NCBI RefSeq assembly: GCF_020215645.1
Contig: NZ_CP084058.1
Coordinates: 10,532,501 to 10,596,500, forward strand
DNA: 64,000 nt
Direction: 5' to 3'
From: Nonomuraea gerenzanensis
GTDB lineage: Bacteria > Actinomycetota > Actinomycetes > Streptosporangiales > Streptosporangiaceae
The stretch's first letter is position 1, and each line of letters begins with the position of its first letter. Both the position numbers and the translations under genes were made by a program. The notes below the pieces were generated by a model. It was not told the DNA's origin, searched no databases, and was given only the letters and a program-made list of their open reading frames with translations. This document shows positions 1 to 64,000 of this stretch, piece after piece.

Positions 1-99
1 GCCGCGTTGCTCGCCTGCCTGGAGGAGACGCCGAAGCCGCGCCCTCGCGGCATGCGGCTGCGCCGCTGCGTCGGCACCGGCCGCGCGCTCCCCCGCTGA
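1..99 (+). CDS. C-terminal end of an unknown protein (cut by window start)
   Basis: An open frame runs from the first base to a TGA at 97-99 and gives 32 residues rich in Arg and Pro, including two Cys. There is no recognisable motif. It is reported because the frame is open to the window edge and is followed by a long non-coding gap. It could also be a chance open frame in GC-rich DNA. Confidence 0.35.
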   Translation, partial: AALLACLEETPKPRPRGMRLRRCVGTGRALPR

Positions 100-130
100 C
101 AAGAACAAGAGCTGACGAGAACAAAAGGGA

Positions 131-165
131 CGAAGTTGTCGGCCGCTGACGTGGTGACAACTTCG
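131..165. repeat. Perfect 10-bp inverted repeat, possible operator
   Basis: The arms CGAAGTTGTC (131-140) and GACAACTTCG (156-165) are perfect inverted copies separated by 15 bases. They lie 41 bases before the start of the small membrane protein gene. No T-run follows, so a regulator site is more likely than an intrinsic terminator. A hairpin in the 5' leader is the alternative. Confidence 0.45.
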
Positions 166-206
166 GGCATACCCACCCTTGGCGGGCCACCTGTAAGACT
201 CCGCAT

Positions 207-395
207 ATGTGGCAGCGGGGGCTGAACTGGACAGCAATCGTCGTGGTCGGGATATTCGGCCTGATGTGGGTCGGCATCGTGATTTATGCCGACCAAGGCT
301 CGCCCTTGTGGATGCGCGTCGTCCAGGTCATCTTCGGCCTGATGCTGCTGGCCTGGGCCGTACGGAAAGCACTGCACCTGGCCGGCAGGACATAG
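207..395 (+). CDS. Small two-helix membrane protein, function unknown
   Basis: This 62-residue protein has two hydrophobic stretches, roughly residues 8-27 and 37-55, joined by a short loop (YADQGSPLW), and a basic C-terminus. That is the pattern of a small inner-membrane protein. It starts at ATG without a clear Shine-Dalgarno sequence and ends 6 bases before the convergent kdpE stop. No family is recognised. The topology is a reading of the hydrophobicity, and the coding call rests on composition and the conserved-looking helices. Confidence 0.55.
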   Translation: MWQRGLNWTAIVVVGIFGLMWVGIVIYADQGSPLWMRVVQVIFGLMLLAWAVRKALHLAGRT

Positions 396-401
396 CGCGC
401 C

Positions 402-1070
402 CTACGGCTGGAACCGGTATCCCATCCCCGGCTCGGTCAGCAGGTGCACCGGATGCGCCGGGTCCCGTTCGAGCTTGCGCCGCAGCTGGGCCAGGTACTG
501 ACGTAGGTAGTGCGTCTCCTTCAGGTAGGCGTCGCCCCAGACCTCGGTCAGCAGCTGGCGCTGGCTGATCAGCTTGCCGGGGTTGCGCAGCATGATCTCC
601 AGGATGTGCCACTCCGTCGGCGTGAGGCGTACCCCACCGGAGATCGTCTTGTCGGCGAGGTCCACGACGTGCTCCCCCACCCGCACCGTGGCGTTCTCCT
701 CGCCGTGCTGCGCCGTGCGGCGGGTCACGGCGCGCACCCGCGCGAGCAACTCGTCGATGCTGAACGGCTTGGTCACGTAGTCGTCGGCGCCGGCGTCGAG
801 CGCGTCCACCTTGTCGGTGCTGTCGGCGCGGCCGGAGAGCACGATGATCGGGATCGAGGTCCAGCCGCGCAGCCCCTGGATGACCTCCACCCCGTCGAGG
901 TCCGGCAGGCCCAGGTCGAGGATGACCAGGTCGGGGTGCCAGTCGGCGGCCTGGCGCAGCGCCGTGCCGCCGTCGGGGGCGACCGCGACCTCGTACTGCC
1001 TCGCCGCCAGGTTGACGCGCAGGGCGCGCAGAAGCTGGGGCTCGTCGTCCACCACGAGCACGCGGGTCAT
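402..1070 (-). CDS. kdpE: KdpE-type response regulator
   Basis: This 222-residue OmpR/PhoB-class response regulator has a receiver domain with the acidic pair D8-D9, phospho-acceptor D52 in ILDLGLPDLDG and the conserved Lys near 101 (DDYVTKPF). A C-terminal winged helix covers about 130-220. KdpE is phosphorylated by KdpD and controls potassium uptake genes. Its ATG overlaps the kdpD stop in an ATGA junction (1067-1070), so the two are translationally coupled. The kdpFABC transporter genes are not in the window, so the target could be elsewhere or different. Confidence 0.93.
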   Translation of the reverse strand: MTRVLVVDDEPQLLRALRVNLAARQYEVAVAPDGGTALRQAADWHPDLVILDLGLPDLDGVEVIQGLRGWTSIPIIVLSGRADSTDKVDALDAGADDYVTKPFSIDELLARVRAVTRRTAQHGEENATVRVGEHVVDLADKTISGGVRLTPTEWHILEIMLRNPGKLISQRQLLTEVWGDAYLKETHYLRQYLAQLRRKLERDPAHPVHLLTEPGMGYRFQP

Positions 1071-3694
1071 GGGGCCCGCCGCAGTGAGACGGTCATCGTC
1101 AGTCCTCCTCCGGGCGTGTCCTCGGGGACGAGCGTGCCGCCCATCGCCTCGGTCAGCCCGCGCGAGAGCGCCAGCCCGAGCCCCACGCCCGTGTGGTTGT
1201 CACGGTCGCCGAGCCGCTGGAATGGCAGGAACACCCTTTCATGCGCTTCGGGCGGAATGCCGGGGCCCCTGTCGATGACGCGGATCTCCACGTGCTCTCC
1301 GTGCCAGCTCGCGCCGACCAGCACGGGACGGCCGGGCGGGCTGTAGCGGACGGCGTTCGCCACCAGGTTGCCGAGCACCCGCTCCAGCAGCGCCGGGTCG
1401 GCCATGATCTCCGGCGTCCCCGGCGGGATGTCGGTCGCGACGCGGCCGGCCGGTGGGCCGAGGTCGTCCACGGCGTGCGGCAGGACGTCCTCGATGGCCA
1501 CCGGCTCCAGCTTGACGCCGAGCACGCCGGCCTGGAGGCGGCTCATGTCGAGCAGGTTCGACACGAGCCTGTTCAGCTTGATCAGCGACTCGTCGGCGGT
1601 GGCGAGCAGTTCGGCGCGGTCTTCCTCGGACCAGATGACGTCGGTGCCGCGCAGGCTCTCCACCGCGGCAATCGCCGAGGCGAGCGGTGTGCGCAGGTCG
1701 TGCCCCACGGCGGCGAGCAGCGCCGTACGCATCCTGTCGGCCTCGGCGAGCGGCCCGGCGCGGTCGGCGGCGGCGCGCAGCCGCTGCTGGCGCAGCGCCA
1801 CCGCGGCCTCCGCCGCGAACGCCTCCAGCACCCGCCGGTCGCCGGCCTCCAGCGGGCGCCCGCGCGCGGCGAGCACCAGCCGGTCGTCGATCACGACGTC
1901 GTGGTCGGCCGTGCCCGGGCACGTGGCCGGCACACCGCCCACCGTGGCCACGACCCGCCAGCCACCACCGTTCCCCGCATCCAAGCCACCACCGTTCCCC
2001 GCGTCCAAACCGCCGCCGTTCCCCGCGTCCAAACCGCCGCCGTTCCCGGCATCCCGGGCGCCGGCCACCGTGTCCCGGCCACCGCCGCCTTCCGCGTCCC
2101 ACCCGCCGCCGCCCGCGTCCTCCCGTTCGAGCAGCGTCACCGCCGTCAGGCCGAACGTCTCGCGCATCCGCGCCAGCAGCGACGGCAGCGCCGACTCGCC
2201 CCGCAGCACGTGACCCGCCAGCGTGGACAGCACCTCGGCGTCGGCCCGCGAGCGCGCCGCCTCCCTGCTGCGCCGGGCGGCCAGGTCGACGACCGTGCTC
2301 ACCATGGCCGCCACCAGCACGAAGATGACCAGCGCGAGCACGTTCTCCGGCTCCGCGATCGTCAGCGTGTGCAGCGGCGGCGTGAAGAACCAGTTGAGCA
2401 GCGCGAACCCGAGCACCGCCGCCGTCAGCGCGGGCCACATGCCGCCGGTCAGCGCGACGGCCACGACGAGCAGCAGGAAGAGCAGGATCTCGCTGGGCAG
2501 CGTCAGGCCGGCGGGCAGCAGCGCGGCCGCGAGCAGCGGCATGCCGAGCAGCGCCAGCGCCCAGCCGGCCGAGCGCCGCCCGCGGGTCAGCGCGGCCCCC
2601 GGCCTGGCGGGGAACCGGCCCTGCCCGGTGGCCTCGTGCGGCACGATGTGCACGTCGATCGAGCCTGCCAGCGCGGCCGTCGTCACGCCCACGCCGCGTG
2701 TGAGGGGCCGCCGTCTCCTGGACGCGCCGAGCACGAGCTGGGTGGCGTTCGCGCCGCGGGCGAAGTCGAGCAGCGCCCGTGGCACGTCGTGCCCGACCAC
2801 CTGGTGGTACGTGCCGCCCAGGCCCTCGACGAGGGCGCGCTGGCGTACGAGCCGGGCCGGGTCCGCCTTCGTGGTCAGCCCGTCGGCGCTGGTGATGTGC
2901 ACGGCGAGCAGGTCGGCGCCCTTGCTCCTGGCCGCGATGCGCGCGGCCCGCCGGACGAGCGTGTCGCCCTCAGGGCCGCCCGTGAGCGCGACGACCACCC
3001 GCTCGCGCGTCTCCCAGGTGCGGGCGATCGCGTGGTCGCTGCGGTAGCGGCCGAGCTGCTCGTCCACCTTGTCGGCGACCCAGAGCAGGGCGAGCTCCCG
3101 CAGGGCGGTCAGGTTGCCGACACGGAAGTAGTTGGCGAGCGCGGCGTCGACCCGTTCGGGCAGGTACACGTTGCCGTGGGCCAGTCGGCGGCGCAGCGCC
3201 TCGGGCGCCATGTCGACCAGCTCGATCTGCTCGGCCGCGCGCACCACCTCGTCGGGCACGGTCTCGCGCTGAGGCACGCCGGTGATCTGCTCGACGACGT
3301 CGTTCAGCGACTCCAGGTGCTGGATGTTGACGGTGGAGACGACGTCGATGCCGGCGTCGAGGATCTCCTCGACGTCCTGCCAGCGCTTGGCGTTGCGGGA
3401 GCCGGGGACGTTCGTGTGGGCCAGCTCGTCGATCAGCGCGAGCGCGGGGGCCCGCTCGATGACGGCGTCGGTGTCGAGCTCGGTGAACGTCGTGCCGCGG
3501 TACGTCGTGGTGCGCCTCGGGACGGTGTCGAGCCCGTCGAGCAGGGCGGCGGTGCGGGCGCGGCCGTGGGTCTCGACGAAGCCCACGACCACGTCCTTGC
3601 CGCGCTCCCTGGCCCGCCGGGCCTCGCTCAGCATGGCGTACGTCTTGCCCACCCCGGGCGCCGCACCGAGGTAGACGCGCAGCCGCCCTCTCAT
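1067..3694 (-). CDS. kdpD: KdpD-type sensor histidine kinase
   Basis: This 875-residue membrane kinase has the full KdpD layout. An N-terminal KdpD domain carries Walker A (GAAPGVGKT, residues 10-18), followed by a universal-stress-protein-like domain, about four DUF4118 transmembrane helices (378-465) and a GAF-like region. HisKA follows with the phospho-acceptor His in GHDLRTPL (about 665), then a HATPase_c domain with GPGIPP and GLGLALS motifs. It senses potassium limitation or turgor in the known family. An unusual Asp/Gly-rich insert (about 520-580) inside the GAF region contains four copies of DAGNGGGL. It is co-transcribed with kdpE downstream. Confidence 0.94.
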   Translation of the reverse strand: MRGRLRVYLGAAPGVGKTYAMLSEARRARERGKDVVVGFVETHGRARTAALLDGLDTVPRRTTTYRGTTFTELDTDAVIERAPALALIDELAHTNVPGSRNAKRWQDVEEILDAGIDVVSTVNIQHLESLNDVVEQITGVPQRETVPDEVVRAAEQIELVDMAPEALRRRLAHGNVYLPERVDAALANYFRVGNLTALRELALLWVADKVDEQLGRYRSDHAIARTWETRERVVVALTGGPEGDTLVRRAARIAARSKGADLLAVHITSADGLTTKADPARLVRQRALVEGLGGTYHQVVGHDVPRALLDFARGANATQLVLGASRRRRPLTRGVGVTTAALAGSIDVHIVPHEATGQGRFPARPGAALTRGRRSAGWALALLGMPLLAAALLPAGLTLPSEILLFLLLVVAVALTGGMWPALTAAVLGFALLNWFFTPPLHTLTIAEPENVLALVIFVLVAAMVSTVVDLAARRSREAARSRADAEVLSTLAGHVLRGESALPSLLARMRETFGLTAVTLLEREDAGGGGWDAEGGGGRDTVAGARDAGNGGGLDAGNGGGLDAGNGGGLDAGNGGGWRVVATVGGVPATCPGTADHDVVIDDRLVLAARGRPLEAGDRRVLEAFAAEAAVALRQQRLRAAADRAGPLAEADRMRTALLAAVGHDLRTPLASAIAAVESLRGTDVIWSEEDRAELLATADESLIKLNRLVSNLLDMSRLQAGVLGVKLEPVAIEDVLPHAVDDLGPPAGRVATDIPPGTPEIMADPALLERVLGNLVANAVRYSPPGRPVLVGASWHGEHVEIRVIDRGPGIPPEAHERVFLPFQRLGDRDNHTGVGLGLALSRGLTEAMGGTLVPEDTPGGGLTMTVSLRRAP
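1962..2057 (-). repeat. 24-bp in-frame tandem repeat within kdpD
   Basis: Four consecutive 24-base units (1962-1985, 1986-2009, 2010-2033, 2034-2057) differ at only a few positions and encode the octapeptide DAGNGGGL or close variants. The unit is a multiple of three, so copy-number change would keep the frame. It sits in the GAF region, where it forms a flexible loop or linker. Confidence 0.9.
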
Positions 3695-3703
3695 TCCTCC
3701 AGG

Positions 3704-4171
3704 TTACGGCTGGTACGGCGGCGCGACTCCCCACCCCCAGTGCGGCACCGGAGCCTCCTGCGGAGGTGTCGCCCCGGGCTGCGAGTTGAGCCTGGCCAGC
3801 CTGGTGCCCCATTCGAGGTAACCGGCGAACGCCGCCCTGAACTCGGGGTCGTCGGGCAGCCCCACCTCGTCGGCGGCGTCCATGAGCAGGTTCACCCAGC
3901 GGCGGCGCTGCGGCTCGGTGATCGCCTTGCCGAGGTGGTGGCGGAGCATGTGGGGGTAGCCGCCGCGCTCGGTCGTGTAACGGTCGGGTCCGCCGAAGAC
4001 CTCGCTCAACCACATCGCCACATATTTGGGGTGCTCGGGGTCCATGTGCGCGAACAGCGGCCCGATCAGGTCGTCCTTGACGACACTGCGGTAGAACACC
4101 TCGGTCAGCCGCTCGAATGCCTCGGTGCCGCCTGCCCAGGCGTACAGCGTGGGCACTGCCTCATCGGTCAT
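3704..4171 (-). CDS. glbO: Group II truncated haemoglobin
   Basis: This 155-residue protein has the 2-on-2 globin fold of the trHbO group. The proximal haem His is in MLRHHLGKAI, with a CD-region Tyr near the N-terminus (VFYRSV) and a group-II Trp (RRRWVNLLMDAADEVGLP). The C-terminal tail ends in HWGWGVAPPYQP, which is common in actinobacterial members. These proteins bind oxygen and handle NO or peroxide, but the exact role here is unknown. It starts at ATG and ends 9 bases upstream of the kdpD start, so it may be co-transcribed with kdpDE. Confidence 0.92.
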   Translation of the reverse strand: MTDEAVPTLYAWAGGTEAFERLTEVFYRSVVKDDLIGPLFAHMDPEHPKYVAMWLSEVFGGPDRYTTERGGYPHMLRHHLGKAITEPQRRRWVNLLMDAADEVGLPDDPEFRAAFAGYLEWGTRLARLNSQPGATPPQEAPVPHWGWGVAPPYQP

Positions 4172-4207
4172 GTAATGATGTAATCATCGAAGAGGGCTCC
4201 TGGACAA

Positions 4208-4248
4208 CAAAAAATCCCCGGCCGCCGGATGAACCGGCGACCGGGGAT
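4208..4248 (-). terminator. Intrinsic terminator after the tRNA-fMet genes
   Basis: Read on the minus strand, a 15-bp GC-rich stem (ATCCCCGGTCGCCGG pairing across a short loop, one mismatch) is followed by a run of six T residues. It lies just 3' of the proximal initiator tRNA and before the globin gene, so it should end the tRNA transcript. Confidence 0.85.
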
Positions 4249-4254
4249 CTCTCT

Positions 4255-4331
4255 TGGTAGCGGGGACAGGATTTGAACCTGCGACCTCTGGGTTATGAGC
4301 CCAGCGAGCTACCGAACTGCTCCACCCCGCG
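4255..4331 (-). tRNA. Initiator tRNA-fMet (CAU), copy 1
   Basis: This 77-nt cloverleaf has the CCA encoded at 4257-4255. The anticodon loop is CTCATAA and the anticodon stem carries the three G:C pairs (GGG/CCC) diagnostic of initiators. Position 1 is C and position 72 is U, so the first acceptor pair is mismatched, as in initiator tRNAs. The T-loop is TTCAAAT. It differs from the second copy only at base 4266, which makes the last T-stem pair G-U here. Confidence 0.97.
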
Positions 4332-4438
4332 TCGGTGTGTCAGTACTTACTATACAGGCTGCTCAGCAGTGCGCGAACCACTTACCCGCCCACTCACGCG
4401 AAGACCCGATCTCCGTTTCCGAAGACCGGGCCTCAACC

Positions 4439-4515
4439 TGGTAGCGGGGGCAGGATTTGAACCTGCGACCTCTGGGTTATGAGCCCAGCGAGCTACCGAA
4501 CTGCTCCACCCCGCG
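4439..4515 (-). tRNA. Initiator tRNA-fMet (CAU), copy 2
   Basis: This second 77-nt initiator tRNA has the same anticodon stem, C1-U72 mismatch and encoded CCA as the first copy. The two lie 184 bases apart in the same direction. The only difference is G at 4450 instead of A at 4266, restoring a Watson-Crick pair at the base of the T-stem. The copies are probably transcribed together toward the terminator at 4208-4248. Confidence 0.97.
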
Positions 4516-4571
4516 TCGCTTGTGCCTGCTTAGACTACCGGGCGGCGCGGGGTGGGCGCAAATCGAATGCG

Positions 4572-7500
4572 TCAGGACGTCGTGCCCGTCGGCGACGGCG
4601 ATGGTGACGCCGCTGGTGTGGCCGCCGGCGAGGCGGCCGGTGAACCGGTCGGTGAAGCGCTCGGCGACGCCGACGGTGAGGCCGTCGGAGAGGCCGTGGG
4701 GGCGGGCTGCTGGGCGTTGGCCCCCTCCAGCGCCTGCAGCGCCTCCTCCAGCCGCTTCTGGGCGTCGCCGTAGGCGTCCCAGTCGGGCGGGCTGGCCTGC
4801 AGCGCCTTCTGCGCGTCCGAGTAGGCCTTCTTGGCGTTGGCGATCGCCGAGTTGAGAGCCGAGTTGGCCGTGTTCGGCTGGGCCTGTTGCTGCTGATCGC
4901 TGGGTTGCTGCTGCTGTTGCTGCTGCTCGCCGCCGAAGACCTCGGCGAGTGCCTCCTCCAGCGTGCGCGCCACACCGATCTTGCTGCCGAACGACACCAG
5001 GACGCGCTGCAGGATCGGGTACGGCTCCTGCCCGCCGCCCGCGGTCACCTGGACGTACACCGGCTCGATGTAGACCAGCCCGCCCGCGTACGGAAGCGTC
5101 AGGAGGTTGCCGTAACGGACCGCCGAGGCACCCACACCGAGCAGGTTGAGCTCACCGGCGAAGCGGCTCTGGAAGGCGTTCTGCGCCTGCCCGGGGCCTG
5201 GGATGGGCGTGCTCGACGGCGGCATCCGCAGGATCCGCATCCGCCCGTAGTCGGGCCCGGCCGTGGAGTTGACCGCCATGAACGCCGCCAGGTTGGGCCC
5301 CTGCCGAGGCACGAACGTCGTGGTCAGCGAGAACGCCGGCGTGCTGCTGCCCGGCATCGTGGTGGTCAGGTAGTAGGGCGGCTGCTTGATGTTCTTGTCG
5401 CCCTGGGTCGGGTCGCCGGGGACGTTCCACACGTCCTGGCCGCCGTAGAAGGCGCCCGGGTCGGTGATGTGGTAGCGCGACAGGGTGAAGCGCTGCACCT
5501 TGAACAGGTCCTCGGGGTAGCGCACGTGCTGGCGCAGGTCGGCGCTCATCTGCGAGGCCGGGCTGATGACGCCGGGGAACGCGTTGCTCCAGGTCTTGAG
5601 CAGCGGGTCGTTGGCGTCCCACGCGTAGAGCTTCACCGTGCCGTCGTAGGCGTCGACCGTGGCCTTGACGGAGTTGCGGATGTAGTTGATCTTGTCGCTC
5701 GGCTGCTGGGCGATGACGCGGCGGTCGGTGGACGTGTCGCGCGTCATGTCGCCGAGGCTCTGGCTCTGCGAGTACGGGTAGTCGTTGGACGTCGTGTACC
5801 CGTCGACGATCCACTGCACGCGCCCGTCGACGATGGCCGGGTAGGGGTTGCCGTCGAGCGTGAGGAACGGCGCCACCTTCTGCACCCTGTCACGCGGGTT
5901 GCGGACGTACAGGATCTTGGAGCTGTCGTTGACGTCGCCCGACAGCAGGATGTTCGCCTCGCTGTACTTGGCGGCGTACAGGAGCCGGTTGAAGAACGAG
6001 CCGACGGGCACGCCGCCCTTGCCGGTGTAGGTGCTGTTCTTCTGGCCCGTGCCGCCCGTCTCCGGGTAGTCGAGCTCCTGCGGGTTGTTGGGGTCGCCGC
6101 CCGCGATCACGTACTCGGAGGCCGACTCGTCCTCGCCGAAGTAGATGCGCGATTCCTTGAGCTTGGTGCTCTCCACCAGCGGGCCGGTGACCGGCATGTC
6201 CTTGGCGTCGTACGCGGGCAGACCGCCGGAGTCGACCTGGTTGCCCGGCGCGGCGACGAAGCCGTAGCCGTGGGTGTACTTCAGTACGCGGTTGATCCAG
6301 TTGTTCTGCTCGGTCGGCGGGCCGGTCAGCTCACGCACGCCGACGATGTGGTCCACCAGCTTGCCCGTGCTGTCGGGGTAGCGGTCGACGTCGAGCGGAT
6401 CGGCGAAGCTGTAGAAACCCCTGATGCGCTGCGTCTGCTCGTACGTCGAGCCGAGCAGCGCCGGGTCCAGCAGGCGCACGCCGGAGACGGAGGTGTCGCC
6501 GTTGGCCTGCGCCGCGGCGGGGTCGGACTTCGCGTTGTAGGTCTCGACCTCGACCTTGTCGATGTTGTACGCCTCGCGCGTGGCCTCGATGTTGCGCTGG
6601 ATGTAGGCCGCCTCCTTGCCCTGCTGGTTCGGCTTGACCTGGAACTGCTCGACCAGCGCCGGGTAGACGCCGCCGATCAGGATGGCCGAGAGCACGAGCA
6701 GGCCGAAGGAGACGCCCGGCAGCATCCCGCCGGGGCGGAACACGCCGGCGAAGAAGAGCGCGGCGCAGATCAGCGCGATGATCGCGAGGATGGTCTTGGC
6801 CGGCAGCACCGCGTTGACGTCGGTGTAGGAAGCGCCGTGCACGTAGCCGCGGTCGGAGAAGACCAGGCCGAAGCGGTCGACCCAGTAGGCGACGGCCTTG
6901 AGCAGCACGAAGATGCCCAGCAGCACCGACAGGTGGATCCGGGCCGCCCTGGAGGCGTGCACGCCGGGCGACTGCAGGCGGAAGCCGCCGTACAGGTAGT
7001 GCGTGATCGCCGCCAGGACGATCGAGATGATCACGGCGGTGAACAGGAAGTTCAGCACCATCCGGATGAACGGATAGTCGAACATGTAGAACGAGATGTC
7101 CATCCCGAACAACTTGTCCGTCTTGCCGAACGACGCGCCGTTGCTGAACTCCAGCCACGTCTTCCACTGGCCCGCGAACGAGGAGCCGGAGAAGATCGCG
7201 AGCAGCCCCATGCCGACGATGAAGATCAGCTTTCGGTGGGGATCGAGCGCCATGCGATAGCGGTCGGCGCCGCTGCCGCCACCGAAGATGGCGGGCCCGA
7301 ACATCGGGCGGGTCTTGAACGCCAGCAGCATGTTGCCGCCGGCGATGCCGACCATGAGCACCGCTCCTACCAGGAACAGCACGATTTGCGTGAGCACCAT
7401 ACCGCTGAAGATCGCCGTGAAACCGGTCGAGTCGTACCAGAGGTAGTCGGTATAGATGCCCGAGAAGAGAAAGAACAGCGCCACGATCGCCACGAGAGCG

Positions 7501-7577
7501 ATCGCCACAGGCAGAAGCAGTCGCGGACGGCGGGGCATGCGCATCGCCCTGCCGGCTCCTGGGGTCCGGAAGCTCAA
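4572..7577 (-). CDS. UPF0182 family large membrane protein
   Basis: This protein of about 1001 residues matches the UPF0182 family (M. tuberculosis Rv3193c type). The N-terminal third has about seven transmembrane helices, followed by a large extracytoplasmic domain. The C-terminus has poly-Gln stretches (EQQQQQQQPSDQQQQ) and a Ser/Pro/Ala/Thr-rich tail of repeated SP(A/T/S) units typical of cell-wall-spanning regions. I place the start at a TTG (7577-7575) preceded by GAGGGG at 6-base spacing, giving MSFRTPGAGRAMRMP. ATGs at 7544 or 7538 are alternatives. The function is unknown. Confidence 0.9.
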   Translation of the reverse strand: MSFRTPGAGRAMRMPRRPRLLLPVAIALVAIVALFFLFSGIYTDYLWYDSTGFTAIFSGMVLTQIVLFLVGAVLMVGIAGGNMLLAFKTRPMFGPAIFGGGSGADRYRMALDPHRKLIFIVGMGLLAIFSGSSFAGQWKTWLEFSNGASFGKTDKLFGMDISFYMFDYPFIRMVLNFLFTAVIISIVLAAITHYLYGGFRLQSPGVHASRAARIHLSVLLGIFVLLKAVAYWVDRFGLVFSDRGYVHGASYTDVNAVLPAKTILAIIALICAALFFAGVFRPGGMLPGVSFGLLVLSAILIGGVYPALVEQFQVKPNQQGKEAAYIQRNIEATREAYNIDKVEVETYNAKSDPAAAQANGDTSVSGVRLLDPALLGSTYEQTQRIRGFYSFADPLDVDRYPDSTGKLVDHIVGVRELTGPPTEQNNWINRVLKYTHGYGFVAAPGNQVDSGGLPAYDAKDMPVTGPLVESTKLKESRIYFGEDESASEYVIAGGDPNNPQELDYPETGGTGQKNSTYTGKGGVPVGSFFNRLLYAAKYSEANILLSGDVNDSSKILYVRNPRDRVQKVAPFLTLDGNPYPAIVDGRVQWIVDGYTTSNDYPYSQSQSLGDMTRDTSTDRRVIAQQPSDKINYIRNSVKATVDAYDGTVKLYAWDANDPLLKTWSNAFPGVISPASQMSADLRQHVRYPEDLFKVQRFTLSRYHITDPGAFYGGQDVWNVPGDPTQGDKNIKQPPYYLTTTMPGSSTPAFSLTTTFVPRQGPNLAAFMAVNSTAGPDYGRMRILRMPPSSTPIPGPGQAQNAFQSRFAGELNLLGVGASAVRYGNLLTLPYAGGLVYIEPVYVQVTAGGGQEPYPILQRVLVSFGSKIGVARTLEEALAEVFGGEQQQQQQQPSDQQQQAQPNTANSALNSAIANAKKAYSDAQKALQASPPDWDAYGDAQKRLEEALQALEGANAQQPAPTASPTASPSASPSASPTGSPAASPAATPAASPSPSPTGTTS

Positions 7578-7671
7578 GGCCAACCCCTCGTCGTAATGAA
7601 AACGGTCCGTGTCTGGCAACCTACACCGCTGTGCCAGCCCTACGACTAACGCATGGCGATCGCCAGAAGTT

Positions 7672-8718
7672 TCATCCGGCCGCGCACGAGGGCACATCGC
7701 CCTTGCCCGTGCGCAACGCGTCGAGTGCGAGCACCGCCTGGTGCAGCGTTTCGGCCTTGACCAGGCGCAGGCCGTCGGGCGCGGCGTTCAGCGCCTCGGC
7801 GCAGTTGCCGGGAGGGGTCAGGAAGACGGTGGCGCCGGCGTCCTTGGCGCCGATCATCTTCTGCGCGATGCCGCCGATGGCGCCCACCTCGCCCGTCGGC
7901 TGGATGGTGCCGGTGCCGGCGATCTTCTTGCCACCGGTCAGCTCGCCGGGCGTCAGCTTGTCGAAGATGCCGAGCGAGAACATCAGGCCGGCGCTCGGCC
8001 CGCCGACGTCGCCCACGTTGATGTCCACGTCGAACGGGAAGTTGAACTTGGGCCCCATCGTCAGGCCCACGATGGTCTGGCCCTTGGGGCCGGCCACGGT
8101 CTGCAGGGTGACGTCGAGCTTCTTGCCGCCGCGCACGATGCCGAACACGACGCTCTCGCCCGGCTTGTGCGCCTTGACCGCCTTCTGGACGGCGTCGGAG
8201 TCCTTGGTCGGCTTGCCGTCGACGGAGGTGATCTCGTCGTCCTTCTGCACCTTGCCGTCGGCGGGCTTGCCCTTCTCCGTGGACAGCACCCCCACGCCCA
8301 CGGTGTAAGGGATCTTCAGCTCGGTCAGCGCGGCGGCGGTCGCGGAGTCCTGGGAACTGGTCATCTCCACGACGTTCTCCTCCTCGACCTCCTCCGCGTC
8401 GCGGCCGGGGGCGAAGATGGTCTCCTGCGGGACCACCGCCACCGTCGGGTCGAGCCAGCCGCGCAGCGCGGTCAGCAGGTCGATCTGGGCGGCGGGGCCG
8501 CCCTGGTAGGCCACCGTGACCAGGCTGAGCGCGCCCGAGGTCGGGTAGGTCTGCCTGCCCTGGATGGAGATCACCGGCTTCTTGTCGACCTCGCCGATCG
8601 TGTTCTCCGTCGGGCCGGGGCTCAGCACGACGTACGGCACCGGGCGGAACGCGCCGATCACCCCGAGCGCGAGCACGAGGAATCCCGCGAGCAGCAGGGT
8701 CAGGGCACGTCGTGACAT
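7672..8718 (-). CDS. YlbL-like PDZ / Lon-type membrane serine protease
   Basis: This 348-residue protein has an N-terminal signal anchor (LLLAGFLVLALGVIGAF), a PDZ domain (about 130-220) and a C-terminal Lon (S16) proteolytic domain. The catalytic Ser is in GGPSAGLMFS, with a Lys in the following GGKKIAGTGTI/IAQKMIGAKDAGA region. Family members are secreted-side Ser-Lys proteases such as B. subtilis YlbL and Rv3194c. The ATG chosen gives the signal anchor directly and lies 10 bases after the moaE stop, suggesting one transcript with moaE and the epimerase. Confidence 0.9.
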   Translation of the reverse strand: MSRRALTLLLAGFLVLALGVIGAFRPVPYVVLSPGPTENTIGEVDKKPVISIQGRQTYPTSGALSLVTVAYQGGPAAQIDLLTALRGWLDPTVAVVPQETIFAPGRDAEEVEEENVVEMTSSQDSATAAALTELKIPYTVGVGVLSTEKGKPADGKVQKDDEITSVDGKPTKDSDAVQKAVKAHKPGESVVFGIVRGGKKLDVTLQTVAGPKGQTIVGLTMGPKFNFPFDVDINVGDVGGPSAGLMFSLGIFDKLTPGELTGGKKIAGTGTIQPTGEVGAIGGIAQKMIGAKDAGATVFLTPPGNCAEALNAAPDGLRLVKAETLHQAVLALDALRTGKGDVPSCAAG

Positions 8719-8728
8719 GTCGATGAGC

Positions 8729-9154
8729 TTATTCGCCGGCGCCGACCCACTCGGTCTCGCCATCGGCGAACACCTGGTGCTTCCAGATGGGGACCTGCGC
8801 CTTGAGGTCGTCGATCAGGCGGCGGGCCGCCTTGAACGCCTCGTCCCTGTGCGGCGCGGCCACGGCGACGATCACGGCGGTGTCGCCCAGCTCCAGCTCG
8901 CCCACCCGGTGCACGGCGGCGATCGCCGTCACGGGGAAGTCGGCCGCCACCTTCTCGGCGACCTGGCGCAGCCCGGCCTCCGCCGAGGGGTGAGCGGAGT
9001 AGGAGAGCTTGGTGACCGGCTTTCCGTGGTCCTGCTCACGGACGGTGCCCACGAAGAACGCGGTGCCGCCCGCGGCGTGGTCGGCCACGGCTGCCAGCAC
9101 CTCGTCAACGGAGAGCGAGGTGTCGCGAATGCCGAGCAAGCGGATGACGTCCAC
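8729..9154 (-). CDS. moaE: Molybdopterin synthase catalytic subunit MoaE
   Basis: This 141-residue MoaE-fold protein carries the family motifs GTVREQDHG, VHRVGELELGD, APHRDEAF and the C-terminal VPIWKHQVF with the catalytic Lys region. MoaE, with MoaD, adds two sulphurs to precursor Z to make molybdopterin in the cytoplasm. It starts at GTG. No moaA, moaC or moaD lies beside it, but the sulphur-carrier activator moeZ is 40 kb away in the same window. Confidence 0.93.
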   Translation of the reverse strand: MDVIRLLGIRDTSLSVDEVLAAVADHAAGGTAFFVGTVREQDHGKPVTKLSYSAHPSAEAGLRQVAEKVAADFPVTAIAAVHRVGELELGDTAVIVAVAAPHRDEAFKAARRLIDDLKAQVPIWKHQVFADGETEWVGAGE

Positions 9155-9172
9155 GAGAAAGACTCTAACCGT

Positions 9173-10243
9173 TCAACCGCGCCGCTTCTTACGTACTTGA
9201 CGGACGATCGCGGCGGTGCCGATCACGGCCACCGTGGCGCCGGCGGCGGTGAGTGTGGCCTCCTTGACGGGCAGGCGCCTGCCGACCACCGTCGTGCGGT
9301 TCTCCCGCAGCTCCAGGAGCTGCTCGAAGGCGGCCTCGTTGGTCCACGACGGCTTCCAGCCCGCCTCGCGCAGCGCCGCGCAGTCGACCACCCACGGGTA
9401 GACGACATAGTGCAGATCGGTCGCGGGCGCCGGGGTGATGCCGAGGCGGTGCAGGCGCTGCGCCGTGCCGAACGTCAGGCCAGCCGGGAGCTCCAGGCTC
9501 CGGATGCCGGACAGCTCCTCGACCTGCTCCTGCTCCAGCCAGCCGTCGCAGCCGACCGCCACCACGCCGCTGACCGCGCCGCGCGCCGCCAGCTCCAGCG
9601 CCGAGACCAGGTCGTCGATGTGGCAGAACTGCCAGTGCGGGCTGCAGCCCTTGACGGTCAGCAGCCGCGGCGACTCGAAGTGGCGGGTGATCACCGTGTC
9701 GACGCCGGGGCCGACGACGGCGGCCGGGCGCAGCACGGTCAGCTCCAGGCCCGGATGGCTGCGCAGCGACCTGCGCACCAGGGACTCGATCTCCAGGAAG
9801 TCGCCCACGACGCCCGTGTCCGGCTCGGCCGCCACGGGGGCGTCCTCGGGCAGCGGCACCTCGTTCTCGGGCGCGGCGCCGTACACCATCGCGCTCGTGA
9901 CCAGCACCACCCGCCGCACGCGCGCGGCGGCGCAGGCCGTCAGCACGGTCTGGGCGGCCCGCAGGTTGTACGCCCGCCGCTCGGCGGGGTCGGAGTCGAC
10001 GGCGTAGTCACCGGCCAGATGGACCAGGACGTCGATGTCGGAGATCCGGTTCGCCAAGAGCGGATCTCGTACGTCGATCACTCTCCACGTGGCTTCCTGG
10101 ACGTCACCGCGTTCCTCGTCGATGGCCACCACTCTGCGGAAATCCGCGGAGGTCACGAGTCTCGCGAGCACCTCCCGGCCGAGGCCGGAGGCCGCCCCCG
10201 TTACGGCGACGACGGGTTGACGCGGGCGTTTCGAGGTAGGCAC
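9173..10243 (-). CDS. NAD-dependent epimerase/dehydratase with C-terminal membrane anchor
   Basis: This protein of about 356 residues is an extended short-chain dehydrogenase. It has a Rossmann motif (TGAASGLGREVL), DVRDP and a Tyr in SAMVYG at the catalytic position. The C-terminus has one hydrophobic helix (AAGATVAVIGTAAIV) and a basic tail, which suggests it is membrane-tethered. A GTG at 10243 with GAGG five bases upstream is preferred, and an in-frame GTG at 10261 is the alternative. Such genes recur beside the YlbL/DUF2342 cluster in actinomycetes. The substrate is unknown. Confidence 0.82.
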   Translation of the reverse strand: MPTSKRPRQPVVAVTGAASGLGREVLARLVTSADFRRVVAIDEERGDVQEATWRVIDVRDPLLANRISDIDVLVHLAGDYAVDSDPAERRAYNLRAAQTVLTACAAARVRRVVLVTSAMVYGAAPENEVPLPEDAPVAAEPDTGVVGDFLEIESLVRRSLRSHPGLELTVLRPAAVVGPGVDTVITRHFESPRLLTVKGCSPHWQFCHIDDLVSALELAARGAVSGVVAVGCDGWLEQEQVEELSGIRSLELPAGLTFGTAQRLHRLGITPAPATDLHYVVYPWVVDCAALREAGWKPSWTNEAAFEQLLELRENRTTVVGRRLPVKEATLTAAGATVAVIGTAAIVRQVRKKRRG

Positions 10244-10328
10244 CAGGTCCTCACTTTGCACTGATCCGCCGTCGGACGACTAACGTGGCGGATGTGGATT
10301 CCTCCTCCATCCTGCATGAGGTAGACCG

Positions 10329-11588
10329 GTGACTGACCTGCCAGGTCGCGAAAACGACCCTAACGAGAACCCGTTCGCCATGTTCGGCAACCCTGAGCAG
10401 ATGGCTCAGGCGATGCGCCAGTTCGCCGACATGTTGTCGGCGCCGCAGGGCTCCGGCCCTGTCAACTGGGACATGGCGAAGAACATCGCCAGGCACGCCG
10501 TGGTCGCCGAGGGCGACCCGAGCGTCATGGAAGGCGAGCGCCGCCAGATCGTCGACGCGCTCAGCCTGGCCGACCTGTGGCTCAACGAGGCGACGACGCT
10601 GCCCAGCGGCGTGTCGACCCCGCAGGCCTGGAGCCGGTCCGAGTGGATCGAGAACACGATCCCGATTTGGCGCAAGCTTTGCGAACCGATCGCGGAGCGC
10701 ATGGTCGACACCATGGGCGGCGCGCTCGGCGGCTCGGGGCTGCCCCCCGAGGCCCAGCAGATGGCCGGGCCGCTGATGGGCATGCTGAAGCAGATGGGCG
10801 GCATGATGGTCGGCCAGCAGATCGGGCAGGCGCTCGGCTCGCTGGCCCGCGAGGTCGTCGGCACGACCGACATCGGCCTGCCGCTCTCCGACACGGCCGC
10901 GCTGCTGCCCGGCGGCATCGCGCACTTCAGCGAGGGCCTGGAGATCCCGGCCGACGAGATCAGGCTGTACCTCGCGCTGCGTGAGGCCGCGCACCACCGC
11001 CTGTTCCAGCACGTCCCGTGGCTGCGCTCGCATCTGCTGGGCGCGGTCGAGGAGTACGCCAAGGGCATCACGGTCGACACCTCCGCCCTCGAGGAGCAGA
11101 TCCGCGGCCTCGACATCAACAACCCCCAGGCCATCCAGGAGGCGCTGAGCGGGGGCAACCTGCTCAAGCCCGAGGAGACCGAGCGGCAGAAGGCCGCGCT
11201 GGCCCGGCTGGAGAGGATGCTCGCCCTGGTCGAGGGGTGGGTGGCCACCGTGGTCGACAAGGCCGCGCAGGGCAAGCTGCCCTCCGCAGTGGCGCTCGGG
11301 GAGACCGTACGCCGCCGCCGGGCCACCGGCGGGCCGGCCGAGCTGACGTTCGGCACGCTGGTCGGGCTGGAGCTGCGGCCCAGGCGGCTGCGCGAGGCCG
11401 CCGCGCTCTGGCAGGCGCTGGAGAGCGCGCGCGGGCTCGACGGCCGCGACGCGGTGTGGGGCCACCCCGACCTCATGCCGACGGCCGAGGACCTCGACGC
11501 CCCTGACGCGTTCGTCCGCGGCGAGGCGGCGTGGGACATCTCACAGCTCGACAAGGGTCCCGACGACGACAAGGGCGACGAAGGTTGA
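10329..11588 (+). CDS. DUF2342 family zinc-dependent metalloprotease-like protein
   Basis: This 419-residue protein matches DUF2342 (Rv3195 type). It has a Met/Gln/Gly-rich helical segment (LMGMLKQMGGMMVGQQIG) and the conserved LALREAAHHRLFQHVPWL, where the E-x-x-H-H group is the proposed metal-binding site. The GTG start has GAGG at good spacing. The C-terminus is acidic and ends in a TTGA overlap with the NUDIX gene. No signal peptide is visible. The protease activity is inferred from the family and is not shown by the sequence alone. Confidence 0.86.
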   Translation: MTDLPGRENDPNENPFAMFGNPEQMAQAMRQFADMLSAPQGSGPVNWDMAKNIARHAVVAEGDPSVMEGERRQIVDALSLADLWLNEATTLPSGVSTPQAWSRSEWIENTIPIWRKLCEPIAERMVDTMGGALGGSGLPPEAQQMAGPLMGMLKQMGGMMVGQQIGQALGSLAREVVGTTDIGLPLSDTAALLPGGIAHFSEGLEIPADEIRLYLALREAAHHRLFQHVPWLRSHLLGAVEEYAKGITVDTSALEEQIRGLDINNPQAIQEALSGGNLLKPEETERQKAALARLERMLALVEGWVATVVDKAAQGKLPSAVALGETVRRRRATGGPAELTFGTLVGLELRPRRLREAAALWQALESARGLDGRDAVWGHPDLMPTAEDLDAPDAFVRGEAAWDISQLDKGPDDDKGDEG

Positions 11589-12148
11589 GCCTGCTGCACG
11601 ACGACGCGGTCGAGGTGCTGTCCGCCTGGAGCGCGCCGACACCCGAGGAGGAGGCGCTGCGCGCCGAGTTCCTCGAGCACCTGCGTACGCACGACGACGC
11701 GATGCTGCGCGAGTGCGTGCCGGGGCATCTGACGGCGACCACGGCGGTGCTGTCGCACGACGGCTCCAAGGTGCTGCTCACGCTGCATCCGAAGGCCAAG
11801 ATGTGGCTGCCGATGGGCGGCCACTGCGAGATCTCCGACACGTCACTCGCGGCGGTCGCGCTGCGGGAGGCGTGGGAGGAGTCGGGGATCTCGGGCCTGG
11901 AGCTGCTGCCCGGCCCGCTCGCGGTGGACAAGCACGTCGTGTGGTGCCATCCGCCGCACAGCTGGCATCTCGACGTCGAGTACGCCGCCGTGGCGCCCGC
12001 CGGAGCTGAGGCCGTGATGAGCGAGGAGTCGCTCGACCTGCGCTGGTTCCCCGTGGACGAGATCCCCGAGCTGTCCGACGAGGCGACACGGAGATTGGCC
12101 GCACGCGGACAGGCCGCCCTCGGCTCGGGTTCGCGCATGCTTGGCTAG
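11585..12148 (+). CDS. NUDIX hydrolase
   Basis: This 187-residue protein has a NUDIX core. The box reads GGHCEISDTSLAAV followed by ALREAWEESGI, so REAWEESG is intact while the first acidic position is shifted or replaced by Asp. The TTG start overlaps the previous stop (TTGA, 11585-11588), with AAGGG nine bases upstream, so translation is coupled to the DUF2342 gene. It hydrolyses a nucleoside diphosphate linked to another group, but the substrate cannot be read from the sequence. Confidence 0.86.
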   Translation: MSLLHDDAVEVLSAWSAPTPEEEALRAEFLEHLRTHDDAMLRECVPGHLTATTAVLSHDGSKVLLTLHPKAKMWLPMGGHCEISDTSLAAVALREAWEESGISGLELLPGPLAVDKHVVWCHPPHSWHLDVEYAAVAPAGAEAVMSEESLDLRWFPVDEIPELSDEATRRLAARGQAALGSGSRMLG

Positions 12149-12182
12149 AGTCTTTTTGCGTCGTTCCAAAAAGGGGGCATGC

Positions 12183-13169
12183 GTGGAGACCTCTGCCGTC
12201 GGCGGCACGATCGTGACACCCGTACGCAAACGGAGGAAGTTTCCCGCAACGGCCCTGACCTGGGTCGCGGTGACACCGTTCGCCGCCTGGGCGGTGGCCA
12301 GGGTGGCCGGGCTGGAGCGCGGCTCGCTGCCCACGCAGCTCATGACCGCGACCCCGTACGCGGCGGCGGGCTCGCTCGTCCCCCTCCTGATCGCCGCGGT
12401 CGGGCGCAGGCGCGCCGCGACCGCCGTCGCGCTGCTGTCGGCGACGGCGCTCGGCTTCAGCGTGCTGCCCAGGGCCCTGGGCACGGCGGACGCCGCGACC
12501 GGCAGGCCGCTCAGGGTCATGACGATCAACATGCTGTACGGCCGCGCCGACATCGCGACGATCATGCAGCTCGTCCGGGAGTTCAGGCCGGACGTGCTGA
12601 GCACGCAGGAGCTGACCCCCGGAGCGGTCGCCGACCTCGACGCGGCCGGGCTCAAGGAGATCATGCCGCACCGCGTGCTGCAGGACGAGTGGAGCGCCGG
12701 CGGCAGCGGCATCTACTCCGTGCATCCGGCGGAGGCGCTCTGGGACGTCATGCCGCCCGTCGGGCACCAGATGCCCGCGGCGACGATCTCGCTGCCCGGG
12801 GGCAAGCCGATCGAGTTCATCGACGCGCATCCGTTCCCGCCGCTGGGGCCGCAGGTGAGCGACTGGAACGCGGCACTCGACGCCTTCCCGTCGGCCTCGG
12901 CCGACCGGATCAGGATCATCGCGGGCGACTTCAACGCCTCGCTGGACCACGCCGCCATGCGGGGGCTGCTGTCACGGGGTTACAAGGACGCGGCCGACCA
13001 GGTCGGGGCCGGACTGATCCCCACGTGGCCGGCGAACAAGCGGGTGCCGCCGCTCATCACCATCGACCACGTGCTGGTGGATCAGCGGGTCGGGGTGCGG
13101 GAGGTCAGCGTGCGCGACGTGCCCGGCACCGACCACCGGGCCGTGCTGGCCGAGCTCACCGTGCCCTGA
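12183..13169 (+). CDS. Membrane-anchored endonuclease/exonuclease/phosphatase family protein
   Basis: This 328-residue protein has two or three N-terminal transmembrane helices (about 20-105), then an EEP domain. The motifs are MTINMLYG (Asn), STQELT (catalytic Glu), GDFNAS and the terminal GTDHRAV (His). The domain faces outside in related actinobacterial proteins and could act on nucleic acids or phospholipids. GTG at 12183 with AAGGGGG upstream is preferred. Its last 14 bases overlap the convergent gene at 13156. Confidence 0.85.
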   Translation: METSAVGGTIVTPVRKRRKFPATALTWVAVTPFAAWAVARVAGLERGSLPTQLMTATPYAAAGSLVPLLIAAVGRRRAATAVALLSATALGFSVLPRALGTADAATGRPLRVMTINMLYGRADIATIMQLVREFRPDVLSTQELTPGAVADLDAAGLKEIMPHRVLQDEWSAGGSGIYSVHPAEALWDVMPPVGHQMPAATISLPGGKPIEFIDAHPFPPLGPQVSDWNAALDAFPSASADRIRIIAGDFNASLDHAAMRGLLSRGYKDAADQVGAGLIPTWPANKRVPPLITIDHVLVDQRVGVREVSVRDVPGTDHRAVLAELTVP

Positions 13170-13749
13170 CCAGGGCCCTGGTGTTGTCCCAGCCTTCGAG
13201 GCCGGGGTCGAGGCGTTCGACGTCCTGAGGGGTGCGCAGGCGGTGCCAGCCCGGGGTGGTGGCGACCCTGCGGGGGCCGGGGGCCTGGGTGCGCAGCTCC
13301 TTGACCACGTCGTGGGCGTCGAGGTCGGGGTCGGCCCAGGTGGGCGGGGGGAGGGCGCAGGCCATGGCGACGGCGCCGCCGTTCTCGGAGGGGCAGATCG
13401 TGATCTCGGCCCTGCCGAGTTCTCTGAACAGTTTGCCGATGAGCAGGGGCGGCAGGTCGGGGGCGTCGGCGTTGACGACGGCGACCTGATCGGCCTCATG
13501 GTCGTGGAGCCGGGTGAGGACCTGCTTGAGCGGCTCGTCCTCGGCGATGACGATGATCTCGGTACCAGGCCAGACGAGGTCGTCCAGGCCGGGGACGCTG
13601 GTGATCAGGACGGGGGTGACGAGCTCCAGGCCCGCGACGACCTCGTAGGTGTCCTCGGCCATCGCCTCCAGGAACCGCTCCGGATCCACGCCGGGGGGCG
13701 CGGCCTGCGCCATGCGCTGTCGTACCAGGACCGCGGCGATGCGCGTCAA
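13156..13749 (-). CDS. Nucleotidyltransferase-fold-like (DUF2064-type) protein, function unknown
   Basis: This 197-residue protein contains a VVNADAPDLPP segment resembling the G-D-x-P-x-L-P metal site of DUF2064/CofC-type nucleotidyltransferases, followed by a region with ENGGAVAMACA. Overall similarity to a named family is weak, so the assignment is tentative. A TTG at 13749, overlapping the upstream stop (TTGA) with GGAGG about five bases before it, is the best start. GTG at 13752 is possible. It is co-transcribed with the YgjP-like gene. Confidence 0.68.
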   Translation of the reverse strand: MTRIAAVLVRQRMAQAAPPGVDPERFLEAMAEDTYEVVAGLELVTPVLITSVPGLDDLVWPGTEIIVIAEDEPLKQVLTRLHDHEADQVAVVNADAPDLPPLLIGKLFRELGRAEITICPSENGGAVAMACALPPPTWADPDLDAHDVVKELRTQAPGPRRVATTPGWHRLRTPQDVERLDPGLEGWDNTRALVRAR

Positions 13750-14261
13750 CACTCCTCCGGTGCCGTGTGGGCCGCTGCGGAGAACCCTTCCAGGAAACCG
13801 CGGGCCCGCTCCGCCTTCGGATACTGTTCTACCAGCGCCCAGAACTTGGCCCCGTGGCTGGGCACCAGCAGGTGCACCAGCTCATGGATGATCACATAGT
13901 TGATGACCCACTCCGGCAGGCCCTTGAGCCTGGTGGAGATCCGGATGGTACCGGTCTCCGGCGTGCACGAGCCCCAGCGGTGCTGCTGGTTGTCGACCCA
14001 CCGCACGCTCACGGGGTCGGGCTCGCCGCCCAGATACTTCGCCGAAAGCTCCTTGGCCCGCTCCAGCAACGCCTCGTCGGTCGGCCGGCGCCGACGCTCC
14101 TTGGCGGCCAGGCGATCCAGCATCCGGCTCACCCATTCATCCGCGTCTTCGCCGCTCAGCCAGGCGGGCAGGAGCACGATCGTCTTGTCGCCGTCGCGGT
14201 ATGCGGACACCGTACGCCGGCGACGAGAACTGCGACGAACCTCGACTGTCTCGGGGGGCAC
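13746..14261 (-). CDS. YgjP-like (DUF45/M48-type) metallopeptidase
   Basis: This 171-residue protein has the YgjP/WLM-type zinc site: HELVHLLVPSHGAKFW with His126, Glu127 and His130, and a third His at 136. The preceding RWGSCTPETGTIRI block is the family signature. It is cytoplasmic and soluble. It starts at GTG without an obvious Shine-Dalgarno. Bacterial YgjP-like proteins are predicted metallopeptidases of largely unknown substrate. Confidence 0.88.
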   Translation of the reverse strand: MPPETVEVRRSSRRRRTVSAYRDGDKTIVLLPAWLSGEDADEWVSRMLDRLAAKERRRRPTDEALLERAKELSAKYLGGEPDPVSVRWVDNQQHRWGSCTPETGTIRISTRLKGLPEWVINYVIIHELVHLLVPSHGAKFWALVEQYPKAERARGFLEGFSAAAHTAPEEC

Positions 14262-14328
14262 ATATGCACGGTAGCCGAGACTGGCGAAATTCCACAGAGG
14301 GTGGACGTTGTTTCTGCTGGTCAGATGA

Positions 14329-15108
14329 TTAAGAGCCGGTGAATTTGGGCATGCGCCTTTCCCGATGTGCGGTCAGGCCCTCGATCATGTCCGGTGAGGC
14401 CATGGTCACGGGCTGAGCCAAGGATTCCCACCTCAGAGCGGCTTCCAGGTCTTGATGGTCTTGGTTCAGGGCCACTTTCGTGAGCCTTGTGGCAATCGGT
14501 GCGTTCTGGGCGATCTTCGAGGCGATGCCGCTCGCTTCCGACATTAGGTCATTTTTCGGGAAACTTTGATTTACCAGCCCTTTCTCGGCCGCTTCCCGGC
14601 CGGACACGGTGCGGCCCACCAGCAGCATCTCCCGCGCGAGGCCGGGCGCCCTCCTGGGCAGCAGGTACGTGGCCGCCATGCCGGGGTGCAGGCCCAGGGA
14701 CGTGAACGGGGCCAGCAGCTTGGCGTCATCGGCGGCGTACACGAGGTCGCAGGCCAGCGCCACGCACAGGCCCGCCCCCACCGCCGGGCCGTTGACGGCT
14801 GCGATGGTGGGCATCTCAAGCTCCGCGATCATCAGCCAGGTGCGGTAGAAGGCCAGCATGCGCTCGCGCAGCCGCGGGACGGTCTCGGTGCCGCGCTCAC
14901 CGATCCACGACAGGTCGCCACCGGAGGAGAAAGCCGTTCCCGCACCCGTCACGACGACGCAGCGGGCGTCGCGGTCGGTGGCCAGGGCGGTCATGGTTTC
15001 GCGCCATTCGGCCGTCATGGTGTCGGTCATGGCGTTGCGCATGTCGGGGCGATTGAGGGTGATGAGTACGACTCCGTCGTCTTTGCGATCAACCGAGAGC
15101 TCGTTCAT
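14329..15108 (-). CDS. Enoyl-CoA hydratase/isomerase family protein
   Basis: This 259-residue crotonase-fold protein has RNAMTDTM at the CoA-binding N-terminus, the oxyanion-hole segments FSSGGDLSWIGE and NGPAVGAGLCVALACD, and a C-terminal helix with TAHRERRMPKFTG. It acts on acyl-CoA esters in the cytoplasm. The acyl chain preference is not visible. ATG at 15108 is chosen by alignment with family N-termini. The upstream region has no strong ribosome-binding site, so the start is moderately certain. Confidence 0.9.
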   Translation of the reverse strand: MNELSVDRKDDGVVLITLNRPDMRNAMTDTMTAEWRETMTALATDRDARCVVVTGAGTAFSSGGDLSWIGERGTETVPRLRERMLAFYRTWLMIAELEMPTIAAVNGPAVGAGLCVALACDLVYAADDAKLLAPFTSLGLHPGMAATYLLPRRAPGLAREMLLVGRTVSGREAAEKGLVNQSFPKNDLMSEASGIASKIAQNAPIATRLTKVALNQDHQDLEAALRWESLAQPVTMASPDMIEGLTAHRERRMPKFTGS

Positions 15109-15288
15109 GCGGGGAAGCGTAACGCGCACGCCTTCTTGCCGGCCGGGCATCCGGCGATCACTTGATTCACCCGCGTTTCCCTATTGATCATCACTCCATC
15201 CACAGGACAACCAGTCAATTCCGAAGTTGTCCACAGCCACCATCGAACCCGCTCGGGATCTTGCTTCGGCATGGAAGCCTTTCCCGCC

Positions 15289-16791
15289 ATGAGGCCACGT
15301 GTGAAGCCCACCCTGCGACGCATCCTCCGCGACGAGCGCACCCTGCAGCTCGGCGTCCATCCTTTCCGGGCGGTCATGCTGAGTGGCCTGACCCAGCCCG
15401 TCCTGGAGTGGGTCGAGGGCCTCGACGGCACCCGCGACCTGGAGACCGTCCTGCGTGAGGCGGCCCTCGCCGGCCTCGACGAGCTCCGCGCCCGCTCGTT
15501 GCTCGACCAGTTGGCCGCCCAGGGCGCGCTGCACGACGCCGCCACCGGCCCGGGCTCCCTCCGTGACCTCCCCCTGGCGGAACGAGACCGCCTCAAACCG
15601 GAGCTCAGCGCCCTCGACCTCGCCTCCACCTCCCCCGACGGCATGATCGCCCTGTTCGAGCGCCGTAGGAGAGCGCGCGTGCGGGTGTACGGCGCCGGTC
15701 GCGTCGGCGCCCAGATCGTCGCCCTGCTCGCCGCCGCCGGCGTGGGGCATCTCCGCGTTCTCGACCCGGGCGAGACCCGTCCTCAGGACCTCACTCCTGG
15801 GGGTCTCACCTGGGCGGAGGTCGGCCTTTCTCGCGAGGTCGGCGCCGTGGCGGTCGCCCGGCGGTTCACCTCGGCCGGTCATCGGCCTCTGGAGAGCGAC
15901 GAGCCGACCGCCGCCGAGTACAGGGAAGCTCTCGACGCGGCCGGCGTACCACCCAACCCTCCGGCCCTTCCCGACCCGCCGAGGCCTCCCAGGGTTCCCA
16001 CCCGTTCCAGCCGGACCGCCGCCAGACCACCCGCGAGAGTCACCGGCACAGCGGCGACCAGCGCCACCCCTCCCCGGCCCTCCCCCGTCCCGCCCGGCAC
16101 CGGCGCCCGCACCGCTTCGCCACCGAACCCACGCACGCCTTCGCCACCGAACGCCCGCACCACTCCCTCACCGAACCCGCGCGCGCCCTCCCAGCCGAAC
16201 GCCCGCACCGCTCCTCCCCCGAACGACGCACGTGCGCTGCCCTCACCAGGCGCCGGCACCACCGAGGAGCGATGCCGGCCGACCGTCAAGGCGGTGGCCG
16301 GTGGCACCTTCCTCGGGGACAGGTCCGACCGGCCGGACCTCGTCATCCTCGCCCCGGTAGACCCGATGGACCTGCTGCTGGTCAACGACCTCAACTCCCT
16401 GCGCATCCCCCACCTCCTGGTCTCCGCCTTCGAAGGGCACGGCACCGTGGGCCCGCTCGTCCTGCCGGGAGACACGGCGTGCCTGCACTGCCTCGACCTC
16501 ACCCGGCGCGACCGCGACCCGTACTGGCCGATCGTCACGGCCCGGCTGGGCGGGTATCCGCCGGGAGAGATCGCCTGCGACGTCGCCCTCGCGACCGTCG
16601 TCGCAGCCCAGGCGACCGGGCACGCGCTGGCGTTCATCGACGGCAAGGAGCCGGCTGTGACCAACGGCACAATGGACGTAACCCCTGATTGGCGCTGGAG
16701 AAGGCGGCCGTGGAAGGCCCACCCGCAATGTCGTTGTATGCGAAACAATCCATATTCGCTAAGAATGGTCATGGCACCTGACCGCGACTGA
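15289..16791 (+). CDS. ThiF/cyclodehydratase-like protein with proline-rich insert
   Basis: This protein of about 500 residues resembles the ThiF-like proteins found next to ABC1 kinases in actinomycetes. An N-terminal winged/peptide-clamp-like domain (LGVHPFRAVML...LDGTRDLETVLREA) is followed by a Rossmann start (VYGAGRVGAQIVALL). A roughly 100-residue Pro/Arg/Thr-rich insert with repeated PSPNPR/PPNAR units comes next, then the rest of the E1-like fold. CLHC and CRC pairs near the end could bind zinc. No YcaO partner or precursor peptide is adjacent. The start could be ATG 15271 instead. The function is unknown. Confidence 0.78.
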   Translation: MRPRVKPTLRRILRDERTLQLGVHPFRAVMLSGLTQPVLEWVEGLDGTRDLETVLREAALAGLDELRARSLLDQLAAQGALHDAATGPGSLRDLPLAERDRLKPELSALDLASTSPDGMIALFERRRRARVRVYGAGRVGAQIVALLAAAGVGHLRVLDPGETRPQDLTPGGLTWAEVGLSREVGAVAVARRFTSAGHRPLESDEPTAAEYREALDAAGVPPNPPALPDPPRPPRVPTRSSRTAARPPARVTGTAATSATPPRPSPVPPGTGARTASPPNPRTPSPPNARTTPSPNPRAPSQPNARTAPPPNDARALPSPGAGTTEERCRPTVKAVAGGTFLGDRSDRPDLVILAPVDPMDLLLVNDLNSLRIPHLLVSAFEGHGTVGPLVLPGDTACLHCLDLTRRDRDPYWPIVTARLGGYPPGEIACDVALATVVAAQATGHALAFIDGKEPAVTNGTMDVTPDWRWRRRPWKAHPQCRCMRNNPYSLRMVMAPDRD

Positions 16792-16853
16792 CGTGCTCAG
16801 AGAACGACCACGAAGGGGGGAAGCGGTATCTCGCCGAGGTTCCGCGCATCAGT

Positions 16854-18188
16854 GTGAGCGATCTTCCACGCCGTGCTGTCACGCGTTCGGCCAAGCTGGC
16901 CACCCTTCCCATCAGCTTCGCAGGTCGCGCCGCCCTGGGGCTGGGCAAGCGCATCGGCGGCAAGTCCGCGGAAATGGTGGCCCAGGAGGTCCAGCAGCGC
17001 ACCGCCGAGCAGGTCTTCAAGGTCCTCGGCGAGCTCAAGGGCGGCGCCATGAAGCTGGGCCAGGCGCTGTCCATCTTCGAGGCCGCGCTGCCTCAGGAGA
17101 TCGCCGGCCCCTATCGCGCCACCCTGACCAAGCTCCAGGAAGCGGCCCCGCCGCTGCCCGTCTCGACGGTGCACAAGGTTCTGACGGAGCAGCTGGGCGA
17201 CGGCTGGCGCGAGCACTTCCTGTCGTTCGACGACCAGCCGACGGCGGCCGCCTCCATCGGCCAGGTGCACAGGGCCGTGTGGCACGACGGCCGGGAGGTG
17301 GCCGTCAAGATCCAGTATCCGGGGGCGGGCAAGGCGCTGCTCGGCGACTTCTCCCAGCTCGCCCGCCTCGGCAAGCTCTTCGGCGTGCTGCTGCCGGGCC
17401 TCGACATGAAGGCCCTGCTGGGCGAGCTGCGCGAGCGGATCGCGGAGGAGCTCGACTACCTGAGGGAGGCCGAGGCCCAGCACGCCTTCGCCCTCGAGTT
17501 CGACGAGGATCCCGACTTCCACGTCCCGGACGTGGTGGCGGCGAACGAGATGGTGCTCGTCACCGAGTGGATGGAGGGCACACCGCTGTCGCGCATCATC
17601 TCCGACGGCACCCAGGAGGAGCGCGACCACGCCGGCCTGCTCTTCGTCCGCTTCCTGTTCTGCTCTCCCGCCCGCGTCGGCATGCTCCACGCCGACCCGC
17701 ACCCGGGCAACTTCCGCATGTTGCCCAACGGCAAGCTGGGCGTGCTCGACTTCGGCGCCGTCAACCGCCTGCCCGACGGCTACCCCAAAGCCTTCGGCCA
17801 GCTCACGCGCATCTTCAACCAGGGCGACATGCAGACCGTCATGTCGGGCCTGCGCCAGGAAGGCTTCATCCGCGAGGACATCGACATCGACCCCGACGCC
17901 CTGCGCGCCTTCCTCGCGCCGTACGTGGAGCCGACGGCGGTGGAGGAGTTCACGTTCAGCCGGGAGTGGCTCCAGGCCCAGGCCGCCAGCGTCGCCGACC
18001 TCCGCCCCACCAACGTCGTGCGCCAGCTCAACCTGCCGCCCTCGTACGTCCTCATCCACCGCGTCCACGCGGCCGGCATCGGCGTGCTCTGCCAACTCGG
18101 CACCACGGCCCGCTTCCGCGACGAGGTCATCCGCTGGGTGCCCGGCTTCGCCGACGACCCCGACGACCAGCCCTTGCCGATCGGGTGA
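16854..18188 (+). CDS. ABC1/AarF-type atypical kinase
   Basis: This 444-residue ABC1 (UbiB/ADCK-like) protein has the KxGQ motif (KGGAMKLGQALSIF), the Ala-rich loop (AAASIGQVH), the catalytic Lys (EVAVKIQYPG), EELDYLREAEAQ, HADPHPGNF and LDFGAVNRL in order. It corresponds to Rv3197, next to whiB7 in mycobacteria. It probably has ATPase activity in isoprenoid-lipid metabolism, or a macrolide-tolerance role as proposed for the mycobacterial protein. The GTG start has only a distant GAGG. It follows the ThiF-like gene with a 62-base gap. Confidence 0.9.
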   Translation: MSDLPRRAVTRSAKLATLPISFAGRAALGLGKRIGGKSAEMVAQEVQQRTAEQVFKVLGELKGGAMKLGQALSIFEAALPQEIAGPYRATLTKLQEAAPPLPVSTVHKVLTEQLGDGWREHFLSFDDQPTAAASIGQVHRAVWHDGREVAVKIQYPGAGKALLGDFSQLARLGKLFGVLLPGLDMKALLGELRERIAEELDYLREAEAQHAFALEFDEDPDFHVPDVVAANEMVLVTEWMEGTPLSRIISDGTQEERDHAGLLFVRFLFCSPARVGMLHADPHPGNFRMLPNGKLGVLDFGAVNRLPDGYPKAFGQLTRIFNQGDMQTVMSGLRQEGFIREDIDIDPDALRAFLAPYVEPTAVEEFTFSREWLQAQAASVADLRPTNVVRQLNLPPSYVLIHRVHAAGIGVLCQLGTTARFRDEVIRWVPGFADDPDDQPLPIG

Positions 18189-18590
18189 ACCCACCGGCGC
18201 TCCCTGCTGGCGTGGGAGGGCCGGGCACGAGGGCCGGATACGAGGGCCTGCGCGGGATGGCCCGAGTGCGGGGGCTTTGGGGAAGAGCCAGGGCCGGGAG
18301 GTCTGCGCAAGGGCGTGCGCGCGGCCGGATGCGAGGACCAGGGCGAGAGGCCAGGGCGAGAGGCCAGGGCGAGAGGCCAGGGCGAGAGGCCAGGGCGGAA
18401 GCAGCTGCGTGAGGCATGGGCGCGAGGGAGGGCCAGGGCGAGAGGCATGCGCGAAGCCCGAGCGAGAGGATCTGCGTCCGAGGGACTGGGTGGTGGTGGA
18501 CGGAGGGAGTTCAAGAAGCCCCTGTCGAGCCATGACTACTCTGTGTAATTATACGAGTGCAAACTGTTACTCTCTCTTGGGAGGATGCTG
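18189..18590. other. Intergenic region with 13-bp G-rich tandem repeats
   Basis: No gene is supported here. A 13-base unit CCAGGGCGAGAGG is repeated exactly four times (18338-18350, 18351-18363, 18364-18376, 18377-18389), followed by a truncated copy and another isolated copy near 18432. The strand is markedly purine-rich over about 200 bases. An AT-rich stretch (TAATTATAC, 18546-18554) before the next gene is a plausible promoter -10 region. Confidence 0.7.
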
Positions 18591-18800
18591 ATGCACCGAT
18601 CCGTGCGACTGTTGACGGTCGCTGCCCTGGTCACCGCAGGGGTGCTCGCGGCCGCGTCCGCTGCGAGTGCCGTCGTCGATCCGGCTCGGGCCGGGGAGTG
18701 CCTGGCCTCCCAGGCGGGCTCCGTGGCGACCACGGTGGATCCGTCGCTCAAGGGGGCGCCTGTTGCGATCACTGCCATGAGCTGCCTCACTTCGCCCTGA
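18591..18800 (+). CDS. Small secreted protein with two cysteines, function unknown
   Basis: This 69-residue protein begins MHRSVRLLTVAALVTAG with a Sec signal peptide ending at about ASA|VVDP. It leaves a mature peptide of roughly 40 residues with two Cys (GECLAS and MSCLTSP) that could form a disulphide. GGGAGG (18579-18584) sits six bases before ATG 18591, which is therefore preferred to ATG 18585. It is monocistronic, with a strong hairpin terminator downstream. No family is recognised. Confidence 0.68.
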   Translation: MHRSVRLLTVAALVTAGVLAAASAASAVVDPARAGECLASQAGSVATTVDPSLKGAPVAITAMSCLTSP

Positions 18801-18973
18801 GTGCATGCCGCCGTCATGCAATGCGGCCGAATGGTCATGGGTCCTGTGGTGCGATCCGGGGTCGGCCGCGCATGATCGGTGGGTCGGCAGAGCTGTCCGT
18901 CCGGCTGGGTGCCCGTCGGGTTTTTGATCTTCCGCACGAGCCTGGTAGGTGACAGGCGGTGGGCGGCTCGTTG

Positions 18974-19016
18974 GCTGGCTGGCAGGGCTCTGCTCGCACG
19001 GGCCCTGCCAGCCAGC
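18974..19016. terminator. Bidirectional hairpin terminator between convergent genes
   Basis: A perfect 15-bp stem (GCTGGCTGGCAGGGC at 18974-18988 with its complement at 19002-19016) has a 13-base loop. It lies between the secreted-protein gene on the plus strand and the TetR gene on the minus strand. There is only a weak T tract on either side, as is usual in GC-rich actinomycetes. Confidence 0.7.
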
Positions 19017-19043
19017 GTAGTTTCCGAGGGCGCCTGGCGTTGA

Positions 19044-19673
19044 TCAGGTGAGGCCTGAGAGGAGGGAGTGGAGGCCGTCGGTGAGGATGCGCTCGCCCTC
19101 CTCCCGTGAGTTCAGGAACCAGCCCGGTAGCGGGGTGCGGAGTGAGCACGTCAGCTCGATGCTCACGAGGCCGTGGATTGTGGTCCAGATGAGGTAGGCC
19201 GAGCGTTCCGGGTTCGAGGAGCGGATCTGGCCGGCCTCGGCGGCTGCCGTGGTGGCTTCGACGAGGAGGCCGAAGCAGCGGCGGAGGGCGTCGTGGCGCT
19301 GCTCCGGTGAAGGGTCGAAGTCGGGGAGCGGGCGCTCGAACATCAGGGCGTACAGGGCCGGGTCGGTGAGGGCGAAGCCTCTGTAGCCGTAGGCCACCGC
19401 CATGATTCTCGAGAGCGGGTCCGTGTGGCCGCCGAGGGAGCTTGTCATCGCCTCGTGGAGGAGGTGGAAGCCATGCTCGTAGATCGCCTCCAGCAGGCCG
19501 GCTCGGCCACCGAAGCAGGTGTAGATGCCCATGGTGGAGGTGGTGGCGGCGTCTGCCACGCGGCGGAGCGTGAGGGAGGGCGCGCCCTGGTCACGCAGGA
19601 GGCGCATGGCGGCGTCCAGGAGGTCCTGGCGCAGTGCGCCGAGTTCTTTCGAGGTGCTTACGGCTCTCGGCAC
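19044..19673 (-). CDS. TetR/AcrR family transcriptional regulator
   Basis: This 209-residue regulator has an N-terminal helix-turn-helix (about 15-60: LLDAAMRLLRDQGAPSLTLR, VADAATTSTMGIYTCFGGRAGLL) and an all-helical ligand domain with the C-terminal pattern of TetR_C_33/WHG-type regulators (GYRGFALTDPALYALMFERP). It starts at GTG and is divergent from a membrane protein gene. An inverted repeat at 19691-19720 sits 18 bases before its start, so it likely represses itself and the divergent gene. Confidence 0.9.
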   Translation of the reverse strand: MPRAVSTSKELGALRQDLLDAAMRLLRDQGAPSLTLRRVADAATTSTMGIYTCFGGRAGLLEAIYEHGFHLLHEAMTSSLGGHTDPLSRIMAVAYGYRGFALTDPALYALMFERPLPDFDPSPEQRHDALRRCFGLLVEATTAAAEAGQIRSSNPERSAYLIWTTIHGLVSIELTCSLRTPLPGWFLNSREEGERILTDGLHSLLSGLT

Positions 19674-19690
19674 CCTCTCACTTTATCGGG

Positions 19691-19720
19691 CTATAACGCG
19701 CATCATAACGAGCGTTATAG
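19691..19720. promoter_or_regulatory. Palindromic operator in the TetR/membrane-protein divergent promoter
   Basis: The arms CTATAACGC (19691-19699) and GCGTTATAG (19712-19720) are perfect inverted repeats with a 12-base spacer that contains another ATAACG. The site is AT-rich against its surroundings and lies between divergent starts at 19673 and 19789. Such placement is classical for a TetR operator. Binding itself is inferred. Confidence 0.7.
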
Positions 19721-19788
19721 GCGTACGGCGCCACCGGGTGGAGGTCGTGGGCCGAGGAAGGCGAGACAGCGAGGAAGGGGTTCCGTTC

Positions 19789-20394
19789 ATGAGTGTGCAA
19801 CGGGTTGCTGCGGTGGCGGGGTTAGCCTGCGCCGTGTTGCTCGTCGTCAACGCCGCCCGGCGGGGTGGGCTGTTGGCTGAGACAGCGTTCACGCATGCCA
19901 TCGCGCCGTTCGCGGCGCTGACCGGGCTGCTCGCGATCACCGGCATCTACCTGCACATCCGCGCCCGGGCCGGGACGCTCGGGCTGGTGGGGTACGTGCT
20001 CAACTCGGCCGGGCTGGCCGGGGCGTTCGCGGTCGAGTACACGCTGCACTTCGTCTTTCCCTACCTGGGGGGCGGCGTCGTGCGCGGGCTGCTGGCCGGT
20101 GGGACGGGGCGGGCGTTTCTGGTGACGTCGGTCGTTCTGCTGATGGGGGTGCTGACGTTCAGCGCGGCGGCGATCAGGAGCGGGGGCATGCCGGTGGTGG
20201 GCGTGGTGCTGTACGCGGTGGGCATGGTGCCCGGGTCGTTGCGGAACGCGGTGCCGGAGCCGGTCTATCTGGGTGGGCTGGTGATGGCGGGGGTCGGGGT
20301 CGCCTGGATGGCGGTGCGGCTCTGGACGGCGGAGGAAGGTGGCGAGCCGGTGGTGGGGGTTGGGCGGCGGCGAGGGGTGCGGCCCGCCGGGTAG
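19789..20394 (+). CDS. Integral membrane protein under TetR control, function unknown
   Basis: This 201-residue protein has about six hydrophobic helices (VAAVAGLACAVLLVVNAA, AIAPFAALTGLLAITGIYL, LVGYVLNSAGLAGAFAVEY, AFLVTSVVLLMGVLTFSAA, VVGVVLYAVGMVPGS, VYLGGLVMAGVGVAWMAV) and a basic tail. ATG 19789 has GAAGGGG at good spacing. No transport family motif is recognised. The divergent TetR gene and shared operator suggest it responds to a small molecule or membrane-active compound. Confidence 0.75.
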   Translation: MSVQRVAAVAGLACAVLLVVNAARRGGLLAETAFTHAIAPFAALTGLLAITGIYLHIRARAGTLGLVGYVLNSAGLAGAFAVEYTLHFVFPYLGGGVVRGLLAGGTGRAFLVTSVVLLMGVLTFSAAAIRSGGMPVVGVVLYAVGMVPGSLRNAVPEPVYLGGLVMAGVGVAWMAVRLWTAEEGGEPVVGVGRRRGVRPAG

Positions 20395-20801
20395 TGAGGT
20401 GGGACAACACGGTCGCTCGCGTGGGTGTGTCCGTCGCGGGTCGGCCCGCGAGGGTAAGCCCGTCGGCTCGTGGAGGTAGGACAACGCGGTCGGTCGTGTG
20501 GGTATGTCCGTCGGCTCGTGAGGGTGGGCACATCGGGACCGTGAGGGGTGGGCGCATGGCCTGCGGGAGTGGGCGCATGGCTCACCGCAGCAGGCAAACG
20601 GCTGGCGAAGGCAGGCACACGACTCACCGCAGCAGGCAAACGGCTGGCGAAGGCGGGCACACGACTCACCGCAGCAGGCAAACGGCTGGCGAGGGTGAGG
20701 CGCGTGGCTCGCGGTGGTGGCGCGTCGGCTGCCAGGGCTCATCGGCTGGGGACCGTCCCCTTGCGAGTGGAGTCCGCTGGGCAGCGAGGTGGAAAGCGAA
20801 A
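20395..20801. repeat. Intergenic region with 42-bp tandem repeats
   Basis: A 42-base unit beginning CTCACCGCAGCAGGCAAACG occurs at 20581-20622 and 20623-20664 with a single difference, and a third partial copy runs from 20665 to about 20695. Shorter G/T-rich near-repeats (GTGGGCGCATGG) flank it. One frame through the repeats would encode a 14-residue unit, but it has no ribosome-binding site and opposes whiB7, so I treat the region as non-coding. Confidence 0.75.
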
Positions 20802-20828
20802 GAGCCGGGCGCTGGGTGCGCCCGGCTC
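20802..20828 (-). terminator. Intrinsic terminator of the whiB7 transcript
   Basis: The perfect 11-bp stem GAGCCGGGCGC / GCGCCCGGCTC has a 5-base loop. On the minus strand it is followed by TTTCGCTTTC. It lies 50 bases after the small gene downstream of whiB7. Confidence 0.75.
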
Positions 20829-20880
20829 CAAGGAAGGGATCCGGTCAGGAGATCCTGCGCCGGCGGCAGAATCTCCAGGA

Positions 20881-21075
20881 TCAGATCTGACGGCTCAAGG
20901 CCTGGCGAAGGCGGTCGTTCGCCCGCTTGACCTCCCGCCGCGCCCGCTGCACGCGCGTGACGCGCAGGATGAGGCGCTGCTCCTCCGCTTCGCGGTGGAG
21001 GGTTTGTATTCGGTCATTGACCAGGTCATGGATGAGATCCGGCACTGCTCGGCTCCTGCTCGGTCGAGTGATCAT
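20881..21075 (-). CDS. Small helical protein downstream of whiB7, function unknown
   Basis: This 64-residue protein from ATG 21075 is rich in Arg, Leu, Glu and Gln with no Gly and few Pro. It looks like one long amphipathic helix or coiled coil (RIQTLHREAEEQRLILRV, ARREVKRANDRLRQALSRQ). It begins 46 bases after whiB7 ends and is followed by the terminator at 20802-20828, so it belongs to the whiB7 transcript. The ribosome-binding site is weak (AGAAAG). The coding call rests on composition. Confidence 0.55.
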   Translation of the reverse strand: MITRPSRSRAVPDLIHDLVNDRIQTLHREAEEQRLILRVTRVQRARREVKRANDRLRQALSRQI

Positions 21076-21121
21076 TGTCTGGTTTCGCTTTCTGATTCGT
21101 CGGTGAACGCGGTGGTGGTGG

Positions 21122-21391
21122 TCAGGCAGCGACCGGGTGCTTGCGGGGACGCCCGCGCGGACGCTTGCGGGGAACAACGGTCCCCCTGAGGATCAGCTCG
21201 CCGCCCCAGACGCCCCACGGCTCCTCGCGCTCGAGCGCGCGGGCCAGGCAGGCCTTCTGGATCGGGCAGCCGCCGCAGAGTGCCTTGGCGAACTCGACGT
21301 CCTCCGGCGACTCGGCGAACCACAGGTCAGGGTCGGTACGACAGGGGATCTTGGCTTCGTCGATCAGGTCCATGATCGTCTTCGCCCCCAT
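21122..21391 (-). CDS. whiB7: WhiB7/WblC transcriptional activator
   Basis: This 89-residue WhiB protein has four cluster-binding Cys (17, 39, 42, 48; CGGC pair), the G-V-W-G-G-E turn at 60-65 and a C-terminal AT-hook RGRPRKHP (79-86), which marks the WhiB7 subfamily. It carries a [4Fe-4S] cluster, binds the primary sigma factor and turns on intrinsic antibiotic-resistance genes. ATG 21391 is chosen by family length. Its long leader holds a promoter, a leader ORF and a terminator hairpin, and it sits between the ABC1 kinase and uvrD2, the same setting as in mycobacteria. Confidence 0.96.
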   Translation of the reverse strand: MGAKTIMDLIDEAKIPCRTDPDLWFAESPEDVEFAKALCGGCPIQKACLARALEREEPWGVWGGELILRGTVVPRKRPRGRPRKHPVAA

Positions 21392-21469
21392 CTGCTTTCT
21401 CCTTCGATCGATCTTTTGATCTTTGGTCGGGCACCTCGTAGGTGGTCGGGGATCACGGACAAACAAGAA

Positions 21470-21500
21470 GGCCGCGGATCCTGTGTGCGGATCCGCGGCC
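21470..21500 (-). terminator. Attenuator-type terminator hairpin in the whiB7 leader
   Basis: A perfect 12-bp stem (GGCCGCGGATCC with a 7-base loop) is followed on the minus strand by TTCTTGTTTGT. It lies 79 bases upstream of the whiB7 ATG and 20 bases after the stop of the leader ORF. A second small hairpin (CCGGTCA/TGACCGG, 21517-21535) covers that stop codon. This arrangement fits ribosome-dependent attenuation as reported for whiB7/wblC leaders. Confidence 0.82.
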
Positions 21501-21520
21501 TGGGGGCTGCTATGTGCCGG

Positions 21521-21793
21521 TCAGGTTATGACCGGAGCATCCCTCCAGGGTTGCGGACCGCACAGTCCACCCTTGGTGAGCTGGTTGGCCGGCAATTCGA
21601 TACGTCCCGGGTAGACAGGAGCGCCTGCTGCTTCGGCCACACCCGCGTGGACGGGCAGGAAGAAAGCGGCGGCGGCGGCCTGGCTACGGGCAGACTTCTC
21701 CTGCCGCAGCTTGGCGAGCCCATCGGCGAGTCTCACCGAGTCACGGCATGCGGAGGCGAGCCACTGCGTGGCCGACATCTGAATGCTGATCAC
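21521..21793 (-). CDS. Leader ORF upstream of whiB7
   Basis: A 90-codon frame starts at GTG 21793 with GGAGG nine bases upstream, one of the better ribosome sites in the region. It begins MISIQMSATQWLASAC, has a helical, protein-like first half and a Pro/Gly-containing end (ANQLTKGGLCGP). It starts about 54 bases after the predicted transcription start and stops just before the terminator hairpin, so it is placed to act as the regulatory upstream ORF. It may instead be an ordinary small protein. I know no homologue. Confidence 0.6.
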   Translation of the reverse strand: MISIQMSATQWLASACRDSVRLADGLAKLRQEKSARSQAAAAAFFLPVHAGVAEAAGAPVYPGRIELPANQLTKGGLCGPQPWRDAPVIT

Positions 21794-21853
21794 CGGGACT
21801 CACCTCCACTCTCTGGATCGTCGGAACAGGGCGCTCCGACTCGCTTGACCATG

Positions 21854-21883
21854 ACCCTAAACCGGGAAGCCGGGAAGGGGCAA
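21854..21883 (-). promoter_or_regulatory. WhiB7-type autoregulated promoter
   Basis: On the minus strand a -35 TTGCCC (21883-21878) and a -10 TAGGGT (21859-21854) are separated by 18 bases. The AT-rich AAAATAT element lies directly upstream of the -35. That combination is the known signature of WhiB7/sigma-A dependent promoters. The predicted start near 21847 gives a leader of about 455 bases to whiB7. Confidence 0.75.
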
Positions 21884-21907
21884 CATATTTTCTACCTGCG
21901 ATTTCGC

Positions 21908-22777
21908 CTATTTCGTGAGGCGAATCATGGCTTCCTGGACGACTGAGACCACGAGGTCACCCGACGCGGTGTACATCTCACCGCGTGCGAGCCCGCGGGC
22001 CCCCGCCGACCACGGCGACTCCTGAGCATAGAGGAGCCAGTCGTCGGCCCTGAAGGGGCGGTGGAACCACATGGCGTGGTCGAGGGAGGCGCCCATGACG
22101 TTCGAGGCGCCCCAGGCCATGCCGTGGGCCAGCAGTATCGTGTCGACCAGCGTGAAGTCGGAGGCGTAGGCGGCCAGCACCACGTGCAGGAGCGGGTCGT
22201 CGGGCAGGTCGGCGTGGTAGCGGAACCACACGTTGGTCTGGGCGCTGCGCAGCTCGGGGTTCTGGAAGGCCTCCCAGGTGAGCGGCGAGGCGTAGCGCGC
22301 GTCCACGGGCCGGGGGCGGGTGAACCACTCGCGCAGCTCCGGGTGGTCGCCGACGAGCTCGTACATGCGGTCCTGGAACGTCGGCAGCGTCTCGGGGTCG
22401 GGCACCGAGGGCATCACCGACGCCTGGTGCGAGACGCCTTCCTCGAAGACGTGGAAGGAGGCGGACATCGTGAAGATGGCCTTGCCGTGCTGGACCGCCA
22501 CCACCCGCCGCGTGGTGAAGGAGCGGCCGTCGCGCAGGCGCTCGACGTTGTAGACGATGGGGATGGCCGGGTCGCCCGGCCGGATGAAGTAGGCGTGCAG
22601 CGAGTGCACGTTCCGGTCCTTGGGGACCGTGCGGCCGGCCGCCACCAGGGCCTGCGCCGCGACCTGGCCGCCGAAGACGCGCTGGATGCGCTCTTCCGGG
22701 CTCCTGCCGCGGAAGATGTCGAGCTCGATCTGCTCCAGGTCGAGCAGGTCGAGCAGCTCCTTCAGCGCCGAGTTCAC
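21908..22777 (-). CDS. tesB: Acyl-CoA thioesterase II (TesB-like)
   Basis: This 289-residue double-hotdog thioesterase has the family motifs RVFGGQVAAQAL, VHSLHAYFIRPGD, GRSFTTRRVVAVQHGKAIF, SLDHAMWFHRPFRADDWLLY and GLARGEMYTASG. It hydrolyses medium- to long-chain acyl-CoA in the cytoplasm. GTG 22777 has GGAGGGG eight bases upstream. It lies between whiB7 and uvrD2 and is apparently not part of the DNA-repair function of its neighbours. Confidence 0.93.
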   Translation of the reverse strand: MNSALKELLDLLDLEQIELDIFRGRSPEERIQRVFGGQVAAQALVAAGRTVPKDRNVHSLHAYFIRPGDPAIPIVYNVERLRDGRSFTTRRVVAVQHGKAIFTMSASFHVFEEGVSHQASVMPSVPDPETLPTFQDRMYELVGDHPELREWFTRPRPVDARYASPLTWEAFQNPELRSAQTNVWFRYHADLPDDPLLHVVLAAYASDFTLVDTILLAHGMAWGASNVMGASLDHAMWFHRPFRADDWLLYAQESPWSAGARGLARGEMYTASGDLVVSVVQEAMIRLTK

Positions 22778-22903
22778 GTGTCCATCCCCTCCGTGGTCAC
22801 CATCCCCAGGACGGGCCCCTGGGACAAGTTTGACGTGTCGCCCATTTCACCCCATATGGGGGTCTGGTGTGTCCGATGATGCCCCGGCGCGGTTTCGCCT
22901 TCG

Positions 22904-24952
22904 TTACGACCCTCGGCACAAGCCCAGCACGGCTTCGCCGTACCGGTCGAGCTTGACCCTGCCGACGCCCGCGATCGACAGCAGCTCCTGCTCGGTGACC
23001 GGCGCGCGCTCGGCGATGGCCTGCAGCGTCACGTCGGTGAAGACGACGTACGGCGGCAGCTTGGCCTCCTTGGCCGTGGCCGTGCGCCACGCCTTCAGCC
23101 GTTCGAGCAGCGCCTCGTCGTAGTCGGCGGGGCAGGTGGAGCAGCGGCCCAGCTTCTGCTCGGTGGCGTTGACCAGCGTCTTGGCGCACACGCGGCAGCT
23201 CACCGGCGTGGCCACCTGGCGGCGCTCCCGCGAGGGGGACGGCGCCAGGCGGGGCGGCGCGGAGGCGCGGCCGGTGAGTCCGTCGAGGAAGCGGGACGGG
23301 CGGCGGCTCTTGCGGCCCCCCGGCGCGCGGGCCAGGGCCCAGGAGAGCGACAGGTGCTCCCTGGCGCGGGTGACGCCGACGTAGAGCAGGCGGCGCTCCT
23401 CCTCGATCTGCTCGGGGCTCTCGGCGTAGATGATCGGCAGCATGCCGTCGGTGACGCCGACGAGGAAGACGGCGTCCCACTCCAGGCCCTTGGCGGCGTG
23501 CAGCGAGGCCAGCGTGACGCCCTCGACGGGCGGCGCGTGCTGCTCGGAGGCGCGGCGCTCCAGCTCGGTCACGAACGCGGGCAGGTCGGCCCCCTCGGCC
23601 GCCATGTCCTCGGCCAGGTCGGCCAGCGCCTTGAGCGACTCCCACTTCTCCCTGGCCTTGCCGCCGCCGGGCGGGGCCGGGGTCAGGCCGATGCCGCCCA
23701 GGATGTGGTGCACCTCGGAGGCCAGCGGCTCGCCCGCGGCGGAGCGGGCCGCGCCGCGCAGCAGGACGACCGCCTGGCGCACCTCCGGCCGCTCGAAGAA
23801 ACGCTCGGCGCCGCGCAGCACGTACGGGATCTCCGCCTTGGTCAGGGCCTCTTCGTACGCCTCCGACTGGGAGTTGACCCGGAACAGCACGGCGATCTCG
23901 CGCGACGGCACCCCCTTGTCGAGGAGCTTCCTGATGCTCCGGGCCACCCCGGCGGCCTCGGCGGGCTCGTCGTCGTACTCGGTGAAGGCCGGCTTGGGCC
24001 CGTCGGGCCGCTGGGCGACCAGCTCCAGGCGGTGTGGGGAGCGGCCCTTGGCGATCACCAGGTTGGCCAGGTCGACGACCTGGGGGGTGGAGCGGTAGTC
24101 GCGGACCAGCTTGATGACGGCCGCGTCGGGATGCTCGACCCCGAACCCGGTCAGGTAGCGCGGGCTGGCGCCGGTGAAGGAGTAGATCGTCTGATTGGGG
24201 TCGCCGACCACGCAGAGGTCGTCGCGCCCGCCGAGCCAGGTGTCGAGCAGCAGCTTCTGCAGCGGGTTGACGTCCTGGTACTCGTCCACCACGAAGTAGC
24301 GGTACTGCTGGCGGATCTGCGCCGCCACCTCCTGGTGCTCGGTCATCACGGCCGCGGTCAGCTCCAGGATGGTCTCGAAGTCGACCAGGTGGCGCTCACG
24401 CCTGATCCGCTCGTACGCCTCGTAGACGCGGCTCACCTGCTCGGCCGGCATCGGCGGCGTGCGGTGGTACTTGGCGGCGGCGGCCACGTAGTCCTCGGGG
24501 GCGATCTGCGTGACCTTGGCCCATTCGACCTCGGAGGCGAGGTCGCGCAGCTCGGAGCGCTCGGGGGTGAGCCGCAGGCTGCGGCACGCCTCGCCCAGGA
24601 CGGGCAGCTTGGACTCGATGACCGACGGGGCCGCGCCGCCGATCACCCGCGGCCAGAAGAACGTGAGCTGGCGCAGCGCCGCGGCGTGGAAGGTGCGGGC
24701 CTGCACGCCGGGCGCGCCGAGCGCGCGCAGGCGCTGGCGCAGCTCACCCGCCGCGCGCGTGGTGAACGTCACAGCGAGCACGCTCTGCGCGTCGACCACC
24801 CCGCTGCGCACCGCGTACGCGATGCGGTGCGTGATCGCCCTGGTCTTGCCCGTCCCCGCGCCGGCCAGCACGCACACCGGCCCGCGCACGGCCTCGGCGA
24901 CAGCGCGCTGCTCGGGGTCGAGTCCGATCAGTACGTCGTCCGCGTCGTTCAC
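22904..24952 (-). CDS. uvrD2: UvrD2-type superfamily 1 DNA helicase
   Basis: This 682-residue SF1A helicase has Walker A (AGAGTGKTRAI, 30-40), Walker B/Q motifs (VDEYQDVNPLQ, GDPNQTIYSFTGA), motif V (VTLASLHAAKGLEWDAVFL) and motif VI (RRLLYVGVTRAREHL). After the helicase core come a four-Cys zinc motif (CRVC...CSTC) and a C-terminal HRDC domain. This layout is that of mycobacterial UvrD2, an essential 3'-5' helicase. The context (whiB7, mycoredoxin, nudC) matches. Confidence 0.96.
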   Translation of the reverse strand: MNDADDVLIGLDPEQRAVAEAVRGPVCVLAGAGTGKTRAITHRIAYAVRSGVVDAQSVLAVTFTTRAAGELRQRLRALGAPGVQARTFHAAALRQLTFFWPRVIGGAAPSVIESKLPVLGEACRSLRLTPERSELRDLASEVEWAKVTQIAPEDYVAAAAKYHRTPPMPAEQVSRVYEAYERIRRERHLVDFETILELTAAVMTEHQEVAAQIRQQYRYFVVDEYQDVNPLQKLLLDTWLGGRDDLCVVGDPNQTIYSFTGASPRYLTGFGVEHPDAAVIKLVRDYRSTPQVVDLANLVIAKGRSPHRLELVAQRPDGPKPAFTEYDDEPAEAAGVARSIRKLLDKGVPSREIAVLFRVNSQSEAYEEALTKAEIPYVLRGAERFFERPEVRQAVVLLRGAARSAAGEPLASEVHHILGGIGLTPAPPGGGKAREKWESLKALADLAEDMAAEGADLPAFVTELERRASEQHAPPVEGVTLASLHAAKGLEWDAVFLVGVTDGMLPIIYAESPEQIEEERRLLYVGVTRAREHLSLSWALARAPGGRKSRRPSRFLDGLTGRASAPPRLAPSPSRERRQVATPVSCRVCAKTLVNATEQKLGRCSTCPADYDEALLERLKAWRTATAKEAKLPPYVVFTDVTLQAIAERAPVTEQELLSIAGVGRVKLDRYGEAVLGLCRGS

Positions 24953-25105
24953 CTGTGTATCCTCCCAGCCGCTGGCGGAGAACCACTTTATTCTGGCAAC
25001 ATGCGGGCCGACGTATGCTCGTCAAGGCTGCGTCATGAAGATGCAAAGGACTGGTCTTTTCCCCCACAATGGGGCCCGACCATGTACATGGGGGAAAGGA
25101 AGGCC

Positions 25106-26008
25106 GTGCGAACTGCGGTTTCCGTGAGCGCTCTGGCGCTCGCTGCCGTCGCGCTCACACCTGTCGCCGCGAGCGCGGCCATGGAGCCGACCCCAGCCCC
25201 CACGGTGGACACCCCCGTCGACTCCGACGGGCTCAGCGGGTTGTCGGTGGAGACCGTCCAGTACGGCACGCACAAGCGGCAGAGCATGGACGTCTGGTGG
25301 ACACCCGACGGGCAGCAGCGGCCCGGCATCTTCCTCATCCACGGCGGCTGGTGGTCCAGCGGCGACAAGAGGTACATGAAGGAGATCACCCGCAGCTACG
25401 CCGAGCTGGGGTACACCGTCTTCAACCTCAACTACCGCCTGTCCGGCGACGCGGCCTGGCCCGCGCAGCGCACCGACGCGCTGGCCGCCATCGCGCTGGC
25501 CCGCAAGCACGCCGACCGCTACGCCTTCGACCCGAACAACTACGTGCTCATGGGCTTCTCCGCCGGTGGGCACATCGCGGCGGCCGTGGGCACGTACGGC
25601 GACGGGGTCGGCGGGCTCAAGGGCGTGGTGGGGCTCTCGCCGATCATCTCGCCGCTGCGCGCGTACTCCGACGGCGAGAAGAGCCCCAACGCCCACAAGC
25701 GCAAGCTGCGCACGGCCGCGATGAAGCTGGCCGGCGGCTGCGCGCCGAAGGGCAAGTGCTCGCGCGTGTGGGCGAGCATGGAGGTGGCCTGGCACGCCAG
25801 CCGCAACGACGCGCCGATGCTGACCATCCACTCCGAGAACGAGTTCGTGCCGCCGGTGCAGAGCCAGTTGCTCAAGCAGATGCTCGGGCAGGTGGGGGTG
25901 CAGGTGTCGGTGTTCACCCAGCCGGGCACCAACCACAGCTCGCCGCTCTACCGGGAGCCGGGCGTGGCCGAGCGGGTGCAGGCGTGGATCGCCTCTCGAA
26001 TCGGGTAA
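25106..26008 (+). CDS. Secreted alpha/beta hydrolase (BD-FAE/esterase-like)
   Basis: This protein of about 300 residues has a Sec signal peptide (TAVSVSALALAAVALTPVAA) and an alpha/beta-hydrolase domain. The oxyanion motif is HGGWW, the nucleophile elbow is GFSAGGH (Ser), the acid is near ENEFVPP and the His is in GTNHSS. It probably hydrolyses an ester outside the cell. GTG 25106, after AAAGG, gives the signal peptide directly. ATG 25082 or 25088 are alternatives. It is divergent from uvrD2. Confidence 0.85.
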   Translation: MRTAVSVSALALAAVALTPVAASAAMEPTPAPTVDTPVDSDGLSGLSVETVQYGTHKRQSMDVWWTPDGQQRPGIFLIHGGWWSSGDKRYMKEITRSYAELGYTVFNLNYRLSGDAAWPAQRTDALAAIALARKHADRYAFDPNNYVLMGFSAGGHIAAAVGTYGDGVGGLKGVVGLSPIISPLRAYSDGEKSPNAHKRKLRTAAMKLAGGCAPKGKCSRVWASMEVAWHASRNDAPMLTIHSENEFVPPVQSQLLKQMLGQVGVQVSVFTQPGTNHSSPLYREPGVAERVQAWIASRIG

Positions 26009-26080
26009 TCCGGGATTAGACGGGCACTGCGCGTTGTTGCACGGATCGCCTGTTTCCTGACCTTGGAGGGATGTCCGAAG

Positions 26081-26329
26081 ATGGCGCTCACGGTCTACAG
26101 CACCACGTGGTGCGGCCCTTGTAAGCGGCTCAAGGCCCAGCTCACGCGCGAGGGCATCAGCTTCGACGACGTCGACATCGAGCGTGACCCGGCGGCGGCT
26201 GAGTTCGTGATGAGCGTCAACAACGGCAACCAGGTCGTGCCGACGGTGGTCATCGAGACGCCCAAGGGGCGCTTCGTCCGGACGAACCCCTCCGCCCGCG
26301 AGGTCAAGGCCCTGCTCGAAGCCGCCTGA
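26081..26329 (+). CDS. mrx1: Mycoredoxin/glutaredoxin-like thiol oxidoreductase
   Basis: This 82-residue thioredoxin-fold protein has CGPC at 11-14, the cis-Pro in QVVPTVVI and a C-terminal Arg/Lys-rich helix. It is the local equivalent of Mrx1, which reduces mycothiol mixed disulphides. The active site is CGPC rather than the CGYC of M. tuberculosis, so a thioredoxin-like electron donor is possible. ATG 26081 follows GGAGGG at ten bases. It is convergent with nudC. Confidence 0.88.
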   Translation: MALTVYSTTWCGPCKRLKAQLTREGISFDDVDIERDPAAAEFVMSVNNGNQVVPTVVIETPKGRFVRTNPSAREVKALLEAA

Positions 26330-26338
26330 CCGACCGAT

Positions 26339-26365
26339 CGGGCCTGCCTCTCACCGGCGGGCCCG
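26339..26365. terminator. Hairpin terminator between mycoredoxin and nudC
   Basis: The stem CGGGCCTGCC (26339-26348) pairs with GGCGGGCCCG (26356-26365) with one G-U pair and a 7-base loop. It lies between two convergent genes and is GC-rich enough to act in both directions. Confidence 0.65.
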
Positions 26366-26386
26366 CCGTCTTCCCGGCCTTCTGGT

Positions 26387-27358
26387 CTACCAGTCGCCGA
26401 CGAGCTCGCCGCCGTACCAGGTCTCGATCAGACGGCGGGCGATCGAGACGGGCGGCGGCAGGCGCAGCTCACCCGACTCCAGCGCCCGCGCCAGCTCCTC
26501 CCGCGAGAACCAGTGCGCCTCGGCGATCTCCTCGGCGTCGGGCGTCAGCGTGGTGGTCGTGGCCTCGGCGAAGAAGCCCAGCATGAGACTGCGCGGGAAC
26601 GGCCACGGCTGGCTGCCCAGGTAACGCGGATTGTGGACGGCGACGCCGACCTCCTCGGCCACCTCGCGCACGACGGCCGCCTCCAGCGACTCCCCCGGCT
26701 CCACGAACCCGGCCAGGATCGACAGCCGCCCCTCCGGCCACTGCGGGCCGCGGGCCAGCAGGCAGCGGTCGGCCTCGTCGCGGACCAGCATGATCACTGC
26801 GGGGTCGACGCGCGGGAAGTGCTGGCTGGAGTCCTTCGGGCAGACCCGGATGTGCCCGCCGGCCTGCACCACCGTGTGCGCGCCGCACCGCGGGCAGAAC
26901 TCGTGCGTGGCGTGCCAGGCCTCCAGCGCCACCGCGTAGACCAGCAGGCCCGCGTCACGGTCGCCGAGCAGGCCGCCGACCTGGCGCAGCCCCGCCGCCA
27001 CCGGCTCGCCCTCGGGCGCGTCGCGCAGGGACATGGGGATGGTGACGCGGCCGTTGACGTCGCCCTTGGGGATGCCGGGCAGCGCCGCGGCGACCGCGAA
27101 GTAGGCGACGCCGTCCTCCACGCCGAGCAGGTAGCGCTGGCCGGCGGGCGCGCCGTCGGGCGTGAACAGCACCGCGTGCACCTCGTCACCCACCCGGCGC
27201 ACCAGCGTGTGACCGTTGTCGATGACCAGCACCCTGGTCGCGGGATCCGCCCAGGCCCGCTCCAGCCACCGCTCGTCGGCGCGCAGGGCCGAGGAACGGT
27301 CGATGGTCCCCCGCGCAAGCAGTAGCGGGCCGATGAGTTGCTCTTGCGCGGTCTCCAC
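26387..27358 (-). CDS. nudC: NudC NAD(H) pyrophosphatase
   Basis: This 323-residue protein has an N-terminal NudC domain, a zinc ribbon (CPRC...VCPKD, where the fourth usual Cys is Asp) and a NUDIX box (GFVEPGESLEAAVVREVAEE). It also has the NudC signature SQPWPFPRSLM, which directs specificity to NADH or NAD-capped RNA. It starts at GTG. It is the last conserved backbone gene before the siderophore insertion and is divergent from that operon. Confidence 0.95.
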   Translation of the reverse strand: METAQEQLIGPLLLARGTIDRSSALRADERWLERAWADPATRVLVIDNGHTLVRRVGDEVHAVLFTPDGAPAGQRYLLGVEDGVAYFAVAAALPGIPKGDVNGRVTIPMSLRDAPEGEPVAAGLRQVGGLLGDRDAGLLVYAVALEAWHATHEFCPRCGAHTVVQAGGHIRVCPKDSSQHFPRVDPAVIMLVRDEADRCLLARGPQWPEGRLSILAGFVEPGESLEAAVVREVAEEVGVAVHNPRYLGSQPWPFPRSLMLGFFAEATTTTLTPDAEEIAEAHWFSREELARALESGELRLPPPVSIARRLIETWYGGELVGDW

Positions 27359-27466
27359 TGGTGCCGCCCCCTCCCAAGTCCCATGTCATCCTATGACCTC
27401 GCAGTTAGCCGGTGATTACGGTATCCGGGCACCGCGGTGATCTCTCTGGGGTTAAGATTCGTCGGG

Positions 27467-27485
27467 TTAGGTTAGCCTTACCTGA
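27467..27485 (+). promoter_or_regulatory. Iron box (IdeR/DmdR1-type operator)
   Basis: The 19-mer TTAGGTTAGCCTTACCTGA matches 16 of 19 positions of the actinobacterial iron-box consensus TTAGGTTAGGCTAACCTAA and keeps the palindromic half-sites. It lies 22 bases before the first siderophore gene. Binding of iron-loaded DtxR-family repressor is expected to shut the operon off in iron-replete cells. Confidence 0.9.
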
Positions 27486-27506
27486 TTCTTCGGGGGTGCC
27501 TTCGCG

Positions 27507-28646
27507 TTGCGGCTCTACCTGACCGCGCTCAAACCAACCGATTCCGTGACGGACGGCTTCCTGCCGGCGGCGCGGGCGCTCGGGTGCGAGGTGACGATCC
27601 TGACCGACCGGCCGGAGCGGCATCCGTCGGCGGTGTTGTGCGACGTACGGGACCCGCGCGCGTTGATCGACACCATCGAGCACCTCGGCAGGCCGGACGC
27701 GATCTTCTCCAACTCCGACCACCTTCAGACCGAGACGGCGCTGGCCGCGGCCTACTTCGGGCTGCCGGGCAAGGACTGGCGGGCGTGCGCGGCGGCCAAG
27801 AACAAGTTCCTGATGCGGCGCGGGCTCAAGGAGGCCGGGGTCGAGCAGGTCTTCTCCGTACGGCTCGGGCCGCTCGATCCGGTGCCCGCGCGGGTGCCGT
27901 ACCCCGTGGTGCTCAAGCCGCGCGAGGGGGTCGCCAGCGAGGACGTCATGCTGGTCGACGGCGACCTGGAACGTGCCGTGGCCGAGGTCAGGCGGCGGCG
28001 GCCTGGCGAGGCGCTGGTCGTGGAGGAGTACCTCGAAGGGCCGTTGCGGACGCTGGAGACGCTGGGGGACGCGGACGGGACGCGGGTGCTCGGCGGGTTC
28101 GAGACGACGCTGGGGGCGTTGCCGTACTTCGTCGAGGAGCGGCTCGACTGGGCGCCCGCCGACGACTCCCACGAGCATGTGCTGGCGGCGCTGCGGGCGC
28201 TCGGGGTGGGCTTCGGGGCGTGCCACACCGAGTACGTGGTCACCGCCGGCGGGCCGAGGATCGTGGAGGTCAACTACCGGGTGATCGGGGACCACTGCGA
28301 CTTCCTGCTGGGCGACCTGCTCGGGGTGCCGGTGTTCGAGTGGATCCTGGGGGTGCATCTCGGGGCGCGCGTGCCCGCGCCGCCGGAGACCTCCCGGTTC
28401 GGGACGGCGGTCAGCGTGGTCGCGGACCGGGCCGGGGTGATCAAGGACGCGCCGGGGCACGAGTCCGTGACCATCGGCGACGTGCGGCTGTGGCACCGGC
28501 CGCTGCGGGCCGTCGGCGAGGTCGTCACGCTGACCCGGACGAACCGTGACTATCTGGGCGTGATCAGGGCCGTGGGGCCCGGCAGGGAGCGGGTGGCCGC
28601 CGCCGTCGAGGAGTACCGGGTCGCGCGGCCGTGGGTGGTCGAATGA
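27507..28646 (+). CDS. PvsA-like ATP-grasp ligase of siderophore biosynthesis
   Basis: This 379-residue ATP-grasp protein has VVLKPREGVASEDVMLV (ATP-binding Lys), ALVVEEYLEGPLRTLE and a C-terminal metal site PRIVEVNYRVIGDHCDFL. The family joins a carboxylate to an amine through an acyl-phosphate. In vibrioferrin biosynthesis PvsA is an ATP-grasp enzyme encoded first in the operon, as here. The TTG start lies about nine bases after GGGGGTG. The gene lies directly behind the iron box and overlaps the next gene by ATGA. The substrate is inferred only from the operon pattern. Confidence 0.85.
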   Translation: MRLYLTALKPTDSVTDGFLPAARALGCEVTILTDRPERHPSAVLCDVRDPRALIDTIEHLGRPDAIFSNSDHLQTETALAAAYFGLPGKDWRACAAAKNKFLMRRGLKEAGVEQVFSVRLGPLDPVPARVPYPVVLKPREGVASEDVMLVDGDLERAVAEVRRRRPGEALVVEEYLEGPLRTLETLGDADGTRVLGGFETTLGALPYFVEERLDWAPADDSHEHVLAALRALGVGFGACHTEYVVTAGGPRIVEVNYRVIGDHCDFLLGDLLGVPVFEWILGVHLGARVPAPPETSRFGTAVSVVADRAGVIKDAPGHESVTIGDVRLWHRPLRAVGEVVTLTRTNRDYLGVIRAVGPGRERVAAAVEEYRVARPWVVE

Positions 28647-30157
28647 GCTCCAGGGAGGCCTACCTGGCCGCCCGGGTGCTGGACGCCCTGCTGCGCGAGG
28701 ACTACGGCGGCCTGGCCTCCCGCGTCACCCGCACCAAGGACGGGGTGGGGATGCTGCTCGCCGACGGGCGGTGGGTGCGGCTCTCACCCGGGGTGCTGTT
28801 CCAGGACTTCGTGGTGGCGGCCGACGAGCGGCTGGGGCTGGAGCAGGTGCTGGAGACGATCGTGGAGGTCGCGGCGCCCGAGGACGCCGAGGGGGTGGCG
28901 GCCTTCTTCGAGGAGTGCGTGGCGGCGCTCGCCGCGCTGGAGCTGCATGACGAGCGCGGGGGTGTCCCGCGGGCACCGTCGTACGAGACGCTGGCCGCGT
29001 CGGTGGACCATCCGGTCTATCCGACCTCGCGGGCCCGGGTGGGGCTGTCGGAGAGCGAGCTGCTGGCCTACGCGCCGGAGTTCGGGCCCTCGTTCGAGCT
29101 GCGGTGGGCCGTGGTCCCGCGCCGTGCGCTGGCGCCGGGCTCCGCCGCGCGCCTGCCCGCCGGCCTGGTGCCGGACTGGCCGGGCCACGCGGACGAAGCG
29201 CTCCTTTCCGCGCCGGACCATCCGGACGAGGTGCTCTTTCCCGTGCATCCGCTGACCGTGGACGAGGTGCGGAAGATCGACGGGGTGCGGGTGCTGGACG
29301 AGGCGGCCGTGACCGTGCGGCCCACGCTGTCCATGCGGACCGTCGAGGTCTTTCCGCGCCTGCATCTGAAGCTGCCGCTGCCGATCAGCACCCTGGGCGC
29401 CAGGAACCGGCGCTCGATCAAGGCCGGCACGCTGGCCGACGGCGCCAGGGCGGAGCTGCTGCTGCGGGAGCTGGCCGGCCCCGGCGTGGTGCTCGCCGAC
29501 GAGCAGACGTGGGCGCACGCCGGGCACGAGCACCTGGCCTGGATGGTACGGCGGCTGCCCGAAGGCGAGATCGTCCCCGTCGCCGCGCTGGGCGCCCCCG
29601 GCGTGCTCGAGGAGCTGGGCGACGTGCTGCCCGGCTACCTGCGGCTGCTGCTGCGGTGGAACGTGCGGCTCTTCGTCCGCTACGGCGTCGCGCTGGAGGC
29701 GCACCAGCAGAACCTGGCCCTGCTGTTCCGCGGCGACGGGCTCGAACTGCTGGTCAAGGACAACGACGGGCTGCTGGCCTCGCCGTCCAGGCTGCGGGCC
29801 GCCGGGGTGGCGGTGCCGGAGTTCGCCGACGAGCGCATGCTGAACGACGACCCGCACGCCCTGGCCGACGTCTTCGTGACCATCACGCTGCACCTGGCCT
29901 GCGCCGCCGTGGTGTTCGGCGCGCTGCCGCACGACCGGGCGGCGGCGCTGCTGCGCGACACGCTCGCCGAGGCACTGGACGAGTACGGCGACGACCCCAT
30001 GGCCAGGCTCCTGCGCGCCAGGACGCTCGACGCGGCCAGGCTGACCGGCAAGTCCATGATCACCGCCGGCACGCTCGTCTCGAAGCGACGTTCGGGGGCG
30101 CGCGACGTCAACAAGTTCTACGGCACCAGCGGGCCGAACTACCTGAGGAGAGCCTGA
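28643..30157 (+). CDS. IucA/IucC-type NIS siderophore synthetase (first)
   Basis: This 504-residue NRPS-independent siderophore synthetase has family motifs HPLTVDEVRKI, PTLSMRTVEV, LHLKLPLPIST, RNRRSIKAGTL, HEHLAWMVRRL and RYGVALEAHQQNLALLF, with a C-terminal FhuF-like region. Such enzymes adenylate citrate or a citryl intermediate and condense it with an amine or alcohol. It starts in an ATGA overlap with the ATP-grasp gene. By order it corresponds to PvsB. The acyl acceptor cannot be told from sequence. Confidence 0.9.
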   Translation: MSSREAYLAARVLDALLREDYGGLASRVTRTKDGVGMLLADGRWVRLSPGVLFQDFVVAADERLGLEQVLETIVEVAAPEDAEGVAAFFEECVAALAALELHDERGGVPRAPSYETLAASVDHPVYPTSRARVGLSESELLAYAPEFGPSFELRWAVVPRRALAPGSAARLPAGLVPDWPGHADEALLSAPDHPDEVLFPVHPLTVDEVRKIDGVRVLDEAAVTVRPTLSMRTVEVFPRLHLKLPLPISTLGARNRRSIKAGTLADGARAELLLRELAGPGVVLADEQTWAHAGHEHLAWMVRRLPEGEIVPVAALGAPGVLEELGDVLPGYLRLLLRWNVRLFVRYGVALEAHQQNLALLFRGDGLELLVKDNDGLLASPSRLRAAGVAVPEFADERMLNDDPHALADVFVTITLHLACAAVVFGALPHDRAAALLRDTLAEALDEYGDDPMARLLRARTLDAARLTGKSMITAGTLVSKRRSGARDVNKFYGTSGPNYLRRA

Positions 30158-30159
30158 AC

Positions 30160-31710
30160 ATGCACGGACTGGCCATCGACGCGTCTGCCGGCTCTGCCGA
30201 GCGGGCGACGCTGGCGGCCCTGCTGCGCTGCTGCGTGCGGGAGGTGGCCGGGCCGCGCGGGCTGGTGTGGCCGGCGCCGCCGTACGTGCTGCTGCGGGTG
30301 GCGGGCACGCTGCTGCGGGCCCGCACCCACGGCGGGGCGGCGCTGCGCTTCGAGGGCCCGCCCGAGCGGCTGGAGTCGGGCGCCTGGCGGCCGCTGGCGA
30401 GCGACGAGCTGGTCCGGTTGGTGGAGACCGAGCTGCAGGGACGGGGCGGGGTGCGGGGGCGCAACGGGGAGTTCGGCGAGCAGGTGGCGGCCAGCAGGGA
30501 CGCGGTGGCGGCCATCCTGCGGGCCAGGGCCTCGGCCGTGCCGCCCGCCGATCCTTGGCTCGCCTCGGAGCAGGCGCTGGTGTACGGGCATCCGTTCCAC
30601 CCCAGCCCCAAGGCGCGGGGCGGCGCGGGCTGGCTGGCGTACGCGCCCGAGGCGCACGCCCGCTTCCCCGTCAGGCTGCTCGGCGTGCGCGAGGACGCGC
30701 TGGCGCAGGGCGGCGACGCCTCGGTGCTGGACACGATGGGGCGCGCGCCGGACGGCTACCGGGTGCTGCCCGCGCATCCGTGGCAGCTCGACCTGCTCGG
30801 GCCGGTGCTCGGCCGCGAGCTGATCGACCTGGGGCCCGGGCCGGTCGTGGTGCCGACCTCGTCCGTGCGGACGGTGTACGTGCCGGAGGCGGAGGTCTGC
30901 CTGAAGTTCTCCCTGGACGTGCGGATCACCAACTGCGTACGCAGGCACGCCTGGTACGAGCTGGCCGGAGCCGTGGAGCTGACCGAGCGGCTCACCCCGG
31001 TCTTCGACGAGCTGTCGGCTAGGCACCCCGCGACCCGCTGGCTGCCCGAGCCGGGATACCGCTCGGTCTCCCTGGGCAGCGGGCTGCACGAGGGCCTCGG
31101 CGTGATCGTCAGGCGCAGCCCCTGGGCCGCCTGCTCCCCCGGCGTCACCCCGATCCTGGCCGGCGCGCTGGCCCAGGAGACGAAGGCGCACGACCCGGTC
31201 GCGTGGTGGCGCTCGTACGTGACGGTGGTCGCGCTGCCGGTCCTGGACCTGTACTTCACGCACGGCGTGGTGCTGGAGCCCCACCTGCAGAACGTGCTGG
31301 CGGGGCTGGACGGCGACGGCCTGCCCGTCGAGGCCGTCTTCCGCGACCTGGAGGGCACCAAGCTCGTCGCGGGCCGCCACGACCTCGGCGGGCTGCACCC
31401 CGAGGTGGCCCGCGCCCTCACCTACGACGCCGAACGCGGCTGGGCCCGCGTGGTCTACTGCCTGCTCGTCAACCACCTCACCGAGATCGCCGCGACGCTC
31501 GCGGGCACGGACGACGACCTGCTGCGCGAGCTGTGGCGGACGGCCAGGGACCTGTTCGACCGGCAGTCGGCGCGCCTGGGCCGGCCGCTGCCGCTGCAGG
31601 ACCTGCTGGCCGGCGCGCCGCTGCCCGCGAAGGCGAACCTGGGCGTGCGCTGGGCCAGGGCGGCCGACCGGGCCGCCGGTTACGTGCCGATCGCGAACCC
31701 GCTCGCATGA
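30160..31710 (+). CDS. IucA/IucC-type NIS siderophore synthetase (second)
   Basis: This 516-residue second NIS synthetase has the clear ATP/substrate signature GHPFHPSPKARGG, AHPWQLDLLGP, SSVRTVYVPE, LKFSLDVRITNCVR and HGVVLEPHLQNVLAGL. GAGGAG stands nine bases before ATG 30160. It begins two bases after the previous stop and overlaps the decarboxylase by ATGA, so all four genes form one tight unit. By position it corresponds to PvsD. Two non-identical NIS enzymes imply two condensation steps on citrate or another polycarboxylate. Confidence 0.93.
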   Translation: MHGLAIDASAGSAERATLAALLRCCVREVAGPRGLVWPAPPYVLLRVAGTLLRARTHGGAALRFEGPPERLESGAWRPLASDELVRLVETELQGRGGVRGRNGEFGEQVAASRDAVAAILRARASAVPPADPWLASEQALVYGHPFHPSPKARGGAGWLAYAPEAHARFPVRLLGVREDALAQGGDASVLDTMGRAPDGYRVLPAHPWQLDLLGPVLGRELIDLGPGPVVVPTSSVRTVYVPEAEVCLKFSLDVRITNCVRRHAWYELAGAVELTERLTPVFDELSARHPATRWLPEPGYRSVSLGSGLHEGLGVIVRRSPWAACSPGVTPILAGALAQETKAHDPVAWWRSYVTVVALPVLDLYFTHGVVLEPHLQNVLAGLDGDGLPVEAVFRDLEGTKLVAGRHDLGGLHPEVARALTYDAERGWARVVYCLLVNHLTEIAATLAGTDDDLLRELWRTARDLFDRQSARLGRPLPLQDLLAGAPLPAKANLGVRWARAADRAAGYVPIANPLA

Positions 31711-32774
31711 TCGGCTCCCGCGTCCTGGCCGCCGCCGAGGCCCTTCCCCAGGTCCCGGCCTACCTCTACGACCTGCCCGCCCTGGACGAGCACGTCGCGT
31801 CCGTACGGCGCGCGCTGGGCCCCGTCGAGCTGTACTACGCGGTCAAGGCCAACCCCGACGCCGAGCTGCTGCGGGTGCTGGCCGGGCACGTGGACGGGTT
31901 CGAGGTGTCGTCGGCGGGCGAGCACGCGCACGTCACGAGCCTGTTCCCGGGCGCGCGGGTGGCGCTGGGCGGGCCCGGCAAGACCGACGCCGAGCTGCGG
32001 CTGCCGCACCACCGCCTGCACGTCGAGTCGCCGAACGAGCTGCGCCGCCTGCTCGGCACGGGCCTGGAGGCGGACGTGCTGCTCAGGCTCAACCCCGATC
32101 TGCCGGTGGAGGGCGCGGCGCTGACGATGAGCGGGCCGTTCGGGATGGACGAGGACGGGATCGCGCGGTGCCTGCCGCTGTTCGGCGACCGGGTACGGCT
32201 GCGCGGCCTGCACGCCCACCTGGCCAGCGGGCTCGACGCCGGGCAGTTGCTGGGGCTGGCGCGGCGGCTGCTGGACGGCGACTGGGAGGAGGTCAACCTC
32301 GGTGGCGGGATGGCGGTGTCGTACGCGTCGCCGGAGTCGCGCTTCGACTGGGCCGCGTACGGGCAGGGGCTGGCCGGCCTGGCCCGGGGCAGGCGGCTGC
32401 GGATCGAGCCCGGCCGGGCGCTGACCGTCTACTGCGGCTACTACGTGACCAGGGTGGTGGACGTGAAGCGGGTGCGCGGCCAGGCGTACGCGATCCTGCT
32501 GGGCGGCACCCACCACCTGCGTACGCCGGCGACCAAGGGGCACGACCAGCCGTTCACCGTCCTGCCGGCCGGCAAGCCGGACGTGGCCGACGAACCGGTC
32601 ACGCTCGTCGGTCAGCTATGCACCCCGAAAGACGTTTTCGCCCGAAATATCGTTACTTCGGTGGGGGTGGGAGACACGGTGGTGTTCGAGCTGGCCGGAG
32701 CCTACGCCTGGAACATCTCCCACCACGACTTCCTCATGCACCCGAAGCCGGCTTTCCACCATCTACGAGCCTGA
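31707..32774 (+). CDS. PLP-dependent decarboxylase (PvsE/SbnH/LysA-like) of siderophore operon
   Basis: This 355-residue fold-type III PLP decarboxylase has the PLP Lys in YYAVKANP (Lys47), EVSSAGEHAHV, HAHLASGLD, the phosphate-binding NLGGGMAV and the substrate-Cys region LCTPKDVF. Relatives in vibrioferrin (PvsE) and staphyloferrin B (SbnH) operons decarboxylate a citryl-amino-acid intermediate. ATG 31707 overlaps the previous stop. The gene's last 41 bases overlap the convergent adnB end, which marks the edge of the inserted operon. Confidence 0.9.
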   Translation: MIGSRVLAAAEALPQVPAYLYDLPALDEHVASVRRALGPVELYYAVKANPDAELLRVLAGHVDGFEVSSAGEHAHVTSLFPGARVALGGPGKTDAELRLPHHRLHVESPNELRRLLGTGLEADVLLRLNPDLPVEGAALTMSGPFGMDEDGIARCLPLFGDRVRLRGLHAHLASGLDAGQLLGLARRLLDGDWEEVNLGGGMAVSYASPESRFDWAAYGQGLAGLARGRRLRIEPGRALTVYCGYYVTRVVDVKRVRGQAYAILLGGTHHLRTPATKGHDQPFTVLPAGKPDVADEPVTLVGQLCTPKDVFARNIVTSVGVGDTVVFELAGAYAWNISHHDFLMHPKPAFHHLRA

Positions 32775-35700
32775 CGCTCTCGATCAGCGCCACCAGGCCG
32801 TCGGCGTCGAGCAGGTCCACCGGGCGCACGGTGCGGTTGGCGCGGACGTAGTGGAAGGCCGCCCCGACCTCCTCCAGCGGCACCTGCGCCAGGTGCGACC
32901 AGGCCAGCCGGTACGCGGCGAGCTGCACGGAGGCGGCCCTGGCTGCCTTCTTGCCCCGCGGCGGCTGCCCGGTCTTCCAGTCGACGACCTCGTAGCCGCC
33001 GCCGTCCCGCTCGAAGACGGCGTCCATCCGCCCACGCACCAGCCGGTCGGCGATCATGGTCTCGAACGGGACCTCCAGGTCGACCGGCCGCCGGTCGGCC
33101 CACTCGCTCTGCTCGAACCGCTCCTGCAGCTCCGCCAGCCGCACGTCGGCCTCTTCCAGCTCCTCGTCGTACAGCTCCAGGTCGTCGATCAGCCGCTGCT
33201 GGTCCCAGCGGGTCTCCAGCCACTTGTGGAAGGAGGTGCCCCGGCGGGCCAGCGGCGCGGGCTTCTTCGGCACGGGGCGGCGGATCCTGCGGGCCAGCTC
33301 GCGCGGGTCGGCGGCCAGCGTGACCAGCGCGGACACGGTCAGCTTGGCCGGCAGCTCGACCGTGGTGGCGGGCTTGCGCCGGTGCAGCTCCCGCTCGCGC
33401 AGCAGCAGGTCGGTGTCGCGCTGCCAGGCCCGCAGGCGCTCCTCCTCGAACGCCTTGATCGGCTCGTCCTCGTACGGGCCCAGCGTGCCCGCCAGCGCGT
33501 CCTCGACCAGGCGGGCGCCGTCGAGCACGGACTCGTAGCGCAGCCCCTCGGGCTCGACCGGCCAGGTGGCCTCGGCCGGCTCGGCCAGCAGCGGGTTCGT
33601 GGCGCCCTCCGCGAGGTCGTCGGCCCAGAACGAGATCCGGTCGGCGGTGTCGCGGATCTCCAGCAGGAAGTCGGACGGCTCCAGCGGCTTGGTGGCGCTG
33701 CCCCAGCGGTAGCCGGAGGCGATCAGGTGGTAGTGGGCCCGGGTCACGGCCACGTACGCGAGCCTGCGCTCCTCCATCAGGTCCCGCTCGCGGCAGTGCT
33801 CGTCGAAGGCCGCCAGCTCCTCCTTGCTCAGCCCGCCCAGCCGGGGCAGGTCGGCGGCGTCGCCACGCAGCGCGTACGGGAGCTTGCGCGGGTTCTCCGT
33901 CCACCGGCTGTTCATCACCGGCGTGGCGGGGAAGATGCTGCCCGTCGCGATCGTCCCCTTCGTGCTCACGAGCTGCGACAGGCCGGGCACCACGACGACC
34001 GGCCACTCCAGGCCCTTCGAGGCGTGCACGGTCATCAGCTTGACGCTGTTGCTCTCGCCGACCCGGCCCGCCTCCAGGCCGAACTCCTCGCTCTCCGCCG
34101 CCTGAAGGTAGGCCAGGAACGCGCCCAGCGTCGGGTCCTCCGCGTCGCCCGCGAACCTGGACGCAGCGTCGAGGAACGCGTCGAGGTCGGCCCGCGCCGC
34201 GAACGCCCCCACCGTGCCGCTGCGCGCCGCCACCTCGATGTCCAGGCCGAGCCTGCGCTCCACCTCGCTGATCAGGTCGGGCAGCGGCTGCGCGGTGTGC
34301 GCGCGCAGGTGGCGCAGCTCCTGGGCGAGCGCCACCAGCCTGGTGCGGGCCAGCGGCGAGTACGGCTCCAGCCACTCCTCCCGGTCGGGCAGCTCGTCCA
34401 GGGCGTCCACCAGGCTGCCGCGCTCCTCGGCCAGGTCGGCCACCACCTGGTCGAGCGGGTCGTCCTCGCGGTGGCTCTCGCTCAGCTCGCGGGCCAGCGT
34501 GCGGGCCTGCTCGCCGAGCACCCGCAGGTCAGCGGGGCCGATCCGCCAGCGGGGGCCCGCCAGCAGCCTGGCCAGCGCGTCGCCCGCCGTGGGGTCGTAC
34601 AGCACGCGCAGAGTGGCCACGATGTCGCTCACCTCGGGCACGGTCAGCAGGCCGCCCAGGCCCACCACCTCGACCGGGATGTCACGCTCCTCCAGCGCCC
34701 TGCGCAGCGCGGGGAACTGCGAGCGCTTACGGGCCAGGATGGCGACGTCCTGGGGCTGCAGGGCGAGCGTCTTCTTGCGCTCCTTCTCGCCCCAGGGCAG
34801 GCCGTCGGGGGCCGTCTCCTGGCCGAGGAGCCTGGCGACGCCGTCGGCGATCCACTTGGCCTCGTCCTCGGCGGTCTCGTGGAAGGCGCAGGTGACGCGG
34901 CCGCGCTCGATCCGGTTCGGGCCGGGGACCAGCACGGGCACCTCGCGGGCCTCCATGCGCAGCGGGAGCTGGACGCGGGCGGCCACGTCGAGCACGCGGT
35001 CGCCGTTGCGGAAGCTGACGCTGAGCTGGCGCACCGGGGCCTGGTCGCCGGTGGCCGTGCGGAAGTCCTTGGGGAAGCGGCGCAGGTTGCCCGCCGAGGC
35101 GCCGCGCCAGCCGTAGATGGACTGGCACGGGTCGCCCACGGCGGTGACCGGATGGCCGCCGCCGTAGAGCGAGCGCAGCAGGACGAGCTGGGCGTGGCTG
35201 GTGTCCTGGTACTCGTCGAGCAGGACCACCGAGTAGCGGCCCCGCTCGATCTCGCCGACCTCCTTGTGGTTGGCGGCGATCCTGGCGGCCAGCGACATCT
35301 GGTCGCCGTAGTCGATGACCTCGCGGGCGCGCTTGAGCCGCTCGTACCGCTCCACCAGGGGCAGGAGCTGCTCCCTGGCCGCGTGCACGCTCAGCGGCTT
35401 GCGCTGGGCCAGTGTCGTGCGGCCCGGCAGGACGGCGTGCCTGGCCGCCAGCCACTCCCCCACGCCCCGCACGTCGGCGGGCGAGCGCAGGTGCTCCGAG
35501 AGCTCGCCTGCCAGCTCCAGCAGGGCGGCCGTGACCGAGGGCGGGCCCAGCTCGATCCTGTCCATCGGCCCGTCGTACATCGCCACCACCCGCGAGGCGA
35601 GCTGCCACGACACGGCGGGCCTGACCAGGCGCATGGTCGGCTCCAGCCCCTCGCGCAGCGCGTGGTCGGTGACCAGGCGGGCGGCGTAGGCGTGGTAGGT

Positions 35701-36015
35701 GGACACGGTGGGCTCGTTGTCGAGCGCGCCCGGCTCGACCAGCCCGGCCTCCGCCAGGCCGTTGAGCCGCTCCCTGACCCGGGTGGCCAGCTCGGCGGCG
35801 GCCTTGCGGGTGAACGTCAGGCCCAGCACGTTCTCCGGCTTGACCAGGCCGTTGGCGACCAGCCAGACCACGCGGCCGGCCATGGTCTCGCTCTTGCCGG
35901 AGCCGGCGCCCGCCATGACGACCATCGGCTCCAGCGGGGCCTCGATGACCGTCGCCTGCTCGGGGGTGGGCGGGAGGATGCCGAGCTTGCCGGCGAGTTC
36001 GGCGGGGGTCAGCAC
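32734..36015 (-). CDS. adnB: AdnB helicase-nuclease subunit
   Basis: This 1093-residue UvrD-like motor has Walker A (AGAGSGKSETM, about 35-45), LLDEYQDTSHAQ, GDPCQSIYGWRGA, MTVHASKGLEW and RLAYVAVTRAHYHL. A C-terminal RecB-type PD-(D/E)xK nuclease follows, with Asp and Lys in EVVDWKTG (about 1010). With AdnA it makes the mycobacterial-type end-resection machine that processes double-strand breaks. The GTG start overlaps the adnA stop in GTGTGCTGA, so the subunits are translationally coupled. Length and order match M. tuberculosis AdnB. Confidence 0.94.
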   Translation of the reverse strand: MLTPAELAGKLGILPPTPEQATVIEAPLEPMVVMAGAGSGKSETMAGRVVWLVANGLVKPENVLGLTFTRKAAAELATRVRERLNGLAEAGLVEPGALDNEPTVSTYHAYAARLVTDHALREGLEPTMRLVRPAVSWQLASRVVAMYDGPMDRIELGPPSVTAALLELAGELSEHLRSPADVRGVGEWLAARHAVLPGRTTLAQRKPLSVHAAREQLLPLVERYERLKRAREVIDYGDQMSLAARIAANHKEVGEIERGRYSVVLLDEYQDTSHAQLVLLRSLYGGGHPVTAVGDPCQSIYGWRGASAGNLRRFPKDFRTATGDQAPVRQLSVSFRNGDRVLDVAARVQLPLRMEAREVPVLVPGPNRIERGRVTCAFHETAEDEAKWIADGVARLLGQETAPDGLPWGEKERKKTLALQPQDVAILARKRSQFPALRRALEERDIPVEVVGLGGLLTVPEVSDIVATLRVLYDPTAGDALARLLAGPRWRIGPADLRVLGEQARTLARELSESHREDDPLDQVVADLAEERGSLVDALDELPDREEWLEPYSPLARTRLVALAQELRHLRAHTAQPLPDLISEVERRLGLDIEVAARSGTVGAFAARADLDAFLDAASRFAGDAEDPTLGAFLAYLQAAESEEFGLEAGRVGESNSVKLMTVHASKGLEWPVVVVPGLSQLVSTKGTIATGSIFPATPVMNSRWTENPRKLPYALRGDAADLPRLGGLSKEELAAFDEHCRERDLMEERRLAYVAVTRAHYHLIASGYRWGSATKPLEPSDFLLEIRDTADRISFWADDLAEGATNPLLAEPAEATWPVEPEGLRYESVLDGARLVEDALAGTLGPYEDEPIKAFEEERLRAWQRDTDLLLRERELHRRKPATTVELPAKLTVSALVTLAADPRELARRIRRPVPKKPAPLARRGTSFHKWLETRWDQQRLIDDLELYDEELEEADVRLAELQERFEQSEWADRRPVDLEVPFETMIADRLVRGRMDAVFERDGGGYEVVDWKTGQPPRGKKAARAASVQLAAYRLAWSHLAQVPLEEVGAAFHYVRANRTVRPVDLLDADGLVALIESVRLVDGGKPASGA

Positions 36016-39000
36016 ACCTGGCCCCCGTTGTCGTTGACCGGGCAGCTCGCCCTGGCCGCGCAGGTGCGGCAGCCGTCGTTCACCTTGGCCTGGAAGAACG
36101 GGCCGGACATGCCGATCGCCACGGTGTCGACCAGGTCCTTGGCCCAGCCCGGGTCCTTGTCGTCGGCCAGCGCGCCCTGCGACTGCTCCAGCGCGTCGTG
36201 CTTGCCCGCCGCCTTGCCGAGCTGCACCAGCGCCGCGCCGCCCGGCTCGGTCATGCCGTGCCTGGCGAACGCACCCAGCAGCGCGGCGAGCTGGTAGACG
36301 CCGAGCTGCGGGTGACGGTCGAGGTCGCCCGCCTTGGGCTTGGAGCCGCCCGTCTTCAGGTCGATGATCACCGCGCGGTTGTCGGAGTCGCGCTCGACCC
36401 GGTCGACGCGGCCCTTGATCTGGACGCCCTCCGACACCATCGCCGTGAACGCCTCCTCCAAAGCCACCAGCTCGCGCGGGTTCTCCTTGTGCCAGCGCAG
36501 GAACTTGCCGATCATCTGCTCGGCCACCTGGCGCTGCTTGCGGTTGTACCAGACGCCGCCGAAGTCGAGGTCGTTCCAGATCTGGTCGAGGCGGTCGCCC
36601 AGCAGGTCCTCGCTGGGCAGGTCGGTGGCCGCCAGGACGGCCAGGGCGTGGATGATGTTGCCCAGGCCCTGGGCGGTGCTGGTGCCCGCCGCGCCAACCG
36701 CCGTCTCCAGCAGCCAGCGCAGGCCGCACTTGGTGAAGCTCTCCACCGCCGACGGGGAGATGCTCACGATCCCGTCCGGCCAGCTCAGGGGGCGGTCGTC
36801 GGAGATGGGCGTGAGCGCGTACCAGTCGTTGGGGTGGGCGCCCTGCACCCCGGCGGCGGCCAGCCTGGCGAGCTGCCGCGCCGCCTCGTGCCTGACCCGG
36901 CGCGGCTTGGTGGGGTCGGTCACCGCGCTGCGCAGGTCCGCCACCAGGGCGGACAGGTTCAGCCAGCGGGCCCTGTCGTCGACCGTGGCCGACTCGACCG
37001 CGCCCGGCATCAGCTCCGACAGGAACCTGGACGGGCGCTCGTCGGTGTCCTCGCCGCCCACGGCCGTGACCACGAGCCTGCGCCTGGCCCGGGTGGCGGC
37101 CACGTAGAAGAGCCTGCGCTCCTCGGCCAGCATCTTGGAGACCAGCGAGGTCTTGTTCGGCTCGCCGCCCTCGACCGTCTCGATGAGGTCCTCCACGCCC
37201 AGCAGCGAGCCGCGCAGGCGCAGGTCCGGCCAGACGCCCTCCTGGACGCCCGCCACGACCACCACGTCCCATTCGAGGCCCTTGGCGCGGTGCGCGGTCA
37301 GCACGCGCACGGCGTCGCCGTCGGGGGCGCGGTCGGCCAGCGTGTCGCCGGGGATCTCCTGGGCGGCCAGGTCGTCGATGAACACCTCCGGGCCCGCCAT
37401 CGGCATCCGGTCCACGAACCTGGCCGCGTGGTCGAACAGCGCCACCACGGCGTCGAGGTCGCGGTCGGCCTGCGCGCCCCTGGGGCCGCCCGACACGCTC
37501 AGCTCGCTCCAGCGGGGGGCCAGGCCGCTGGCGTCCCAGATCGTCCACAGGAGGTCTTCCGCGGTGCCGTCCTGGCGCACGGCGTCGCGGGCGGCGGACA
37601 GGAGCTTGGCCACGCGTTCGGCGGGGAGGGCGATGTGCGGTTCTATACGGGTCAGCTCGCGGATGTCCTTGATGGCGGCGACCAGGAGCTCGCCGGACGA
37701 GCGCGCCTTGAACGGCAGCCCCTCGACCTCCTCGGCGATCCTGCCGCCGCCCGGCTCCTCGGCCGCGCCCGAGCCGGCGGCCTCGGACGCACTGCCGGAC
37801 GCGGCCTCGGACGCACTGCCGGACGCCACCTCGGACGCGGCCTCAGGCGCGCTGCCGAACGCGGCCTCGGTCGCAGCCCCGGCACCGGCCTCCGTGACGG
37901 CCCCCGCGCCCGCATCCACGGCTCGGTCGCCCGGCTCCACGTCCGGGTCGGCGGTCCGGTCACCCGGCTTTGCGTCCGGGTCGGCGGCGCCCGAGCCAGT
38001 GGCGGCGCCCGGGTCGGCGGTGGCGTCCGGGTCGGCGGCCTCGGTGGCGGCCACGCCCATGGCCTCGTTCTCGGCGATTTTGAGGGCGCGCCGCAGGCGC
38101 CGCACGCCGATCATGTCGGTGCCCCCCAGCGGCCCCGTCAGCAGCTCCTCCGCCGTCCCCTCGTCGAGCTCGGACGGATCCAGCGCCATCCGCAACATCG
38201 TCAGCAGCGGCCGCACCCCCGGCTCCTGCGCGATGGGCACCTCATCACCGGCGATCATCGTCGGCACGCCGGCGTTGGTCAGCGCCCGCCGCAGCAGCGG
38301 CACCTGCCGCCTGGCCGAGCGGACCAGCACCGCCATCCGGTGCCAGGGCACCCCGTCGATCAGGTGGGCGCGGCGCAGCGTGTCGGCCACGATCGCGGCC
38401 TCCTGGCTGGTGCTGTCGGCCAGCAGCACGCGCACCTCGCCCGGCTCGGTGTCGGGCGGCGCGACGAGGTCACGGTGGCCATGCCGATGATCGGGCCGAT
38501 CATCGGGCCGATGCTCCGGCCACTCGTCGGAAGCCTGGCCGGGCTCCTGCGTCGGCGCCGGGGCGACGGGCAGCTTGGCGGCCACCCGGCGCGAGGCCTC
38601 CAGCAGGTCGGCCCCGCTCCTGCGGCACACGCGCAGCGCCAGCACGGGTGCCTCGCGGCCGTCGAGAGTGCGGAAGCGCTCGGGGAACTTCATGATGCCC
38701 TGCACGTCGGCGCCCCTGAACCCGTAGATCGACTGGTCGGGGTCGCCCACCGCGATCAGGTCGCGGCCGTCGCCCGCGAGCTGGGACAGCAGCAGCTCCT
38801 GCGCGGGGTCGGTGTCCTGGTACTCGTCGACGAACACCACGTCGTAGGCCGCCCGCTCGCGCTCGCGCACGTCGGCCCCGGCCAGCAGCGCGGTGGCGGC
38901 GCCGACCAGCTCGGCGTAGTCGTAGGTCTCCTCGGGGGCCAGGTCGAACCTGTCCTGGTAGCGCTCGGAGAAGCGGCCGGCCGCCACCCAGTCGGCGCGC

Positions 39001-39572
39001 CCGTGCAGCCGGCCGAGGGCGATCAGCCGCTCGGCGTCGAGGCCGCGCTCGTTGGCGCGGGACAGGAAGTCGCGCAGCTCCTCGGCGAAACCGCGCGTCT
39101 TGAGCGGCTCGCGCAGCGACTGGGGCCAGTCGGGCGCGCCGCCCTCCAGCTCGCCGTGCAGCAGCCGCCGGATCTCCAGCAGCTGCTCGGGGCCGGTGAG
39201 CAGGCGTGGCGGGGCCTTGCCTGCCAGCACGCACTCGCGGCGCAGCAGCGCGTACGCGTAGGAGTGGAAGGTCATCGCCACCGGCGTGCGCGTGGTGCGG
39301 CGCAGCCGGCTGGTCACGCGGCGGCGCAGCTCCTCGGCGGCCTTGCGGCTGAAGGTGAGGATGAGCACGCGCTCGGGGTCGGCACCGCGCCGCTCGATCC
39401 TGTCGACCACGCTCTCCACGATCGTGGTGGTCTTGCCGGTGCCTGGACCTGCGAGAACGAGGAGGGGGCCGCGCCGGTGCCCGACGACGGCACGCTGATG
39501 CTCATCGAGCACAGGAGGCACATCGGGCCCCCCGCTGCCTCGCCGCACCAACCGCCAGGTCTGAGCACTCAC
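36009..39572 (-). CDS. adnA: AdnA helicase-nuclease subunit
   Basis: This protein of about 1187 residues has Walker A (AGPGTGKTTT, 41-50), FVDEYQDTDPAQ, GDPDQSIYGFRGA, LTAHRAKGLEWDVVVVAG and RRLFYVAATRARRRL. Its C-terminal nuclease carries IIDLKTGG and four Cys arranged for an Fe-S cluster (one in FTKCGLRW near 948, then CRTC...C at the end). A roughly 105-residue Ala/Gly/Asp-rich insert (about 505-610) makes it longer than the mycobacterial protein. GTG 39572 is preferred. A longer frame upstream has no supporting start or homologous N-terminus. Confidence 0.93.
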   Translation of the reverse strand: MSAQTWRLVRRGSGGPDVPPVLDEHQRAVVGHRRGPLLVLAGPGTGKTTTIVESVVDRIERRGADPERVLILTFSRKAAEELRRRVTSRLRRTTRTPVAMTFHSYAYALLRRECVLAGKAPPRLLTGPEQLLEIRRLLHGELEGGAPDWPQSLREPLKTRGFAEELRDFLSRANERGLDAERLIALGRLHGRADWVAAGRFSERYQDRFDLAPEETYDYAELVGAATALLAGADVRERERAAYDVVFVDEYQDTDPAQELLLSQLAGDGRDLIAVGDPDQSIYGFRGADVQGIMKFPERFRTLDGREAPVLALRVCRRSGADLLEASRRVAAKLPVAPAPTQEPGQASDEWPEHRPDDRPDHRHGHRDLVAPPDTEPGEVRVLLADSTSQEAAIVADTLRRAHLIDGVPWHRMAVLVRSARRQVPLLRRALTNAGVPTMIAGDEVPIAQEPGVRPLLTMLRMALDPSELDEGTAEELLTGPLGGTDMIGVRRLRRALKIAENEAMGVAATEAADPDATADPGAATGSGAADPDAKPGDRTADPDVEPGDRAVDAGAGAVTEAGAGAATEAAFGSAPEAASEVASGSASEAASGSASEAAGSGAAEEPGGGRIAEEVEGLPFKARSSGELLVAAIKDIRELTRIEPHIALPAERVAKLLSAARDAVRQDGTAEDLLWTIWDASGLAPRWSELSVSGGPRGAQADRDLDAVVALFDHAARFVDRMPMAGPEVFIDDLAAQEIPGDTLADRAPDGDAVRVLTAHRAKGLEWDVVVVAGVQEGVWPDLRLRGSLLGVEDLIETVEGGEPNKTSLVSKMLAEERRLFYVAATRARRRLVVTAVGGEDTDERPSRFLSELMPGAVESATVDDRARWLNLSALVADLRSAVTDPTKPRRVRHEAARQLARLAAAGVQGAHPNDWYALTPISDDRPLSWPDGIVSISPSAVESFTKCGLRWLLETAVGAAGTSTAQGLGNIIHALAVLAATDLPSEDLLGDRLDQIWNDLDFGGVWYNRKQRQVAEQMIGKFLRWHKENPRELVALEEAFTAMVSEGVQIKGRVDRVERDSDNRAVIIDLKTGGSKPKAGDLDRHPQLGVYQLAALLGAFARHGMTEPGGAALVQLGKAAGKHDALEQSQGALADDKDPGWAKDLVDTVAIGMSGPFFQAKVNDGCRTCAARASCPVNDNGGQVC
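37740..38060 (-). repeat. Low-complexity repeat insert within adnA
   Basis: This stretch encodes Ala/Ser/Glu/Gly/Asp-rich sequence of short repeats such as SASEAASG, GDRTADPDVEP and GAGAATEAA. Two exact 24-base copies lie at 37777-37800 and 37801-37824. The frame stays open, so it is a flexible insert rather than damage. Confidence 0.85.
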
Positions 39573-39716
39573 AGCACTAGATTCCACCAGACCACAGGGG
39601 TAGATCGTGCCGACTTGCCCGGTCCACCCGAGCGATCCGCCTACCGTATCGAGGCAAAAGTCAGATTTTCCTGCGACACGCCGGACACTTTGTTCGCCAG
39701 GAGCTTCACCCGTAGC

Positions 39717-39757
39717 GCGATATATCTTGACTTCGCAATGACGCGATATATCGTGAC
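39717..39757 (+). promoter_or_regulatory. Paired operator-like repeats over a leaderless promoter
   Basis: Two direct copies of GCGATATATC(T/G)TGAC (39717-39731 and 39743-39757) start 26 bases apart. Each contains the palindrome GATATATC. A -35 TTGACT (39727-39732) and a -10 TATCGT (39749-39754) with 16-base spacing fall inside or beside them. The predicted start point is at the methyltransferase ATG (39762), implying a leaderless mRNA. Repression by a protein binding both repeats is inferred. No regulator gene is adjacent. Confidence 0.6.
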
Positions 39758-39761
39758 TGTC

Positions 39762-40415
39762 ATGACAAAAGGCTACAGAGGCGTCGGCATGGAGGGCGCG
39801 ATCGCCCGCTGGTACGACGCCAGCAACGGCAAGGCCGCCTCCCGCCACGAGGAGCAGGTCGCCAAGGTCCGGCAGTACGCCAGCAAGGGCGCCAGGATCC
39901 TGGAGGTGGCCCCAGGCCCCGGCTACCTGTCGATCGCCCTGGCCGCGACGGGCGACTACACGGTCACGGGGCTCGACATCAGCGAGACGTTCGTCGCGAT
40001 CGCCCGGGGCAAGGCCCTCGACGCCGGCGTCCCGGTGGACTTCCGGCTCGGCAACGCCTCGGCCATGCCGTTCGACGACGACACCTTCGACTTCCTCGTC
40101 TGCTTCGCCGCGTTCAAGAACTTCGCCGACCCGGCGGGCGCGCTGCGCGAGATGCGGCGGGTGCTGCGGCCCGGCGCGACCGGCCTGATCGTCGATCTAC
40201 GCAGGGACGTGTCCAAGCAGGCCGTGGACGACGACGTGGCGCGGATGCGGATGGGCGTGCTGTCCAGGATGTTCACCAGGTTCGCGCTGCGCTCGTTCCT
40301 GCCTCGGCGGGCCTACACCAGGGCCGAGTTCGACGCGCTCGTCCAGGGGGCCGGCTTCGGCTCGTACGAGATCAGGCAGACGCCGCTGACGCTGGAGGCC
40401 GAGCTGCGCAAGTGA
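39762..40415 (+). CDS. Class I SAM-dependent methyltransferase
   Basis: This 217-residue Rossmann methyltransferase has motif I LEVAPGPGYLS, GLDISETFVAIA (acidic loop), FRLGNASAMPF and DFLVCFAAFKNF as motif II-III. The post-motif DLRRDVSKQAVDD is typical of UbiE-like small-molecule methyltransferases. ATG 39762 is preferred because the promoter repeats end just before it, though ATG 39738 is in frame. It is divergent from adnA. The substrate is unknown. Confidence 0.85.
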   Translation: MTKGYRGVGMEGAIARWYDASNGKAASRHEEQVAKVRQYASKGARILEVAPGPGYLSIALAATGDYTVTGLDISETFVAIARGKALDAGVPVDFRLGNASAMPFDDDTFDFLVCFAAFKNFADPAGALREMRRVLRPGATGLIVDLRRDVSKQAVDDDVARMRMGVLSRMFTRFALRSFLPRRAYTRAEFDALVQGAGFGSYEIRQTPLTLEAELRK

Positions 40416-40492
40416 CTTCGGGGATCCGGCCACGTACGGAACGTGCGGGCTTGTAACGTAGGGTCAACGTTCCCTGTGCGGGGGTTGGTCGC

Positions 40493-41119
40493 ATGCGCTG
40501 GCAGGTCCACTCCGAGAGGTCGGTCTACCTCGACCCGTGGCTCGACGTGCGGATCGCGGACGTGGAGCTGCCCGACGGGCGCCGGCTCGACCACCGCCTC
40601 GTCCGTACGGCGCCGGGCGCGGGCGCCGTCGTCACCGACGACCAGGACCGGGTCCTGCTGATCTGGCGGCATCGCTTCATCACCGACAGCTGGGGGTGGG
40701 AGATCCCGCTCGGGCAGGTGGACGAGGGCGAGCCGCCGATGGCCGCGGCGGCGCGGGAGGTCGAGGAGGAGACCGGCTGGCGCCCTGGAGCCCTGCGGCC
40801 GCTGCTGGCGGTGCACCCCAGCAACGGGTTCTCCGACGGGCTGAACCACATCTACCGGGCCGACTCCGCCACCCGCATCGGGGCGCCGTCCGACCCCTGG
40901 GAGGCCGAGCGGGTCGACTGGGTCCCGCTCGCCACCGTGCGCGAGCTGATCGCGACCGGCGACATCGTCTGCGGCACCAGCATCTCGGCGCTGCTGCACG
41001 CCTACGTCGAGAGCCTGCCCGACGGCCTCGCACCGCGCACCATGGATCTGGGCTTCCTGTACGAGTACGACCCGGGCAGGACCTACCCGCTGCCGGGAAA
41101 CCTGCCCGACCTCTTCTGA
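40493..41119 (+). CDS. NUDIX hydrolase (ADP-ribose pyrophosphatase-like)
   Basis: This 208-residue protein has the NUDIX box GQVDEGEPPMAAAAREVEEE with the downstream TGW. The preceding β-strand pattern VLLIWRHRFITDSWGWEIP is like ADP-ribose or nucleotide-sugar pyrophosphatases. ATG 40493 follows GGGGG at about eight bases. A hairpin terminator overlaps its 3' end. The exact nucleotide substrate is not readable from the sequence. Confidence 0.87.
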   Translation: MRWQVHSERSVYLDPWLDVRIADVELPDGRRLDHRLVRTAPGAGAVVTDDQDRVLLIWRHRFITDSWGWEIPLGQVDEGEPPMAAAAREVEEETGWRPGALRPLLAVHPSNGFSDGLNHIYRADSATRIGAPSDPWEAERVDWVPLATVRELIATGDIVCGTSISALLHAYVESLPDGLAPRTMDLGFLYEYDPGRTYPLPGNLPDLF

Positions 41120-41141
41120 CCCCGCGAGGCCAGAAGAGGTC
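41108..41141. terminator. Shared terminator hairpin of convergent NUDIX and TagF-like genes
   Basis: The perfect 11-bp arms GACCTCTTCTG (41108-41118) and CAGAAGAGGTC (41131-41141) flank a 12-base loop. The hairpin overlaps the NUDIX stop codon and ends 6 bases before the TagF-like gene's stop, so it can terminate both transcripts. Confidence 0.75.
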
Positions 41142-41146
41142 GTAGG

Positions 41147-43999
41147 TCAGGAGAAGAGCCGGTCCACCACGCGGGCCGTGGCCTTGCCGTCGTCCCTGGG
41201 CGCGAACGTGGCCCGGAAGGCGTCGTAGCGGTCGGCGTGCGCCGCCGCCACCTCCTCGATCGAGCGCAGCGCCTCCACCACCTCGGCCGACGTCGAGAGC
41301 AGCGGCCCCGGCGCCTGCTCGGGCAGGTCGATGTAGAGGCCGCGCTTGCTGGCGTACTTGGCCAGGTCGTAGCCGTACAGGACGATCGGCTTGCCGGTGG
41401 CGGCGAAGTCGAACATGACCGAGGAGTAGTCGGTCACCAGGACGTCGGCCACCAGCAGCAGCTCCGCGATGTCGGGATAAGTCGTGACGTCGCGGGCGAT
41501 GTCGGGGACGGCGGGCATGGCCTGCATCGGGTGCGCGCGGACCAGGATCTCGTGGTCGGCGCCCAGCGCCTCGCGGGCCTTGGCCAGGTCCAGCTTGACC
41601 ATGGCGTTCTTGCGGTCGTAGTCGCGCCAGGTGGGCGCGTACAGGACCACGCGCTTGCCTTCGGCCAGCCCCAGCCGCTCGCGCACCGCCGCCGCGAGGG
41701 CGTCGCGGTCGGGTGAGTTGAGCACGTCGTTGCGGGGCAGGCCGCTCTCCAGGATCTCGCCCTTGTAGCCGAACGCCTTGCGCAGCACCGGCGTGGCCCA
41801 CGGCGACTGCGACAGCAGCAGGTCCCAGCCGCGCACCTCGGCCGCCTGGCGGTGCCAGATCGGCGGGCGGGGGTCGCGCTGCATGTGCGGCTGGTCGTTG
41901 CCGATGAGCTTGGCCGGGGTGCCGTGCCAGGTCTGCAGCACCACCTGGTCCTCGCGCGCCCGGAACCAGGCGGGCAGGAAGGAGTTGGTGACGATGTGGC
42001 GGGAGCGGGCCAGCGCCTCGTGGTGCTCGCGGCTGCCGGCGCGCACCACGGTGGCGCCGCCGGGCGGCACGAAGGCGCCGTCCTTGACGATCCAGATGTG
42101 CTCACGGTCGTCGCCCCTGCGCAGCCGCTCCTCGTAGATGGCGCGGACGCTGTCGGCGTAGTGGCGGCCGTCGTTGACGACGTAGACGGTCGTGTCGCGC
42201 AGCGGCTCGGTGCGCTGGGCCGGGTAGAAGACGCGGCGCAGGACGTGCGTGCCCGCGACACCGCGCTCCTGCGCGGGCCGGTCCTCCTCCACGGTGATCA
42301 CCGGCACGTCGAAGCGGGTGGAGATCATGCGGAAGACGTGCCCGGCGAGCGTGCGCGGCTCCTCGTCGAGACCGGCCAGGGCCGCGTGGTCCATGCGCAG
42401 CGGGACGATCTCGCCGGAGGGGTGCCGCAGCGACAGGTTCCAGGTGCCGGAGGACAGCGGCACGGACTCGCCGAAGCGGTCCATGGCGCCGGGCTCCACC
42501 CGTACGGAGAACTCCTCGCCGGAGCGCTCCATGGGCACCCAGTAGGACAACCCGGACCGGTGCCGCAGCGTGAGCGTGCGGGGGCCGGGAGCGTCGGGGT
42601 AGTGACCGCGCAGGACCAGCGCCGAGCCCTCCCACACCGCGGAGGTGATCACGGGGCGGATGCGGTGGGCGGAGACGACCACGCGGTCGCGGCGGTCGCC
42701 GAGCACGGTGATCTCGCGGTCGCCCACAGGCGTGCGGGTCTCGACCAGGTCGGCCAGCATGACGGAGGCCGCCGGGTCGCCCTTGGGCTCGACCCAGAGC
42801 CGCCGGCCGTCCTTCTCCTGCAGCAGGGCGGGCACGGCCAGGCTCACCACGACCTCGGTGCCGCCGCCCGCCGGGGTGAACTCGGCGGCGATGCGGTGAC
42901 CGCCCAGCCGGGCGTGCCCCTTGGTGACCTGCCGGCCGGGCAGGAAGATCTTCAGCTCCAGCCGCTCGCCGTCGAGCGTCACGCCGGTCAGCTCGGCCCT
43001 GTTGGGCTGCAGCACGACCTGCAGCGCGCGGTCGGAGGTCCAGACGGGACGCACCCACCAGCCGGGCTTCAGCTTGAGCCCGGCGGGCCGCTCCGGGCGG
43101 CCGATCGAGGAGCCGCGCAGCAGGCCCGTGGCCCGCGCGCCCCGGCTCCAGAAGACGATCTCGGCCCGCCACGTCGTGGCGTCGGGCACGGAGGGGCGGT
43201 GCCGCATCCGGCGGCGCACGCCGGACACCACGCCGCGCACGGCGCCGCGCCAGCGCAGCGGCCACGGGCTCAGCTCGGCCGTGAAGCCCGACCAGTCGTA
43301 GTTGCAGCCCGGCTCGCGCGCGCCGTGGGTGGCCTCGGGGGCCAGGACGCGGCGGGTGCGCAGGCGGATCGGCGGCAGCCAGCGGGGCCCGCGCAGCACG
43401 ACGGTGGCCCGGTTGAACCTGCGGCTGCGCACCGACAGGCCGGCGAGGTAGGCGAAGCCGCTGACGCGCAGCTTGCCGCCGACCCAGACGATGTCGTCGA
43501 TGTGGGTCACCGGCACCAGGTCGGAGCGGCGCAGGCGGTAGAGGTCGGGTGGCAGCTCGTCGCGGAAGGGCAGGTCGGCGTACCAGCTCAGGCCCTTGCG
43601 GATGCGCTTGGACGGCTCCGCCGCCGCGGTGACCACCTTGGTGAGCGTCTCGCCCTCGACGAGCTCCTCGTCGGGACGGTGCTCGATCAGGTGGCAGATG
43701 ACGCGGCGCGCGACCGGCAGGTCGCGTTTGACGCGCGCGTCGACGCCCTTGAGGTAGGGGCGCACGAGGTCGAGCATTTCCCGCCGTCGCGCGGCGCCAC
43801 GCTTGACCGCGAGGTCGATGCGGGCCCCGAGGGGGCCGCTGAGCACCTCGCTGTCGAACGCCGCGTCGCGACCGCCGGGACCGACCGCTCGCATGACCGC
43901 TTCGAAGGGCTCGCCACGATCGCAGAGATCCTGGACAGCCTTCAGGCGGTCGGCGAGCGAATCGCCGCCCTGGCTCTGGGCTGTGACGCCGGTTGCCAT
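41147..43999 (-). CDS. CDP-glycerol glycerophosphotransferase (TagF-like) family protein
   Basis: This protein of about 950 residues has a C-terminal TagF-type GT-B catalytic region (about 580-950) with VLQTWHGTPAKLIG, LESGLPRNDVL, VLYAPTWRDY, RAHPMQ and VTDYSSVMFDFAATGKP. The N-terminal half contains β-rich segments (TLTLRHRSGL and related) as in actinobacterial multi-domain teichoic-acid enzymes. It should act at the inner face of the membrane to transfer polyol phosphates to a wall polymer. ATG 43999 is chosen. No other teichoic acid genes are adjacent. Confidence 0.88.
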   Translation of the reverse strand: MATGVTAQSQGGDSLADRLKAVQDLCDRGEPFEAVMRAVGPGGRDAAFDSEVLSGPLGARIDLAVKRGAARRREMLDLVRPYLKGVDARVKRDLPVARRVICHLIEHRPDEELVEGETLTKVVTAAAEPSKRIRKGLSWYADLPFRDELPPDLYRLRRSDLVPVTHIDDIVWVGGKLRVSGFAYLAGLSVRSRRFNRATVVLRGPRWLPPIRLRTRRVLAPEATHGAREPGCNYDWSGFTAELSPWPLRWRGAVRGVVSGVRRRMRHRPSVPDATTWRAEIVFWSRGARATGLLRGSSIGRPERPAGLKLKPGWWVRPVWTSDRALQVVLQPNRAELTGVTLDGERLELKIFLPGRQVTKGHARLGGHRIAAEFTPAGGGTEVVVSLAVPALLQEKDGRRLWVEPKGDPAASVMLADLVETRTPVGDREITVLGDRRDRVVVSAHRIRPVITSAVWEGSALVLRGHYPDAPGPRTLTLRHRSGLSYWVPMERSGEEFSVRVEPGAMDRFGESVPLSSGTWNLSLRHPSGEIVPLRMDHAALAGLDEEPRTLAGHVFRMISTRFDVPVITVEEDRPAQERGVAGTHVLRRVFYPAQRTEPLRDTTVYVVNDGRHYADSVRAIYEERLRRGDDREHIWIVKDGAFVPPGGATVVRAGSREHHEALARSRHIVTNSFLPAWFRAREDQVVLQTWHGTPAKLIGNDQPHMQRDPRPPIWHRQAAEVRGWDLLLSQSPWATPVLRKAFGYKGEILESGLPRNDVLNSPDRDALAAAVRERLGLAEGKRVVLYAPTWRDYDRKNAMVKLDLAKAREALGADHEILVRAHPMQAMPAVPDIARDVTTYPDIAELLLVADVLVTDYSSVMFDFAATGKPIVLYGYDLAKYASKRGLYIDLPEQAPGPLLSTSAEVVEALRSIEEVAAAHADRYDAFRATFAPRDDGKATARVVDRLFS

Positions 44000-44102
44000 A
44001 GGGGAGGCACCGCCTTTCGGGCCGCCATCAGTGTTCTGCCCATGGTAATGGGCGTCACATGTCACAGAATCGCCCGTTCGGTGAAACCGCAGGTCAACCG
44101 GG

Positions 44103-44417
44103 TTACTGAAAATCCCCTGAACGCCCGTCCCAGCGAGCGTGGCGCATGTCCACCCGTTCGCCGCGCAGCGGGGTGCCCTCCTCGCGCCAGTGATCGAGGC
44201 ATCGTCGCAGGTGGTCGGGGGCGGCGGCGGTGCCGTCCGCGTGGACCACGCGCCACCACGGCACGCCGCCTCCCCACGTGCTCATGACCTTGCCGACCTG
44301 CCGGGGGCCGCCCTCGCCGAGGTACTCGGCGATGTCGCCGTACGCCATGACCTTGCCGGGCGGGATGCGCTCGACCAGGTCGAGCACCCGCTCGGCGAAC
44401 GGGTTCACGGGCTCCAT
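44103..44417 (-). CDS. Alkyltransferase-like (ATL/MGMT-family) DNA-repair protein
   Basis: This 104-residue protein has the DNA-binding domain of O6-alkylguanine methyltransferases (IPPGKVMAYGDIAEYLG, RQVGKVMS), but the active-site motif PCHRV is replaced by PWWRVV. The acceptor Cys is Trp, the mark of ATL proteins, which bind alkylated guanine and hand it to excision repair. It matches Rv3204 in the syntenic region. Its start overlaps the upstream gene by 13 bases. Confidence 0.92.
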   Translation of the reverse strand: MEPVNPFAERVLDLVERIPPGKVMAYGDIAEYLGEGGPRQVGKVMSTWGGGVPWWRVVHADGTAAAPDHLRRCLDHWREEGTPLRGERVDMRHARWDGRSGDFQ

Positions 44418-44764
44418 GCGGCGGGGCCCGCGTCGATGATCTCCTCGAACTTGCCGATCTCGACCACGCCACCGGCCGCGGAGACCTCGATGACACCCTC
44501 GTTCAGCAGGTACTCCTCACCGTCCTCGCCCACCAGCCGGCCGCCGAGCGCGGTGGACAGGCGCAGGAGCTGCGCGACCTGCCAGTCGGAGCCGGGCTCG
44601 CCGACGAGCTGGCCCTGCCAGCGGGCCACGGCGTGCGTGCCGCCCGCGTGACCGGCCACGATCTCCTCGGATCCGCGCAGCTCGAAACCGGCCGGCGCGA
44701 TGGCCTTCGCGAGCTCCGCGAAGGCGAGTGGCGACTCGCGCACCACCCGCAGCTCGTATCCCAT
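44405..44764 (-). CDS. Conserved hypothetical protein coupled to the ATL gene
   Basis: This 119-residue soluble protein from ATG 44764 begins MGYELRVVRESPLAFAELAK. It has alternating strands and helices (DWQVAQLLRLSTALGGRLVG, EEYLLNEGVIEVS) and no transmembrane segment. Its 3' end overlaps the ATL start by 13 bases, so the two are probably co-translated. No domain is recognised. Confidence 0.72.
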   Translation of the reverse strand: MGYELRVVRESPLAFAELAKAIAPAGFELRGSEEIVAGHAGGTHAVARWQGQLVGEPGSDWQVAQLLRLSTALGGRLVGEDGEEYLLNEGVIEVSAAGGVVEIGKFEEIIDAGPAAWSP

Positions 44765-44837
44765 GGAGCGGGACCATAGCGGATCTTCCCGCTGGAGGAG
44801 AATCGACGTGGTCACTCCTGCTCGCCCTGGTCGGAGG

Positions 44838-45992
44838 TCACTCTTGCCGGTGCTGGTTGAGCACGATGATCGCGCCGCAGAAGGCGACCAGCGCCACCAG
44901 CACCCCGCCCCCGTACAACCACAGCCGCAGCGGGTCGGGCCCGGGGCGCGACGGCACGGGAGAGTCCTCGCCCTGGCCGAAGTGCTCCATGCCGGGCGCG
45001 ATGCTGCGCTTGGCGCCGGTCAGCCGCTCGGCGGCGTTCAGCGCGGCGACGGCGTCCACGACCCCGAAGCCGGTCTGGTCGTCGTACCCGGCGGCCGGCC
45101 TGCCCCTGGCGCTGGACGCCAGGGCCTGGGCGACCTGCTCGGGCGCCAGGCTCGGGTAACGCGACTTGATCAGCGCGGCCACGCCCGCCACCAGCGCGGC
45201 GGCCGAGCTGGTGCCCTCCGACAGCTCGTAGCCGCTGTCGCGCTTGAGCACGGGCACCTCGACGCCGGGCGCCGCGACCAGCACCGACAGGTTGTCGCTG
45301 CTGAACGTGGCGCGCCTGCCCTGCTTGTCGGTGGCCGCCACGCCGATGACTCCCGGGTAGCCGGCCGGGAAGCTCCAGTAGGAGGTGCCCTTCTCCTTGG
45401 CGTACTGGGTCAGGCCGTCGTTGCCCACGGCGGCGACGAGCACGACGCCCTTGCCCAGCGCGTACGAGACGGCCTCGCGCTCCGACCGCAGCGGCCCGTA
45501 GGAGCCGATCGACATGCTGACCACCTGCGCGCCGTGGTTGGCGGCGTAGCGCAGGGCGCGCGCGAGCGGGCTCTCCGCCGTCATCCCCTCCCCCTCGACC
45601 GGCGGCACGGCGAAGCCGGGCTCGTCGTCGATGACCATGGGCAGCGACAGGATCCGCGCGCCCGGCGCGACACCGATGAGGCCGTCGTCCTCGCCGGACG
45701 CCGCGATCAGCCCCGCCATGGCGGTGCCGTGCCTGCCCGGCGGCAGCTCGCGCTCGATCGTGCTGGAGGTCATGTCGGGCCCGCTGGTCACGCGGCCCTT
45801 GAGCTCCTTGACGCCGGTGTCCACGGCGCTGTCGACGACGGCGACGGTCACGCCCTCGCCCTTGGTGACCGACCAGGCCTGCTCCACGTTGAGCGCGTCG
45901 AGGACCCACTGCTGCTGGTCCCTGACGGGGTCGGGGGCGGTTCCCGAGAACGCGAGTACCGCGGCGGTGAGCACGCGTACGACGGTCAGCAC
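44838..45992 (-). CDS. Membrane-anchored subtilisin (mycosin-like S8 protease), module 1
   Basis: This 384-residue S8 protease has a short N-terminal signal (VVRVLTAAVLAFSGTA) and catalytic Asp54 (VAVVDSAVD), His88 (GRHGTAMAG) and Ser near 261 (GTSSAAALVAG). A C-terminal transmembrane helix (LWLYGGGVLVALVAFCGAII) leaves a short cytoplasmic end. This is the mycosin/MycP layout, but no type VII secretion genes are nearby. The GTG start overlaps the upstream stop (GTGTGCTGA), coupling it to its membrane partner gene. It is a paralogue of the protease at 46945-48153. Confidence 0.9.
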   Translation of the reverse strand: MLTVVRVLTAAVLAFSGTAPDPVRDQQQWVLDALNVEQAWSVTKGEGVTVAVVDSAVDTGVKELKGRVTSGPDMTSSTIERELPPGRHGTAMAGLIAASGEDDGLIGVAPGARILSLPMVIDDEPGFAVPPVEGEGMTAESPLARALRYAANHGAQVVSMSIGSYGPLRSEREAVSYALGKGVVLVAAVGNDGLTQYAKEKGTSYWSFPAGYPGVIGVAATDKQGRRATFSSDNLSVLVAAPGVEVPVLKRDSGYELSEGTSSAAALVAGVAALIKSRYPSLAPEQVAQALASSARGRPAAGYDDQTGFGVVDAVAALNAAERLTGAKRSIAPGMEHFGQGEDSPVPSRPGPDPLRLWLYGGGVLVALVAFCGAIIVLNQHRQE

Positions 45993-46891
45993 ACGTTCCC
46001 CTGGGTACAGGGCGGCACCTTGGGCGGGTCCGCCAGGAAGTAGGCGATCTGGTTGCCGATGGACTTGGCCGCCGGCCACAGCTCGCTGTGCAGGATCTCC
46101 TCGGGCGGGATCGCGGCCCTGGTGCGCCCGTCGGCGTAGCCGCCCGTGGAGAACACGAGGTACGGCCCCGCGCCCACCCAGCCGGTGCGCTGACGCTGGT
46201 CGGGGCCGAAGCGTTCGCTCACCGTGCCGGGGAAGGCCACCGGCAGCACGCCCACGCGGTCGTCCTGGGTGAGCTCCTCGCCCGCCGAGATCCGCGCCGC
46301 CTCGTCCTTCAGCACGGCCACGCCGACCGTGAACACGAAGGAGGCCGTCTGGTCCATGTACGTGGCCCGCAACATCGTCACGCAGCCGTGGCTCTGCAGC
46401 ACCCCGGCCACCGAGGCGTCGGCGGCCTTGCCGCAGTCGGTCTCCGGGGCGATGCCGATCCGCCTGGCGTACTGCTGGGCGCGGTCGAGCCCGAGGTACT
46501 TGACCTCTTCGGGGAAGACGCCGGTGGCCGGCCACGCCTGCCAGCGCCGGGCGATCTCCTCCTGCTTGTACTGGTTCTGCTCGTCGGCCGTCAGCGGGCG
46601 CGAGCGGGTCTCGGCGAACAGGCCGACGGTGCCGAGCAGCACGACGACGGCCGAGACGGCGATGATGACGCCGAGCAGCGCCACGAACATGCGGCGGTAG
46701 CGGATGCCCTGCCGCAGGGCGAGCAGCTCCGCCCGCTCCTTGGCGGCCGTCCGCCTGCGCGAGTTCGCCGCCGGCCACGAGCGCACGCGTGATCGGCGGC
46801 CGGTGGAGGCGCCGAGCGGGTTGCTCCGCCCCTGCGTGGCTTCTCCCCCGGCGCGCGGTAGCCCTGAGGTCGACCTACGTGCCTTCACCAC
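45986..46891 (-). CDS. Single-pass membrane partner of the S8 protease, module 1
   Basis: This 301-residue protein has a basic cytoplasmic N-terminus, one transmembrane helix (MFVALLGVIIAVSAVVVLLG, about 68-87) and an extracellular domain. It shares RIGI-x-P-x-T-x-C, C-x(2-3)-LRATY-x-D and VGV-x-x-L-(K/R)-DE with the partner of module 2, so the domain is conserved. Paired Cys may form disulphides outside the cell. It is translationally coupled to the downstream protease. No described family is recognised. A role as substrate, inhibitor or chaperone of the protease is inferred from coupling. Confidence 0.75.
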   Translation of the reverse strand: MVKARRSTSGLPRAGGEATQGRSNPLGASTGRRSRVRSWPAANSRRRTAAKERAELLALRQGIRYRRMFVALLGVIIAVSAVVVLLGTVGLFAETRSRPLTADEQNQYKQEEIARRWQAWPATGVFPEEVKYLGLDRAQQYARRIGIAPETDCGKAADASVAGVLQSHGCVTMLRATYMDQTASFVFTVGVAVLKDEAARISAGEELTQDDRVGVLPVAFPGTVSERFGPDQRQRTGWVGAGPYLVFSTGGYADGRTRAAIPPEEILHSELWPAAKSIGNQIAYFLADPPKVPPCTQGNVC

Positions 46892-46944
46892 CGCCTCGTT
46901 CCCGCAATCGCTTCGTGTCTATTTCGTCCCCCTAAGGAGACGGA

Positions 46945-48153
46945 TCATGCCTCTTGTGCGGAGTGCGCCCGTCGTACGCGTCTGACCAGGATGAATATCA
47001 CCGCCAGAGCGGCGAGCGCGCCCGCGGCGGCTCCGCCGGCGATCGCCGCGTACACCGTGATCCGCCGCTCGTCCCTGGAGACGACCTTGACCGGGCCCGC
47101 CGGCCCGCCCGCCACCGGCAGGGCCGGATCCTGGGCCTGGGCGCCCGCGGCGGTCTCGGTGTGCCCGGCCAGCCTGGACGCCTCGGTGAGGGCCCTGGCG
47201 GCGTTCACGACGCCGAACCCGGTGGCGGTGTCGTAGCCGCCGGGCGGCCGGTCGGTGGCGCCGGCGGCCAGGGCCCGCGCCACGAGCGGCGGCGACATGC
47301 TGGGATATCTCGCCTTGATGAGGGCGGCGACCCCCGACACCAGCGCGGTCGCCTGCGAGGTGCCCCTGCCGACCCAGTACTCGTCACCGGGGCCCGCGCC
47401 CATGATGTCCACGCCCGGGGCGGCCACCAGCACCGAGGAGTTCCAGTTGGAGAACGAGGCCCGCCGCAACCGCCGGTCGGTCGCCCCGACCGAGACCACG
47501 CCGGGGAAGGCGGCCGGGTAGGAATAGGGCGCGAACTCGCGGTCGATCTGCCGGTCGCCCTCGTTGCCCGCGGCGGCGACGAGCACCACGCCCTTGGAGA
47601 TGGCGTAGCGGATGGCCGCCCGCTCCTCCCTGGTCGCCAGCTCCTTGGAGATCGACATGTTGATCACGTCCGCCCCCTCGTCCACCGCGTAACGAATGCC
47701 CCGGGCCACCACGTCCTCGAAGCGCTCGGCCGAGTTGAACTCGCGGAAACCCGGCTCCTCGTCCTCGAGGATGACCCTTACAGACAGTACGTCCGCCGCG
47801 GGCGCGACGCCGATGATCCCCCGTTTTCTCCCGGGGCCGTGGCCGTGGCCGGCGATCAGCGAGGCCATGTACGTGCCGTGCAACCTGCTGGGAGGCGTGC
47901 CAGGCGGGTTGGCGCCCTCGGTGAAATCCCTGCCCTCGCGCACCGAGCCAGTCAGGTCGCGATGGCCCGGGTCCACGCCCGAGTCGAGCACGGCCACCGT
48001 CACGCCGGCGCCCGTGCTGGTCCGCCACGCCTCGGTCAGCGCCAGCGTCTCGATCACCGCCTCCTGGCCGCCGCGTACGTCGTCGGCCCGCGCGGCAGGC
48101 ACCGTGAACAGCAGCATCACCGTCACCGCGACCGCCGCGCCGGCTCTCAGCAC
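46945..48153 (-). CDS. Membrane-anchored subtilisin (mycosin-like S8 protease), module 2
   Basis: This 402-residue S8 protease has a signal peptide (GAAVAVTVMLLFTVPAARA) and Asp57 (VAVLDSGVD), His92 (LHGTYMASL) and Ser near 264 (GTSQATALVSG). A C-terminal transmembrane helix (AGGAAAGALAALAVIFILV) precedes a basic tail. Its GTG overlaps the upstream stop (GTGCTGA). It is clearly homologous to the protease of module 1, with the same layout and anchor, so a two-gene unit was duplicated in tandem. Confidence 0.9.
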   Translation of the reverse strand: MLRAGAAVAVTVMLLFTVPAARADDVRGGQEAVIETLALTEAWRTSTGAGVTVAVLDSGVDPGHRDLTGSVREGRDFTEGANPPGTPPSRLHGTYMASLIAGHGHGPGRKRGIIGVAPAADVLSVRVILEDEEPGFREFNSAERFEDVVARGIRYAVDEGADVINMSISKELATREERAAIRYAISKGVVLVAAAGNEGDRQIDREFAPYSYPAAFPGVVSVGATDRRLRRASFSNWNSSVLVAAPGVDIMGAGPGDEYWVGRGTSQATALVSGVAALIKARYPSMSPPLVARALAAGATDRPPGGYDTATGFGVVNAARALTEASRLAGHTETAAGAQAQDPALPVAGGPAGPVKVVSRDERRITVYAAIAGGAAAGALAALAVIFILVRRVRRAHSAQEA

Positions 48154-48866
48154 CGCCACTCCCCTGAGTCGCAGTCGGGCACCGTGGGCGTGCTCAGCTC
48201 GGTCAGCACGTGCTCGGCCAGCTCGGTGGCGAAGGCGAAGATGGCCGGGCGCTGCTCGCCGGCCGCCTGCGCCGGCCGGCCGTCCACCTGTCCTGCCGTG
48301 GTCAGGACGAGGTACGGGCCCGCCTGCCGTACGGAGCCCGCCTGTCGTACGGCGGCTGTGAACCGGTCGGAAAGCGTGCCCCGGAAGGCCAGCGGACGCA
48401 GGCCGGGCTCGGGTTTGCCGGTGTCGGCGAAGGCGGACTTGGCGCGTACGGCGCCCAGCTCGTCGCGCAGCGCGACCACGCCGACGGTGACGAGCACGCC
48501 GCGCAGGGCGTCGATGTAGGTGGCCCGCAGCACGCCCCGGCAGCCGGCCTTGCGCAGCGTCTTGACCGCCTTGGTGTCCACCGAACCGGCGCACGAGGTG
48601 CGCGGCGAGATGCCGATCCGGCTGGCACGTTCCCGCCCGCCCTGCTCGGCGGAGTACGGCAATGTGGCGGGGAAGATACGGCCGGTGGGCCAGGTGCGCC
48701 AGCGGTCGGCCACCTCGCGCTCGGCCGCGGCCCGCAGCTCCGCCGCCGTCGGGCCGCGCGTCAGTTCCGTGCCCGCCGCGCTGCCCGCCACCCCGGCGGC
48801 CACCGCGCAGATCAACGTCAGCGCGGAGGCCACCACGAGTGTCGGCCACGGGCGGGCGGAATTCAC
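48147..48866 (-). CDS. Single-pass membrane or secreted partner of the S8 protease, module 2
   Basis: This 239-residue protein has an N-terminal hydrophobic segment (TLVVASALTLICAVAAGVAG) and an outside domain homologous to that at 45986-46891. The motifs DRWRTWP, RIGISPRTSC and GVLRATYIDALRG align with DRW/RRWQAWP, RIGIAPETDC and TMLRATYMDQ of module 1. It lacks the long basic N-terminus of the other copy. GTG 48866 follows AAGG at nine bases. It is coupled to the downstream protease. Confidence 0.75.
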   Translation of the reverse strand: MNSARPWPTLVVASALTLICAVAAGVAGSAAGTELTRGPTAAELRAAAEREVADRWRTWPTGRIFPATLPYSAEQGGRERASRIGISPRTSCAGSVDTKAVKTLRKAGCRGVLRATYIDALRGVLVTVGVVALRDELGAVRAKSAFADTGKPEPGLRPLAFRGTLSDRFTAAVRQAGSVRQAGPYLVLTTAGQVDGRPAQAAGEQRPAIFAFATELAEHVLTELSTPTVPDCDSGEWRC

Positions 48867-48904
48867 GGCATCGACCTTAACCGGGAGGTCCCGGCGCAAA
48901 CCCC

Positions 48905-50086
48905 TTAATAGCTGGGCAGGCTGGGGTCGACGGTCTTGACCCAGCTCAGCACGCCGCCGCCGACGTGCACGGCGTCGGCGAAGCCCGCGCTCTTGACGAC
49001 CGCGAGCGCCTCGGCGGAGCGCGCACCGGACTTGCAGTGCAGCACGATCTTCTTGTCCTGCGGCAGCTTCTCCAGGGCGGAGCCATTGAGGAACTCGCCC
49101 TTCGGGATCAGCGTGGCGCCGGGAATCGAGACGATCTCGTACTCGTTGGGCTCGCGGACGTCCACGACGTAGATGTTCTCGCCGCGGTCCATCATGCCCT
49201 TGAGCTCCAGCGCGGTGATCGTGGAGCCGCTGGCGGCCTCGGCGGCCTCGTCGGAGATCGCGCCGCAGAACGCCTCGTAGTCCTCGAGCAGCTCGGTGAC
49301 CGTCGGGTTCTTGCCGCACAGCACGCACTCGGGGTCCTTGCGGACCTTGACGTCGCGGTACTTCATCTCCAGGGCGTCGTAGATCATCAGGCGGCCGACC
49401 AGCGGGTCACCGATGCCGGTGAGCAGCTTGATGGCCTCGTTCACCTGGATCGAGCCGATCGAGGCGCACAGCACGCCGAGCACGCCGCCCTCGGCGCACG
49501 ACGGCACCATGCCGGGAGGCGGGGGCTCCGGGTAGAGGCAGCGGTAGCAGGGGCCGTGCTCGGCCCAGAACACGCTCGCCTGGCCGTCGAAGCGGTAGAT
49601 CGAACCCCAGACGTACGGCTTGCCGAGCAGCACCGCCGCGTCGTTCACCATGTAACGCGTGGCGAAGTTGTCCGTGCCGTCGACGATGAGGTCGTAGCCG
49701 GAGAAGATCTCCATCACGTTCTCGGTGGTCAGCGCCGTGTTGTGGATCACGACGTCGACCAGCGGGTTGATCTCGCGGACCGACGCCGCGGCGCTCTCGG
49801 CCTTCAGCCTGCCCACGTCGGACTGGCCGTGAATGATCTGGCGCTGCAGGTTGGACTCATCGACCACGTCGAAGTCGATGATGCCGAGGGTGCCGACGCC
49901 CGCCGCCGCGAGGTACATCAGCGCGGGCGAGCCCAGGCCCCCGGCGCCCACACACAGCACCTTGGCGTTCTTCAGCCGCTTCTGCCCCGCCATGCCCACG
50001 TCGGGAATGATCAGGTGGCGTGAGTAGCGGCGCACTTCGTCGACGGTCAGCTCATCGGCCGGCTCGACCAGCGGTGGCAACGACAC
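48905..50086 (-). CDS. moeZ: MoeZ-type adenylyltransferase/sulphurtransferase
   Basis: This 393-residue protein has a MoeB/ThiF domain (GAGGLGSPALMYLAAAGVG, VDESNLQRQ, NFATRYMVND, CYRC and CVLC zinc pairs) fused to a C-terminal rhodanese domain with active-site Cys in HCKSGARSAEA. MoeZ adenylates and thiocarboxylates small sulphur carriers such as MoaD, CysO or ThiS. It matches Rv3206c in the backbone and could supply the MoaE encoded 40 kb upstream. It starts at GTG. Confidence 0.96.
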   Translation of the reverse strand: MSLPPLVEPADELTVDEVRRYSRHLIIPDVGMAGQKRLKNAKVLCVGAGGLGSPALMYLAAAGVGTLGIIDFDVVDESNLQRQIIHGQSDVGRLKAESAAASVREINPLVDVVIHNTALTTENVMEIFSGYDLIVDGTDNFATRYMVNDAAVLLGKPYVWGSIYRFDGQASVFWAEHGPCYRCLYPEPPPPGMVPSCAEGGVLGVLCASIGSIQVNEAIKLLTGIGDPLVGRLMIYDALEMKYRDVKVRKDPECVLCGKNPTVTELLEDYEAFCGAISDEAAEAASGSTITALELKGMMDRGENIYVVDVREPNEYEIVSIPGATLIPKGEFLNGSALEKLPQDKKIVLHCKSGARSAEALAVVKSAGFADAVHVGGGVLSWVKTVDPSLPSY

Positions 50087-50130
50087 TTTTCTACGCTCCC
50101 GTTTCAGGGGGTCTCATCTCACAGTGAAAC

Positions 50131-51027
50131 CTAGCTGGGCAGTGGGGCATTCCCCAATCGAGTCTCACCGATCAGACGGCGTGCTTCGGCCGCCACGACC
50201 TGGGGCATCTCCATCATCGCCACGTGTCCGGCCGTCGGCAGCAGGACCAGTCTCACCTGCCGGAACGTACGGTACGCCTTCCTGGCCATGGCCGGGCGGA
50301 CCAGGCGGTCGTGGCGTCCGTGAATGATCAGGGTGCGCGCCCGCACCTTCGCCGCCTGCTCCCAGAGTGTCTGCTTGCGCCGGAAGTACTCGGCCACGAT
50401 GCCCCGGGCCGAGCGGATCATGGCCTCGCCTGCGTACGGGAGGTCGTCGCGGCGGCGCTGCTCCTCGATGGCGTCGCGCAGGCGTACGGGGTGCACGGAG
50501 TCCATGTTCGCCCAGACCACGGCCATGGAGGCGGTGATGCGCTGCTCGGCGGGGATCAGGCGCAGCCGGGAGGCCACCCACTCGCCCAGGACGGGCACGG
50601 CGGCCGCGGCCACGCGCAGCGGGCCGTACCTCGGCAGCAGGTCGGGCAGTGCCGGGGAGATGAGCGTGAGTGACCGGACCAGCTCGGGACAGGTGGCGGC
50701 GACCTTGACGGCGATGGCGCCGCCGAGCGAGTTGCCGAACAGGTGCGCCGGGCCCGTGTGCTCCAGCAGCCCGATCACGGCCCTTGAGTGGCCCTCCACC
50801 GAGTAGTCGCCGTCGGCGGGCGCGGGCGAGAACCCGGCGCCGGGCAGGTCGATGGCGTGGCCGGTGACGGTGTCCTTGAGCTCGCCCATGAGATCGGTCC
50901 AGTTGGTGGCGGAGCCCGCCAGCCCGTGCACGAACACCGCCTGGTCGGCGGGGCCGTCCGGGGTGGAACGAACGTGCACCGAGCCGATCGTCCTCCCTGG
51001 CCAGTGCGGGATCGGCTCCCCGGTCAT
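50131..51027 (-). CDS. Alpha/beta hydrolase
   Basis: This 298-residue alpha/beta hydrolase has FVHGLAGSATNW (oxyanion), the nucleophile elbow GNSLGGAIAV (Ser), the acid in HGRHDRLVRP and a terminal His in AGHVAMMEMP. No signal peptide is visible, so it is cytoplasmic. GGAGGAGACGAG precedes the ATG. The gene lies 45 bases upstream of moeZ on the same strand, and the two may be co-transcribed. The substrate is unknown. Confidence 0.86.
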   Translation of the reverse strand: MTGEPIPHWPGRTIGSVHVRSTPDGPADQAVFVHGLAGSATNWTDLMGELKDTVTGHAIDLPGAGFSPAPADGDYSVEGHSRAVIGLLEHTGPAHLFGNSLGGAIAVKVAATCPELVRSLTLISPALPDLLPRYGPLRVAAAAVPVLGEWVASRLRLIPAEQRITASMAVVWANMDSVHPVRLRDAIEEQRRRDDLPYAGEAMIRSARGIVAEYFRRKQTLWEQAAKVRARTLIIHGRHDRLVRPAMARKAYRTFRQVRLVLLPTAGHVAMMEMPQVVAAEARRLIGETRLGNAPLPS

Positions 51028-51175
51028 CTCGTCTCCTCCTCCATCGCTTTCTTCCCGATCCATCAACGATAACCATCGGCCCCAGAGGGGGTCTGGATTC
51101 CGTACAGAGGGTTATTTACCGGAGTTTTCAGGCAGCACGGGATATACGTCTCAAACGAGTACAGGGGGTATCGCC

Positions 51176-51484
51176 ATGCTCACGACCCGTATCGCCGGCG
51201 GCCTCCTGGCCGCGGCGCTCGCCGCGGCCGGGCTGATCGCGACCGCTCCCGCTCCCGCCTCGGCTGACGCCCGGCCGGGGTGCACGTATCGCGTCGTGCG
51301 GGTGAAGACCCGACTCAACATCAGGACGGAGCCGCAGGGGCGCGTCGTGGACAAGCTGTATCCGGGGGATCGCACCTGGGGCAGTTGCAGGAAGTCCGGG
51401 GCGTGGCGGCGGGTCCACGGGACGGAGATCGGCCGTGGCGGGTTCGCCTTCGCGCACTACCTCAAGAAGATCGGCAGGCGATGA
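51176..51484 (+). CDS. Secreted SH3-like (SH3b) domain protein
   Basis: This 102-residue protein has a Sec signal peptide (GGLLAAALAAAGLIATAPA) and a mature bacterial SH3-type domain (TRLNIRTEPQGRVVDKLYPGDRT is the hallmark region, shortened here as RLNIRTEPQG). It has two Cys (PGCTYR and GSCRKSG). Such proteins often bind cell-wall peptides. AGGGGG precedes the ATG. It is monocistronic. Confidence 0.8.
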   Translation: MLTTRIAGGLLAAALAAAGLIATAPAPASADARPGCTYRVVRVKTRLNIRTEPQGRVVDKLYPGDRTWGSCRKSGAWRRVHGTEIGRGGFAFAHYLKKIGRR

Positions 51485-51876
51485 CGCCCGGAGTCGGCAT
51501 ATGACACCCCAAGAGTGGGACAAAAGGCTTTCTTGATCGTTTAACGTCATCACCCTGGGAAATCAACAGGGCACCTAGCGTGACAACTCCGCTCTTCCGC
51601 CGACCGAGGCGGCGAGCCGGCAATTCGTCACCGACGGAAATCACCGCGATGCGGCTCGGGAGCGTCGGCCCTTTTCTGTGATGGCCGCAGCATTTCGCGC
51701 GGAAATTCCAGGCGGCTCATTCCGCCCTGCCATTTCCACGCCGGGACACCGCGCCACCGCATGCGCATCGCACCGCCGACACCACCCTGGGCAGCACCCG
51801 GATACGGCCGGCGAGCCGGTCATGACCACCCGCGCTCGCCACTCCAAATGCGACACAATCGGACATATCCTCTCAT
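51485..51876. other. Intergenic region without a supported gene
   Basis: I see no convincing gene. A weak hairpin (CCGACG/CGTCGG arms) spanning about 51630-51668 is followed by CCCTTTTCTG and might end an upstream transcript. GC content falls toward the right end, where the AT-rich promoter-leader of the next gene begins. Confidence 0.5.
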
Positions 51877-52068
51877 TTCATTTGATAAATGTTTAATGCG
51901 AGCAATAAGATTGTTAATGCAGAGCAAAATGGAGTCGTATCTGTTTGCCCGCGCACCGCCCCGGAAATGACTTTCGGTGGATGAGCCTTCAGCAGCCGTC
52001 CAAGATCTGTTTCCTGGCAATCCGGAAACGCCGAGAACGGGGCAATCGATCCTTTAGGGGGAAACACA
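51877..52068 (+). promoter_or_regulatory. AT-rich promoter/leader block, copy A
   Basis: About 190 bases upstream of the first Gly/Trp/His-rich secreted protein are repeated in inverted orientation at 54249-54440. It contains the direct repeat TTAATGC-x-GAGCAA (51893-51908 and 51914-51929, 21 bases apart) and ends with CCTTTAGGGGGAAA, a strong ribosome-binding site. Base composition is much more AT-rich than the rest of the window. A regulator site or structured 5' leader is likely. Confidence 0.7.
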
Positions 52069-52407
52069 ATGCCCAAGCTCAAGAGTGTTATCGCAGGCCT
52101 CGCCATCAGCACGGCGCTGACCGGCGGCATGGTGGGCGCGGGCGCGGCGACGACCGCGGCCAGCGCGACCACCCAGTTCAGCACCGGCACGTCCCTTCGC
52201 ACGGACGACGGCTGGGGCTGGGGCCGTCGTCATCACCACCACCACCGTCACCACAACCACCGCTGCGGCCGGGGTCACCACCACGGCGGCGGCTGGGGCT
52301 GGGGCTGGGGCGGCCGGCGTCACCACCGCGGCCACGTCTGCATCGTCATCCGCAACGACAACCACAACGACAACGGCCCTCGGCACCACGAGGACCGGCG
52401 CTGGTAA
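52069..52407 (+). CDS. Secreted Gly/Trp/His-rich small protein, paralogue 1
   Basis: This 112-residue protein begins MPKLKSVIAGLAISTALTGG, a Sec signal peptide cleaved near ASA (about 33). The mature part is made of (GW)n/His runs (GWGWGRRHHHHHRHHNHRC, GWGWGWGGRRHH) and ends with a β-like HVCIVIRNDN segment. About 20 His residues could bind metals such as zinc, nickel or copper. Two Cys are present. It shares its signal peptide almost exactly with two further genes. No family is recognised, and metal or surface binding is inferred from composition. Confidence 0.82.
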   Translation: MPKLKSVIAGLAISTALTGGMVGAGAATTAASATTQFSTGTSLRTDDGWGWGRRHHHHHRHHNHRCGRGHHHGGGWGWGWGGRRHHRGHVCIVIRNDNHNDNGPRHHEDRRW

Positions 52408-52510
52408 TTAACCGTGCGTCAATGGCGCAAGGAGTTCTCGGGGGCGGCCTGATTTTCCGTCGCGGCTGGGCCTGAGGTTCATTTCTCCTCGTCTCCACGG
52501 CAACCTTGGT

Positions 52511-52543
52511 GAGGGCTCTCCCGGCATCGTCCGGGGGGCCCTC
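52511..52543 (+). terminator. Terminator of Gly/Trp/His-rich gene 1
   Basis: The GC-rich hairpin GAGGGCtctCCCGG / CCGGGggGCCCTC lies about 100 bases after the stop codon. A homologous hairpin stands in inverted orientation after paralogue 3 (53847-53879). It is followed by GCTGCGTCTTTCT. Confidence 0.7.
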
Positions 52544-52678
52544 GCTGCGTCTTTCTCCCGGCTCGCTCGCGGGCCGGGATTTCGACGTCCGCCGGTGGGG
52601 CCGGGGCCTGTCTTATGCGCCGACCTAGTATCGGGAAAAAACGGACAATTCCGGTTTGTCGCCCTTTAGGGAGGAAAT

Positions 52679-52801
52679 ATGCACTGTGCGGATGACTTGC
52701 TACTCGTTATCCGTAACGGGGCAATCGAATCCTTTAGGGGGAAAACGCAATGCCCAAGCTCAAAAGTGTCATCGCAGGCCTCGCCATCAGCACCGCGCTG
52801 A
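52679..52801 (+). CDS. Possible small upstream ORF overlapping paralogue 2
   Basis: A 40-codon frame from ATG 52679 follows a strong AGGGAGGAAAT ribosome site and begins MHCADDLLLVIRNG. It runs out of frame into the start of the next gene and stops 50 bases inside it. That layout could couple or restrict translation of the secreted protein. Its C-terminal half simply mirrors the alternative frame of the signal peptide, so it may be an accidental reading frame. Confidence 0.25.
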   Translation: MHCADDLLLVIRNGAIESFRGKTQCPSSKVSSQASPSAPR

Positions 52802-53070
52802 CCGGCGGCGTGGTGAGCGCGGGAGCGGCCACCACCGCTGCCAGCGCAGACGCCGCCACACAGGTCAGCACCGGCACATCCACCCTGACCGGGAACCACT
52901 GCGGTTGGGGCTGGCGTCGCAGCCGCTGCGGCGGAGGCTGGGGATGGGGCTGGAACCGCGGTAAGCGGTGGGGCCACCGCCACCACGGCCACGGCCGCAT
53001 CAGGATCGTCATCGTCAACAGGAACTACAACAACAACGGTCACCATCACCGTGATCGCGATCGGTGGTAG
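52750..53070 (+). CDS. Secreted Gly/Trp/His-rich small protein, paralogue 2
   Basis: This 106-residue protein has the same signal peptide (MPKLKSVIAGLAISTALTGG) as paralogues 1 and 3. The mature part has NHCGWGWRRSRCGGGWGWGW, then HRHHGHG and a terminal strand RIRIVIVNRNYNNN, ending in a His/Asp/Arg tail. Two Cys and about 10 His are present. CCTTTAGGGGG precedes the ATG. Only the last 30 or so leader bases match the other copies, so it is probably controlled differently. Confidence 0.82.
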   Translation: MPKLKSVIAGLAISTALTGGVVSAGAATTAASADAATQVSTGTSTLTGNHCGWGWRRSRCGGGWGWGWNRGKRWGHRHHGHGRIRIVIVNRNYNNNGHHHRDRDRW

Positions 53071-53846
53071 AACCTCTGGCTGACGAGCCCGCCGTTGGGC
53101 GATGAGCTCGGGCCGTAGCTAGGCGAGTGCCCGTGGTCGCCGGGGAGCGGCATCCGTCCTCTTGTCGAGAACGGAGGTCGTACCGGGGGACACGGGCACT
53201 TCGCATGCCCGCCCACTTCCGACCCCGCACTCTTCGACCCCCGCGCTCGCCGGCTCCCACGGATTTGGATCCCGCTCTCCGCCCCCCGCATTCCTTGCCC
53301 CAGCGCTCTCCGCCCCCCGCATTCCTTGCCCCAGCGCTCTCCGCTCCCCGCGCTCCTTGCCCCAGCGCTCTCCGGCCCTCGCCCTCTCCGGCCCCGGCGC
53401 TGCCCCGCCCTCGCGCTCTGCCGCCTTCGCGCTCTGCCGCCCTCGCGCTCTTCCGCCTCCGCCCCTCCCGTCACCGCATTTTCACGCCCGCCCCAGCCAC
53501 CACGCGCCAGAGCGCCGTCCGGCAACACGCCCACCGCGCACGATGCACCCACGCCGCCACTGAGCCGCCCGCCACGCCGCGACCGCCATGCCATGCCGCA
53601 GTTCCCGCAGCCTGCGACACGCCCACGCCAACTCGCCGCACCGCCGGGCACCGCACGGCACCACGCCACCTGCGCCGGCTACCTCGCCTCGCCTCGCCGC
53701 ACCCACGCACCGCCCTGCCCACGCCACCGGCCTGCCCACGCCGCGCCCCACGTCACTCCGCCGCGCCCACCACGCGGCCGCCCCGCCCCGGATCCCAGCG
53801 CATGCCGCCCCTTTACCCACCACTCAAAAGTCAGCAACGACACAAC
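53071..53846. other. Pyrimidine-rich intergenic region with 31-bp tandem repeats
   Basis: No gene is supported. A 31-base unit starting GCCCCCCGCATTCCTTGCCC recurs at 53281-53311 and 53312-53342 with a diverged copy at 53343-53373, followed by shorter CTCTCCGGCCC-type near-repeats to about 53470. The plus strand is strongly C-rich. Long frames on both strands have Pro/Arg/Ala- or Gly/Arg-biased composition and no ribosome site. Confidence 0.7.
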
Positions 53847-53879
53847 GAGGGCTCCCCGGAACAAAACCGGAGAGCCCTC
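53847..53879 (-). terminator. Terminator of Gly/Trp/His-rich gene 3
   Basis: On the minus strand GAGGGCTCTCCGG pairs with CCGGGGAGCCCTC around a 7-base TTTTGTT loop. It matches the terminator of paralogue 1 closely, so the duplicated unit includes the 3' end. It lies about 55 bases after the stop. Confidence 0.75.
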
Positions 53880-53933
53880 GCCGAAAGCGCCATGAGACGA
53901 GGAGAAATCCTGCGCCATCAACGCCCGGTCATA

Positions 53934-54248
53934 TCAGTCCGTCCTGGTGTCGTCGGTGTGACGACGCTCCGACCGCGGCTCGTGGTGGTGGTTGCGGTTG
54001 TAGTTCCTGTTGTAGACCTTGATCTTCACCCGCATACGCTGGTGGTGGTGACGCCGGTTACCCCAGCCCCAGCCACAGCGGCGCCAGCCCCAACCGCAGT
54101 GGTTCCCGGCAAGGACGGAGGCACCGGTGCTGACCTGGGTGGCGGCGTCGGCGCTGGCCGCGGTCGTGGCGGCACCCGCACTCACCACACCACCCGTCAG
54201 GGCCGTGCTGATGGCGAGACCGGCGATAACACTTTTGAGCTTGGGCAT
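53934..54248 (-). CDS. Secreted Gly/Trp/His-rich small protein, paralogue 3
   Basis: This 104-residue protein is closely related to paralogue 2. It has the same signal peptide and NHCGWGWRRCGWGWGNRRHH, then a strand VKIKVYNRNYNRN and a charged tail (RSERRHTDDTRTD) rather than a His end. Two Cys and about 7 His are present. It is convergent with paralogues 1 and 2 and is preceded by the inverted leader block (54249-54440). CCTTTAGGGGG stands before the ATG. Confidence 0.82.
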   Translation of the reverse strand: MPKLKSVIAGLAISTALTGGVVSAGAATTAASADAATQVSTGASVLAGNHCGWGWRRCGWGWGNRRHHHQRMRVKIKVYNRNYNRNHHHEPRSERRHTDDTRTD

Positions 54249-54440
54249 TGCGTTTTCCCCCTAAAGGATCGATTGCCCCGTTCTCGCGTTTCCGGATTAC
54301 CCGAAAACAGCTCCCGGATGGCCCCTGAGGGCTCATCCACAATGTGTCATTTCCGGCGGATGGACGGACAAACAGGCACGACTCCATTTTGCACTGCATT
54401 AACAATCTTATTGCTCGCATTAAAGATTTATCCAATGAAA
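54249..54440 (-). promoter_or_regulatory. AT-rich promoter/leader block, copy B (inverted)
   Basis: This block, read on the minus strand, is roughly 80-85 percent identical by eye to 51877-52068. It includes the TTAATGC repeats (the segment GCGAGCAATAAGATTGTTAA is unchanged) and the terminal AACGGGGCAATCGATCC element. The two copies form a long inverted repeat about 2.2 kb apart, flanking all three secreted-protein genes. Confidence 0.75.
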
Positions 54441-54516
54441 AAACACCACTTATCCGCATATGTCCCATTCGGCCGCCACCCCTGCGACACCGGACCCCTG
54501 GCTACGATGCACGATC

Positions 54517-55317
54517 ATGGGGACGGACCGGGTGCCTGCGGCCGTGCGTGATCACGCCGATCCCGCCGACCTCGCCCTCCTGGTACGCGCCCACGCCCAC
54601 CTGTCCCACACCCTCGGCCTCACCCTCCGCACCGACCCCCCACCGGACAAGCTCGACCCCGCCACAGCCCTGCACCGGTGGCAACACCTCGACACCCGCC
54701 TGCGCACCCTGCTGACCCTCGCCCCGGAGACCTCCCACCCCAGCCACCGAGTGGCCGTCATCGGCGCCAACCGCCTCTTCCCGCCCGAATGGCGCCAGGC
54801 GGCCTGGACGACGCTCCTCCCCGACGACCTCACCGAATGGTCATCCCGCTGGCGCCGCTGGTACGCCGCCATCACCACCGGCCGGTTCCACCACTACCTG
54901 GCCCGCCTCCGTACCTGGGACACCGCCCACGACCTCGCCGCAGCCCAAGCCGACCTCACAGCCGCGGCACACGCCACCGAGGCCCGTACGAACGCCTGGA
55001 CCCGCGAACCGGCCTTCATCCAGGCCCGCCACCTCGTACACACCCTCCCCCCGCCCCCATCACCCCCCGCACCGGGCCCACCCCCGGCCGACGACGCGCC
55101 GCCCCCCGGGCAACGAACGGACGAAGAGGCCGTAGCCGGGCACCTGGCGCTGCTGCGGCAAACGGCACGCGAGTTCAGCCGCACAGTGCCGGCCCCGTTC
55201 AAGCGCACGATCCGCCCGCCACAGGGCCACCCCTTACCGGACCCGTGGCTGGAGAGCTTCTTCGACTGGCTGGAGCCCGTCGTACGCTCCCGCCACGCCC
55301 TCTACCTTTGGGCCTGA
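54517..55317 (+). CDS. Hypothetical actinobacterial protein
   Basis: This 266-residue protein from ATG 54517 is Pro/His/Thr/Arg-rich but has regular helix-like sections (TALHRWQHLDTRLRTLL, EWSSRWRRWYAAITTGRFHH). A Pro-rich linker (residues about 185-205) precedes a C-terminal segment FDWLEPVVRSRHALYLWA. No signal peptide or known motif is seen. The start is uncertain because no Shine-Dalgarno is evident. It ends 11 bases before the convergent ku gene. Confidence 0.6.
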   Translation: MGTDRVPAAVRDHADPADLALLVRAHAHLSHTLGLTLRTDPPPDKLDPATALHRWQHLDTRLRTLLTLAPETSHPSHRVAVIGANRLFPPEWRQAAWTTLLPDDLTEWSSRWRRWYAAITTGRFHHYLARLRTWDTAHDLAAAQADLTAAAHATEARTNAWTREPAFIQARHLVHTLPPPPSPPAPGPPPADDAPPPGQRTDEEAVAGHLALLRQTAREFSRTVPAPFKRTIRPPQGHPLPDPWLESFFDWLEPVVRSRHALYLWA

Positions 55318-55328
55318 CCAGGCAAGCC

Positions 55329-56240
55329 TCAGGCGGACTTGCGAGTCTTCCGCTTGGGCGCGGCCTTCTCCTCGTCCTTGGAGTCCTTGGAGGAGTCCCT
55401 GGAGTCCTTGGAATCCTTGGCCGCCGTCTTCCCCGCCGCCTTCTTGGGCCTGGCAGGCTCGCCACCGCGCTCCCGCTTGGCCGCCTCCACGCTCGCCCGC
55501 AGCGCCGCCATGAGGTCCACCGCCGGACCGGCCTCTTCCTCCTCGCGGGCCGGGATGACCTCCTTGCCCGCCACCTTGGCCTCGATCACCTGCTGCAGCG
55601 CCTCGCGGTAGGTGTCGTGGTACTCGGCGGGGTCGAAGTCGGACTCCATGGTGGTGATCAGCGACTCGGCCATCTTGAGCTCCTGGGCGCGGACCTCGAT
55701 GTCCTCCTCCAGGAAGGCGAAGTCGGGCGTGCGGATCTCGTCCGGCCAGAGCATGGTCTCCAGGACGAACACGCCGTCCCTGACCCGCAGCGTGGCCAGC
55801 GACTCGCGTTGCCGCAGCGCCACCTTGACCACCGCGACCTGCCCCGAGCTCTCCAGCGCGTTGCGCAGCAGCACGTACGGCTTGGCGCCCTGCGCGTCGG
55901 GCTCCAGGTAGTACGACTTGGCGAAGTAGATGGGGTCGATCTGCTCGGCAGGGGCGAACTGCAGCACGTCGATCCGCCGGGAGGTGCTCAGCGGCAGGTC
56001 CTCGAAGTCCTCGTCGGTGAGCACCACCATCTCGCCCGAGGCCAGCTCGTAGCCCTTGGCGATGTCGGCGTAGGCGACCTCCTCGCCGTCCTGGGTGCAC
56101 ACCCGCTTGTAGCGGATCCGGCCGCCGTCCTCGCGGTGGACCTGGTGGAACGTCACGTCCTTCTGCTCGGTCGCGGAGTAGAGCTTGACCGGGATCGTGA
56201 CCAGCCCGAAGGAGATCGCACCTTTCCAGATGCTGCGCAT
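55329..56240 (-). CDS. ku: Ku DNA end-binding protein
   Basis: This 303-residue bacterial Ku begins MRSIWKGAISFGLVTIPVKL, the family's opening motif. The core ends with FDPAEYHDTYREALQQVIEAK and is followed by a Lys/Ser/Asp-rich tail with KDSKDSRDSSKDSKD repeats, a DNA-binding type of extension. It forms a homodimer on broken ends and recruits LigD. GAGGGG stands six bases before the ATG. It diverges from the ligase gene with a 61-base gap. Confidence 0.97.
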   Translation of the reverse strand: MRSIWKGAISFGLVTIPVKLYSATEQKDVTFHQVHREDGGRIRYKRVCTQDGEEVAYADIAKGYELASGEMVVLTDEDFEDLPLSTSRRIDVLQFAPAEQIDPIYFAKSYYLEPDAQGAKPYVLLRNALESSGQVAVVKVALRQRESLATLRVRDGVFVLETMLWPDEIRTPDFAFLEEDIEVRAQELKMAESLITTMESDFDPAEYHDTYREALQQVIEAKVAGKEVIPAREEEEAGPAVDLMAALRASVEAAKRERGGEPARPKKAAGKTAAKDSKDSRDSSKDSKDEEKAAPKRKTRKSA

Positions 56241-56301
56241 GGGGCACCCCTCAGCTCTCAACCAGCCCGGCAATGGGCACATACCCGTCATGGGGCAACC
56301 A

Positions 56302-57204
56302 ATGCCATACCCGATCGAACCGATGCTGGCCGTACCTGGGGAACTACCGTCCGATCGGGAGCTGTACGGCTTGGAGGTCAAGTGGGACGGCATCCGTGCC
56401 CTCCTCCATCTTGACGGCGGGATGAGGGTGACGGGGAGGCACGGAGCCGAATACACGCGGAGGTATCCGGAAATTTCCGGGTTCGGGCTGAAGAACGCGG
56501 TCATAGACGGGGAGGTCGTGGCACTCGACGAGCACGGCAGGCCCAGCTTCGAACGGCTCCAGCGGCGCATGCACCTCACCGACCCCGAGCCGATCTTCCT
56601 GGAGCTGTACCCGATCACGTACCTGCCGTTCGACCTGCTCTTCCTCGACGGCACCCCGCTGTTCGACCTGTCCTACCGCGACCGCAGGGCGCTGCTGGAC
56701 GAGCTGGACATCGGCGCGCCCCCGTACTTCCCCGGCGAGTCGGACCTGCTCTCGGCCACGCACGAGCAGGGACTCGAAGGCGTGATCGCCAAGCGGCTCG
56801 ACTCCCCCTACCGCTCGGGCGTCCGGTCCCCCTGGTGGATCAAGGTCAAGAACCTGGCCACGCGGGAGGTCGTCATCGGGGGCTGGAAACCCGGCAAGGG
56901 GCGGCGGGCGGGCGGGGTCGGCTCGCTGGTCATGGGCGTGTTCACGGGCTCGGGGCTGACGTACGTCGGCCACGTCGGCACGGGCTTCACCGACGCGGTG
57001 CTGGACGAGCTGTACCAGCTGCTGCGCCCTCTGGAGATCCCGCGCAGCCCGTTCTGCAACGACGTCCCGTGGAGGAATCGGTGGGTTAGGCCCGATCTGG
57101 TCGGGGAGGTGGCCTACACGATGTGGACCGACGAGCAACGGCTGCGGCACCCCGTGTGGCGCGGTCTGCGCCCCGACAAGCTCCCCGCGGAGGTGACGCG
57201 ATGA
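56302..57204 (+). CDS. LigD-type ATP-dependent DNA ligase (stand-alone)
   Basis: This protein of about 300 residues is an ATP-dependent DNA ligase with active-site Lys27 in EVKWDGIRALL and the downstream motifs VIDGEVVALD, PFDLLFLDG, EGVIAKRLDSPYRSG and WWIKVKN. It seals ends in non-homologous end joining. ATG 56302 follows GGGG at six bases, and ATG 56290 is the alternative. The polymerase is a separate, ATGA-coupled gene, so the usual LigD fusion is split here. Confidence 0.92.
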   Translation: MPYPIEPMLAVPGELPSDRELYGLEVKWDGIRALLHLDGGMRVTGRHGAEYTRRYPEISGFGLKNAVIDGEVVALDEHGRPSFERLQRRMHLTDPEPIFLELYPITYLPFDLLFLDGTPLFDLSYRDRRALLDELDIGAPPYFPGESDLLSATHEQGLEGVIAKRLDSPYRSGVRSPWWIKVKNLATREVVIGGWKPGKGRRAGGVGSLVMGVFTGSGLTYVGHVGTGFTDAVLDELYQLLRPLEIPRSPFCNDVPWRNRWVRPDLVGEVAYTMWTDEQRLRHPVWRGLRPDKLPAEVTR

Positions 57205-58073
57205 AAGTGCCGGTCAAGGTGGACGGGCGCGAGCTCACCCTGAGCAACCTGGACAAGGTCCTCTACCCCGACTACGGCTTCACCAAGGCCGAGGTCATCG
57301 ACTACTACAGCCGCATCGCGCCCGTCCTGCTGCCTCACCTGCGGGGGCGTCCCCTGACCGTCAAGCGTTACCCGAACGGCGTGACCGGCCAGTCCTTCTT
57401 CGAGAAGAACGCCCCCGAGCACACCCCCGGCTGGGTCAGGCGGGTCACCCTGCCCGCCCCCGGCAGCACCAAGAACCGCGAGACCATCGACTTCGCCGTC
57501 GTGGAGGACCTGCCCACGCTCGTCTACTACGCGAACCTGGCCGCCCTGGAGCTGCACGTGCCGCAGTGGCGCGTGGACGAGGACGGCCAGGCGCTGCCGC
57601 CGGACACGCTCGTGTTCGACCTCGATCCTGGGCCGCCCGCGACGATCGTCGAGTGCACCCGCGTGGCCGTCCTGCTGCGGGACGTGCTCAAGCAGGAGGG
57701 CCTGAAGGCCCTGCCGAAGACCAGCGGGAGCAAGGGCATGCAGCTGTACGCGGACTGGGACTGCCGCGAGGAGCCCTCCGTGTACGCCAAGAGGCTGGCC
57801 CAGCTCCTGGAGAAGGAGCATCCCGGCCAGATCGTCAGCGTGATGACGAAGAAGCTGCGCCCTGGCAAGGTGTTCATCGACTGGAGCCAGAACAACCCGG
57901 CCAAGACCACCGTCGCCCCGTATTCCCTGCGGGCCAGGGAGCAGCCGACGGTCTCGACCCCGCTGACGTGGAAGGAGGTCGAGAGCTGTGAACACCCCGA
58001 GGACCTCGTGTTCACCGCGCCCGACGCCCTGGCCAGAGTGGAGAAGCGCGGCGACCTTTTCGGCCGGGCGTAG
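57201..58073 (+). CDS. LigD-type primase-polymerase (stand-alone)
   Basis: This 290-residue archaeo-eukaryotic primase-type polymerase has YPDYGFTKAEVIDYY, the metal-binding FDLDPGPP (Asp pair) and the primase signature TSGSKGMQLY. RPGKVFIDWSQN supplies the third Asp. It fills gaps during end joining. It starts inside the ligase stop (ATGA). No 3'-phosphoesterase domain is fused here or adjacent. Confidence 0.94.
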   Translation: MKVPVKVDGRELTLSNLDKVLYPDYGFTKAEVIDYYSRIAPVLLPHLRGRPLTVKRYPNGVTGQSFFEKNAPEHTPGWVRRVTLPAPGSTKNRETIDFAVVEDLPTLVYYANLAALELHVPQWRVDEDGQALPPDTLVFDLDPGPPATIVECTRVAVLLRDVLKQEGLKALPKTSGSKGMQLYADWDCREEPSVYAKRLAQLLEKEHPGQIVSVMTKKLRPGKVFIDWSQNNPAKTTVAPYSLRAREQPTVSTPLTWKEVESCEHPEDLVFTAPDALARVEKRGDLFGRA

Positions 58074-58108
58074 GCTGGGTTCGTCCGCACCGAGAGGGGG
58101 ACCTGAAC

Positions 58109-58324
58109 ATGTCGGAGATGGACATACGCGGGGACGAAGGCCCGTTCGCCGACGACGAGGGGGAGAGGTCGATCGAGACGCCCGAGGCCGACGCGGCCGA
58201 GCAGCAGCGCGAGGTGCTCCAGAGCGTGGGGCGGCTGCGCCGCGAGCTGCCTCTGGACGTCGATCCGGCCGACGCGGCCGACCAGGACCGGGTGGTGGAT
58301 CTCGACGACGACGACTACCGCTGA
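58109..58324 (+). CDS. Small acidic protein, function unknown
   Basis: This 71-residue, strongly acidic protein (about one third Asp and Glu) begins MSEMDIRGDEGPF and ends DLDDDDYR. A strong GAGAGGGGGACC precedes the ATG, which supports it as real. It looks mostly disordered with one helical part (EQQREVLQSVGRLRREL). It follows the polymerase gene by 35 bases and may ride on the same transcript. No domain is recognised. Confidence 0.7.
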   Translation: MSEMDIRGDEGPFADDEGERSIETPEADAAEQQREVLQSVGRLRRELPLDVDPADAADQDRVVDLDDDDYR

Positions 58325-58504
58325 GCCTGCCCGGCGCCGGTCCGGTGCCGGGCCAGGCCATGCCGACCTGCGCAGAGGCAACCCTTAGTCGGCGACTGCC
58401 GCCGCCACGTAACCTACTCACACGTAGGATTGCCGCTGCGTGCACCGCACAGCCACCGCTGGGCGCGAACGCAAGGCCCGCCTGAGAGAGCAATGGAGAC
58501 CCGC

Positions 58505-59125
58505 GTGACCGCAACCCCGGACGCCAAGCCCCGGGGCACCCGGCTGCCCCGACTGGCCCGACGCCGGCAGCTCCTGAGCGCCGCGCAGGAAGTGTTCGTG
58601 GAGAACGGCTATCACGCGGCCGCCATGGACGAGATCGCCGAGCGGGCCGGGGTCAGCAAGCCGGTGCTCTACCAGCACTTCCCGGGCAAGCTGGAGCTCT
58701 ATCTGGCGCTGCTCGACCTGCACGTCGACGACATGGTCAACCGCTGTCGCGAGGCGCTGGCCTCGACCCACGAGAACAAGCTGCGCGTGCAGGCCACCTT
58801 CAGCGCGTTCTTCGACTTCGTCTCCTCCCAGGGGGAGGCGTTCCGCCTGGTGTTCGAGTCCGACCTGCGTAACGTCGCGCCGGTGCGGCAGCGGGTGGAG
58901 CGCTCGCTGCGCGAGTGCGCCGAGATGGTCAGCGAGCTCATCCAGGAGGACACCGGGTGCACCAGTGACGAGGCGCACCTGCTCGGGGTCGGGCTGGTCG
59001 GCATGGCCGAGGTGAGTGCCCGCTACTGGGTCACCACGCAGGGCTCGATCCCGAAGGACGCGGCCGAGCAGCTGATGGCCCGGCTGGCGTGGCGGGGCAT
59101 CAGCGGTTTTCCGCGTACGGCATAA
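58505..59125 (+). CDS. TetR family transcriptional regulator
   Basis: This 206-residue regulator has an N-terminal HTH (RRQLLSAAQEVFVENGYH, MDEIAERAGVSKPVLYQHFP) and a helical C-terminal ligand domain (AFSAFFDFVSSQGEAFRLVF-like segment, GLVGMAEVSARYW). It is the Rv3208 equivalent, next to DUF3107. GTG 58505 with GGAG six to seven bases upstream is preferred, and ATG 58493 is possible. Its target is unknown. Confidence 0.9.
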   Translation: MTATPDAKPRGTRLPRLARRRQLLSAAQEVFVENGYHAAAMDEIAERAGVSKPVLYQHFPGKLELYLALLDLHVDDMVNRCREALASTHENKLRVQATFSAFFDFVSSQGEAFRLVFESDLRNVAPVRQRVERSLRECAEMVSELIQEDTGCTSDEAHLLGVGLVGMAEVSARYWVTTQGSIPKDAAEQLMARLAWRGISGFPRTA

Positions 59126-59214
59126 CCCGTTCGCTGGGCGCGATCATTCGCCCCGTTGCGACGTCCGACCGGGGACGATGGGGAGTGAGCCAGCCCGTCG
59201 ACTAGGGAGCCACC

Positions 59215-59448
59215 ATGGAAGTCAAGATCGGCGTACGCTCCGTACACCGCGAACTCGTTGTCGAGACCGACCTCAGCGCCGAGCAGGTCGAAGAGGAGAT
59301 CAGAAACGCCCTGTCGGTCGATCGCGGCGGCGTGTTCGCGATCACCGATGTGAAGGGCAGGCGGGTCGTGGTGCCGGTGGCCGCGCTCGGGTTCGTCGAG
59401 ATCGGCGAGGACGAGGCCAGGCCGGTCGGGTTCGGCGGCACGCTCTAG
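59215..59448 (+). CDS. DUF3107 family small protein
   Basis: This 77-residue protein matches DUF3107 (the TB9.4/Rv3208A type). It begins MEVKIGVRSVHREL, with TDLSAEQVEEEIRNAL and a C-terminal VVVPVAALGFVEIGE that closes a small β-grasp-like fold. ATG is preceded by GGGAGC. It follows the TetR gene by 89 bases, as in mycobacteria. Its function is unknown. Confidence 0.9.
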   Translation: MEVKIGVRSVHRELVVETDLSAEQVEEEIRNALSVDRGGVFAITDVKGRRVVVPVAALGFVEIGEDEARPVGFGGTL

Positions 59449-59740
59449 AGCTCAGCCGGGCGGGGGGTACGGCTGCCGCGTCGTACCCTTCACGAGCCCG
59501 CCCTCCCGGGTCAGGGGCGAGATCTCACCAGGTGGCAGCCGCGGGGCCGCCGCGGCCGGTGCACGGCGTCACACCTCGGGTCGGAGGCCGGGCAGCGTGC
59601 GCTCTCCCTCCGCAGCACGGCCCGGGTGGTCCAGCGATTCGGTCCACATCTGGTCAAGGAACTGCCGTAGCGGCGCGAGGCCCTCATGTCGGCACGCTAC
59701 AACCGTTCCGTGCCCGCGCGCCGCCCGATGGCCGGACCGG
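59449..59740. other. Intergenic region, possible relic of a small gene
   Basis: No complete gene is supported. On the minus strand, 59577-59690 contains a frame reading GLAPLRQFLDQMWTESLD, which resembles the C-terminal helix of ArsR-like or SRPBCC-type proteins. It has no start, core or ribosome site, so a decayed gene end is possible but not proven. Confidence 0.3.
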
Positions 59741-60382
59741 TCAGATGCCCATCGCGGCCATGCGCTTGTTGTGCGCCTCGGTCAGCTTGGCGAACAGGCG
59801 GGAGATGTCCGCGTGGCCCTCGTGCGACTCGATCAGCAGCAGCGCCAGCTCCGGCCGCGCCGAGGCCACCTGCTGGCCCTGGCTGAGCGCCTCCCCCACC
59901 AGCCGCCGCGCCCACAGCGCCAGCCGCCCGGCCGCCGCCGGCTCGGCCTCGATCCCGGCCCTGACCCGCTCGACGGCGAACTGCGAACGCTCCTCGTCCA
60001 CCAGCACCTCGTCCACCAGCTTGACGATCGACGGGTCCAGCAGCCTGGCCGCCTCCCGGTAGAAGTCGAGCGCGATGCCGTCACCCACGTACGTCTTGAC
60101 CAGCGCCTGGAGCCAGTCGGTCGGCTTCGTCTGCGTGTGCCAGGCGTCCAGCGCGGCCACGAACGGCGACATCGCCTCGTCGGGATCGGCGCCCAGCTCG
60201 GCCAGCCGGTCGCGCAGGAGGCGGAAATGGGCGTACTCGGTGACGGCCAGCTCGCTCAGGGCCGCCCTGTCGGCCAGGGAGGGCGCCAGCGTGGCCGCGT
60301 CCTCCGTCATGCGCGCGTACGCGCTGAGCTCCGCGTAGGCCAGCACACCGAGCAGGTCGACGACTCCAGGAGACTCCTTCAT
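59741..60382 (-). CDS. MiaE-like ferritin-fold protein
   Basis: This 213-residue all-helical protein of the MiaE_2 (tRNA-hydroxylase-like) ferritin family is the Rv3210c equivalent. Acidic and His residues that could bind two metals lie in LAYAELSAYARM, TEYAHFRLLRDR, DEVLVDEERSQFA and ESHEGHADI. ATG 60382 is chosen by family length. Whether it hydroxylates tRNA is not known. It is convergent with DUF3107 and divergent from rhlE. Confidence 0.85.
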   Translation of the reverse strand: MKESPGVVDLLGVLAYAELSAYARMTEDAATLAPSLADRAALSELAVTEYAHFRLLRDRLAELGADPDEAMSPFVAALDAWHTQTKPTDWLQALVKTYVGDGIALDFYREAARLLDPSIVKLVDEVLVDEERSQFAVERVRAGIEAEPAAAGRLALWARRLVGEALSQGQQVASARPELALLLIESHEGHADISRLFAKLTEAHNKRMAAMGI

Positions 60383-60622
60383 GACAGGCAGCGTACTTCG
60401 CGGAAACTTCGGGAACATACGCAAGCTCGGTCAGCGTTGTGGTATCGAGTACACTGCTCTGTGAAAGTGCGACCGCACTGTGTTAATTCGGGGGAATCCC
60501 CCGATTACCCCCCGATTCCCCGGGTGCGCGGTCGCTGATGACGCGAGAGGGCTGGCTCTACCGCGAGGACCCACGAAACGGGGGCGTTTTCCGCCCGTCG
60601 GTCCCGGCAGGCCCGCCTTCAT
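60383..60622 (+). promoter_or_regulatory. rhlE 5' leader with hairpin
   Basis: The region between the divergent MiaE-like gene and the helicase contains a candidate -10 (TACACT near 60450). It also has a G/C-run hairpin built on GGGGGAATCCCCC and GATTCCCCGGG at about 60489-60520. Long structured leaders are common before DEAD-box helicase genes, where they often mediate cold control. Function here is inferred. Confidence 0.4.
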
Positions 60623-62737
<2,115 letters not shown>

Positions 62738-62764
62738 TCGTCTGCCGGGCGTAGGCACGTCCTG

Positions 62765-62794
62765 AGGCGCGCACCCATGCCAGGGTGCGCGCCT
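62765..62794 (+). terminator. Intrinsic terminator of rhlE
   Basis: A perfect 12-bp stem (AGGCGCGCACCC with a 6-base loop) is followed by TTTCGC, 27 bases after the rhlE stop. Confidence 0.85.
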
Positions 62795-62917
62795 TTCGCA
62801 TGCCCGCCGCAGGCCGGCGCCACGGCGTCAGGTCGGCGGCGTGCGTGCTGCGCCGCGCCGCGCCCTGCCGCGCTGCGCCGGGCTGCTCCGTGCCGTCACG
62901 TCACGTCACGTGTCACC

Positions 62918-63484
62918 TCACGTCAGCGTGCGGCGCATGATCGGCCGGGTGGGTGAGCGGCGTTCGACCTCCTCGAACCCCGCCCCCTCGAAGAGCCCCC
63001 GCCACCCGTAATACAGCTCCTCGGCCTTCACCCGCTTGTCCGAGTCCTTCGGATACCCCTCGACCACCCGCGCCCCCTGCGAAGCCGCGTACGAGACGGC
63101 CCCTTCGAGCAGGGCGGCGGCCACGCCGTGCCCGCGGCCTTCGCGCCGCACGTAGAAGCACGTCACCGACCACACCCCGGCCTCCTCAGGGGAGGCGGGC
63201 CGGACGGCGGGGGACCGGAGCAGCCGTGCGTGCTCCTCACGCGGCGCCACGGCGCACCACCCCACCGGACTGCCCGACAGGTACGCCAGCACCCCAGGCG
63301 CCCTCTCAGGGCTCTCCACGAGCCTCTGGAGGCGCTTCCTGCGTCCCTCCGGCGGGGTTTCCCGGAATTCGGGCCCGGCGAGCCGGAACCACATGCACCA
63401 GCACCCGGAAGCGGCGCCCCGTGGCCCGAAGACCGTCTGCATGTCGTCCCACGAGGTGGCGGGCCGGATCTCTAGATCGCGCAT
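62918..63484 (-). CDS. GNAT family N-acetyltransferase
   Basis: This 188-residue protein has a GNAT fold with the acetyl-CoA loop in YVRREGRGHGVAAALLEGAV and the strand VWSVTCFYV before it. The N-terminal segment CWCMWFRLAG is typical of a small GNAT subgroup. The substrate is unknown. ATG 63484 opens with MRDLEIRPATSWDDM. A pentanucleotide GTCAC repeat (about 62896-62916) lies after its stop. Confidence 0.87.
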   Translation of the reverse strand: MRDLEIRPATSWDDMQTVFGPRGAASGCWCMWFRLAGPEFRETPPEGRRKRLQRLVESPERAPGVLAYLSGSPVGWCAVAPREEHARLLRSPAVRPASPEEAGVWSVTCFYVRREGRGHGVAAALLEGAVSYAASQGARVVEGYPKDSDKRVKAEELYYGWRGLFEGAGFEEVERRSPTRPIMRRTLT

Positions 63485-63566
63485 ACCTCACAACTCCTCA
63501 GAACTCGCACCAGCGTAGTCGACATGCCGGTGTCGAGGCGCTGACCTCTGGGTATTGTTGCCCCAC

Positions 63567-64000
63567 GTGAGTACGCCGCGATTCCTCGACCTGCCTCCTG
63601 GCGTCACACCACAGAAGATCGAGACGGCACAGGGCACGTTCGCGGCCCTGGAGGCCGTTCCGGTCAGTGGTGTGGTTGAGCGCTGGCCCGCGCTCCTGAT
63701 CCCCGGCCTGACGGGCAGCAAGGAAGACTTCATCGCGGTCCTGATGACCCTGGCCCAGTCGGGCCGCCGGGTGGTGGCGATCGACCTGCGCGGCCAGTAC
63801 GAGACCCCGGGCCCCGACGACCCCGCCGCCTACACGTGCGCGGCCCTCGGGGCGGATGTGGACCTGCTGTCCCAGGTCATCGGCGCCGGCGACCCCGTTC
63901 ACCTGGTGGGGCACTCGTTCGGCGGGCTGGTGGGCAGGGAGGCGGTGATCGACGGGCGCACGCGGTTCGCCTCGTTCACGCTGATGGGCTCGGGTCCGGG
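63567..64000 (+). CDS. Alpha/beta hydrolase (cut by window end)
   Basis: The first 144 residues of an alpha/beta hydrolase are present, from GTG 63567. An HG-type oxyanion segment (LLIPGLTGSKEDF), the DLRGQYET strand and the nucleophile elbow LVGHSFGGLVG (Ser) are seen. The acid and His lie beyond the window. The gene is divergent from the GNAT gene. The substrate is unknown. Confidence 0.85.
   Translation, partial: MSTPRFLDLPPGVTPQKIETAQGTFAALEAVPVSGVVERWPALLIPGLTGSKEDFIAVLMTLAQSGRRVVAIDLRGQYETPGPDDPAAYTCAALGADVDLLSQVIGAGDPVHLVGHSFGGLVGREAVIDGRTRFASFTLMGSGP

What the first reader, a model, noticed from the sequence alone, without database searches (positions are those of the whole stretch)
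27467..32774. Iron-box-controlled, vibrioferrin-like (Pvs-order) siderophore operon in an actinomycete
Seen: four tightly coupled genes behind an iron box matching 16 of 19 consensus bases. The order is ATP-grasp, IucA/IucC-type, IucA/IucC-type, PLP decarboxylase. Known: Vibrio pvsA-B-C-D-E has exactly this order of classes, with pvsC an exporter. Inferred: this is a pvsABDE-like set that lost or never had the exporter, making a citrate-type carboxylate siderophore not obviously among the known actinobacterial ones. An ATP-grasp enzyme is unusual beside NIS synthetases in this phylum.
Basis: partly seen in the sequence, partly recalled or inferred. Interest (0 to 1): 0.82.

Follow-up and report, generated by a model that had tools for sequence, protein, structure and literature searches.

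The report
Exporter-less vibrioferrin-type siderophore operon, Nonomuraea
Four probably iron-controlled genes in a soil actinomycete are counterparts of the enzymes with which marine vibrios make the iron scavenger vibrioferrin; the set is common among its relatives but lacks the usual export pump, so how the product leaves the cell is open.

Summary
Four genes (27507-32774) follow an iron box (27467-27485), one of the best matches in the 12 Mb genome (Nonomuraea, near-identical to N. gerenzanensis). By pairwise comparison and trees they are PvsA (ATP-grasp), PvsB and PvsD (NIS synthetases) and PvsE (decarboxylase) of vibrioferrin-type clusters. PvsA and PvsB are the specific markers; PvsD and PvsE also resemble achromobactin enzymes. 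Best reading: vibrioferrin or a close analogue, made under iron shortage. No product was tested.

The set is not unusual in the phylum: PvsA occurs in 60 of 121 genomes sampled from the order and 46 of 199 from a genus taken to be Streptomyces. A four-gene S. avermitilis cluster, avs, is already called 'vibrioferrin-like'.

Seen here: the exporter PvsC is absent from 40 of 40 relatives' loci and was not found in 41 of 41 genomes. Operons with and without it intermingle in the Streptomyces-type tree, suggesting repeated loss. The box is kept in 80 of 80 named relatives. In 13 of 40 relatives PvsE lies elsewhere, unboxed. A distant, iron-boxed binding lipoprotein is the probable receptor.

The parts
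27467..27485 (+). Iron box (DtxR/IdeR-type operator; the type is recalled), 21 bp before the start codon of gene A
   Evidence: at this place with at most 2 mismatches in 38 of 40 and 80 of 80 related loci
27507..28646 (+). PvsA-type ATP-grasp ligase (379 aa, TTG start)
28643..30157 (+). PvsB-type NIS synthetase (504 aa), nearest other group SbnC/AcsA-type
30160..31710 (+). PvsD-type NIS synthetase (516 aa), same group as AcsD
31707..32774 (+). PvsE-type PLP-dependent decarboxylase (355 aa)

Best explanation
This is a vibrioferrin-type biosynthetic operon (pvsABDE) shared by many Streptosporangiaceae. When iron is scarce an iron-dependent repressor should leave the box, and all four enzymes should be made from one mRNA (inferred). 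Proposed chemistry (inferred from family membership, no step shown here): C (PvsD, like AcsD) adenylates citrate and esterifies it with L-serine; D (PvsE, like AcsE/SbnH) decarboxylates the adduct to O-citryl-ethanolamine; A (PvsA, an L-amino-acid-ligase type ATP-grasp enzyme) adds L-alanine to the free amine; B (PvsB, like SbnC) adds 2-oxoglutarate, which closes to the hydroxy-pyrrolidone. The product is vibrioferrin or a close alpha-hydroxycarboxylate analogue. It leaves by an exporter unrelated to PvsC, and the ferric complex is probably caught by an unlinked iron-boxed binding lipoprotein (G000:C1:1955920-1956846) and carried in by a FecCD-type ABC transporter.
Against: No product was measured, and none of the four reference operons is, to my knowledge, itself tested; only the Pantoea record names a gene PvsA, the other Pvs labels are mine by class and order. 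PvsD and PvsE do not separate vibrioferrin from achromobactin: AcsD- and AcsE-type rows of Sodalis fall among the proteobacterial PvsD and PvsE rows. Identity to the Vibrio proteins is only 30-41%, so amino-acid or keto-acid choice may have changed. The order of steps differs from two reviews (PMC5577590, PMC6836290, passages), where PvsE acts on serine and PvsA makes the ester. No PvsC is present. In 13 of 40 relatives PvsE is unlinked and unboxed, so it may have another role there. 44 of the 60 genomes with PvsA lack the close binding protein, and the three orthologues at about 61% identity have no box. Some boxes in the genome, two of them with 2 mismatches, lie beside genes with no clear iron role (CheB-like, pyruvate dehydrogenase).
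Confidence: 0.8

Rival explanations
1. The same enzyme classes make a different citrate siderophore, not of vibrioferrin type: another amino acid in place of alanine, or serine kept undecarboxylated where PvsE is not co-regulated.
For: 30-50% identity to the reference enzymes; PvsE unlinked and unboxed in 13 of 40 relatives; PvsD-type proteins also occur in other actinobacterial NIS loci without an adjacent ATP-grasp gene.
Against: PvsA and PvsB occur together in one conserved set and PvsB forms one clade with the proteobacterial proteins; in Nonomuraea the PvsE gene overlaps the PvsD gene.
Confidence: 0.25
2. A staphyloferrin B- or achromobactin-type pathway.
For: PvsB groups with SbnC/AcsA-type rows, PvsD with AcsD, and D resembles chain 6knh, whose identity as SbnH I recall.
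Against: The three such clusters read have three NIS genes each and, for staphyloferrin B, annotated sbnA and sbnB; here there are two NIS genes plus the ATP-grasp. B lies outside the SbnC/AcsA clade (100/100) and inside the PvsB clade.
Confidence: 0.03
3. A decaying operon without function, since its exporter and uptake genes are gone.
For: No PvsC found in the genome; B and C are shorter than the proteobacterial ones (504/516 against 570-621 aa).
Against: All four frames intact; order A-B-C and iron box kept in 80 of 80 named loci; the B model matches whole NIS structures.
Confidence: 0.03

Closest known systems
pvsABCDE, vibrioferrin operon of Vibrio (compared here through look-alike operons of V. 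fortis, Pantoea soli, Cupriavidus necator pHG1 and Rhodococcus WAY2)
   Same: The four enzymes, their order and close packing
   Different: No pvsC exporter between the B and D genes; no adjacent receptor or uptake genes; DtxR/IdeR-type box
S. avermitilis avs cluster (avsA-D), 'vibrioferrin-like polyhydroxycarboxylate siderophore'
   Same: Four consecutive genes, three synthetase components then a decarboxylase, no exporter in the list (PMC9394381, table passage)
   Different: Sequences not compared; whether avsA is the ATP-grasp protein is not stated in the passages I read
   Same: A, B, C, D orthologues (A 55%, B 46%, C 47%, D 56% to the best reference)
   Different: Has two permeases, an ATPase and a binding protein before A, PvsC between B and C, and no iron box within 300 bp of A
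Staphyloferrin B (sbn) and achromobactin-type (acs) clusters
   Same: PvsB relates to SbnC/AcsA, PvsD to AcsD, PvsE to SbnH/AcsE (labels in the clusters read are mine by gene order, except sbnA and sbnB)
   Different: Three NIS synthetases, no ATP-grasp enzyme

Membership tests
Vibrioferrin-type enzyme set (PvsA, PvsB, PvsD, PvsE) | ATP-grasp ligase orthologous to PvsA | tested here: met
   39-47% identity to four pvs-linked proteins; among the 30 rows listed of 242 plasmid records, those outside pvs-type loci are at 33% or less, and the pvs-linked Piscirickettsia protein is also at 33%
Vibrioferrin-type enzyme set (PvsA, PvsB, PvsD, PvsE) | NIS synthetase in the PvsB clade | tested here: met
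   clade of 16 rows, 100/99
Vibrioferrin-type enzyme set (PvsA, PvsB, PvsD, PvsE) | NIS synthetase in the PvsD clade | tested here: met
   99/98; the clade also holds AcsD, so it is not specific
Vibrioferrin-type enzyme set (PvsA, PvsB, PvsD, PvsE) | PvsE-type decarboxylase, linked | tested here: met
   an AcsE-type row is also among the relatives
Canonical pvsABCDE operon | MFS exporter PvsC in the operon | tested here: not met
   absent from the operon; best hit elsewhere in the genome E 4.3e-6 with the Rhodococcus PvsC; none at 1e-8 with the Streptomyces-type PvsC in 41 of 41 genomes of the own family, up to 44 candidates scored in each
Canonical pvsABCDE operon | Iron-repressed transcription | not testable with these tools
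   only the operator sequence was seen
Canonical pvsABCDE operon | Product is vibrioferrin | not testable with these tools
   needs culture and LC-MS
Staphyloferrin B / achromobactin-type cluster | Three NIS synthetases; no PvsA | tested here: not met
   two NIS genes plus ATP-grasp here; compared with L231, L232, L233

The most novel reading that the evidence does not exclude
Actinomycetes have repeatedly dropped PvsC and the linked uptake genes while keeping the enzymes under an iron box, so a second, unrelated export route for a vibrioferrin-type siderophore exists in Gram-positive bacteria, with receptor and (in some genera) decarboxylase genes dispersed around the chromosome; the product may be a new analogue.
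Probability: 0.35. Interest if true: 0.55.

Novelty: new member of a known kind. Interest (0 to 1): 0.36.

Why it matters
Vibrioferrin is known as a weak, light-sensitive siderophore of marine bacteria (PMC6836290, passage). Finding its enzyme set in 60 of 121 sampled genomes of an actinomycete order, under a conserved iron box and without its exporter, gives a defined product hypothesis for many uncharacterised NIS siderophore clusters and a clean genetic test of how the compound is exported and recovered without an outer membrane.

Tried and rejected
Exporter elsewhere under an iron box: none of the 20 box-side or nearby genes scanned by profile is an MFS pump; not every gene beside a box was scanned. 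An MsbA-like ABC exporter sits in the NRPS siderophore cluster (L095:7830-9605), but nothing ties it to this operon. One MFS-like gene next to a box (L099:4516-5685, by its translation only) ends at the box and starts over 1 kb away from it, so the box does not precede it.

Iron box before the unlinked PvsE genes: best of 14 has 7 mismatches, so the idea that they carry their own box was dropped.

Binding protein as a strict marker of the operon: all 16 genomes (own included) with a homologue of at least 60% identity have PvsA (60 PvsA-positive of 121; P 4e-6 if genomes were independent, which they are not), but 44 PvsA genomes lack it, and one fast tree does not resolve it cleanly from paralogues or from the Rhodococcus and Streptomyces-type cluster proteins. 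Hence 'probable' only.

Shortened synthetases as a sign of decay: rejected, see rivals.

FW0622 as the product family: 11 papers that name it were listed, none read, so nothing is claimed. Searches for print on this operon. 'Vibrioferrin' with 'Nonomuraea' gave 0 papers. The library lacks most subscription journals; the 2003 Vibrio pvs paper is not held. Passages only were read of PMC9394381, PMC11219617, PMC5577590, PMC6836290, PMC13036778, PMC12026967, PMC10920908, PMC4675942 and PMC4431377; apart from the first, third and fourth they added nothing on this operon.

Caveats on counts. The own family is f1 of the tool; the genera named I assign to Streptosporangiaceae largely by recall. The phylum sample scored 4 candidates per genome, the order sample up to 16, the genus sample 9; undercounts are possible. 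Loci were read for 40 of the 60 positives and for 22 of the 46 positives. One of the 55 NIS rows (PvsB_L084) is a mislabelled copy of PvsD_L084; it sits in the PvsD clade. AcsA_Sodalis and AcsE_Sodalis have long branches, their places are unsure, and trees are rooted at the midpoint for drawing. In one search, 2 of 40 loci had no box within 2 mismatches: L070 has 5, and L080 was called from a start far upstream. The 80 loci overlap in species with the 40; they are the 80 best kept of 552 relatives in a capped scan.
Full report
WHAT IS THERE. The window is G000:C1:10532501-10596500 of a 12.07 Mb genome. The operon proteins are 99.7-100% identical to those of Nonomuraea gerenzanensis record NZ_LT559118, an 11.85 Mb circular record filed in the plasmid collection. 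Four genes run A 27507-28646, B 28643-30157, C 30160-31710, D 31707-32774, all +, with 4-nt overlaps at A/B and C/D and a 2-nt gap at B/C. A codon-statistics caller trained partly on these genes gives the same four (so not independent). Read from their translations only, the neighbours are a NUDIX-type gene upstream (26387-27358, -) and a helicase-nuclease type gene downstream (32734-36015, -). No sigma-70-like promoter or terminator consensus was found.

IRON BOX. TTAGGTTAGCCTTACCTGA, 27467-27485, lies 21 bp before the TTG start. It is the only genome site without mismatch to one pattern, but that pattern was written after seeing the site; with the symmetric motif it ties with several sites at 1 mismatch. 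About 21 places reach 3 mismatches. Genes beside them include bacterioferritin, two siderophore-interacting proteins, FecCD permeases, Peripla_BP_2 binding proteins, a SufR-like regulator (below cut-off) and an NRPS cluster with an N-monooxygenase; EfeU lies 0.6 kb from one. Others lie beside genes without a clear iron role (pyruvate dehydrogenase, CheB-like), so not every such site is real.

DISTRIBUTION. PvsA at E 1e-40 or better: 60 of 121 genomes drawn from the order, 46 of 199 from a genus taken to be Streptomyces, 3 of 396 from the phylum including this one, with a shallow look. A scan of named genomes kept the 80 best loci (Nonomuraea, Streptosporangium, Planomonospora, Microbispora and the like). 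The order A-B-C is present in 80 of 80; D follows in 63, lies inverted beside in 3, and is not seen in 14, of which 2 run off the contig. PvsC is seen in none of the 80. The box has at most 2 mismatches in 80 of 80.

WHAT IS MISSING AND WHERE IT WENT. In 13 of 40 genome loci D is not adjacent. All 13 genomes have an orthologue elsewhere, in two separate groups of the tree, without an iron box. PvsC: not found at E 1e-8 in 41 of 41 genomes of the own family; of the two Streptomyces-type genomes in that call, G248 has it and G281 does not. Among 22 Streptomyces-type loci read, 12 have permeases, ATPase, binding protein, A, B, PvsC, C, D; 10 have only A, B, C, D. Within 300 bp before A, 8 of these 10 and 0 of the 12 have a box with at most 3 mismatches. 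The two kinds intermingle in a tree of joined A, B and C proteins (37 rows): L284, L281/L120, L267 and L005 without PvsC sit among full ones, with supports of 79-100. This suggests repeated loss; gain or exchange is not excluded. The binding protein of the full cluster has one outstanding homologue in this genome, a lone lipoprotein-like gene at C1:1955920-1956846 (46%, E 4.8e-66; next 1.2e-19), about 1.96 Mb against 10.56 Mb for the operon, with an iron box (3 mismatches) 11 bp before its ATG. The box is present (1-4 mismatches) in the 12 closest orthologues and absent in the next three.

MECHANISM. Shown by sequence: enzyme classes, co-orientation, operator-like site, conservation. Inferred: PvsD forms O-citryl-serine; PvsE decarboxylates it; PvsA adds alanine; PvsB adds 2-oxoglutarate; ring closure follows. 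The vibrioferrin components (ethanolamine, alanine, 2-oxoglutarate, citrate) are from PMC5577590 (passage), which says the specific enzyme functions remain untested and gives a different assignment (PvsA as ester-forming). My order rests on the relation of C to AcsD, B to SbnC, D to the decarboxylases of those pathways and A to amino-acid ligases; the reactions of AcsD, AcsE, SbnC and SbnH and the ring closure are recalled.

RELATION TO WHAT IS KNOWN. Its enzymes belong to the vibrioferrin-type set; it is not a canonical pvsABCDE operon because PvsC was looked for and not found. A four-gene avs cluster of S. avermitilis is called vibrioferrin-like (PMC9394381, passages), so vibrioferrin-like clusters in actinomycetes are not a new idea. 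I saw no paper linking such an operon to a measured product in this phylum, within the ten searches named under Tried and rejected.

VERDICT.

Noticed in passing
L044:9340-12632 (G000:C1 about 11690339-11693631): A second NIS locus in the same genome: two divergent NIS genes with no ATP-grasp or decarboxylase among the ten ORFs scanned there and no iron box. One (L044:9340-11001, -) nests inside the actinobacterial PvsD group (nearest fork 91/86) beside a Streptomyces protein (L013), so a PvsD copy seems to have been recruited to another pathway.
   Followed up: partly
L012:8439-12948: Streptomyces sp. BHT-5-2 plasmid locus with PvsD- and PvsE-like genes and a different first NIS gene, but no PvsA nearby: another use of the PvsD/PvsE pair.
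   Followed up: partly
L101:3645-7662: PALP-family gene followed, after an iron-box-like site (3 mismatches), by a FecCD permease and two genes that look like a permease and an ATPase by translation; a possible iron-uptake operon with an odd companion.
   Followed up: no
L072, L073, L074, L083, L084: PvsA is called longer in these loci (422-470 aa against 379), an insertion that was not examined.
   Followed up: no
window 32734-32774: The 3' ends of the decarboxylase gene (+) and the downstream helicase-nuclease type ORF (-) overlap by 41 bp, convergent.
   Followed up: no
window 52069-52407 and 52750-53070: Two small ORFs with nearly identical N-termini (MPKLKSVIAGLAISTALTGG), apparently a tandem pair of small secreted proteins.
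   Followed up: no
L005, L006, L007, L008: pvs-type operons lie on large linear plasmids in Streptomyces chartreusis, Embleya and Rhodococcus and on the conjugative megaplasmid pHG1 of C. necator, a possible route of spread between phyla.
   Followed up: no
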